Shown: positions 1 through 64,000 of the stretch, piece by piece
Numbering within the stretch: the stretch's first letter is position 1
Layout: the number at the start of each line of letters is the position of its first letter
From: Hirudinaria manillensis
Lineage: Eukaryota > Annelida > Clitellata > Hirudinida > Hirudinidae
Length of the DNA stretch: 64,000 bases
Direction: 5' to 3'
Assembly: GCA_034509925.1 (NCBI GenBank)
Contig: CM067535.1
Coordinates: 4,081,001 to 4,145,000, forward strand
Made by a program: the position numbers and the translations under genes
Notes under the pieces: model-generated
What the model saw: the letters and a program-made list of their open reading frames with translations, nothing else
Database searches by the model: none
What the model was told of the DNA's origin: nothing

Positions 1-647
1 CATCGTCATCATCATCATCGCTATCATCACCTCCTTCTCCATCGTCGTCGTCATCATCGTCCTCGTCGTCGTCGTCTTCGTCGCAGTATCTCTCGTCACT
101 CCAATCCCCGCAGTCGTTGCGACCGTCGCATCTCCAGCTCCTGTTGACGCACCTGCCGTCGTAGAAACATCTGAACTCGTGCAGACTGCAGTTTCCAGTG
201 TCGTCTGCAAATGATTGATTGATGGGTTGATTGGTTGATTGACTATTGATTGAGTGAATGAATGATTGGATGGATGGTTGAAAGAGTCATCGATTGATTG
301 ATGATTGAATTTAGTGAGTGAAGGATTGATTGATTGAATTATTGTCGACTCACTACTACGGTTCATAGCATGATAGAACATGACATTAAACTTCGTCGTG
401 CCGTTATGAGCTGGAATAATAATTACATCATAATATAATATAAAGTAAAGTATAGTCATAAGACATCATCGTCATCATCACCACCACCATCATCGTCATC
501 GTCGTCGTCATCGTCATCACTCACTGCAGTTGACTTCATCGCTGGATCCGGGACAGTCCTCGACTCCGTCGCAAATCCTGCTCCATGGAATGCAAGTCTC
601 CTCCTTTGATTGGCACAGGAAGTCATCCGGGGATGCGCACGAGCCAT
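1..647 (-). CDS. LDL-receptor class A repeat protein, partial (two exons)
   Basis: Two minus-strand exons each encode one complete LDLa module, the roughly 40-residue six-cysteine calcium-binding unit of lipoprotein-receptor and matrix proteins. Exon 525..647 follows a CAG acceptor and carries the signature [19 protein letters not shown]. Exon 1..204 follows TGCAG and carries [17 protein letters not shown]. Both keep the acidic C-terminal D-x-S-D-E calcium motif. The phases join (1 to 2), giving one reading frame with the repeats back to back. After the second module the frame runs into about 25 residues of mostly Asp/Glu; a possible GTGATG donor would end the exon at 31, otherwise it reaches the window edge. 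The rest of the gene lies to the left of position 1 or upstream of 647. Two LDLa repeats do not identify the protein (LRP, SCO-spondin-like, protease and GPCR ectodomains all use them). Confidence 0.8.
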
Positions 648-1399
648 CTGTCGACGTGGAGCGAAAACGAAATGAGTGGATGGATGGAAGGAAGGATGGA
701 TGAATGGGTGGAGTAGATGTGTGTTCTACGCATTTGGCTAAGACTTTAATAAAAATATATTTAAATGAATAACTGAATAAATCCATTTACTGTTAACAAT
801 TATTTGTTTAAAATTAAGTTATAATTAATTATAATATTTGTGTTAAATAATTTTCGTTAACTTTAATGGCAGTAATTTGAAATGTTAATTTGGAGTTTAG
901 GATATATTTGGAATTTTTTTTTCTTTGATATAAAAAAAAATTTGTGTTTAAAGATGATATTTATGATTTATTTATTTATTTATTTCGATTTTATTTTTAA
1001 TAAATGTTATTTTCTGTCAAAATAATATAAAAAAAATTTTACGAAATGCTTTCGGTATAATTCCAATAGGAATGAACAGAGAAATTTAAAATTTAAATTT
1101 AAAAATAAACGTTTAATTTAATAAATAATATTATTTAAATTAAATATTTAAAAATATTTAAATAATTTAATATTTATTTTATTTATTTTTTATTTATTTT
1201 AATTTTATTTTAATATTTAATATTTTTAAATATTTAATTTCTTCCGCTTGAAGACACGAAAATTAAAATAGAAATTTTAAAGGATTCAGGATCGTCTAAA
1301 AATCATTTTAAAATGAATTATTTTTTATAATTATAACGAAATAAATTTAAAAAATTGAAAATTTATTTCAAATAATTTCGATACAAAATTGATGGCGTT

Positions 1400-1595
1400 C
1401 TTTGACGGTAATGATGATGACAACGATGACGGTGATGATAACGATGATGCTGATGATAACCATCACCGATGAGGACGATGACGATAACCATGACAACGAT
1501 TGCAATGACTACAACGATGATGAGGGTGATGACGATGTTGAAGATTTTGATGACGACGACGACGATGGTGGTGGTGATGATGATGATGTTGATAT
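1400..1595. repeat. Imperfect (GAT)n trinucleotide tract
   Basis: GAT/GAC-rich interrupted trinucleotide repeat of about 195 bp. Similar tracts occur at 5221-5262, 5788-5850, 6520-6785 and at many intron edges through the window, so this is a general property of the genome. It is open in one frame only because the unit is three bases long. Confidence 0.8.
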
Positions 1596-1902
1596 CCCCT
1601 GGCGTTAGATTTTCCTCCTTCCTTTAAATCCATTAACTTCCTGGAGGACATTTTGAGGCGCAGCTCATTAGACGCACGTCAATCCTGCCTGACGCAATGT
1701 GTTTATTTCTTATTTTTCAATAGTTTCTATTTATTTTATATTTTCTTCGCTTTTTTTTATTAATTTTCTTTTTGCATTTTTGTTCTTTCGGGGGGGTGAA
1801 TTCTTTCCCGCAAAATCAGAGGAGACAGGAGGGTGATTACATTGATTATCCCGGTGATAATCCTGATAATGATGATGATGATGATCATATTTTTGTTGTA
1901 GC

Positions 1903-2156
<254 letters not shown>

Positions 2157-2520
2157 TTGGTTGGAGCTTAAATCACAGGCCGTGTGAGTTAAAAATCCGA
2201 CCGCGTGTGATTTAGTCGTTCGATCGTCAAAGGGCCGACCTCTCTTCGCGACCCCATCACGTGATCATGTGACCTAAGTGACCTCAACCATCAAATCCAA
2301 GGGGTAGAGACTTCTACCCTCGGAAGCGTTGGGATGGGTTCTAAATAACCTTTCGGGATGGGATGAGGTTTCAACTGGAAAACACCTTGGTGGTTGTTGT
2401 CCGTTGTTTTATAAGGTGATTAGATAAGGAAGGAGATTTAATCCTAAGGTCCTGAGTTCAAGACCCAGCTTGAGCCAAGACCTGGGGAGTTTAGGACGTT
2501 AAGGATGATTCTGAGGTGGT
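2157..2520 (+). mobile_element. Candidate tRNA-derived SINE
   Basis: A GC-richer block stands out from its AT-rich surroundings. Near its 3' side is a sequence like a tRNA B box (GAGTTCAAGACCC at about 2454-2466) inside a tRNA T-arm-like context. Neither a convincing A box nor a target-site duplication was found, so the ends are approximate. Related B-box-like pieces lie near 3195 (minus), 18625 (minus) and 32795 (plus). Confidence 0.35.
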
Positions 2521-2784
2521 TAAAATTTTTGGGTTAACAGCATCGGATATTTGCACTTACTCGATGATGGCTGGGTGTAGTTTTGCTTTGCAATCATTTG
2601 ACTTCTTGTTGTCGTTGTTGTTGATGTTGTTGATGTTGCTGTCTGATTGGACAATGGCTCACTTCCGCTGGCATCTGTGGGTCGTAAAGATGAATAAATT
2701 ATGCAATATGATTTCATCGACGCATGCATTATGCATGATGACCATGTTAGTCAGGCATTAATTATGCAAACAACAAGGCCATAA

Positions 2785-2823
<39 letters not shown>

Positions 2824-2836
2824 TAACAATAATAAT
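2785..2836. repeat. (AAT)n microsatellite
   Basis: About 50 bp of AAT units with a few interruptions, just downstream of the SINE-like block. Confidence 0.85.
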
Positions 2837-3159
2837 ATGATGATATCGCTTTAAATCTGGGCGAATTATTACGATAATAATTCAAGAGAAATAAAATAAT
2901 GAATGAAATAAATCATTGAAAATTTAAATATAACCCAAATTCATTTAAAATTGATGATGATGAGTTTAAATTAATATAAAAAATTATAAAATAAATTTGA
3001 AATTAAAATGTAAATACATTTAATGATTCAAATTATTTAATTATTAAATTATTTAAATACATTTAAATTTTAAACCAGTTTAAAAACAATCTCCCATAAA
3101 TAGGCATCACAAAGAGACGCCATCCATAGTCCAAAGTCGTGGACAATAAACAAGTTGAA

Positions 3160-3235
3160 GTTATCCTTGAGTAGCCTCCGCTGGGATTCGAACACGGGAC
3201 CTTCTGAAGAAACTTCTCAGTCCATGATTTTGTTT
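3160..3235 (-). mobile_element. tRNA-like / SINE fragment
   Basis: On the minus strand the segment contains GGTCCCGTGTTCGAATCCC, a near-consensus tRNA B box, preceded by a possible 5-bp stem with a 7-base loop like an anticodon arm. The loop lacks the invariant T33, no acceptor stem closes it and no A box is in place, so it is not a functional tRNA. A SINE remnant is the simplest reading. Confidence 0.35.
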
Positions 3236-3463
3236 ATCGTCTGCTTGCAGAAAAAGAAGAATCTTCGTAGGTTTTCTAAGAGTTAGGAATGCTTATTTTT
3301 CTGGAGCTTCCAACTGCAAACCATTATTTCATGGTTTAAATTTTTCTTTTTCCAAAAAAAAAAGTTAGGATTAAGAGTAATGGAAAGTGTAACGAATGGG
3401 TGGGTTTTATTCGCGGTGATTTGTCTGTGACGACTTTGTGTGGGATCGTCTTCCATACTTTTT

Positions 3464-4105
3464 TTCATCCATCCGTCCGAACGTCCATCCATCCATCCAT
3501 CCATCCATCCATCCATCCATCCATCCATCCATCCATCCACCCACCCATCCACCCATCCATCCATCCATCCATCCATCCATCCATCCATCCATCCATCCAT
3601 CCATCCATCCATCCATCCATCCATCCATCCATCCATCCATCCATCCATCCATCCATCCATCCATCCATCCATCCATCCATCCATCCATCCATCCATCCAT
3701 CCATCCATCCATCCATCCATCCATCCATCCATCCATCCATCCATCCATCCATCCATCCATCCATCCATCCATCCATCCATCCATCCATCCATCCATCCAT
3801 CCATCCATCCATCCATCCATCCATCCATCCATCCATCCATCCATCCATCCATCCATCCATCCATCCATCCATCCATCCATCCATCCATCCATCCATCCAT
3901 CCATCCATCCATCCATCCATCCATCCATCCATCCATCCAACCATCATCCATCCATCCATCCATCCATCCATCCATCCATCCATCCATCCATCCATCCATC
4001 CATCCATCCATCCATCCATCCATCCATCCATCCATCCATCCATCCATCCATCCATCCATCCATCCATCCATCCATCCATCCATCCATCCATCCATCCGTC
4101 CGTCC
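3464..4105. repeat. (ATCC)n tetranucleotide array, about 640 bp
   Basis: About 155 copies of ATCC (GGAT on the other strand). The main interruptions are near 3535-3556 (CACCC variants) and 3938-3948 (AACCATC). The array opens every frame for more than 200 codons, producing long meaningless ORFs of the type IHPS or WMDG. Short ATCC runs recur at 5001-5029 and 30560-30580. Confidence 0.97.
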
Positions 4106-4684
4106 TAACGACTGGTGAATGCAAATAAGAGGAACCGTTGAAATTGTAAAATATTTGCTCCTCTCGACAGGTTTTTATGACGGAATATTCTGCGCTGAAA
4201 GTGGAGACCAATTTTTACGAGAAGGGGACCGAAATTCTTTTTCAGAAATTTGTGTATAAAAAAAAGAATTCATCAAAATTAGAATGATATATCATTAAAA
4301 TTATTATTAATATTATTATTATTATTATTGTTATTATTCATATTCCTATTCTTATACATGTTTGTATTTTTATATTAATTTCCATTGCTATTATTATAAA
4401 CATTGTTTATTACATGGCATAAATTTTAATTAATTTTTCCCATTTCTAGTGATAAAAGCTTATCATTTATTTCTATTATGAGTTTATTCATATGATTATC
4501 TCATCCACCAGCAGATCCATCTGTCATTCATCCATTTTCCATTTATTGAAAACACCAAATTCGGTCTTATCGATCATCATCATAATCACGATCATGATCA
4601 TCATCATGAGCACCAACGCCATCGTCCTTGTCATCATCATCATTGGCATCGTCGTCGTCAATGTCGGCGTTACATTTCCATATC

Positions 4685-4783
4685 ATTATTACTATTATTA
4701 TTATTGTTATTATGATTATTATGATTATTATTATGATTATTATTATTATTATGATTATTATGATTATTATTATTATTATTATC
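4685..4783. repeat. (TTA/TGA)n trinucleotide tract
   Basis: About 100 bp of TTA units with regular TGA interruptions. No exon signals overlap it. Confidence 0.85.
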
Positions 4784-5604
4784 CAAAAAGATATCAGAGT
4801 TATCACTGGTCCTGATATCGATCAGACATGGAAACACAGGTGAATCTCACGGGCAGCTACCTGTAAATTATCTCCGCTGTTTTTAGATGGAAATGATTTT
4901 GGCGATGATGATAATGGTGTTGTTATTATTCTTGATGATCGTGGATGATGATGATGATGATGCTGATGATGACAGTCAACTTCTTCTGTTATTTACCCAC
5001 CCATCCATCCATCCATCCATCCATCCATAAAATAATATATGAAATGCGAGACTTTTACTAGAGATAACTTTAAATTAATACTAAAGTTGTTAAATATATT
5101 CATAATAATATCTTCATAATTTAATAATATCCCTTTTAATTTCACCTTTTTAATTTTCAATCTTTTTTGATTTTTAAATTTTATCTTAAAATATCAAGTC
5201 AAAAAGGTTATGATTAAGTCCTGATGATGATGATGACGATGACGACGACGACGACGATGCCATTGATGACGTCACTGGGACGCAATTACGGTCAGCTTTT
5301 TTTTTATTTATAAAGTCCTATCACGCGACTCAATGAACTTTTAAAATTCATGCCGAGGAGTTGTTAAGGCAGAGGTCTGCACCCCAGAGGAAAGGGGGTG
5401 TCCCTAGTATTATTATTATTATTATTTATTTTTTATTTGTTTACTTTGTTTATTATTTTAAATTTCTATTGTTAATAAAAAAATTGTATTTATTCATTTA
5501 TTAGTATTTGATTTATTTTATAATTATAACAAATACTATTATTATATCATTTATTTATCTTAATGTTTATTAATTTTTATTAATAATAAAATTATATCCA
5601 TTCA

Positions 5605-5606
<2 letters not shown>

Positions 5607-5656
<50 letters not shown>
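5607..5656. repeat. (TTA)n microsatellite
   Basis: About 16 uninterrupted TTA units. Confidence 0.9.
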
Positions 5657-6364
5657 TCACCCACCTGCCATGATGACGGAAATCAACAGAGAAAGTCTGA
5701 AAAGCTGTTGCAACATTTTTTTCTTCCTATTTTCGATCAGAATTTCCTGGAATAAAATGAAAATGATGTGAAAATATTCATCAAACAAAGATGGACGATT
5801 GCGAAAGCGATGACGACGACTATGACGATGACGACGGCAATGACGATGTCGAGTAGAGGGCGCATAAATAGTTCAATTTAAAAATTAAATTCAAACAAAT
5901 AAATTAAATTAATTTAAAATTTTATTTTCCAGAAATTCTGAGTGCCTCGAGTTTAAAATAAAACTTCACAAATGAGAAAAACTGTCACCATTTTAAACAA
6001 AAAACATTTTAAATGTTTTTCAAATTTATTCGAAAATGTTTCATAAACAATAATTGTGTTACGAAATATAATAAATTAGTCATTTTATTAAGAAATATCT
6101 CAACGTCGTCTTCTTAATTCTGTAAAATAATTATTACCCAACATATCCGAAATATCAATAAAAATTATATTGTAAAAATAACATTTTTTATACAATTAAT
6201 AATTAAAAAGAATTTATTATATATTTATTTTATATTTATTTACATTATTTAATTTTAATTTATACTTTTGTTAATTAATGATATCATTAGTTAACCCATT
6301 AGTTAATAATAATTACTTTTAGAGGTCCTAATTAAGCTCTCGACGATGAGACACGAATCGTCTG

Positions 6365-6436
6365 TCACAGGTAGAATAAGATATGACTGCACAGGTAGTA
6401 CAGGTGACGTCATCTCAATTAAACACTCACCTGTTC
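6365..6436. promoter_or_regulatory. Four clustered CAGGTR motifs
   Basis: CAGGTA at 6368 and 6392 (both extended to CAGGTAG), CAGGTG at 6401 and CACCTG at 6428 fall within 66 bp of non-coding DNA. This hexamer is bound by Snail/ZEB-class zinc fingers in animals, and CAGGTAG by Zelda in insects. Which factor, if any, acts here is inference. Confidence 0.3.
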
Positions 6437-6519
6437 ATTCCTCGGACGATTCTGGAACCTTCCAATTCCGCGACGCACAGTTATCAGGCGCTGGAGAGCA
6501 TGCGCTAAAGATGAGGATG

Positions 6520-6787
6520 AAGAGAACGATGATGATGATGGTAGTGGCGCTTATGATGACGATGACAATTATGGCGATGGTGATGGAGATGATGATGATG
6601 GTGGTGCTGATGACGATGGTAATAATGATGATTGCAATTATGGGGATGGTGATGGAGATGATGAAGATGATGATGGTAGTGGTGGCGATGATGACGATGG
6701 TGATGGAGATTATGATGATGACGATGGTAATGATGATGATGACAATTATGGGGATGGTGATGGAGATGATGAAGATGATGATGATTT
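6520..6787. repeat. Degenerate (GAT)n tract with a 66-70 bp higher-order pattern
   Basis: GATGATGATGG-type units. A longer block (ATTATGGxGATGGTGATGGAGATGATGA) recurs at about 6568, 6637 and 6746, so the array has grown by duplication of a larger unit as well as by slippage. Confidence 0.75.
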
Positions 6788-7611
6788 TTGCCATGGCCTT
6801 TGCCAATGTATATTGATAACGTGATGCCCGTTTTATGCTTTTTATTTTGAATTTTAAAATTGAAAATTTGTCATTTTGTGGGGCAAAAAAAAACTATTTT
6901 CCGAACAAATTTCTCAATGGCGGAGGATCGAATTGATTATGAATTCCTACGCCAGGTGCCACACGAACCATCATCTCCTCCGTGCCGTCGTCGTCGTCCT
7001 CACACGTTCCATCAACTCCAAGTCCAATTTACAACGCTCGGTTTCCAAGAAACAAACGATTCAAAAGTGAGATTTTTATTCCAAACTTGTGCTAAAATAG
7101 ATTAAAAAAAAAAACATAAATTACAACCTGTAATCATTCTTGTTCTATTTTCTGTTGAAAAACGAAATTGTGTAATTATCAGATGACCCTTCATTTTGTA
7201 TAGGAAAATAAACAAATAAATAAATAATCAGTTGTTTATTAAACACGATTAACTGGCACATTAAAAAAAAATGCGCCGCATAAATGATGGATTATAAATA
7301 AAAATAATTTAAAAAACAAAATCGTAAAACATAAAGAAATTCCTCTCCAACGCGTCAGTGCCACGTGATCGCACGAAACCGTTAAACATTGGAGCCAGTA
7401 AAATTCAATTATCGCTCTCCAGCTATTCTCCATATCTCTTCGTTTCCTTGCCCCACGAGCCTATCTGTCAATCTGTCTGTTCGTCTGTTCCTTTGTTTCT
7501 AGTTTTCTTTAATACATTTATTCATTTATTTATTGTAACGAAATTATTAAATTACTTATTTATTTAGTTATTTATTTATTTATTTCTCCGACTGTCATCT
7601 TCCTTTCTCCA

Positions 7612-7828
7612 TCATGCGACCTTTCCGCTCTGAACTTTGACCTTTGAACCAAGGAGCACGAGGACGAAGTCAACGAGTTCGCAAAAGGTCAACACGCTGG
7701 CACCGAGCAGGAGACTCATTCCTGACCCGACCTCGCTGAATAGGGTCAGAATGGAGGTGCTGGGTTTCTGCTGGACCTTCTTGACCTTGATGTCCTTGAA
7801 GTAGATGTCAAGGTTGACCATGTTCTCC
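7612..7828 (-). CDS. DEG/ENaC last exon: pre-TM2 strand, pore and C-terminus
   Basis: Begins RENMVNLDIYF, the equivalent of ASIC ENILVLDIFF, then the pore helix SEVGSGMSLLLGAS and TM2. The selectivity filter is G-A-S, as in ASICs. The residue aligned to the degenerin site is Ser (F-S-E), as in ENaC subunits, not the Gly of ASICs. The cytosolic tail after TM2 is only about 15 residues, ending in TGA at 7612-7614, so it lacks an ENaC PY motif. Confidence 0.88.
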
Positions 7829-8289
7829 CTGTTTATCCATAGGGTGGGTGGTGGTGGTGGTGGTGGGTGGGTAATGAGGAGTGGTCAGGGGTTGTAGTAT
7901 GGATGGATAGCAAATGATTTAGTTGTTTAGGTTTTTTTTTTATAATTTAAGTTTTAATTTAATTTAATATAATTTAAGTTTAAATTAAATTTATTATATT
8001 TGTTGATGTTGATGATTGTTATAATTAAAATTCAAAACATCCTAGGCATTGGTGGCTGACGTTTTAGTCTTTTTTTTGTTATTTTTTAGAAAAAATAAAA
8101 AAAAAAGATAATTTATGGAAGTCATAAATTCCTAAATTCAAGAGATAATTATTCTATTGAAATGTAAATAATATTAATTGTCGCTTGTGCTTGTGTGTGC
8201 GCGTGCGTGCGTGCGGATGATTTCAGGATGCTGAGCAGGAAGACAGAGAATTAGTACGTGCCCCTACCAGAATTTCCACAAGCAATTAA

Positions 8290-8327
<38 letters not shown>

Positions 8328-10093
8328 TCATAATAAAATTAATAATCATAATAACCATATTATATATTATAATAATTTTCGTTGAATAATTTTTTTGAAA
8401 TTTTTTTGAAATAATTAAATCGAAGAAAAGAGGCAACGTCGACCTGAGAAAATTCTCATCCAGATCCGGGTCAACGCTTGTCTTGAGCAGCAAGTCCCTG
8501 AGGCCCGCCAAACTTTCCACGAACGACTTGAACTTCCTGTCCATGGCGAGTGTCTGCTTCTCGATGATGGATTCGTATTTTTGGTACAACAGTTTGATGA
8601 GGACGAGCAGAGATTCTTCTCTCGTTGATGTTCTGTTTGTCGTCTGGGTTTCTTCTGACTGATTGATGATGATGATGATGATGATGAGGAGGAGGAGGAG
8701 GAAGAGGAGGAGGAGGGTTTTTTTCAGTTACTTGTTTGTTGGTTTATAAATTTTTAATTTTCTTTTAATGTTTAATAAATAGTTTGAAATAACACGTTTA
8801 TTATATTATTTTTGATTAATAAAATTATTCCAAAAGTGGCAGTTTTAAATGTCAAAAGATGATGCAATAGAATTTACGAAAACGAATTATCTTCTATAAA
8901 ATTATTTTTAAAATATAAAACAATAATTCCACGACTTCACAATTCAGAATTTCAAGATTTATATCACATATTTATCGACATTATTTTCAGTAATAATAAA
9001 AGTTATTTTAAAAATCTTACCAAAACCTCATCTGTCACTTGCACAGAATGGTCTCTGGCGATGTGATTGATCTTCAACTTGATCAGATTCGAGTCGTTCA
9101 AAACAGGAAGTGGAAGGTTCGTCATGTGATAGCAGGCTTGGTACATGTTGCTTCTGAAGCTGGTCAGCTGGAAATTGTTGGAAAAGCTACGAAATTATTT
9201 TAATAATTTATTGATTTAATCACTTAAAACATGAAATAATATTAGCATTTGCTATTATTTATATTTTTATATGTAAAAATTATATTAAATAAAACTTAAA
9301 ATTATTAAAATTATTTTAATATACTTTTTTTTTAAATTATTAGTTTAATGATTTAAAATATACAGTAATATTATTGTCGGCCATTACATAATTATGCTTA
9401 GAAATTAAATTAAACACTTAAAACCATTGGAAACACAAATTGTAAATTGTAAAAGCATTTAGATAGCATTTTATGAGTAGAGAATAAGTTAAATACTCAG
9501 GTTATTAAAAATATAAATTATAAACATTATATTATATAAATTATAAACATTATATTATATAAATTATAAACATTATATCATAAAAATATTAGATTTTCCA
9601 AATATATTATAAATTATTAAAAAATATTTTCACTAAATTTTCTTCTTTTTAAATTAATAAATCATTAATTATAAATTATAAATCAATTGCCTTCATGAGA
9701 AACGACGTCTGATCCAAAATAATTTCCTGATTCAACGTAACGACGGACTGAAAATTCTCAAAAAAATTGGTCAACTCTTCCAAGAGCTGTTTTCTCGTCA
9801 GAGTGGAGTTGAGAAATTTTTCCAAATCTCGGGAAAGATTTCCAAAGACGTGTCCAAAGGCAGAGGTCGCTGCCACAATCCTTCTGGTCATCTCAACTCG
9901 ACCTTTGGCGCTGTTGAGGTCAGCAAAGGAAGATTCAGTGGACTCAATGTAAGCCAGGAAAAGACCGAAGTGACTGGAAATGAGGGTTAGTTAAAACTAT
10001 CTGTAATTAATGATTTTCAGTTTATTAATTATTACTGATAATTATTCATTATTATTAACGTATTAGTCGTTATGATTATGTTAATTAATTAAT

Positions 10094-10128
<35 letters not shown>

Positions 10129-13100
10129 TTTGTGAATGTTATTCATGTAATGTTTATTGCATTTAATGAAGTCACTTGTTAGCGAAAGGGTTTTCATCGT
10201 TCAACGTCGAATCACTTCTGAAGTTCCAATCGCAGTTGTCGAAATTACTTCCATTGAAGATGGAATCGTCAGATTTTTGAAGCCTTGAAATGAATTCTTT
10301 TAAAAAATAAAAAATTTCTCTTTTCTCCCGCCATCTTGTCTCCGTGAGAAGATATTTTCTAATGGCGTCGTTGAAAACCACTTGGGTCTGGTTGATCCAA
10401 ACGTCAGAGATCTTTTCCAGTTGATGGAGGCATTTCAAATTCTGATCGCTGGACAAGAACGAGCTGTAGGTCGTATTTGCAAACAGTATCTCCGTAGTTT
10501 CTCTTCGTACGTTGACGGAGTCCATCAGGTTTTTCAAAGCGCCATCTCGATATTCCTAAATCCGAATTTAAAGTCACGAAAATGCTGGGTGGAAATCTAA
10601 GGAAATTTGTTAAATGTTTTAAAATATTATTCTCTAATTATTAATTAATAATAGAATTATTTTAATTAATTAGAGCCCTTATAATTTTTTTTTTTGTTTA
10701 TTATCAATCGATTCTCTGAACTGTTCCCATACTTCGGTATTTTTAAGTTGAATCTTTCTAACTCCAAGGTAGGTGAATACGTCTTCGTCATCGCAAGAAT
10801 AAAACTCATCCCAGGTCTGATAAAATTTATTATTCGAGACAAAATCTTTTGCTTCCGCCTTGGCACATTTGTCCAAGAGTCTTTCTATATTAATAGGCTC
10901 AGAGGACTTGAAATGCTCAGGGGATTTTGTAGTGCAATCAATTCTTGATGAAGCTCCATAATCAATGGTATGAGATGTTCTATCCGATTCGATGCAAATT
11001 TCCGTCTCCGTAAAACCGCAAATTAATCTGAAAACATGACATAAAATTACTGATTATTTTAAATTAATATTTATAATATTTAATATACACCAATCTAACC
11101 AATCTAATTCAATCAATCAGACCTTTAAGGAATTTAACATTTCCAATTATTTACAGCAGAAATTAGAACGAATTACTTGACAAAAAGGATGAAATAATTC
11201 AATTCTGGTTGTGAATTGTGAACGAGTTTCTTTTTAAACTGATAATCTTCAAAAAGGAATCTCAGATCCGACAAAAGCTCTTCATCTGTCGTCAGTCTGT
11301 GGTCAGGGACCAATATGTTTTTGTGATCTTTGAGGGTTCCTGGATGATTAATTAATGATAATATTGGTATATTATTACAATATATAATAATAATAACATT
11401 TTAGTTTAGACATTTTGTTTACAATTAAATAAACGTGGTTACAATTTTCTGCTGAAAGTAATTTTGTAAGAAATTTTCAATAATGTTATTGCATGATATT
11501 CATAAAATAAAAAACGTTCTATTAAACAATCCCTCAACTTGTAATAATAACATTTTTAATCTAAACAAATAAAAATAATTGTTGATAATTTATAATATAT
11601 TATTATTATATTTGTTATTGTGATTTTTAAGAATAATTATTCTTTGAACAAATTAAAAAATTTATTAAAGCATTTTGTTCACCTTTATCTTCCATAATTA
11701 ATTCCAAGTGATTGAGAGACTGAAGATAATTTTTTCCATGCTCGAGGATTTTTCTCACCAGGTGGCTCTCCCTACCAGAGGTCACCAAGCGCATCGCATC
11801 GCTGGCCGATCTCGCTTGTCTGATTTTATTTCTCAACATTTGGTCTGATGACGAAATTATTGGAAAAATAAAGATTCCTAAAATATTCATCGGTCTGAAT
11901 GTAAAACTCAAGTAATTATAAAATATTAATTATAAAATTATTGAATAAAGTTAAATAATGATGATCAATCCAGTTAACCAGTGTAGCTTATTATTTGTTA
12001 TTATTATTATTGTTATTATTGTTGAAGCTTACATTTATCATTATTCCTTTCCTGAAACTGTCGGACATTGAGCCTGGACAGCTGGGCATACGATATTTCT
12101 TCCATGAAGGTCGTCCTTATGCACGGAACTGGACATTCTGAGTCTGAGTTCGATCGATCCGGAAAAATATCCTCGACTTTTTTGCAAATAATAATTTATT
12201 GATCAATTTGTTTCAAAAATAATAATTATAATTATTATATACAAATATTCAAATTACACAATTTTAATAATAATAAAATAGTCAAAATATTGTAACACCA
12301 AACAATTGTAATATATAAACCTTACAATATTTTTGTGTAACAACATCTACATTAACAATAATAATAATAATAATAATATTGATAATTTTATTACATAAAC
12401 ATGTACATGTAAACAAGCACTTGTTCTATTATTAGCTAACTTGTGCGGTCAAGGGCTGCGCACTCCAAAGCCTTTGTAACGTTGCAAACCAGAGCTGAAA
12501 CATGGAAAACAAGTACCAAATCATTCCCGGAAACTAGAGAATCGTAGCTAAAACTTATAAAATTTCCTACAGGAATAATTCCAGTTCACATCAACAGGAG
12601 AATCGAAGTTTAGATTCTCGCATCCGCACTTTTCCCTCAACTTCTTCTTTTTAATCTCTGCAAAGCACTTGGATCTGGGCACGGCATCTGGTATGCAAGC
12701 TCCATAAGGGTAAGGAAGGTGTTCCGAGGTCACTGGCAGTATGCCTACCAGGGTGTGTGTGCCCGGAGGAACGGAAAAACCCAACTCCCCTACTTGGGGA
12801 AGTTCTGATTGGGGATGGATGAGTACCTGTGGATGCATAGAATGCGGTCTGAATGATTTGCAGTTGATAATCACAAGTAGCTGCGACAAAGATAAGCTTA
12901 TCAGTCGAATGAAAAGACATGCGTTTATTTTTCCAGCAGAACAAAATCTAAGGATTGAATTTATTGATTGAAGTACATGGTTGATAATTATTACGACTGA
13001 TTGAGCTTAGCCAGCTGAATGTATAAATTTGAATTTTTCGATTAAAAATTAAGAATGTAATTAAAATTAATATTATTAATATACATATAATTAAAAAAAG

Positions 13101-15025
13101 ATTTAAATAAGTTTATGACAGACTATAACTTAACCTATAATATGATAATTACTCTCCAATGATGGTACCTTTATTCCGAGATTATTTTTGGCGACATCAA
13201 AATATTCATAACTTTCGATATTCACTTTCAGTCTCAATGAGAAGGCGACACCTGTATTGTTGAACAATTGAATCTATAACGACACTTCAACAAACCTTAC
13301 CTGTGCTAATCTCACCTGTTCGGTTTGCATTCTGGCAATGATTACCTGCTCATTAACATTATCTTACCTCACAGGTAACCTAATGTTTGTTCCTGGCAAT
13401 TTGCAGGTATTGGCATACCTGCATTTCACTGTCAGGTGTGCGACGCCAAACCGAATTTACCTGATAACTTTATAGAAGGAGCGATAATAATACCTATCGA
13501 CTTTGGTCTATCGTCAATTCAGGTGAATATCCCAACTTTATACCTGAATCTTACAAACCTGGTTGATAGACTTTCCTGACTGAACTGCGATTCCAGTTGT
13601 AGGTGTAGCAGAGACTGAAGAATTCAGTTACGGTTGATTTGAAGTCTTCGAAGAGATTGCACGGTTCACCTGCCCAGGTGCAACTGGTATTAAAAAGGTA
13701 TAAAAAGTCAACGTACTATGATAGCATTAACAAGGATGACGATGAGGACGATGATGATGGTGAGCTACCTGTAAATGAAGTCCTCTTTCAGGTGTGAAGT
13801 TTTGAGAAGAAATTCCGTCAAGTTTTCGGTGACCAATTGTTTGGGTTCAACTTCGTCCTTGACGTTTGCCTCTGAATGTTATTTTAAAATTATTTTTTTA
13901 ACTACTTTGTTAATTTTCTGCAGAAATATATTTCTGAAAGTTGTTAAGTGTTGGAATTAATTATTTGGTTTATTTGGCAATAAAATTAAGACAATGAAAC
14001 TAAAATTTACTTATAATTTCAGATTTAACATTAGAACTAAATATAATATTTTTAAAATAACTGGGAAGAAAATTAGTTTAAAATTATCTAGCGATTGAAA
14101 AGTGAATTTAATACGAACTCGTGTTCGTTCCAATCAACTGCAGAACTTGCTGGTATGCCCCCATGTTCATGGTTTCAGAAATTCTGTCCAATTTTAAATC
14201 TTTTTCAACCAAATCTAAAAGTTTCTCCTTTTTTTCTTAAAAATAATTTATTAAATTTCTATTTTATTGTTTTTTTTTTAAATTAATTAATAAATTTATT
14301 AATACATGAAATAGATACATGAATAAATTAACATTTTAAAATCACTATCAAGACGGTAATTAATGACAGTCGAAGTTGTCAGTCACGCGTGAATACCGGA
14401 AATTGTTCTGGTTGCAGAGGGTGACGCTTGGAAATTCCAGGTGTTTTTGGTAGACCACCTGGACGTCCACATGGGATGAGTAGAGTGAGTAGTTGTAGCA
14501 TCTCATGATCAGTTGGTGCAGGAAGAACATGACATTCACCACAACCAAGGATAGAAGGAAGCATCTGATTTTGAGATCAGTTTTTAACGTCTTCATGAAG
14601 ATATTTTAAATTCGTTAAGAAAACTTATGGTCCTTTTGAATTTACTTTAATTTCTGGATAAAAAAAAATGCTGACCCCAAAAAACATAGCATTAAGTGCC
14701 AAATGTATCCACCCAACCTTCTGACCTTTGACTGCCTCTCCCCATCGCCTGAGTATCCACAGACCTTCATGCCGTGTAGTGTTGTTCTCGTGGCAAATTC
14801 CACCCACTGTTCGTACAAAGTTTCTTGACGGATGACTTGGCTTTCACTGTCGCTTCCATCAATCTGGCATTTTCCAGGTCCTTTGTTTACCCGATGTGAT
14901 TCCATTCTTTCGGACAATCTATCTAATCTTCTATAATTAAATCTGCGATGTCGGATTTTGTGACCGCTTTTATGTAAAATGGTTTGCTGGTCATAAAAAA
15001 AATATATTAATTTATTGGGTTTCAT
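7612..15025 (-). CDS. DEG/ENaC-family sodium channel, 16 exons, about 1063 aa
   Basis: This is a trimeric plasma-membrane cation channel subunit of the degenerin/ENaC/ASIC/FaNaC family. Exons, 5' to 3': 15025..14726, 14590..14368, 14214..14119, 13871..13769, 13683..13581, 13273..13169, 12826..12571, 12176..12033, 11844..11683, 11339..11177, 11027..10733, 10555..10176, 9973..9691, 9167..9021, 8658..8444, 7828..7612. All phases join and the total is 3192 nt. Visible hallmarks are the cytosolic HG gate motif (TTLHGMK), TM1, FPSVTLCNQNNFRYS, EDFIYSCTWAGEPCN, SLCYT, FSVPPGTHT, the cysteine-rich segment (CGCEN, CPVPC) and the pore LLLGASVLTFCELVDF with a G-A-S filter. Family members are usually 500-800 aa; this one is enlarged by an insertion before TM2. 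The start Met (15025) and the 14726/14590 junction are the least certain parts. Intron 13 uses a GC donor. Confidence 0.88.
8444..11844 (-). CDS. DEG/ENaC exons 9-15: large ectodomain insertion
   Basis: Residues about 444-991, encoded by seven exons (11683..11844, 11177..11339, 10733..11027, 10176..10555, 9691..9973, 9021..9167, 8444..8658). In ASIC1 only some 25-30 residues separate the PCNLTRY region from the ENILVLDIFF strand before TM2; here the gap is over 500. The insert is rich in predicted amphipathic helices, has 8 cysteines (an even number) and seven N-glycosylation sequons (NTT, NQT, NGS, NLS, NST, NDS, NRT), which fits an extracellular location. I recognise no known domain in it. 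All seven exons have compatible phases and bounded splice sites, so a chance run of frames is unlikely. Confidence 0.75.
9515..9582. repeat. 23-bp tandem repeat, about 3 copies
   Basis: An AT-rich 23-bp unit (AAATTATAAACATTATATT plus ATAT) is repeated nearly three times in the DEG/ENaC intron between 9168 and 9690. Confidence 0.8.
10083..10131. repeat. (TTTA)n microsatellite
   Basis: About 12 TTTA units in the DEG/ENaC intron 9974..10175. Confidence 0.9.
12033..15025 (-). CDS. DEG/ENaC exons 1-8: N-terminus, TM1, palm/finger and Cys-rich ectodomain
   Basis: Residues about 1-443. Exon 1 (14726..15025) holds the cytosolic tail with the HG motif, where mutations lower open probability in ENaC and ASIC. 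Exon 2 (14368..14590) carries TM1 (RCFLLSLVVVNVMFFL) and the post-TM1 FPSVTLCN motif. Exons 4-5 give the EDFI-x2-C and CYTY motifs, and exons 6-7 the GTHT and LPYPYGAC block. Exon 8 (12033..12176) ends just after CPVPC and the S-Y-A stretch equivalent to ASIC PCNLTRY. Up to this point the size matches ordinary family members. The intron between exons 5 and 6 contains a dense CAGGTR cluster. Confidence 0.85.
13249..13794. promoter_or_regulatory. Dense CAGGTR/YACCTG cluster in the DEG/ENaC gene
   Basis: Fifteen copies of CAGGTA/CAGGTG or their complements lie in 546 bp: 13249, 13298, 13313, 13343, 13372, 13404, 13416, 13433, 13458, 13520, 13541, 13667, 13675, 13766, 13789. Ten fall in the intron 13274..13580. 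Two form a palindrome, CAGGTATTGGCATACCTG, at 13404-13421. Roughly half a hit would be expected by chance. Such E2-box-like hexamers are bound by Snail and ZEB proteins; an intronic enhancer or silencer is inference. Three copies overlap splice sites or exons and may be coincidental. Confidence 0.45.
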
Positions 15026-16001
15026 AAACACGAGTGGTGTTTCAACTGTTCTGCTCTGAAATGTTAATTGCTAATTTTTTTTTATTTCTCTACTTGATGA
15101 AGAATGTGAAATGCACATCTGATGCTCTTTTGGATGGATTCCGGAGAAACGTGAAGTTTGTTTATCAATGAATCACTTGATTATCAGATAATGATGAGAT
15201 TTATTATCAAATGTTAGCTATTTGTTCAAATTATATCTATTTATAATAAATTTATTTTCCTTTATAAAATAAGATTTATTTTTCAACAAAATCTAGAAAA
15301 TCCTTATTGTTGAGTTTCAGTAAAAAAAATGTAAAATTCTCTTCAACCAAGGCAGTCTTTGCATTAATAATACTTTATATTAAATATTGTATTAATAATA
15401 TTTTATATTAATTATTATTGGATTAATTATACTTTCTAGGCTTTGCCTATTGGAGACCCCTTGCCAACCATTTGTGAAAAAAAGACAAATAAAAAACAAT
15501 TTCGATCACTGATGATCTGAAATTTTACAAGATTTTGAAGTAGTTTTGAAAAATAAAATTAATTTTTAAATAATTTCAACGAATCTTCAAAATTACTAAA
15601 AAAAAATACGTTTCATTGAGTTTCCTTAGTAGCTTTGAGTCGTACTTGACTTCAATTGAAAGATATTTGGAACAAATTTACAAATAAATTTCATTAATAA
15701 TGTTACAAAATTAGAAGAATTTTTTAAAATATTTTCCATTTTGTGTTTTTGATTTTCTTAAGGTGAAGAAAGTATTCTTTAGGTTCGTCAAAGCATGTTG
15801 TTGGTTGGTTGGTATAATGCTTTTCATGTTATTAAATGTTTGTAAAAATTATTTTTAATATTTATTATTTTCTTTTCTTTTTTTTGCATTAATTAACTTA
15901 AATTAATGTAACTAATAAGCAAAGTTTGTTTATTAACATTAGTACAAATGCAAATCAAAAGACAAGCGTCAACATTTAAAAGGTGTGAAATTTAGTTTAA
16001 A
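15026..16001. other. Intergenic, DEG/ENaC to SLC34
   Basis: About 1 kb of AT-rich DNA between the 3' end of the SLC34 coding sequence and the first recognised DEG/ENaC exon on the same strand. It should hold the SLC34 3' UTR and the DEG/ENaC promoter. No further coding signal was found. Confidence 0.6.
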
Positions 16002-19000
16002 TTAAAAATTAGAAATTTTCAGTTTATTATCATTCGAAATTTTGTCCCGTTCTGAATTTGGAAATGAATCGTTCATTTGCCCAGATTTGTTTTCAGTTTC
16101 AAGTCCATAGAAGCCTCCATTCACAAAAGCACCTTTGCCCGTTATTTGAGTTTGTATGCTGTTGTTATGGTTGTCGTGATCGTACGAAAGGTTATCAAGT
16201 CCCAGTCTTGTGCCATTGGCTTCTGCTTCTATCGTAAACATCGTGATTGGTTCGGCACTGGCCATTTCCGCGGCCTTATCTTTGTCGCATTTCCGACAGC
16301 AGGCACACTTTGAAAAGATCGTGTCGTAGGGCTCCAAAGAGTGCAATGGTTTTGGAAGGAAATCCCAATCTCTTAAGTTCTCCGGCAACCAATGGGGTTT
16401 CTTATTTTGAAGGACGTTTATCAATATCACCACGATCAATAAAATCACAAGCGGAATGCCCACTGCCATGAAAACTGTCGGACCTCCTAGCGACAATCCA
16501 AATATGAAAAGCGGCAAAAGAGCGAACATGACTATCAGGTAAAAGACGGCGAACCATCTGTATTTCGCCGTAATGTTTCCGAGCATCTTGGCTATGGGAA
16601 TTGGAACTCTCATGAATGGTATCGGATAGAAGATTACGATGCCACTGATATTGAAAAACAGGTGACAAAGAGCTATTTGGATGGTGTATCTCAGCTTCTC
16701 CGGTTCGGCCGTAAAGGCAGCCAACATGGAGGTCACGGTCGTTCCGATGTTAGAACCAAGGGTTAAGGGGTAAACCCTCTCTACCGTTATGAGACCCATG
16801 CCTACCAACGGGGTAAGGGCTGATGTGAAAACGGAACTACTTTGGAAGAGGATGGTTATGACGAGTCCCACCAACATGACGAGATATCCCGTGAAGTAGG
16901 AGAAACAGCCGGGGAAGTCTGCATTCAGAGCCTTTCTGATTATGCCTGTCATTGGACCTTTGAAGAGAGAGTTGAGAATCTGAAAGGTAAAAACGTTGAG
17001 ATTATTGTATTACAATTAACTATTTTCAAATAATCATTTGCGATCTATATTTGCAAGGTATCTTATCTTATCTATATAAATAAAAATGCAATGTGTGTTT
17101 GTAATGTGCAAATGTTCTCTGAAAGTTCTTAACCAATTGCTTTGAAATTTTGACACAACATATTACTCTATTAGACGATTGTTTTTATATAGGTTTCATA
17201 TAATTGTCATTAAACGTTATTAATTCATTTTGGTTTGATTCCTATAGAAACTGTATCAGTAGAACCTCAAATTAAGCATGGTGAAATTGTAAAAATAAAT
17301 TGAAGGTTGCAAAAGTCGTTTTTTTGTCATTTTGAAACGAAATTATGCCAAGACCAAGAAGGCGAAATCAGAATTGCGGCCGAATATCTTGAATTTCACC
17401 TGTGCGAAAGTTGTTTAAAAGCAAAGGAGGAATATCTGAAGAAATTTGTTGAAGGGAATTCAAAGGACACGAAAGACCAGCTGAAAGGTCTTTTAAAGAT
17501 ATTGAAGAATTGAACACTAAATAACAGATACCCCTGTGCGCAACCATCAGAGACCAAGCAAATAAATGTTCTGCGACAAAACTTGAAAAAATTAAACAAA
17601 TTTTCCGTCCATAAGCTGGAAGAAAGTAGAGAAGGAACAAAACAATGGAGCAGTTTGTTTCAAACCAAAGTTGAAACTCTCATAACTGGTATAGGAAAAG
17701 TTCAGAGTTCAACAAAATTAACATTTATTAACACGAAATCCAAGATTGAAAACGACGATGATAGTCAAAGGAAAAAAAGAATATAATTGGTCTCCACCAC
17801 ATTTGCAGGATATGATGGATATTATTTATACAGAGGAAGATCGACAGCAGATATAAGTAAATTAGAAGTAAAACAAATGCGAAATGGTTGATCTGACTTC
17901 AGGACGAATTTCATTGCCTCATAATTTCTGTAATTTCGTGACAAAAGGACAAAAGAAGAATTGATTGAAAAAGTACCTCGAAATATTGATATTAAATGAT
18001 ATCTTTATTTCTCGCACTCCTACGATTCCAACAGATGTGCCATTTCAATTTAAGATTACAATTCCAAATTCGATTGGCATTTGCAATCATAAAAAAACAT
18101 GGACATGGACAATCTTTAGAATTGCATGGTTTAGATTTAGGCACGGACTGCTTCTCGCATGGACAATTACATGTTGAATTTTCAGGCACGCCTGATAATG
18201 TCTACATTTATACAGAGAACGAAAAAGCTTACAATACCCTCAAGCATTGTGAAATTGTAAAAATAAACATATTAGAAAATATGTGCTAAATTTCTTTCTT
18301 TTTTAAATTAATCAGATTGAGACACAGCAACTCGTGGCTGGGCACCGCTAGTTTGTAATAAATTATCATATGTTTCTAAGAGATTCTGTGGCGCAGAAAT
18401 CAAAGTTCGTTGCCTGATAAGGGTTATCTTTATCCAGGTTACAAAAGATAATTTATTTTTTATTTTTGAACTGAATTCCAAACAAATTCTGGAACAGAAT
18501 GGCAAATGTCATTGCCATCACTATTAAAATAAAAACGAAGCCACTGAATAATAAATAAATTATTCAACAAATTAACTTTATATAGCGCTCCTTCTAGGCA
18601 CTCAATACCACTCAGAAGCAAGCTGGGTTTCGAACACTCGTTAGCATTGTCATTGACCAACAAAACTTTGGCAGACAAATATCTAGAGAAGCGATTTCTT
18701 GATTGAAGACAAAGTTATTAAACTTTTAAGGTCAGAGAGTTCAGTGCTAGAAAGGGATTAACTCTCGCGACTTCATTTTGCGTGGCTCAAGGTCGGTCAA
18801 TGTTTTTATTTCTTAAGAAGGTTATTATTTTATTTTTAAATTAATAATAAAATCTCTATAAAAAAAAATTTGCAGAGTTTTTTTGATCTTGGAATTCATG
18901 ACGAAACGCACTCTAATGAAATTTCAGAAGGGAAAATTATGCAAATTTATGCAAATTATGGTCATGTATTCCAAGATCCTAGTGGAACCTTTTTTAGTGG

Positions 19001-22000
19001 AAAATTTTTAAAGGGGAATTATTTTAAATAGCAAATCAGACACCTTCTCACACCTACAATACAATGTTCTGCTTAATTAAACACCTGCTTTCATTATCAT
19101 TCGAAGCTCATCATCTGAACCAAATTAACCAGCTGTCAAGCCAATTAGTTAATGAATAATTAATCAGCCACCTTAACCAAGAAGATGAGACAGAACGCCA
19201 TGACGAGAAGGGACCCAAACAAGAGGATACCACCGCAAACTGCCTCTGACATGTAACCTGGAAGACCAGTGCCCACGAAAATATGCTTGCCTGGAATAAA
19301 TTATAATAATTATTCATAATTTTAGATTTTTGTTTTAAGATGTTATAAATTAAATCTAATTTATTTCCATGTTTATTTATTTAAATAAGACATTTTAATT
19401 TATTGATACTTTGTTGTAGTGATTTTTCCTAGGAGTCTTTACGTAATTAGAAGTAGCATAAGAAGATGCAACTAGAAACAATTATTCATAATTTTAATTC
19501 ATTATTAGGCTAATTATTGAATATTTTATTACAACTGAATCAAATTATTCATTTTTATATTAAATTAAATTGTATTTTATTATATTATATTTTATTTTAT
19601 TTTATTTTATTTAATAATGCTTAAAACGATACTAACACTTTGTCGAATTGTACTCATTCACCTCGGCGTAGGTGAGGGAACTCGTGTTTGTCGAATTGTC
19701 GACGATGAACTTGATGTTGTAGGTGAAAGCCAAACCTTTGACCCTTTCGTGCTCCTTCGTGCCTTCCTCTGGCAAGGTCAAAGGTCAAGGTCAAAAATTA
19801 AATTAAATACGTGGCTGAATTAACAAAAAAGACTTTTAATAACTTAGAAAATGAATTAAAACTGCAAGATTGCATCATCGCTATGCAACATTATCGAGAC
19901 TATGCCATGTCCGTTATCAAGGTTATCGTGATAAGTGTCAATGCTATCATTTTTTGTCGAGCTTATCAACATCACAATCATCATCATAATCATCCTAGTT
20001 ATTATCATCCTTATCATCTTACCTTCGGTAAAGTTGTTTGCGAAATGATCAACAATTTCCTTGGACCAATACTTAGCCAACGGGAACTTCTGTCTGTCCT
20101 TTCCCTCAGCTATGGCTGTGATGACCTTCTTGTCAATCTGGAACAGGTCAAGGGTCGTGGTTTTTAATAACAAAAATTAACAAAATATTACAAAAATGAT
20201 TTACTTTTATTGTCGTCACTTCAATGTACTTAATGTACTCTAACATTACATTTTAGAAACGTTGCATGCAAATAATTATAATAAATTTATATAATTATAA
20301 AAAATATTTTGAGTTTTACAGCAAGTTGTGATGAAAACAAGAGGTCACACAGGAGTACTAAGCAATATGTCGGACGTACAGAATGAGTCGTTTGTCTTCA
20401 ATCAATGCAATCGAAAAATTACAAATATTCATAAAATCATAAAAAATAGTTACAAAATTATAACGTCTTCATTTTAGTGTCAAGCATATTAATCATAATC
20501 ATATTTATAATAACATAAATAACAAGCAATAATGGTATAATAATATGGTAATAATGGTAATATTATTAATAATTCCATTTATTCCGATATCGTTTGTATC
20601 AGTTTTCTTGGATTTTAATAATTTATTTTAATAATAATAATAACAATAATAATAATAGTAATAATAATAATAATAAATTAAATTAAATGAATTCCTTCCA
20701 GTTCTAACGAAGCCATCACTACTACCGTAAAACCCAACTCTCGACATCAAAACCACCTCGATGATCAACTTCGTCAGAGGGTTCGTGATGACCTTCAGGA
20801 ACTGAGGTTGACCCGAGTTTTCTACCGGTGCGACGTTCTCCGTCATGAGTTGGGTGAGCTGGAACAGGTAGTGGGTAGCGCACTCAAGGGGGAGTAGGAT
20901 GATGACGGTCAACCAGTTGAACGTGTCATGGACTGGAGTGAATGATTGTGATTGAATGATTGAAGTTTGCAACAGTGAAGAATGGGAGCGATGATCACGA
21001 CGACATTCAATGGTGATGATGATGAGGAGGAGGAGGAGGAAAAGGGCTACGACAATGATGAAGAAGAAGATGATGATGCACCACTAGCGGTGGTGTGATT
21101 TTCCGAACCTATCCTGTCTACAGTTGAGGTATATAATAAACTATTGCCGTATGACCTTGGCAGAAACCGCGGTCATGATAGTGATACTCGAACTGATCAC
21201 TTCAACTGAAAGCAACTGTTACTGACCAGTGGCTCCGGCAAAGGCCCTCCTGAAGACATCCCTGTCCGGTGATTGGGTGAGAGCCACTATGGTGTTGGTG
21301 ACTGTTGTGCCGATGTTTGCACCCATTATTATTGGAATGGATTGTTGGACGCTGAGCACTGCATGATGAAGAGGAAGAGAAAGAATTGATGAGAGCTGAG
21401 AACTTTTTTACTAATTTTTTTTTAATCAATGTTTTTTAATTTTTAAAATCATTTCTTATGCGAAAATTATTGTTCATATTGTCTTTACCTTATTTTCTAA
21501 TATTTACTAAAATTTTTTTATTTTAAATACAATTCTTTTTAAACTTGAGACTGTTTTGAATGTAAGTAATAGCACTAAGATAATAGTGAAGGTACTTGAC
21601 CAGTATGATTACTTGGATTTGATGCTTGGACAATAAATAGGGACAAATGGATAACAATGAATATAGCTGGTATTACTGAGTGTTTTTTTTTCTCAAAAAT
21701 AATCGTGTTAATTGAATTTCGGTTGTATTTGGCAGTTAATCATGTCAAAGCTATTCGTGAACGATAGGCGTTGATCCTATTATCGCTCACTACTTTAGCA
21801 AATCCTTCTCAAATAAAACTAACGATAAACAATAGATTATTGAGATGGCAGATGGTGGTTTATTCGTGATGGTCCTGTTATCATCGAGCGAATCAATCTT
21901 ATGCCAAATAAATAAAGCTATCGATAAACAAATCATTGTTGAATTCTATTTCAGTAAAATTGCAAAACTCACTCAATAATTAGAATTAGAATTAAATATG

Positions 22001-23697
22001 CGACCAATAATAATAATTATTATATTAATTAAATAATAATTATTTTAATAATAATAATATTAGTAATAATAACAAATGTATTCTTAATAAATTTCTAGTT
22101 CTCATAATTTATCATGAATTGTCCATAGATAAGGCATGAGAAAAATTATTTAAAACGGAAAAATAAATAAATCAATTTTTTAATATAATTATCATAGTAA
22201 TAATTTGACTGGAATATGGCACGCTCAATAAGATCGCACTGACCTCTGATTCACCTCGAGCGATTTTAAATTCAGTGCGAGCAAAAATATGGGAGCAAAG
22301 AACTAACTTCCAGAGGCGACCATAGACACGATAATCGAGGTCGAAGTTGATGAACTTTGGACTATGACCGTGACGAAGACACCAATCATAGTCGCGGAGA
22401 CGGGATTGTTGACGAGCAAGTTGTTTCTGAATAGGTCATCAGCTGCCCTGCCTATGTTTTAAGGTAATATAATAATAATTTATTATAGTTTATATTAACA
22501 TAATATAAAATTATCACATATTATAATTTATATTAATAAATGATAATTAGTATTATTAATAGAATTAGTTTTATTATTTAGAACATTATTAAATTATTTA
22601 TTCTTATTAAAATTATTCATAACTTTTGTTATAAATTTAACAATTTGTGATAATTTATTCATAAATAATTCGACATTCATAAATTATTCAATTAATTGTT
22701 AATGTCGAATTTATAAAATAATATATATATATTATTAATCAAATATTATTATATTATTAAACAATAATATTGTAATTATTAATGATTACAATTATTCGTC
22801 ATTAATATTGTTCATTATTATTATTATTATTGTTACTATTATATATATTATTTATTTATTTATTATTTTTATTATTGTTATAATTAATTAATTATTCTCC
22901 AATGAAATGTTATACCGCTGAGCATTTGGAATGCATCCTGTAAAACGTCCAACGAACAGATGAAGAAATAAAGACATGCCAGGATCAAAACAATCTTTGA
23001 AATGTTCACCAACATTCTCAGTAATTTACCAGATGGGGTCAGATCTTTTTTAAGGAAAAATATTATTTTTAAATATAAAAAAAAAACGGGGAAATACACA
23101 AAAAAATATATAATTGATAAAAATATATATAATGATAATAATTATTATTATTGGTTAATATTTTTTAATAAATTAGTTTAATTTATTGTTAATATAATGT
23201 TATATTATTATGGTCACAGTGCTATTGTCATTTTAATATTGTTATTATTATTAATATTTCAATATTATTATTATTATTAACACAAATAATTTTTGTAATT
23301 TAAGTACAAATTGTTATTAATAGTTGATTGGTATATTTTATATTAGTATGTTTTATATATTATATATATTCAAAATATTAAATTTGTTTGATTATATATT
23401 TTTATCCATATTATTATGGTTTTATTGTTAATAATTGTTTATTTATTTATTTATTATTATTATAACCTTTAAACTAATAAATCATGTAATTAAATTTATA
23501 CCCTTCCACTTGACCGAATTATCTTCTTCTATGACGACGTCCCATGGATCAACAGCCGATTCCAGACTCTTCCTCCTTCCTTTTTCAATGGAAACGATCG
23601 TCATACTCCTCTCCTTCACCTTCTCTCCATCGGCCGCGGTGGCTTCCATGTCGTCTGTCGCCGGTGTGGTCGGTTGTGAAGCCATCGAGAAGCTCAT
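16002..23697 (-). CDS. SLC34-family sodium-phosphate cotransporter (NaPi-II type), 9 exons, 696 aa
   Basis: A plasma-membrane Na+/inorganic phosphate symporter. Exons: 23697..23502, 23044..22916, 22451..22308, 21358..21227, 20932..20757, 20137..20023, 19768..19662, 19285..19172, 16979..16002; every phase joins (2091 nt). Human SLC34A2 has 690 aa, so this looks complete. Both inverted-repeat units with the substrate-binding QSSS motif are present: [11 protein letters not shown] in exon 3 and [15 protein letters not shown] in exon 9. [16 protein letters not shown] and [15 protein letters not shown] form the paired helical-hairpin signatures. [26 protein letters not shown] and [11 protein letters not shown] also match the family closely. 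The large extracellular loop lies in exons 5-7 and has sequons (NST, NTS). A short cysteine cluster (KCACCRKC) in the C-tail recalls NaPi-IIb. Which vertebrate paralog it resembles most cannot be settled by eye. Confidence 0.95.
17071..18352 (+). mobile_element. Decayed Helitron, 1282 bp
   Basis: Classic Helitron ends. The 5' end is TC at 17071 (TCTATATAAATAAAAATG) preceded by A. The 3' end is CTAGT at 18348-18352 followed by T, preceded by a short GC-rich near-hairpin (GGCTGGGCACC). This fits insertion between A and T without target-site duplication. Inside are remnants of RepHel coding sequence (see pseudogene). It sits in the last intron of SLC34 (16980..19171), in the opposite orientation to that gene. 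At 1.3 kb against the usual 5-6 kb of an autonomous copy, it is internally deleted. Confidence 0.85.
17307..18289 (+). pseudogene. Helitron Rep/PIF1-helicase remnant
   Basis: The segment 18030-18289 translates, after a shift of frame near its start, to a conserved C-terminus of Helitron PIF1-like helicases: a V-P-F-Q-F-K-like start, then [32 protein letters not shown] and NVYIY. The family usually has QGQSL and YVACSR, so several core residues are changed (GHGQS; HVEFSG). A second fragment at 17307-17513 ([19 protein letters not shown]) may come from the N-terminal region of the element protein; that match is weaker. Stops and frame changes between the pieces rule out a working transposase. 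Confidence 0.7.
18580..18650 (-). mobile_element. SINE/tRNA-like fragment
   Basis: On the minus strand, GTGTTCGAAACCCAGC resembles a tRNA B box and is followed by a conserved-looking GAGCGCTATATAAA stretch. It shares the core TGTTCGAAACC with the piece near 32795. The ends are undefined. Confidence 0.3.
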
Positions 23698-23842
23698 AGG
23701 TGGTTGAGAATTGTTCGAGAGTTGTTTTGAGTGGAGTTCACTGCTAGAATCACTGATGACAGTGGGTTGTTGAAAATATTTGAGTATTCAGATCATATAT
23801 ATCTCATAGACTCTCATATCTCATATTTTAAATATATTAATA

Positions 23843-23946
23843 ATAATTATATTATATTATATTATATTATATTATATTATATTATATTATATTATATTAT
23901 ATTATATTATATTATATTATATTATATTATATTATATTATATTATA
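23843..23946. repeat. (TTATA)n pentanucleotide array
   Basis: About 20 uninterrupted copies of a 5-bp unit immediately upstream of the SLC34 start codon region (about 150 bp away), so it may lie within the promoter or 5' UTR. Confidence 0.95.
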
Positions 23947-25546
23947 TATTGAATTTAAAAAGTAACCTATTTGAACTATTTTTAATTTAAATAATATTTA
24001 TTGCAACAATAAAATTGCTGAATAGCATTATAAAAAAAAATTATAAAACTCTCAAGAAATCATTATTTAAGCACCAATTAATAGTTTTTATAAACTCTCT
24101 CGAAAGTTTACCATTTAACGATAATATGAACAAAATATTAATGTAATTTTCATTGGAATTAAACTTATTTTAATAAAAGTTGTTATTGATTGAGCGATAA
24201 TTGAGCGAACCATTGAGCGATACTTGAAACAACGTAACTATGTAATTATTATCGTAATTATACCAATGTTAACGTTATTTTTATTATAATTTAATTTTTT
24301 TATTAAAATCTTTACAATTAAATTTATTGTTTTAAACGTATAAAACGTAAATAAAATTAAATTTCCATTTAAAAAAATTAAAGTTTAATTACACATAAAT
24401 CCATGGGGTCAGACCAGCCCAGATTTTTTTTTCTAGGTCACTTCAAAACACTTCAAGACATTTTATCGTAAATTCCGGGTAGCGACTTGACGTTATCATA
24501 AATTGTTCTTTTGGTTTAAAAATCAAAAAAAGTATTTATTTTTATTATTATTATTATTATTATCACTACTTCGTATTTTATAACGTCTGCAATATCCTAT
24601 TTTAACTGCACTAGATTTTATTTATATTTAAAAAATAAATTAAATTAAATGGAATTGAAATCAATAAATGAAAATGTTAAGTGCCTGTCCGTAATGAACT
24701 CATTGTAACTCATCCACAAATTTGAAGTTCTCTTCAGTTCATCTGGTTCGTAACTATTGTTAACCAACTGAATTTTATTGTTTTTCATTGAATTCCAATC
24801 AATTATTTAGAAAACTCAGAAAAATATGAAAATAATAACTTAATATCACTAATAGCTACCTGTCATTGTACTTCTGAATACTTCTACGACACGTACCAAA
24901 TGGCACTGTGCTTATCACGAGAATCTATTGTTAAAGTTCAAAGAACAATATCGATAATTACTTTAGATTAATTCTAAATAGAGGTAATTATTTTAATTAA
25001 ATCGTCAATTAAGAATAATGACCGAATCGATTGAATATTAAGTAAAGATGCGGTAATCCTGACGAAAAGGTGAATTAGTTTCGCTTCCCATTCCTCCTCA
25101 ATCAAGTGGTTATAAAAACGTGCCTTCAATAAATTATGCAAATGAACGTTAAATGAACATTATCTGCTCCAAATATCTACCATGTGAATAAATGCTTGTA
25201 AATAAAGATCAATTGGTTTATCTACAACTTTTGATATTATTAATAACGGGTAATCAAATATTAATGACCTCATTAAGTAAAGTATTACCCTAGATAGCCT
25301 GACCAATCATTGTCCAATTAAACTTATCCTTATCACATGATTGGTCAGTCTGTCTAAAGATAATCAACATCTGCTTAATTCAATCGACTCACCAAACAAT
25401 CTTGAGCAGAGCAAACCAGGAGAAATATTTTCTGAAAAACGGGAGTTCATTTTATAAGAAGCTGGTCTTTTATAGATGAGTGAGGCTGTGTCCTTGCAAT
25501 TAATCTTATAAGGTAGAGATTAACCTCGCCACTCTAAAGATGAGAT

Positions 25547-26067
25547 AGTGAGTGAGTGAGTGAGTGAGTGAGTGAGTGAGTGAGTGAGTGAGTGAGTGAG
25601 TGAGTGAGTGAGTGAGTGAGTGAGTGAGTGAGTGAGTGAGTGAGTGAGTGAGTGAGTGAGTGAGTGAGTGAGTGAGTGAGTGAGTGAGTGAGTGAGTGAG
25701 TGAGTGAGTGAGTGAGTGAGTGAGTGAGTGAGTGAGTGAGTGAGTGAGTGAGTGAGTGAGTGAGTGAGTGAGTGAGTGAGTGAGTGAGTGAGTGAGTGAG
25801 TGAGTGAGTGAGTGAGTGAGTGAGTGAGTGAGTGAGTGAGTGAGTGAGTGAGTGAGTGAGTGAGTGAGTGAGTGAGTGAGTGAGTGAGTGAGTGAGTGAG
25901 TGAGTGAGTGAGTGAGTGAGTGAGTGAGTGAGTGAGTGAGTGAGTGAGTGAGTGAGTGAGTGAGTGAGTGAGTGAGTGAGTGAGTGAGTGAGTGAGTGAG
26001 TGAGTGAGTGAGTGAGTGAGTGAGTGAGTGAGTGAGTGAGTGAGTGAGTGAGTGAGTGAGTGAGTGA
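25547..26067. repeat. (TGAG)n array, 521 bp, uninterrupted
   Basis: About 130 perfect copies of TGAG (CTCA on the other strand) without a single visible interruption. The bordering bases AAGATGAGATAG on the left look like degenerate units. It produces a 190-codon THSL-type frame on the minus strand that is not a gene. Confidence 0.98.
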
Positions 26068-27285
26068 TTAGACATAGATATCAATAAATTGTCTCTACCA
26101 AGAAATTTCCACTATTAACAATCGCTTAGTTGGCTTAATCCCTATAAATGAATATTAATTAGCTGATTCATGTTTATTCACCTCATGTTTTATTCATTAG
26201 TGGATTGACATCTATTCCTTGAGGGCTAAGAATAGCATTAGCGGAGATTTTCTTTCCATCCGTGACGTCATCTGGAGTGGGGAGGAGCAATTGCTGATGA
26301 AGGTCCTAATTTATAAATAGAAAATGTTGTTATTACTTTCTCTAAATTTGACTATTATTATTATTATTATCATTATTAATCTCCATTAACAATCATTTAA
26401 TATGTAATTCATCCAATAGCTTCTAATTTTAAATGTTTGAAAATTAATATTAAGTTTATTTAAATAAATATTTATTTAATTATTTCATAGAAAAGAATAT
26501 TTAGCTTATTCTTTTAAGATATATTTTTATTTTGGATACCACCTGACAACGATGATGATAATGATGGACAAACCTTCTTTTGTATAAAAATGGATTGACT
26601 TGTAGACACGTGTATTCATTTTGAGAATACTTTTTTTCAGAGATAATATCAATAAATTTAAACAAATTTCTGACGGTTTATTGGAAATTTAAATCTCGAT
26701 TTTTAATATTTTTACCAATTAAAACTTAAACCCACTTATATTTAATGAACAAAAATCTTTCTGATCAGGAAATTCGATTGAAACTCAAATTGTCTACGTC
26801 CCTTATGTGTAAGTGTAAAAAATCAATGGTAGTAATAACAATTATTATCATGATTATGATCATTGTCACCATATCATCATCATCATCACTGTTTAGAAAG
26901 AATAACAATAAAAAGCGACGACGATAAGTTTCTTTTTTACAATCTCGTCAAAGTTAATTTCTAATCTCGATGCTTGATGTTCACTAACAAGTGATGCAAA
27001 AAAAATATTAATTCAAATCCCCATTAAATATAAACCTTAAATGTCGTCGTGGTTGATGGCGTCAATCGTTCGTCAGATGATTGATTTCAATCGCTCCCTC
27101 AAAACCGAAAAGAGCCAAAAAGTAAACACCCAAAAAAAATGTTTAGACATCTAATAATATTAATATTATTAACAATATTAATAATCATCATCGTCGTCGT
27201 CGTCATCATCATCACTCCACAATGATCGTGAAATTCATAAAAGTCCTTTCACAACAACAACAGTAGCAGCAGCAAGGCTATCCAC

Positions 27286-30200
27286 TCATGTCTTTGAGGT
27301 CTTGGAGTGCAAATCGTTGATCATAAGACAGGCAAAGACAGTCATCACCATCCTTGACTTGACCTCCACGATGTCCTCAGGTAGGGCGTAGACCCCTGCC
27401 CCGATCTTACGGGCAGTCGTTATGGCGTACTTTGCCCTATCCAATTTGTCCTTCGGAAATAAAAAAAAAAGATTATTGTTATTATTAATAAAATAAACAA
27501 TTGAAACTTAATCAAGTAATTTCTGGAGCATAATAGTAATAGTCTCATCTTTCACCCTTTACATCTGCCGTATAATTCTAATTTCATCATCGCCGTAATC
27601 ATCGTCATTGTCATCGTCATCATCGTCGTCGTTGTCGTCTTCACCAATCCTCTGAACCTGTTCCGAGTTTCCGGTCTTGACGTGTCCATAGTTGACCGCT
27701 CCCTTCTTGCAGGCGTCGATGACGTCTAGTAGGACGTGGACGTCGGAGATGCTCGCGTCGCTGAAGCTGCTCAGAGAGGTCGTCTTCTTGGCCTTCTTCA
27801 ACTGGAGAACGGCCGATCGGACGGATGGAATGATTAGGAGAATGAATGACGGGATGATGGATGGACGGTCAGGCGGGTGGACAGACTGATGGATGGATGG
27901 ACAGTCGGATGGACGGGCGAACGGAAGTAAGGAAAAAACAAAAGAGAATCTCACGAAGAGTGATAGTAATATTTAATTAACCTTGTCGTTGACCCAATCA
28001 ATGATCTCCTTGTCCGTTATGAGTTCCTTGGATCCTGCCAGTTTGCTGAGGATGCTTATTGTGTAGGCCTTCATCAGCTGCCATATCAGGGCTGGGTGGA
28101 TGGAGCAAGAGCCATCAGAACGATGTGAATGAGTGAATGAGTGACATCAATGATGTTTCGACGACGGTAATGCTGATGATGATAGTAGGGGTGATGACTA
28201 TGATAATGATAATGATCTTGAACGGTCATACCAACCTAGGGTCAAGGTCCTGTTACAGTCGTAAATGTCCTTTCCATCGATTCCGACGAGTGAAAATTTG
28301 GAGCTCTTTCCAAGCTCCACGACGTAGTTGCAGTTCTCTAAGGGTTGGATGGACGTATTGATTGATCGATTGATTGATTGATTGATTGACGGATTGGTTG
28401 ATTGATTGGATTAAATTGACTTTAATTAGCTTATCGATTTGTAATTTAATAACTTATAAAACTATTCCTTAATTTTCTATGAAATTAGGTTAATTATGAA
28501 ATAACTATTAATCTATTTAATCTAATTATTACGTTAATCTAAATTAATCTATGAAATTACGTTAATATTGGCTAATATTTATTCAAAAAAAAAAAAACGG
28601 ACAACCTATCTTTTCCATGACCTCCTTTATCCTGTGAAAGTCCTTTATGACCCTGTTCTGCTTGACCACGCCCGGTTTGATGACGTCATACAGCTGGAGC
28701 ATAACCAGGCCGTCACTCAGGTCACTGTACAAGTGGTTCACGTACGGAGACACGCCCAGGCTGTTCATCCAGTTTCGATAGCCTGGGGGAAAAATGGCGA
28801 CCTTCATGAAGACCATGACGATGACGTCAATGAAGACGATGACGTTGATTGTTGTGGTGGCGGGTCAGACTATGGTCATCTATGACGTCGACTCAATCTG
28901 GCGGTTATGATAATTGTTATACTGGACTTGCATCGTCGGCATCATCATCATCAGCAATCATTATTTATTTTATTTTTTATTTATTTATTCAAACTGAAGG
29001 GCCCAATAGGACCACTAACACAGTTTTCGATTTCCAATTCGAGCAAGGACAAATTACAATGACAGTATGAATCAGGATGGCGATAATGACTACAATGAGA
29101 GTTAGTTATATGTAAGGTATTTGCTAAGATCAAAGTCTCTTATAAGTGCATTGAATCTAGAAACGGTTGTAGCATTAATAAAATCAGGTGGTAATGAGTT
29201 CCAAGGTTGAACAATCCTATTGCAAAAAGAATATTTGACGACGTCGGTAGAAAATTTGCATTGCTTTAGCTTGAGATTGTGACCCCTTGTGCCGCGATAA
29301 CTTTGAAGAACCAGGAAATGTTTCAGGGGAGAGTCTACAAAACCCTTCAGCAGTTTGAAGCAGAAGGTCAAGTCGGCCAAGTACACTATCATCATCATCA
29401 TTCATTACCACCACCATCATCTCACTATCATCGTCGTCGTCATCACTACTCACTTTTCTCCTCTCTAGTCTCTTCCATAATCTTCTCCAACTCGACCATC
29501 TCCTCGGTTGTGATGTCCAGTGCAGCATAGTTGTTGAATAGGTTTGCCACGAATGCCAGGTTCAACTTCTGATTGCCATCAACGATGTCCTGAGCCGAAA
29601 TGAAACTCCTGCAGCTTATTTTCTCCGCCTCTTTCAGGGTTGCCTCCGCCCTCGCGAGCGGATCTGATACCTGATTGGACGACCGGTTGTGACACGTGAC
29701 ACTAATTTATGAATATTAAAAGCGCCGAATATATGCGTGTGCTCCATATTTCTAAGTAACTCTAAATAAACGTGAGCTTGTTTTTTATTATAATTCTAAC
29801 AAATTATACATTTATTATATCGTAATATTTGTGAGACACTTTAAAACAAAGAAAAAATTAAATTCGATTCAAAATAACTCACTCATCCCGCTCTAAAAAA
29901 AACCAAAACACCACCATCACCCACCCTTTCCGGGTCAAGGGTCACTTTGGCCTCCTTGGGGGAAATCCTGTGGAGGAGATGGATGTAGGCCACTGAATCG
30001 CTGATGTCCGGCCCGAAGTTGGCGATTCGCCGGCCACAGGAGGACCTGGAAAGGTGGTAGTTGACCCAGCGAAGCAGGATCTCCTCCGGCGAAAGTTTCT
30101 GAAAGTCCTCGAGAGTCGAACCGTCGTCGACCAATAGGATGAGACCGGGATGATCGAATAGGTTGATGTCCGAGATGAGCCCGATCTGTGATGACAACGA

Positions 30201-33200
30201 CGATGATGATGAGGAGGAGGAGTGTGATGATGATGATGATGATGAATAGTGATAACTAAGATCGTTAGCCACGGTGATGATGAGGAGGCTAGTGATGACG
30301 ACGATGATGATGATTTAGAAAAGCAGACATCACAACCTGCACCTACCCTGATGATCTGCCAGAGGAGACCGAGTACCAGGTGCGGTCTGCCGGTCTTCAA
30401 GTCCTCTGGTCCGATGTTGACGATGTTGCAGCCTATCGACTGGGCAGAGGTCAGAGCCAAGGTCAGATTCTCGTGGCTGTGGTAAATGCTCATGTTGTCC
30501 TTGTTTATTGCCCTCTCGTCGATGGTTCCCGGTTGGGAGAGATTGATCAACTTGCTGATGGGTGGATGGATGGATGGGTAGGTGAGTGAGTGAGCGAATG
30601 ATTGAGTGGGTGGGTTGATAAGTAAGTGAGTGGGTGAGCGAGTGAGTGAGTGAAAGAGTACTCTGTATAATTAGCCGCAAACCAGGGAAAAAATTAAAAT
30701 TCTCCCACGGCATTTTAAGCGGCTCCTAATTAATAATCAATGACCTTGACGATAATGTCAGTCCTAATCAATGATGGAAGGTGGCTAACATGTTTTCTCA
30801 TACAATTGGAATAATGTTCAATTGTCATTAGTGTTGGATGGATGGGTGGACGGATGGGAGGAGGGTAGGACGAATTGATAGAGTATTAAAAGCATTCAAA
30901 GAAATATAATTACTCAAAGTAACACAGTAATCAAAAAAAAAACTTTCCTCCTATAACCTGGTGACATTAGATGATGCATTGAGGCAGGAACATGATAACA
31001 AATGGTGACAATGATGATGATGCCGTAGATATTAATAATAATGATCTCTTATAGAACAACCGCAGCCACAAACAACCACCAACCAAAAGATGATTCCATC
31101 TGAACACTTGATGTACAAGTCCCTCGACTCTGGATCCAATGGAAGGTACTTCTTGCAGTCGCTGTCTTTCGCCAACTTCCTGTTGACGACGACGACGATG
31201 ATGATGATGATGATAGTAATGATAGTAATGTTAGTGATATTGATCTGAATTCTCTATAGGAGAGAGAGTGGGCTAAGATTGAAATATCGGCTCAACGAAG
31301 AGTGGATTGGACGAGTTCTAAACAACTGATAAATGCCTCACAATGGTCTCGTGATAATACTCAGATAGCAATTTCGATCGCAGAATCTTTTGCATTTTGT
31401 CATTCATAAATTCATTCATTCATTCCTTCATTCATTCATTCCTAGAATTGCCAACAGGCGTATCTAAATTTGACCCTCGCAAAAACTACTTTCGGTGTGA
31501 TTCCAATTCAGGATCAGAGGTCGAATTTTGATGACGATTTTTTAGAAATTAAACCATAAAATCTTTCTATTCCAAGGTAATTGTGAACGAAAAGGATCGC
31601 GAAGGTGATGACGACGACGATGACGACGACTTACTTGATGTCACTCCTCTGGTTTTCACAACTACCACTACCATCATCATCACTAGCAAGATGACCATTA
31701 TCGTCATCATCATCATAATTATCGTCGTCGTCGTCTTCACCTGTTTATCCAATCAGAGAAGGCAATCTGTTCCTCCTTTTTCACGGTATGCGTCGTTCCC
31801 TCAGCACTTGTGGCAGACATTCCACCATAATTATCCAGACCTGACCTCGTTATTATCTGGGTCAGGAACTTGCTGCCCACGTCGCATTGGTTCTTGATCG
31901 TGGCAAACATCTAGGCGTGAATAATAACTAATTAATCTTCTCCCATGGCTAAGATGCACCTTGATTGTAAGCTTATTACTATGCAATGCCCTGCGTGGAT
32001 ATTACAGTCGTGGGCGTGGTTTCATGATTCTGAGTAAATGCAACCATCAATTGTAAACAGCGCCTATCTTTAAGAATGAAATTTGTAGCTGAATTAATTA
32101 TGCAAATGAGGTTCTCAAAAGAACGGAAGGGCGTTGTCGGAATGGTGAAGATAATTAACATAATGGCTGCATTAAGGCATGGACGATGTTGAGATACATA
32201 CGCGTTGAGGTTTTGAATGAAACGACAACCACGGGCAACGACAACAACAGAGTTAGAGGTTAGGGTTAGGTTTAGGGTTAGGTTTAGGGTTCATCTTGTG
32301 TCAAACAGACACAAACAGGAAATGCCGACGGAAGTTCTCGTAGCGACTGCGACAAGTTTCAACAAGTTATACCTGTTTGAACTCTTCGAAATCCAACTGA
32401 CCATCCTTGATGTTCGTGTCCGCCTTTTCTAGTATGTCCCTGACCTCATAGGCAGGTATTCTGAGCCCTGCCAATGCCAGAGCATCGGGCAGCTCCGAGA
32501 CGCTGATGAAGCCGCTGTTGTCGATATCGACCTACGACGACGATGATGAAGAAGAAAAAGACGATGGCGTCCATTGACTTCTAAGCTCTCAATTGCTTGT
32601 TTATTGCCAATCAAATCTATGATCTTTTTCCGTGCGTTTTTTAATTCATTATTTAAAGAATAAAGTTATTTAAAAAAAAATAAATATAAAAATAACGAAT
32701 AAAGCATTTGAAGTAATGAATAATTAAGTTAAAGTAGAATGTCTCTAGCTTCATTCTAACCTCTGGATGACATTAGAACTCCAAGCTAATGTGTTCGAAA
32801 CCTAGCTCGAACTGCCGCCAAATTTCTAAATATGGCGCTACAAAATCGGCCCGGAAGCCAATTCCACGGCGCTACATAAATTGAACTTGTTAGGCTGACT
32901 TTGAGATAATGCGCTAAGTGCAGTGAAGGATCCATTACTGCTACCTGTAGCTACGACTCGATAAAGGTGAGTTTGTCTTGCTGATCATTAATTGTAAATT
33001 AATAATAATAATAATAATAACGATGGTAATAATAATGGTATTCATATTATCATAATCTAATAAATTATTATATTTGAAATTGATTCATAGAGTTATTATT
33101 TTTAACGGTAAAATTAATAACAGCAATAATAATAATTATTATAATAATTATTATAATAATATTAATAATAATTATAATAACAATAACAATGATATTATTA

Positions 33201-33657
33201 ATGATGATAATAATTATATTATTATTATCTATTATTAATATTACAATAATAATATGATTATAAGAATAATGATATTATTATCCCGAATCTGTTGTGGTGA
33301 ATCTGAATATATCTCCTGAATCAAGAATTTTGTTACCTGTACGACTAGTTCAAAGTTCATTACATAAAACTCACTGATGAGAAAATCAATGGATTATATA
33401 TGATATCAGTTAATATTAAGAGACGAAACAATCGCATGAAGCTAGAAATATTATAAACAATAATGTTAATTAATAATTAATTACATTTACATTATTAATT
33501 GGTTATTAATTCATTAATATTATTAGTTAGTCGTTGCTGTTCTTGCTAGTTCAAGCGTTCATGTTCAGTTACGTAAATTTTAAAATGTCTTTCAAATTTA
33601 TAATATAACAATAATAATGATGATGATAATAATAATAATAATAATTATAATAATAAT

Positions 33658-33697
<40 letters not shown>

Positions 33698-33889
33698 TTC
33701 GCCATTGTCATTAATTTTAAGCAAGTTACATGGGCGTATATTTCTGACAATTAGAAGCATATTTAATAAAATAAAGACTTTAAAACCAAAAAATAAAGCA
33801 TAACGAACCTGTTTGAAAATCTCCCTCAGTTCTTCAATGCATTCCTCTTTCACGGAGACACTGTGCCTCGTGTGATTCGAATTTTCCAT
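27286..33889 (-). CDS. Plastin/fimbrin actin-bundling protein, 12 exons, 628 aa
   Basis: This cytosolic protein cross-links parallel actin filaments through two tandem actin-binding domains (four calponin-homology domains) controlled by an N-terminal EF-hand pair. Exons: 33889..33809, 32531..32373, 31910..31741, 31179..31084, 30554..30347, 30185..29921, 29663..29454, 28782..28606, 28337..28236, 28091..27982, 27801..27658, 27450..27286. All phases join (1887 nt); human plastin-3 has 630 aa. Recognisable blocks are the EF loop [14 protein letters not shown]1 with [30 protein letters not shown] and [11 protein letters not shown]2 with [17 protein letters not shown]3 with [18 protein letters not shown] and [11 protein letters not shown]; and CH4 with [16 protein letters not shown] and [10 protein letters not shown]. 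The start Met is at 33889, giving a short leader before the EF hands. The C-terminus after CH4 differs from vertebrates ([11 protein letters not shown]). Confidence 0.96.
28965..29390 (-). mobile_element. 5'-truncated LINE (CR1/Jockey-like) 3' end
   Basis: On the minus strand, 29390 to about 29102 encodes the C-terminal tail typical of CR1/L2/Jockey-group reverse transcriptases: [43 protein letters not shown] and [10 protein letters not shown]. The stop is followed by a short 3' UTR and a terminal TTGAATAAATAAATAAA microsatellite-like tail (about 28965-28992), as expected for such elements. It lies in the plastin intron 28783..29453, in the same orientation as plastin. It is severely 5'-truncated and has no active reverse-transcriptase core. 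Confidence 0.8.
32258..32291 (+). repeat. Short interstitial telomere-like tract
   Basis: TTAGGG units with TTTAGGG variants, about five units, in the plastin intron 31911..32372. The animal telomere repeat is TTAGGG. It may be a repair scar or chance. Confidence 0.7.
32373..32531 (-). CDS. Plastin EF-hand exon
   Basis: Encodes both EF hands. The first loop is canonical (Asp at 1 and 3, Ser at 5, Gly at 6, Glu at 12). In the second, [15 protein letters not shown], the spacing is one residue longer than the usual D-x-N-x-D-G: counted from the glycine, position 1 is Thr and position 3 is Ile. The second site may therefore bind calcium weakly or not at all. Confidence 0.85.
32750..32830 (+). 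mobile_element. SINE/tRNA-like fragment in plastin intron
   Basis: AATGTGTTCGAAACCTAGCTCG resembles a tRNA B box and shares TGTTCGAAACC with the minus-strand piece at 18625. No ends or A box were found. Confidence 0.3.
33596..33702. repeat. (AAT)n tract in first plastin intron
   Basis: About 100 bp of AAT units with AATT interruptions. The intron 32532..33808 also holds AT-rich repeats at 32999-33285. Confidence 0.85.
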
Positions 33890-33944
33890 TCCCTGACGAA
33901 AGAAACGCCTCCGACTTCCACGCGAATTCACTTCTATGAATTAA

Positions 33945-34012
33945 CCAATTGGGCAGCCGGTTAACCAATTATGTAACCGATTAACCGATAGGTAACCGAT
34001 CAACCGATTTTT
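33945..34012 (+). promoter_or_regulatory. Repeated AACCRATT words upstream of plastin
   Basis: At least six near copies of (T)TAACCGAT/AACCAATT within 70 bp, starting about 60 bp 5' of the plastin start codon on the opposite strand. Several contain CCAAT/ATTGG cores, so they could be NF-Y-type promoter elements; this is inference. Confidence 0.35.
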
Positions 34013-35750
34013 AGCCGGACGGCTTTACAGGGTAAGACGGACTCCGACTTTTCTCGCCGCTCAGGTGAGTCAAAAAAAAGTCGGCACTCAAGTCTTATGA
34101 GAGGCCTATCTCAGTCTCAGCTGTGACTGGCGGACTATGATCTGACGACGTGTGTTTTTATATTAATCATCAGCTAAACATAACTCTACAACTTCCAAGG
34201 AGATTAGAAAAAATGTCAGCAATGAAGGCATTGTTTTCCTTGGAGGTGCAAAGCCCGTATTGAAATCTCGATCTTTGCATAAGAGGATGGATTGCGGGCA
34301 GTGCTCAGGCGTACGTGCCGGCATCTCTTTAGAGAAAAATAAAAATTTAACGTGAGAATTAAGGCTGGGACCTGGCTTAAAAAGTTAAATAGCGTATTGG
34401 ATCGGCTTATTGCAGTATTTAATATTTACTGACTAAAAAACCGAATTCTCAAAGATCAAAACATCTGACTAGAGATTTATTCGAGATTCAAATTCAAAGA
34501 ACACTTTCAAAATGTTTTGGATGGTCCCAAGCTTGTATGAGTGAAATTCCTCAAATCACAGCTTCATAGACACACAACAACCGTTTTCTTTTCAGCTCTT
34601 TATTTTTGGTATTATTTTGATTCCATGCTTTTATTGAAATGCTACAGGAAACCTCAAACTCGCTTTTAAGAATGCAACTTTTTGAAATAACATTCATTTG
34701 ATAATGTCAAATAAAGTAGTCACTAAATTTGTTGATTATTTTTTAATAATCAATATAATAATATCAAAGCATTATTTTAATTAATGATAAAAACTAATTT
34801 ATGTCTGTTTTATTACTTTTAAATAATAAAACCCGTCCTCATTTACAATACAAAACTAAATAATTGGTTGGACGTAGTTGGGTTGGAAATAACGGACATA
34901 TCTAATTTCGTTCTAATTTAGTCAGGAATGGAAAGTTGAGAACCAGAGACGATTCCGAAACGGAGCCCTTGATATCATTTGCAGACAAAATCGTCCTGGC
35001 GGCAATAATCAAAGCCCAAGAAGTGGCACTGACGCTGACCTCTGATGGCTTCACGCTTTCAAACAACATTCTCCATGCTATTCGCCATTTATCAAAGTGT
35101 CCAACCTCCTATCAAGTCCTATTACTGAAAATGACTTACTGGGTACAAAAAGATAGGATTCTTATCGGATCTAGTTCCAATTGGAGCACTGATTCAAATT
35201 TGCAAAGTTTTGCTTAGATACCCATCCAAAGAACAATAACAGGGTGGCCCTTGGACTTACACTCATTAATATATTGTTAAACCAAAAAAGTTTAAAATGT
35301 TTAATAGTTGAAGAATACTCAAATCACTGAAAGCCAATTACATCATTGTTTTGCCTTGGCTCAAGGCAGAGAAATATAAATGGATTCCAAAATCTATTCT
35401 CTTTTTGTTACTTATCAGCTCAGTGCATAGGTGATTCTCAAGACTGTGAACGTTTGAAATTTTAATCAACATTTTTATTTATTAATTTGAATAAGCTAAG
35501 TATAACTAAATTAATCATTCCATTTTAGTTAAATGGTCAAATTTCATGTAATTTCTGAAGCATTTTTCTAATAATAAGAATAATTAGAGACAGCATTAAT
35601 GTTTAACATAATTGTCAATCAGCTGAATCCAATTTGGTTTCTTGTGGCCGATTCATTTTGGCAGGCTAATAATTGATTATTTTTCAAATATTAGTTAGTA
35701 ATAAGCATCAAGTGAAGTAAAATCAATTGATACCACTTACTTGCTTTCCA

Positions 35751-36078
35751 TCACCAGCGCATTTTTGGCAGCCACTGGGAATTGATGCATTATTTTAAAA
35801 TATAAAAAAATTTTATGTTTTGAAAATAAATTTCAAATCTTACTGATAATTGTATGCCGGTCAAAAGTCCAGTAAAAAAACCCAAAACAAGTGACCCCTG
35901 AAATTAAATAATGGCTAATGTTAATATTTATGAAGCCATTGCAAAAGGCAATTTTAACATTTTAAATAATTCGATAAATACACTGATATAACATATAATT
36001 AGGCTGATATTTTAAAATCAGTAACAAACATATTTTAATACTCACTCCAATGAAAATTCCAGCAAGCAAAATAGGCAT
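35751..36078 (-). CDS. Candidate small membrane protein gene (low confidence)
   Basis: Three short segments with good splice signals: 36078..36046 (ATG start, then GTGAGT), 35897..35844 (after TTTCAG, ends before GTAAGA) and 35774..35751 (after CCCAG). Joined, they read MPILLAGIFIG, GSLVLGFFTGLLTGIQLS and WLPKMRW then stop: a 36-residue protein with one hydrophobic helix. The third segment is also followed by a strong GTAAGT donor at about 35743. If the first intron instead used the later GTATTA donor, the frame would continue through it and the gene would be longer with further exons. I do not recognise the product. Confidence 0.25.
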
Positions 36079-36912
36079 TTTCTTTTACTTTTCACGTAAT
36101 GCGTGAGAAATGAGTGATAATAAAGCTGAAAAGTCAAGCTTTGATTACTAGTCCCAATCCTTTTTATAATTTTCAGGCATGTGGTTTTTGGAATTTCCTT
36201 ACATCATTTCATTACAGCTGCAAGGCAAAAATATAAAATCCCAAAAGCAAACTGATTCACATGCAGCAGCTGGTAGCCAACACATCATCTTTTATTTCAG
36301 ATGAGTATGACAAATTTACATTACATTTATCATTTCACCTATTAAAGCCTATGGCCACTAAATGCGTAGTTAGCCAGCTACTTGCGTTGATCAGCCAACC
36401 ATTTCATCGTAGGCTATATCTTTTACCAATCATGCCATACCCTACCTTATTTCACGACTCAGGAAATCCATAGGAAACCAACAAAACATATGCATATCAC
36501 TTAACCTTTTGAAAGATAAATGTGCATGGGAAGCATTAATTAATTAATTAACCAACTATCAACTTCAAACAGTTAACTGAGAATGGCTGTGATCACAATC
36601 CTTAATTGCTGACCTCTTGCTTGACCCTAGTGATGTCCTGGGCTGGATCAAAAGGGTGCCATAACATGACCTGTGACTTCTCTATGCAGGTTCTTTAGTA
36701 CCAGAAACTGCATTTTCATGAATTTATGACATTGTAAGAGTCATGCAAATCATGTGATCAGTTAAAGCAAGACAAAATTGTATCTGATGATTTTTACAGT
36801 CACAAAATGGTTTATTTTCACTTTTGCCTGTGCATACAAGCTGCATATCAGCAGTTTCAAGCTGACAGAATGAAATTTGTTTATTAGTCAAACCAAATGC
36901 GTCATAAACTCT

Positions 36913-37796
36913 TTATTGTAACCCATAATCACAACAAGCAAGAGAGGAAAATATATATTCACTGTTAAGGCTTTCTTCCTCAGGAACTTTACTTTTTCTA
37001 ATTTTTGTGATCCTCTCTTCAATGTAAACAAAATAGGATGTAATCCTCATCAGTGATAAATTACATTTTAACTTACCATCCAAAACATGCTCCAGTTTTA
37101 AAATCCCTATATTCAGGTATGCAAAAAATAGGCAGAGTAAAATCGTGATGATCACCACATATGTTCCTATTGCTACAAGGCAATTATAAAATGGCTATCA
37201 GGCCATTTTACATTGAAGAATCAGATATTTATTCAATATTCCTTACTTATAAATAACAGAAGGAGTCCATTGAATGGAATATCTCTAAAGACCTTCACAC
37301 TTATCCTTGATAACTTGTCCTTAAATGTGCCCTTATTCTCTTTTACTCCAAACAGTGGAATGGAACAAAGGATCATGGTATTCAGACGTGATTTGTATGC
37401 TTTAGACAGTTCAAAGTTTTTTTATAAGTCCGTTGCTATATTTCGCAATTTTGAAACATACCTGTAGGTTTTGATGTAAATATTTTCTCATGCTTAAATG
37501 GCTGCATCACAGTTTGGTTGTTTATTTGATATTAAAGCACTAAATTGGCATTTATGATAATCCCGACGAAAGATTGCCGTCCATTCTAATATTGACAAAA
37601 ATAAATTAAAGCGATGTCGAAACATTACCATTTTAATAGTCTCAAATATTTTCCTTGCAACATCCTTAGGTTTTAAACTTTCAAACAATGTTCTAGTAAT
37701 CTGAACAGGTTTCAAAGCCGTGCAATGGAATGCCTTCGAAGCTACAAGAGAACTTCGAATATCCCTCACGACAATACCAAGACAACGACCAATCAT
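36913..37796 (-). pseudogene. Orphan gene copy A, 4 exons, one-base frameshift
   Basis: Tandem paralog of the gene at 38470-39410. Exons: 37796..37629, 37461..37247, 37172..37077, 37016..36913. Exon 1 begins MIGRCLGIVVRDIRSSLVA and shares KAFHCTALKP with copy B (KAFNCTALKP). It is Arg-rich and poor in acidic residues, like a mitochondrial targeting peptide. Exon 3 encodes a hydrophobic helix (YVVIITILLCLFFAYL). Exon 2 is 215 nt where 214 would keep phase: a run of seven T (37417-37423) puts a stop in the frame that matches copy B. Either this copy is a recent pseudogene or the homopolymer is an assembly error. Function unknown. Confidence 0.55.
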
Positions 37797-38469
37797 AACA
37801 AACGTTGTTTACTAAGAGAAGTACGACTTAACTTTTTCCAATGCGATTAGATTAGGACATGCTTGAAATTGTAATATTTTGTTAAAATCAATTTTAAAAA
37901 ACTTGTAAAATAAATTTTATAGCACATATGCAAAAACTTCCTATCATTATTGGGCGGTCTAAAAACATTTTAATGCAATTTACAAGTTTTATTAGTCATA
38001 GGAAGCTCAAATTTTACAAAGCGTGTGATAAAATGATGTAATGTCAAAATTTGAATAAATTTCATTGTTGGAAATTTTCAAAAATGTGAAATTCCTATCA
38101 TTATTGTGCGGACTGTATGCTGTAATAGTTTCCGACTCAGGCAACAATAGTGATTTAACTTCCAAATATAACGATTTAGTGTTGAAACATTATTTTAAAG
38201 ACCCAAATAATATCAACAAAATGTTCCGAATTATAAATATGAAAAATTTAGCAATAATTTTGTTGATTCCAAATTTGTTGATGAAGTTTTATTTTTGGAT
38301 GCATTTACCTCTGATAAAAACTTGTATTTATTAAGCTTGTCATTTTATTTATGGCCGCAGCAAAAATGGCTAACTTACTGCTTCAATTTATATTATAGCA
38401 TGTTAGCAGCCACAGAAGCCGCATTTTGCAAAGAATTTAACAAGGAACTGTTGAGGGCTAATGATCAAA

Positions 38470-39410
38470 TCATGAACTTTTTATTGCAACCCATAATCTC
38501 GTCAAGCGAGACAGACAAATAAATATCGTGAAATAAATATTTTCCCTGGCAAACTCCAGTTCAGTTTCCCTTTTTGGGTTATTAGTCTACAATGTAAAAA
38601 ATAGAATTCAATCCTCGTCAGTCATCACATAGAGGATCGACTTACCATACTAATCTCTGTTCTAGGCTGGCCACGAAACCAGCACTCCTATGTATGAATC
38701 CAAGTAAGTTAAGCAGGATATGCATGGATATATACAATGCGAATCCTACGGAGCAATCACAAAAGGTTTATTTAAAAAAAAAACAAACAAGAAAACAGGA
38801 TAAATCAATGCGACTCACTAAGAACTCTCTGCAAAGCGCACAACAATCTTTCCTCAAATGTCATCGATGACAAATCATGGGATTTTCCCTTACTATCTTT
38901 TTTGTTCATTTCCAATATTGTTATTGGATCTTCTTTGTACATGCCCAAAAGTGGAATTGAACAAAGGAGTATGGAAGTCAGACTTGATTTGCATACTTCA
39001 AACGATTCAAAGATGCTATTAAGTTCATGCTGGATTTCATAATTCTGTAGAGGTTTTCAACATACCTGTAAGCCTTGTAAATATTTTCTTAGGCTTAAAT
39101 AGCTGCATCATGATTTAGTTATTAGCAATTTATATGATGTTAAAATATCAATTTATTTTCGTTATTTTATATTAACATTTTAATAAATATTTCCGTTGAT
39201 AGTACACGGTTCATCCTCCTATTAGCTTAAATAAAAGCGATGCCGAAGCATTACCATTTTAGGAATATCAAGGATTTTCCCTGCAACATCCTTATGTTTT
39301 AAACTTTCACATAAAGTTCTTGGAACCTGAATAGGTTTCAAAGCCGTGCAATTGAATGCTTTCGAAGCTACGGAAAGCCTTCGAATATTCCTCACGGCAA
39401 GGCCAATCAT
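38470..39410 (-). CDS. Orphan gene copy B, 4 exons, 197 aa
   Basis: Exons: 39410..39255, 39044..38819, 38745..38651, 38586..38470; all phases join (594 nt). The start MIGLAVRNIRRLSVASKAF has no acidic residues among its first 19 and three arginines, suggesting a mitochondrial presequence (inference). Then come LLCSIPLLG in exon 2 (copy A: LCSIPLFG), a moderately hydrophobic exon 3 (FALYISMHILLNLLGFI) and a short C-terminal exon ending in TGA at 38470-38472. About 100 bp upstream of the start codon are nearly identical in copies A and B, as is the region just downstream of the last exon, so whole genes including promoters were duplicated. I recognise no family; it may be lineage-restricted. 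Confidence 0.55.
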
Positions 39411-41428
39411 AACAAACGATATTTACTAAGAGAAGTACAACTTAGCTTTTACCAATGCGATTACATTAGGACATGCTTGAAATTGTAATATTTTGTTAAA
39501 ATCAATTTTAAAATAATTGTTGAGAATACTTATTTATAAAATACTGAGTATTAAAAAGTTTTATAAATAAATTTACTCATTTAGCCATTCACCGAGGACA
39601 TTTTTAACGCTTTTGAAATCGATGCGAAAATAATAAACCAATTTCTGATATTTTATAAAAAAAAATATTACAAAAATTGTTGAATTTATATGCTTAAAAA
39701 CTTGTTTTGTTAAAATAGTTTGACTTTTTATATTAATGGTTTTTGGTTCCACTCTATTGTTTCGCTTCTTCCCGTAAATATGGATGGTCTGCTGTGGCTG
39801 GACTTTGAATTCGATGTTTATTGCAACAAGAATTATGAATTTAGTACACCACCCCGAGACTTCACTTTTAGTGAATTATAAATGCTACATCCTAACTATA
39901 ACGTAGCTGAGGAGATCAGACCCTCAGTCACAGCCTTGCCGCGTCACACCGGGACTTAGGCAAAGCTCGACCAAACCAAAAATAATGATAAGTCCTTCTC
40001 TAAAACGATGCTCCAATTTCCCTAGCACGACACTCACCGCATACCCTAAGATGGGGGCTGCGTTAATGATGTATAGACAAGAGTGCCTTGTACGGTTTTA
40101 CCCCCCTAAGCTACCAAAAGTAGGCTCCCTCAATCCATGCAGTAGCTATAATTTACATTTCAATTAATCAAATCTTTCTCAAACTCCTAAAGTCATCTTA
40201 ATCTGGTGATTTATGTTATGATATTTAGAACACATTTCGATCTGATATAAGCGCTTCCCAGATACCATAATAGCTACAGAAGCCAAATACCACCTGTCAA
40301 AAGTTGCAACCAAAGATGAACCTAGAGAGTTAACCGATCCGAACATTTGCAGAAGCATCGAAGGAAGCGTCAAGCCAACGAAATCAGCATCTGTAGCCAA
40401 GGTGAACGATTATAATGATGATGATAATGATCCACCATAAAACGTAAGTGAGGTCAGCTTAGAAACAGGCCCATAGAATGATATAAACAATATTGTTTCA
40501 TAGCAGCACAGCAAAGCAGCACGTAACAAGACAACTGGTCTGTTAAATGTCTATTAAATGCTTAAAACCATTTGAAATGATTGGAAACCTGTGCTTATGC
40601 CACAATTTACACAATTTATGGATGAACACATCCATAAACTAACTACATGCATTGACAAAAGATTAGGAGTAAAAATCATAAGACATTACCAAGAAATATA
40701 ATAGTAATTATCATCATCATTACAACAATGATAATTACCATTATAATAAGGATAATAATTTTAAGATAAAATTTTTAACAATGATCGGACCGAAAATATG
40801 TGGTTATAAACGTGGCCAAAAATGAATGGAAGACCATTAGCCATGCAACCATGGAGCCAAATGGCCTGAAGCCAAAGATGACTACTCAAATCACCATCAC
40901 TAAAACAGGGCATGTAATCATACAGATAATTGGGAACACCAGAAATCATGCCAATCTTTGGCAAAACATAAGTCTCACCTGTGACTAAACAATGTGTCAA
41001 CACTGACACTATATACATCTAGCTGTTAAAAAGTCCTACCAGGGATGGATGGATCGTTCATGAATGAACCAACAAAACGAGAAGATGTGGCCTTCCATAC
41101 GAAGATCCAACAGATTTTAAAATCACGTCTTTCGACTTTGGCGAAAAAAATTCCTCTAGCTACTATGACAATAACTGCAACAATAGCTTATTTTACAACA
41201 CCATGCATGCACATGTTTGTCTTCATAATCATCATCATCATCGTCGTCTTTGTCTGATGTATAAGCATGGAAAGTTAATCAGCAAACAAAGTCATCAATC
41301 AAATTTGATTGCCAATTTTGTAAAGAAAATAATCAATGAAAACATCATCCGTCATCAGCATTCAAGATGCTGACCAATCAGGGCTGTCGAAAGGCCCTCA
41401 TCGGTCGAAATGGAAAAAGCCCGACCCG
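39411..41428. other. Unexplained interval left of CKAP5 stop
   Basis: The first 110 bp are the duplicated upstream flank of the orphan gene. A GC-richer block at 39850-40420 carries a minus-strand frame of 73 codons (40400-40179; TDADFVGLTLPSMLLQMF) that resembles a decayed transposon or pseudogene but was not identified. ORF-like frames at 40761-41018 are unsupported by splice context. The CKAP5 3' UTR should occupy the right end. Confidence 0.5.
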
Positions 41429-54144
<12,716 letters not shown>

Positions 54145-54932
54145 TGTTCAGTGAACCCTTATTCAGACGTTGAACGTTAATAACTTCACAACCCGTCGGT
54201 CTGGAATCAAGAGTCTTTGGTTATTGGAAAGATCTTTAAAAATAAATTTAAATGTTTGCAGTAATGTTTATCAGCACGAGCTTTTTCGTTAAAGAATACA
54301 GATCTCCTGCCGATAGGTAAATGTCCCACCTCCAGCAAAATCGATTTCTTAAGTGCCCGAAATTTGAAAACAATGTCGTAAAAAGTATATAAGATTGCCT
54401 GTCTGAAAATGTATGTCTCAATGATTTGTCTTCGGCAGAAGTATCCGAAATTTAGTATTGAAAAACAATTTGGCGCAATTCAACTACCGACGAAGAATCC
54501 AAAACATAAGTGGTAATAAGTGGAGCTCCTGAGCAGTACGTTTGAAATAAAAATTTTGATTAAATTTTATTCAAATTTAATTTGTTACTAAATAAAATAT
54601 GCGGACTAAAGTTTCAATTGACTATTAAATTAATTAGCTGATGAATCGGTAATCTATGAAATAACATGATCACGTGGTTTTTTCTGTTATTACTGAGTTG
54701 TTTTGAAATGTATGTATTTTGTGGTCAGAGTTGCCCGCAGGTATTCTAAAATATTGATATTTATGAGCAAATCTTGGGCAGATTATCTGGCTCACATCAT
54801 TATCGGTTAGTGCCCGGAGCAAAAACTCATATTCAAAAACCAATCCATCTTCTGCTAAAGCTTCACTCTTCTAAGAGAGTATATAAGGGCTGCAACAGCT
54901 AAAGCTAAATTTTATTTGATCTACGAAAAAAA
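54145..54932. promoter_or_regulatory. Shared divergent promoter region, CKAP5 / CFAP57
   Basis: 788 bp separate the two start codons, which point away from each other. Both 5' UTRs and both promoters must lie here unless further upstream non-coding exons exist. A TATA-like TATATAAGG lies at about 54882, some 50 bp before the CFAP57 ATG; a GTATATAAG occurs near 54388 on the plus strand. Nothing else is obvious. Confidence 0.5.
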
Positions 54933-57900
54933 ATGTCAATCGATGTAAAACCATACTGTAACTTTGGCGTGAGTCCCGCCATCACTGAATCCCTGCTATA
55001 CCTGAATGAACACACAATTATTTACCCGAGTGGAACAAACGTTGTCCTCTTGAACACCGAAGCAAACACTCAGCAATTCTTATGCAGCATCCAAAAGAGC
55101 AGAGGAGTTACCACTATGGCCATATGTGAACCCGGAAAGGTCATAGCGACCGCTGAAAAGGTATGGCAAAAACACATTCCAATTTGAACGATGGAATAAT
55201 TTTTTTAAATTTTATTTTCCAAAAAAAGACTGATGGCGACAAGCCTTTCATAAGCCTCTTTGAAATGGAATCTTTGAAACGTAAAAAGACCTTACAAACA
55301 AACTTCGTCCAGTCCGATAGATTTGAAAGCCTCTCGTTTTCATCTGATGGAAAATATCTGGCCGGCATAGGCGGTCCGCCGGATAATTTGCTATGCGTGT
55401 GGATCTGGGAAAGCAAGTCTCAGGCTTTGGCGAAGATGAAACTTGGTACTTCTGCTCCCAGTGCTTCTCTTGCTCCTACGCCGAACGCCCAAATAAAGCC
55501 TCTGTATTCTGTTAGAATACATATTTTATCTAAACTATGGACAATTCATTTTAATGCCTGTTGTATTTCTAAATGAGTCAAATTTTTCATTCAAAGATTT
55601 TATTCAGTTCTTCTGACAACCAACGGTTCGTAGTTTACGGAAAGGAAACACTGAAGCAGTTTTACATACAGAGTTCCAACCTATTTCCTTACAAGCACCT
55701 GAGAAGCGAAGGTCAGATTACAGCCTGGGTCAAGTGCATGGCTTGGTTATCAGACGACAGCATGCTGATTGGATTGGACTGCAACAGCGTACAGTATTTC
55801 GAGGGTGGCGAATTGAGACAGGAATACAAAGTAATCATTCCAAGCGATACCGATTTCATGTAAGATGCTAACGATTGATTTAGAATTAAATAATTTCAAT
55901 TTAAATCAATTTTATTTGTGAATATGAACAGCGGTCTAACGTATTTGTTTCCCATAATACAAGTTGGTTGAAAATATTTATAGCGGCTCCTCTGCAGTGA
56001 CCTTAGCGACGATGCTCATCATCACTTAAGTACCGCTCTTAGTGAAAGAAAATCTAAATATATTAATATGTATATATCATATTATATAAATATATATGTT
56101 AATAATTCAACCAATTAACGCTATTCACTTTAATACAAGGCTGGTGACTTCTGACGATCCAGACGAAATGGCGGTTCGTTCCTTGGTCATCCACGATCGT
56201 GGTTTTGTCTGCGCCTGTGGCAGAGGAAAGATCCACTTGTACGAGAAAATTGATGAAAGCAACGAGAAATACAGGAAGCTCAGAGAAATAGAGGTAATTG
56301 GTTATTTAAGTGGATACCTAAGGGAATATTCTTTCTCAAGTTTAGTGTTAGTTTTGGTGGAAAAAAGACCGATGATGGAAACAAAATCTATTTAAGGCGT
56401 TATTCTTTCGAAGTGATTATTGCTTATTCAATAATTCGTGTTAATAATACAATTAATGCTTAATTTCACTTTTACTTTGACACAACCTGATTTCTTACTC
56501 AAAGATTCAGCACAGAGTAACTAAAGGAGACTTTGGAGGTTTTGTTCAGGATCCTTATATCACTGCGCTAGCTCTGAGTCCCTCTCAGAAAGTCGTAACT
56601 TGCCTGGCAGAAAGAGGCCTCATTTACACTTGTGATTTATTGAAAGGCAAGGTATGCCAGTACTGTTTGTTTTTTTTTCTTTAGATGTTAGCGTGTTTTG
56701 AAACTAGCGACTATTTTGAAAATAGTTAGATCTAATATCGTAAGATGTGCGTGTATTCATTTCTTTTGTTCAAATAAATTGATATAAAAGTTAATGTTAA
56801 AATGAATAATCATATTAACTTTACTTTAACCTTTAGGATATGAAATCTCAACTTTTCCAAGTCGGCTCCAAAGTCCACACGAAAGAAGTGACTTGCGTTG
56901 ACGTCTGCGTCAGGAAGCCATTCATCATAACTTGTTCTTTGGATAAAAACATTTGCCTCTGGAATTACGCTACCTGGTGATGATTTAAAAGCTTGATTTT
57001 GGGATTTAAATTATTATGGTTATTTCGTAAAATTACATCTATACGTTTCTATTTGAAAACTTTAATGTTTACATTTGGAGTTCATCTTAAGGTTATCGCT
57101 ATTCGACATTTCTAAGCCGTCAAGAACTTTACAAGGAGTTTGGAGAGTGGTTGTACAGCGTCTCGCTTCATCCAGACGGATTGTACTTGATCGTGGGAAT
57201 GGAAAAGTCACTGAAGCTGATGAACATCTTCATCGATGAACTCGTTCCTCTGAAGTCTTTTCCTATAACTAATTGTCGATCCGTGAGCACTTTGATTGAA
57301 TCGGTCATTTAAAATTGGCAAAAGAGCACAATCGTGCGACAACAGGTCAAAAATACTGATGAAATAATAATTATAAATGAAACAACAAGATACTTTTTAT
57401 TGCAAAAAAGATGATAAATTAACCCAAGTATTACTTTATCTAGTGTCGATTCGCAAACGGTGGCCATTACTTTGCCGTAGCCAACTGGAACGTGATCGAA
57501 ATCTATTCTTCCATAACTCTGAGCATAGTTTATCACCTGAGAGGTCACGTCGATAGAGTCAACAGTCTCTTCTGGGCAAAGACTGACATTCGAATTGTCA
57601 GCGTTACAGACGACGGTGAGATGTTCGAGTGGGACGTGCAGGCATCGAGAAAAGTGTCAGAGAACATATCGAGGAACTGCCACTATTACGACACCTACAT
57701 AGAGGGGAAGTCAATCTTTGTGGTCGGATCCGATTTCGTTGTCAAGGAGATACAAGATTCGGCTGTCAGTTTTACGCGGATGATTTCCACTTTTATGACA
57801 GTTGAAATTATAATTATTAATAATATTGATGATTAATAATTAATATTATTAATTAATAATTATTAATAATATTAATAACACTCAACATCATTGTTATATG

Positions 57901-58461
57901 TTGTTGTCATCATGTTTAATTTTACTTTTGGTTCATGATACGATAGATCACAAAGAAATTGTCGGCCAACAACGTCCAGATAACGAGGTTTGTCATCATG
58001 AACAACTCACGCAGAATGTTCCTGGGTCTGTGGAATGGAGCAATTAGATGCCTCCACTACCCCATCACACGCCTCGAGGACGGCACGGAGCACCAGGGAC
58101 ACTTGGCCCCCATAACCGGGGTTAACAAATAATTGGCAATAGTTAACATAAAAGAAATAGCCCACCTCATATTGCTCGATTAGTTTTATCATTATGAAAT
58201 GATACTGAAATTATAATAGGTGCTTGTCAATTTATATAGCCCTTGAAATTGACGTTGACTTGAATACGACCCAAATCAAATTCTCCACCAATCTTTTCGC
58301 AGTTGAGGATCACTTTTGACGATCAATTCTTGGTCTCCATTTCTGAGGATACCATTGTCATCGTTTGGAAAATTGTCGACGATGAACTCATTTCGAAGTC
58401 GAAATTAGAATCTACTTTTAGTATGGAAGTCTTGGCCAATCCAGTGGACTTAGAAGCCAAG
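54933..58461 (+). CDS. CFAP57: CFAP57 exons 1-10: WD40 propellers
   Basis: Exons 54933..55160, 55229..55503, 55608..55830, 56140..56293, 56505..56651, 56837..56976, 57117..57282, 57444..57764, 57947..58120, 58303..58461 (about 660 residues). WD-type strands are visible as FSSDGKYLAGI, ITCSLDKNICLWNY, VSLHPDGLYLIVG, VSVTDDGEMFEWDV, VVGSDFVVKEI and VSISEDTIVIVWKI. The exon 3 to exon 4 join is out of phase (0 to 2); the counterpart of a variable human loop may be encoded by an unseen exon between 55831 and 56139. Confidence 0.92.
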
Positions 58462-61400
58462 GTTTATTGTAATGAATGGTGTTTTTATTGTCGAAATTTT
58501 GCCGAAGATTAGATGGAGAAGTCTCAGATGTATTCAAATTTCTCTTTATGTAGCGCCTAGTTCATAGAATACTGAAGACTGATGAAATTTGTGACTAATT
58601 TATTATTTAATAATTTATAATTATAAACAACAAATTTGAAATTTAAATGGCTTTTATTGTTAATTATTAATTAACTCTTATTTAAATTTTCCACCAATCA
58701 GAACAAGCTGCTCAATCAATTGGAAACGAAGGTGGAACACCTGAAGGCCGAAAATCAACTCCAATTGCACACGAGGGACTTCAATTACAATGATAATCTC
58801 AGCAAAGTCTCTCTGAAGTTAAAGACTGAATTGGATAATCTCAAGCAAAAGAATATGGTCATTAGTCTGTTTATTATAAAATGGCCAATTGCGTTTATTA
58901 TATATGTTTTTTTTAATTTAATCTTTTTTTTTTAGTTTGTGTTATCATCGTTATCATCACCATCTTCTTCTTCACTCTTCTTAGGAGATGGACTCTGAGA
59001 ATGCAGAGCTGCAATCTAAGTATTCGAAGCATCTCCTGGAACTCATCAGAAAGCTGAGAGGGGAGTGCGCTTTGACAGGTGAGGAATGAGTTATACAAAA
59101 ATGGATAAAATATGCAATTAATAAAAATAATAATAATAATAATTTTTTTATAATTATGAGCTGATTTTCCGTCAATAATATAAGAACCTAGCGATTAAAC
59201 AGAACAAAGAATCAAGGAAAAGCTGAGAGTTGAAGCCGAAAAGTACCAGTCTCTGAAAGAACAAGGCACAAAGACTCAGGAAGCCTACGAAAGAGAACTG
59301 GAAGAAAAAGGAAAGAAATTGCAGAGTCTTGTCTATCAGTTGCTCACAACTATTGCGTCAGTTACCACAAATGTTAGTCGATCTAAAACCTCTGTGGTTC
59401 AAATCCTGATGCGGTGATGCATTGTCTCGATGTTCATAAAGTAAAGACCGATTTTGCAATTTTTTTTATAAAAGAAATAAAAGAAAAGAAAATAATTAAT
59501 AATTATTTATTAAGATACACGCGATCATTAAACTTAAGTTAAAGGATTAATATCCCACATTAATAACATAAACCCCTCTAGGTAATATTGCAACCCTCTT
59601 ATGAACTACTGACCTTCAATGACTTTCCTAGCCCCCTGAACCGCCACCAAACCCGATGATTGATTGGGAGAGTCTCATCGTGGAGCTGGAGGACGATACG
59701 GACATGGAATTGCTGAACAGAAAAGAAAATTACAAAGAACTGTTTGTCAAGGAGAAGCAGGCCATAAACGACCTCCAAGTTTGTTGATTTGACATTCTAT
59801 GCCAAACTGTTTAACTCTCAAATGTCAAGTCATCGAAGCTATCACCATCATTATCATCATTGACGTCGTCAATGTCGACAGGCGGACATAGTTCATCTTA
59901 GGAGGCAGATGAGCAGTCTCTCTTACACCACCAAGAACCAGAGGAAACTCATCCAGTCAAGGCAAGAAGTCATCAACAAACTGTCGTCGGAGATTCACAT
60001 CGTCGAGCAAAACATCCATCAACTGAAGAAACTTCTCCAGGAAAAGACAGAAGCACTAGACCACAGGGCAAGTTTGAATGGTTCTTGAAGTAGTTCAACT
60101 CTTAGAAGCACAAGGAATATCTTATGAATAATTCATTGCTTGCAAATCTTCTTTTCTGATCAAATTATTTTGTTAGCGATTATTATCAGTAGGTTTTAAG
60201 TGGGTTTAGTACTTAGGACATATCGAACATGCAGTAAGTCCTTAGTACTTGAGTCAAAAATGGCTTCCCAGTTTGTTGTGGTTATTAAAGCTTAGTTAGG
60301 CTAACACCAAAGTTATTCATCTTTACAAACATTTAGTTGTAATAATAATATTAATCTTAATAATAAATTAATACATTAATCTAATAATATTAATATTAAT
60401 ATTTATGAAGGATATTGATTTAATTAATTAATTCACTCAGTTAAAAGTCGAGGCTGAGCTGAGAGAGAAGAATCAAAACCTGGAGAAGGCAAAGTACGTA
60501 CTGGACGTGAAGATGCACTCATTGCAGAGGCAATTGGAGCCAATGAATGCAGAGATCAAATACCTCAGACTTCAGGCCCTTGGTGTGAGTTGAATCACTA
60601 GCTTACGACTTCAAATCCAGACTTTTATCGATGTTTTATATTTGGGTATTATGAGCATTTGCATCGTTGGCAGACTTTGATAACATGAAATCTTTCCAAT
60701 TTTATTTGAATGATTTCAGAGGGTCAAAAACTTTTATCGTTAATTTTTTTTTAATTGCAGAAAGAGCAGGAGTTTAATGAATTCAGAAAGAACGTCAACG
60801 TACACAGAGGTCAGATATACAGGGGCAAAGAAAAACTACAGACACTGCAGGATGTCGAATATGCCGAAAAGGCCAAAGTAAGCTAATTAAACCAACCGAC
60901 CGACTCAGTGGTATTGACATAGGTACATTGGTATAGGGAAAGTTCAGAACGTGCTTTTACTTTATATGTTATCACTTTTTATCTTATGGTGTTGCAAGTG
61001 CGTGATTCCGTAACGTTCAATCTCAAAATTGATTGAAAAGTTCCGGTTGACGAAACTGGTTGACATTCCAGGTGACAATGGCCAGAAAGAAGCTCAACCG
61101 GTTGGTAAACGATCTGAAGACGTGCTCAGGAGTACTCCATAAACCCAGGATCTTGAAGAAATGCATTTTCACCGTTTACAAGAAAAACATTCTCAAATCA
61201 GACTCTGTCGGTTTTTATTCGAAGCTTTTTAACAACTTTTATGATTCAGTCAAGTGATTGAGAGACACGTTTTTTTTACCGCTTTAGGGTGGCACTGCTG
61301 AGAGCTCTCAGTTACACGGCATGAACCCACAGCGAGAGCATCTGGAGTCTTTAATCAGTGACCTCAAAGGTCAAATGAGGAGGAACAGGCTCAAATACGA

Positions 61401-62085
61401 CAACGATGACAAGATCATCATGAGAGTAAGCTGGCCTTCTTGTTTGCTAAAGTTTGTACTATTTAAGATTAAGCTTGAAAATTGTCATTTTAAATGTTAC
61501 TCTTTTAATATCAAGAGTTTGGACATTTTTTTAAACGCTAAATCGGATAATTTTATAAATAGGGACAACTTAGAGAATAGTCTTACTTTAAATTTCAACA
61601 CAAAAAGAATCTGAATTAAATTAATATATTATTGGTAATTTGTTTTGTTTTTTTCTTCCCAGCAAAACATACTTCTGATGAAGGAGATAAATGAACTACG
61701 GCGAGAGTTGAAAGAAAACCAGGGCATCACCAACTTGTTGACCGAAGCCATTGAACAGGATCGCGCAAATCCTAAAATGTCTACAAAAGAATTTCTGGAC
61801 ATGTTAGTAGACGTAACTTCTAATGCGAAGTTGGTCAAGAAAGTGGAAGAAATGAAGCAGACCTTAGAAAAACGCATGAAGGCCATAAGGTTTCTTCAGC
61901 ACCAAAACCTGCAGCTACGAACCCTTTTGTTGGAGAAGTCACATGATCTTTCCACATCAGAAGAGACGGAAGAGCGCAGAATCTCGCCAATTCTCATGGC
62001 CACTCGTCGCCTTGGACCGACTCTGCCTTCCAAGTACACGAACTTAAAAGCAACCGTTTCGAAAAATGACTTCAAGAAATCTTAA
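54933..62085 (+). CDS. CFAP57: CFAP57/WDR65 cilia and flagella protein, about 20 exons
   Basis: This axonemal WD-repeat plus coiled-coil protein is needed for assembly of particular inner dynein arms in motile cilia; human CFAP57 variants are linked to primary ciliary dyskinesia. The sequence follows the family from start to end: YLNEHTIIYPSGTNVV near the N-terminus, SLDKNICLWNY and HVDRVNSLFW in the propeller, LETKVEHLKAENQLQL at the coiled-coil start and NILLMKEINELRREL near the C-terminus. About 1230 residues are accounted for (human 1250). The start ATG at 54933 is preceded by an A-run. One junction (55830 to 56140) does not keep phase, so a small exon is missing from my model there. Intron 15 begins with GC (AGG/GCAAGT). 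Confidence 0.95.
58702..62085 (+). CDS. CFAP57: CFAP57 exons 11-20: coiled-coil region
   Basis: Exons 58702..58857, 58985..59078, 59203..59372, 59632..59778, 59882..60067, 60441..60584, 60761..60877, 61072..61206, 61288..61425, 61663..62085 (about 570 residues). Long charged heptads dominate: KLRVEAEKYQSL, IHQLKKLLQEKTEAL, VKMHSLQRQLEPMN, NRLVNDLKTCSG and RREL. In the family this part lies along the axoneme and contacts dynein-arm and regulatory-complex proteins. The stop is TAA at 62083-62085. Confidence 0.92.
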
Positions 62086-62665
62086 ATTTTTAAGATCGCC
62101 ACATCGCTGACATAACAGAAATGCTGTTATTTTGTTATTGTTCGTGTTTAGAATTTGTGTTTTCCATTGTTGGTTTTCAAGACTATAGGTGATTTTTAAA
62201 AAAAGTGTTAGAAGGGAGTGCTATTTTTTCTATATAATTAAACGGAAAAAATTTAATTAAAATTAATTAAAAGCACGGACATAATTTTTCAAATAATTTA
62301 TTACGGAGAGTAACAGCGCAACCTTCTTCTTGCCCTGAACGTTATTCTTGTCAAGTATCATGGTGGTTGCTGCAACGGTTTTCTTCTGAGAAACGTTTCA
62401 CAGAATTGCCTGATTATCAGACGATTTTCCACGTTTTAAATTTTTGATTTATTAAAACAAACGTACGTAAAGTTAACATTTGAAACTTATTTGGGCGGTG
62501 AATAATATCCGATCACTCTTAATACGCCGTTTATTTGAGAATGAATTTGACTTTCCGTGGTGTATTTCTGCTTTATTTTATTCAAAATTTAAATGTCTTA
62601 AAGATTGACTTTTGACCAACTAGAGTCTGTTGCATAAATAACCTTTCGTTTTTCTAATTTAGAAC
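62086..62665. other. Intergenic, CFAP57 to TRIM gene
   Basis: 580 bp. It should hold the CFAP57 3' UTR and the 5' UTR or promoter of the TRIM gene. A splice-acceptor-like TTTTTCTAATTTAG ends at 62662, three bases before the TRIM ATG, suggesting a non-coding upstream exon (or a trans-splice acceptor). Confidence 0.5.
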
Positions 62666-63604
62666 ATGGAGAACAGCGGAGAATTAAACGCCAAACTTTC
62701 TAGAGAATCGTCTTTGGACAATATTCCGAGCTTGGAGGACGGCGAGACTAACACTATGGCGGAGAAGCAGCATTTTATCTGCGGGATCTGCAGCGAGAAA
62801 TTCGTTTCTCCGAAGGTGCTACACTGCCTTCATGTTTTCTGCACTACTTGCTTGGAGAAATCGTTGGAAGAGAGTGGGCCAAGTCAAATAATATGTCACA
62901 CTTGCAAACAAGTAACCAGGCTGACTACTGCCGGTGGAGTCAACGAGCTGCCCGTTGATGCAGTGATTGTCAACCTGATGGAAATGGAAGCCATTAGCTC
63001 GTTAATGGTGGTTTGTACCAGCTGCAAGGCTCAAGAGAATGCAGTGGCTCGTTGCAGTGACTGCTCAAACTTTCTCTGTCCCAACTGTGTAACAGCTCAC
63101 AACTACATGAGGTGTTTTGAAAATCACAAGGTAGAGTGCATTTTTTCTTATGCTAATACTTGTTCTAAGAAATTTAAGTGTTGCATGTGATTTAAATATG
63201 TTCAGTAATTCATGTCCTTTCCTATCTCTTGCTAGAGTTTAGAGTGTTTGAAAACAAAATAAGGTACATGCTACTAGAGCCAAAATATTCCATGGCTAAA
63301 GGATCATTTGATAAATCTACATGTCATATCTTGTATTGACTGCTATGCTGTCTCTGTGAACATCAGGGTTTAAAGATAAACAGATTAAAGAGATAAGCAA
63401 ACGTGATTAGAGACGGCTTGATATTGTAATCATTGGACTGCTATCAGATATGCGTTGCTTTTATCAGCATGGTGAGTCAATCGCTTTATCAATTGCTAGG
63501 TCGAGACATTCGACGAACTGAAGAACGGGAAAGGAATACACAAGCCGATGCACTGCGGAGTTCATCCATCGGAGCCATTCAAGTTCTATTGCAAGACTTG
63601 TCAG
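62666..63604 (+). CDS. TRIM-family RING/B-box protein, 5' exons only
   Basis: Probable E3 ubiquitin ligase. Exon 1, 62666..63130 (155 codons), has a short Ser/Glu-rich leader and then a C3HC4 RING, CGICSEKFVSPKVLHCLHVF with C-x2-C and C-x2-C closing pairs, and B-box 1, CTSCKAQ through CSDCSNFLCPNC. Exon 2, 63500..63604, carries the start of B-box 2, HCGVHPSEPFKFYCKTCQ. Phases join and the GTGAGA donor at 63605 shows that the gene continues past 64000. The RING, B1, B2 order with this wording is typical of TRIM-NHL (TRIM2/3/71) and TRIM33-like proteins; the C-terminal domain that would decide is outside the window. The ATG at 62666 is the first in frame. Confidence 0.88.
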
Positions 63605-64000
63605 GTGAGAGACATTATTTTCACTTCAGTTCCACTTAAATCAAATCAATAAAAAAAAAGACAATCTTTATGATGGCATAAGTCCAATGAACAGAACCTC
63701 ATGGCCACTGAATAAAATTATTATCAAACAACAATTCATTATCTGTGGTGTTTGGCATTTGTTGATCTTGTATTTTTGATGATTCTTGGTTTATTCTTTA
63801 TTCAAAGGTAATCATAAAACATGGCTTTAATTTTCAAGAGCTATGGCCAAAGACTGCCATAGTTAATTTGTCATAGCTATTATGTTCAAATGATGTTATT
63901 TTTTGTTGTCATCATTATTACTGGTATTTTTAGTAATAATAATAATAATCATAGTAATAAGATATTCTCTGGGCTAAAAATTTCTGAGTATACATGTACT
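63605..64000. other. TRIM gene intron, incomplete
   Basis: AT-rich DNA after the second TRIM exon with a short AAT run near 63933-63950. No third exon is visible before the window ends. Confidence 0.6.

Follow-up and report, generated by a model that had tools for sequence, protein, structure and literature searches.

A gene on the minus strand of the analyzed window (64,000 nucleotides; C10:4081001-4145000 in the 148-Mb assembly of Hirudinaria manillensis) encodes a predicted DEG/ENaC subunit that carries a real, in-frame insert of 548 residues. The channel part is ordinary and the insert is unusual, and the protein is a variant of DEG/ENaC. By alignment with ASIC1, its closest solved relative by sequence, the insert is predicted to interrupt the turn between the knuckle and strand beta11, at the outer top of the ectodomain, where it probably forms a folded extracellular domain. 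As to its role, we give a probability of roughly 40% to the reading, drawn by analogy with ENaC, that the insert is a helical bundle atop the trimer that would serve as an antenna, binding an outside partner or matrix and being coupled to the pore.

Gene model and coding evidence

We chained 17 coding exons by hand, from 14905 to 7612 on the minus strand, into a phase-compatible and stop-free DEG/ENaC chain of 1033 amino acids. Across all exons, the acceptors were AG at 16/16 sites and the donors GT at 15/16, the donor of exon 13 being GC. Since the splice sites were picked by hand for phase agreement, that agreement cannot by itself count as independent evidence. The exons are listed below in the order of translation.

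Exon 1, 14718..14905, minus strand: N-terminus with the TLHG motif, aligned with TLHG of ASIC1
Exon 2, 14387..14564, minus strand: TM1 and the FPSVTLCN motif (gene model, ASIC1 alignment)
Exon 3, 14119..14227, minus strand: finger region, with the least certain boundaries among the core exons
Exon 4, 13769..13871, minus strand: core exon (gene model)
Exon 5, 13559..13683, minus strand: CTWAGEPCN...CYTYN (gene model, ASIC1 alignment)
Exon 6, 13169..13251, minus strand: palm/beta-ball (gene model, ASIC1 alignment)
Exon 7, 12571..12826, minus strand: palm and thumb (gene model, ASIC1 alignment)
Exon 7b, 12441..12494, minus strand: thumb (gene model, ASIC1 alignment)
Exon 8, 12033..12176, minus strand: CPVPC, strand beta10 and knuckle helix, with phase 1 at its end
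Exon 9, 11683..11844, minus strand: insert (gene model, coding score)
Exon 10, 11177..11339, minus strand: insert (gene model, coding score)
Exon 11, 10733..11027, minus strand: insert, C-terminal part homologous to locus L016 (CDDED motif; coding score)
Exon 12, 10176..10555, minus strand: insert, homologous to L016 (coding score)
Exon 13, 9691..9973, minus strand: insert, homologous to L016, with the GC donor (coding score)
Exon 14, 9021..9167, minus strand: insert, homologous to L016 (coding score)
Exon 15, 8444..8658, minus strand: insert, its ENFL end preceding the R of RENM, phase 2 (coding score)
Exon 16, 7612..7828, minus strand: RENMVNLDIYF, beta11, beta12, TM2 with the GAS filter, and the stop codon

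A Pfam scan of the window protein detected ASC (PF00858) at E 2e-63 and 215.4 bits (cut-off 23.6) in two matched stretches, and no other module over the cut-off. DEG/ENaC subunits carry, in order, an HG motif, TM1, FPxVTxCN, CxxPC, and TM2 with a G-x-S filter. The window protein contains TLHG, FPSVTLCN, CPVPC, and LLLGASVLT in this same order, aligned with ASIC1, whose TLHG, FPxVTLCN, CxxPC, and GAS all found their counterparts. When the insert-free core was compared with PDB chains, ASIC1 was the best match (E 1e-39, residues 36-475 of 487), whereas FaNaC gave weaker matches (E 2.7e-19 and 6.8e-15).

Exons 9-15 (11844-8444) add the 548 residues between the CPVPC exon and the RENMVNLDIYF/TM2 exon. 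A preliminary description of this DNA had proposed seven minus-strand exons with splice signals and compatible phases, adding about 520-550 residues, and our gene model bore this out: acceptors were AG in 7/7, donors were GT in 6/7 and GC in 1/7 (9973-9691), and the chain from exon 8 to exon 16 kept phase at 8/8 junctions with no stop. The eight cysteines and seven sequons counted earlier were likewise recovered. Because the insert exons had been picked as open, open frames alone were not counted as proof. We also used codon preferences learned from 6433 codons in 12 intronless DEG/ENaC genes of this genome; under that model, each of the seven insert exons scored highest in the frame used in the chain, which contains no stop. 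Intron frames scored below zero in 47 of 48 cases, but these introns had themselves supplied the background counts, so this outcome is partly predetermined; the informative part of the test is the contrast between frames. GC content stood at 0.418 for the insert exons, against 0.455 for core exons 1-8 and 0.234 for introns.

The earlier assignment of the insert to the channel gene was upheld by the coding frames (7/7), by a homologue in L016 (E 4e-13), and by inserts at the same place in two further loci, L023 and L025. It is very improbable that exons 9-15 are instead an artefact, that is, a separate nested gene or spurious open frames. Such an error would be favored by the hand-chosen splice sites of a gene model built from genomic sequence alone, and by the N-terminal 186 residues of the insert (exons 9, 10, and part of 11), which fall outside the significant L016 alignment, have no significant homologue, and are supported by phase, coding score, and position. 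The coding scores, however, are frame-specific, the L016 homologue lies in a single open exon flanked by the same pair of channel exons, and the L023 and L025 inserts begin in the open frame of a CxxPC-type motif. Leaving out exons 9-15 also breaks the frame: they sum to 1645 nt, so a transcript that joined exon 8 directly to exon 16 would be frame-shifted and could not encode a complete channel. On the basis of the coding score and these three loci, we rejected the separate-gene or spurious-exon reading.

Position and composition of the insert

When the window protein was aligned with ASIC1, exon 8 followed ASIC1 through the knuckle to ...KKFNKSEQY and exon 16 resumed at IGENILVLDIFF, with the insert between the two. 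The matching of ASIC1 residues to published numbers rests on our own count, and the labels beta11 and beta12 for the strands of this stretch are ours as well. In the available part of PMC12658276, K384, K388, K392, K396, and E403 of hASIC1a are assigned to the knuckle and K380 to the palm, the knuckle sits atop the palm and belongs to the inner scaffold, and E413, presumably in the palm, precedes the acidic-pocket group in the residue list; the excerpt of PMC9052164 gives beta10 as the link from thumb to knuckle. The alignment and the published knuckle residues thus place the insert at the knuckle-to-beta11 turn, and the thumb-palm connection, to which it had previously been assigned, was rejected as its location. 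The link in ASIC1, given earlier as about 25-30 residues, runs from CEMPC to IGEN over 33 residues with no insert, vs 29 residues plus the 548-residue insert in the window protein. The insert had also been placed just before TM2; it does lie near TM2, but roughly 25 residues away (by eye), with beta11 and beta12 in between.

As had been noted from the sequence, the insert matched no known domain. Its single Pfam match (PF03029, E 0.21) was far below the cut-off, and no PDB sequence was significant (best E 0.85). Among the inserts of the other loci, that of L016 had its best Pfam match below the cut-off (PF21657, E 0.0098), and the L025 insert exon had no Pfam match. A profile of all four inserts gave a best E of 0.33 against PDB, although this profile is doubtful because the two pairs of inserts that it combines are possibly non-homologous.

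All four inserts are low in Pro (1.5-2.2%) and Gly (2.4-3.5%). The 100-degree periodicity expected of helices reached z 2.7 in the window insert (2/200 shuffles as high) and z 4.2 to 5.1 in those of L016, L023, and L025 (0/200 shuffles as high), and the 170-degree periodicity of strands was absent in all four. The ectodomain of the window channel showed the reverse, with z 0.4 at 100 degrees and z 2.3 at 170 degrees. The window insert is accordingly predicted from its periodicity to be mostly alpha-helical, which is an argument from composition and not a structure. The seven sequons, earlier taken as a sign of an extracellular fold, are at chance level (shuffle mean 5.7; 341/1000 shuffles reach 7), and we dropped the sequon count as proof of such a fold. 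Sequon enrichment was confined to the L016 insert (9/1000 shuffles), the corresponding figures being 730/1000 for L023 and 135/1000 for L025.

Related inserts in the same genome and their origin

When we compared the window protein by local tblastn with 18 regions of the same genome that contain DEG/ENaC matches, the insert was detected in L016 on contig C9 (E 2.8e-19; window protein residues 600-1021). The L016 insert occupies a single exon (L016 3918-5408), open throughout its 1491 nt or 497 codons, with CPNPC in the exon before it and RENFIKVEIFYKEL/TM2 in the exon after it. Over 333 aligned positions, it is 25% identical to the window insert (E 4e-13; Smith-Waterman z 21.6), with four cysteines in register. 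This alignment passes without gaps over the window exon 11/12 and 13/14 (GC donor) junctions, thereby supporting both splice choices from outside. The L016 insert exon has phase 2 at both ends and, judging from this, could be skipped in frame. An own-genome search with the window insert matched only itself (7/7 matches) and missed L016, and one with the L016 insert matched only itself; since L016 was later found by tblastn, misses in this search are no proof of absence.

Two further inserts of 480-490 residues occupy the same place in L023 and L025, both on C12. The CPTPC open frame of L023 continues into the insert (266 codons), and a 463-codon open frame of L025 contains CPSAC and most of the insert. 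The CPSAC motif is not a strict CxxPC. The L023 and L025 inserts are 30% identical to each other (Smith-Waterman z 98), whereas no similarity was detectable between this pair and the window/L016 pair by hhalign (E 0.44, with profiles of only two rows each) or by Smith-Waterman (z 0.3 to 2.3). A four-row alignment of the inserts has 13 invariant columns, which we did not use as evidence because the pairs lack a significant alignment.

The genome contains 55 ASC matches, a lower bound, which we grouped into 28 loci, with L023 and L024 counted as one gene. The insert was present in 4 of the 28 loci found and absent from 23. In the 12 intronless genes the insert zone spans 53-63 residues, vs 548 in the window protein. 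The 11 multi-exon genes (two in L017, two in L019, and one each in L018, L020, L021, L022, L027, L028, and L029) have fewer than 920 bp separating the nearest recognized flanking segments, which is too small for an insert of at least 1440 nt; an extra gap of 1281 bp just upstream in L021 is likewise too small. L026, with about 2 kb between its motif and the TM2 side, was placed in neither class.

In unrooted trees with the insert removed, the cores of the four insert genes grouped together with support of 99/95 in 17 rows and 92/86 in 29 rows, the latter grouping recurring in 92% of the 200 bootstrap replicates. Several rows, those of L025, L017a, L019a, L020, and L026, had been assembled from exon fragments and are filled to about half or less. 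Long end branches were seen for the window row in the 17-row tree and for L027 in the 29-row tree. After the three sister genes, the row nearest to the window core by path was ASIC1 in both trees, ASIC1 being the only outside row. The four insert genes, ASIC1, L028, and L029 formed a set separated at 99/98 from the remaining 22 loci of this genome in the unrooted 29-row tree, again with ASIC1 as the sole outside row.

These results bear on whether the domain arose once. That the site was hit twice, by one insertion in the ancestor of the window gene and L016 and by another in the ancestor of L023 and L025, is quite conceivable given that neither hhalign nor Smith-Waterman found similarity between the pairs, but we lean away from this history. 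The four cores group together in the unrooted trees, the inserts share their place, similar lengths (480 to 548), and helical character, and the comparison of the pairs was limited to two-row profiles. Either history would be compatible with any of the functional readings considered below.

Adhesion-type modules and proposed role

Among 20 open frames picked from the L023 and L025 loci, 9 had Pfam matches over the cut-off. The L023 gene region contained PAN, LDLa, CUB, kringle, and MAM, with ASC in its TM1 exon, and the L025 gene region contained kringle and two CUB matches. Other matches to MAM and CUB in the picked frames fell below the cut-off, and several frames had no match at all. The module frames lie on the channel's strand between the N-terminal and palm exons, and we infer that the module exons are joined to the channel exons in one transcript. 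C. elegans EGAS channels are DEG/ENaC subunits with ectodomain modules (EGF repeats); those modules are of known types and sit at another place than the window insert.

In the antenna reading, the insert would fold as a helical bundle projecting outward from the top of the trimer, and would bind an extracellular partner such as matrix, glycocalyx, a secreted protein, or a neighboring cell. Force or binding might then pass to the palm via beta11 and beta12 and on to TM2. The model for this putative tether is ENaC, whose knuckle N-glycans have been proposed as matrix tethers: according to the accessible text of PMC7958617, asparagine N511 in the alpha ENaC knuckle is important for the response to shear, and introducing a motif at knuckle N487 of delta ENaC raised that response, an effect dependent on the matrix. 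Like alpha and delta ENaC, the window protein has additional bulk at its knuckle that could plausibly act as a tether; in ENaC this consists of single glycans (PMC7958617), and in the window protein of a 548-residue protein domain. We prefer the tether reading because of these N511 and N487 effects and the adhesion-type modules in two sister loci; the idea draws on vertebrate ENaC and the sister loci and not on the window protein itself, whose only Pfam module over the cut-off is ASC. Also counting against it are the chance-level number of sequons in the window insert, the lack of detectable similarity between the two pairs of inserts, and the knuckle of FaNaC1, described as relatively static in gating.

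The insert might instead be a structural cap serving trimer or heteromer assembly, trafficking, or protection, with no sensing role. The placing of the knuckle atop the palm, within the inner scaffold (PMC12658276, in the part available), agrees with a cap, as does the amphipathic-helix periodicity of 4/4 inserts, which would suit packing between subunits. Yet the insert occurs in only 4/28 loci found, and assembly does not need it in general; we regard this explanation as unlikely.

A module that binds a peptide or small molecule and gates the channel, the reading of the preliminary description, seems less probable still. In FaNaC, an invertebrate DEG/ENaC, the knuckle helix alpha6 borders the ligand pocket: in PMC11026163 the FMRFamide pocket of FaNaC1 is lined by finger helices, with a partial contribution from helix alpha6 in the knuckle of the adjacent subunit, so the insert would adjoin a known ligand site. 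Finger helices are used in that site. The same text, however, describes the FaNaC1 knuckle helix as relatively static during gating. A static knuckle that borders the peptide pocket makes a ligand role possible and direct gate control less likely, and it argues against the earlier proposal that the insert could directly control the gate. A sensory role, also raised earlier, is possible. Neither Pfam nor PDB sequence searches revealed significant similarity to ligand-binding families, and the thumb-palm location given earlier was not borne out.

According to the available text of PMC7958617 and PMC10148893, it has yet to be settled how force or partners reach DEG/ENaC pores from outside, and the search for the tether usually turns to glycans or to matrix proteins distinct from the channel. 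Among the open-access matches listed, judged by title and the start of the abstract, none described an insert of this kind. As a speculative and rather doubtful extension, the four genes may represent an undescribed ASIC-related class of matrix-tethered sensors, in which an old helical knuckle domain of one origin is present in all four and PAN, LDLa, MAM, CUB, and kringle modules are added between TM1 and palm in two, so that adhesion and pore would be one polypeptide. The apparent tolerance of the knuckle-beta11 turn for a 500-residue insertion is suggestive for the evolution of DEG/ENaC ectodomains. The knuckle domain alone could serve as bait for partners, and its removal or swap as a test of coupling. 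If the modules of the sister loci do share the channel chain, the knuckle domain would be a built-in handle for force or partners.

Extracellular modules within two DEG/ENaC loci

Pfam matches of open frames outlined two module-bearing DEG/ENaC loci on contig C12:

C12:9184500-9210500, minus strand, L024/L037/L038/L023 DEG/ENaC locus
C12:7704000-7734500, minus strand, L041/L036/L025/L035, second module-bearing DEG/ENaC locus

At the first, a TM1 exon matching ASC (7.7e-12) is followed by PAN (5.6e-5), MAM (3.3e-11), LDLa (2.8e-10), CUB (1.8e-10) and kringle (1.1e-17) matches, and then by the palm, the insert (predicted helical) and TM2. The gene seems to extend over about 21 kb, and we infer that its module and channel exons form one transcript. 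Inside this large gene, open frames at L038 3027-891 (minus strand), which we take to resemble reverse transcriptase, are probably a retroelement within an intron.

The second locus is ordered as a WVEFVNRTTWHGLKY exon (a weak match), CUB (two matches, 1.5e-13 and 9.7e-6), MAM-like frames under the Pfam cut-off, kringle (1.2e-17), palm, insert and TM2; no TM1 exon was found within C12:7704000-7734500. The selectivity filter reads GCS in the TM2 exons of L023 and L025, and GAS in the window gene and its insert-bearing paralogue L016.

Other open frames in the window

Two further frames were assigned by presumed resemblance:

16005-17009, minus strand, presumably sodium-phosphate cotransporter-like (SLC34-like)
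43496-45223, minus strand, 576 codons, presumably resembling part of CKAP5/XMAP215

Intronless DEG/ENaC genes

Twelve DEG/ENaC genes (L001-L008 and L030-L033) are intronless, carrying the ASC profile whole or nearly whole in one open frame. Eight of them form one group in the unrooted 29-row tree of channel cores, six of these lying within about 58 kb on contig C2.
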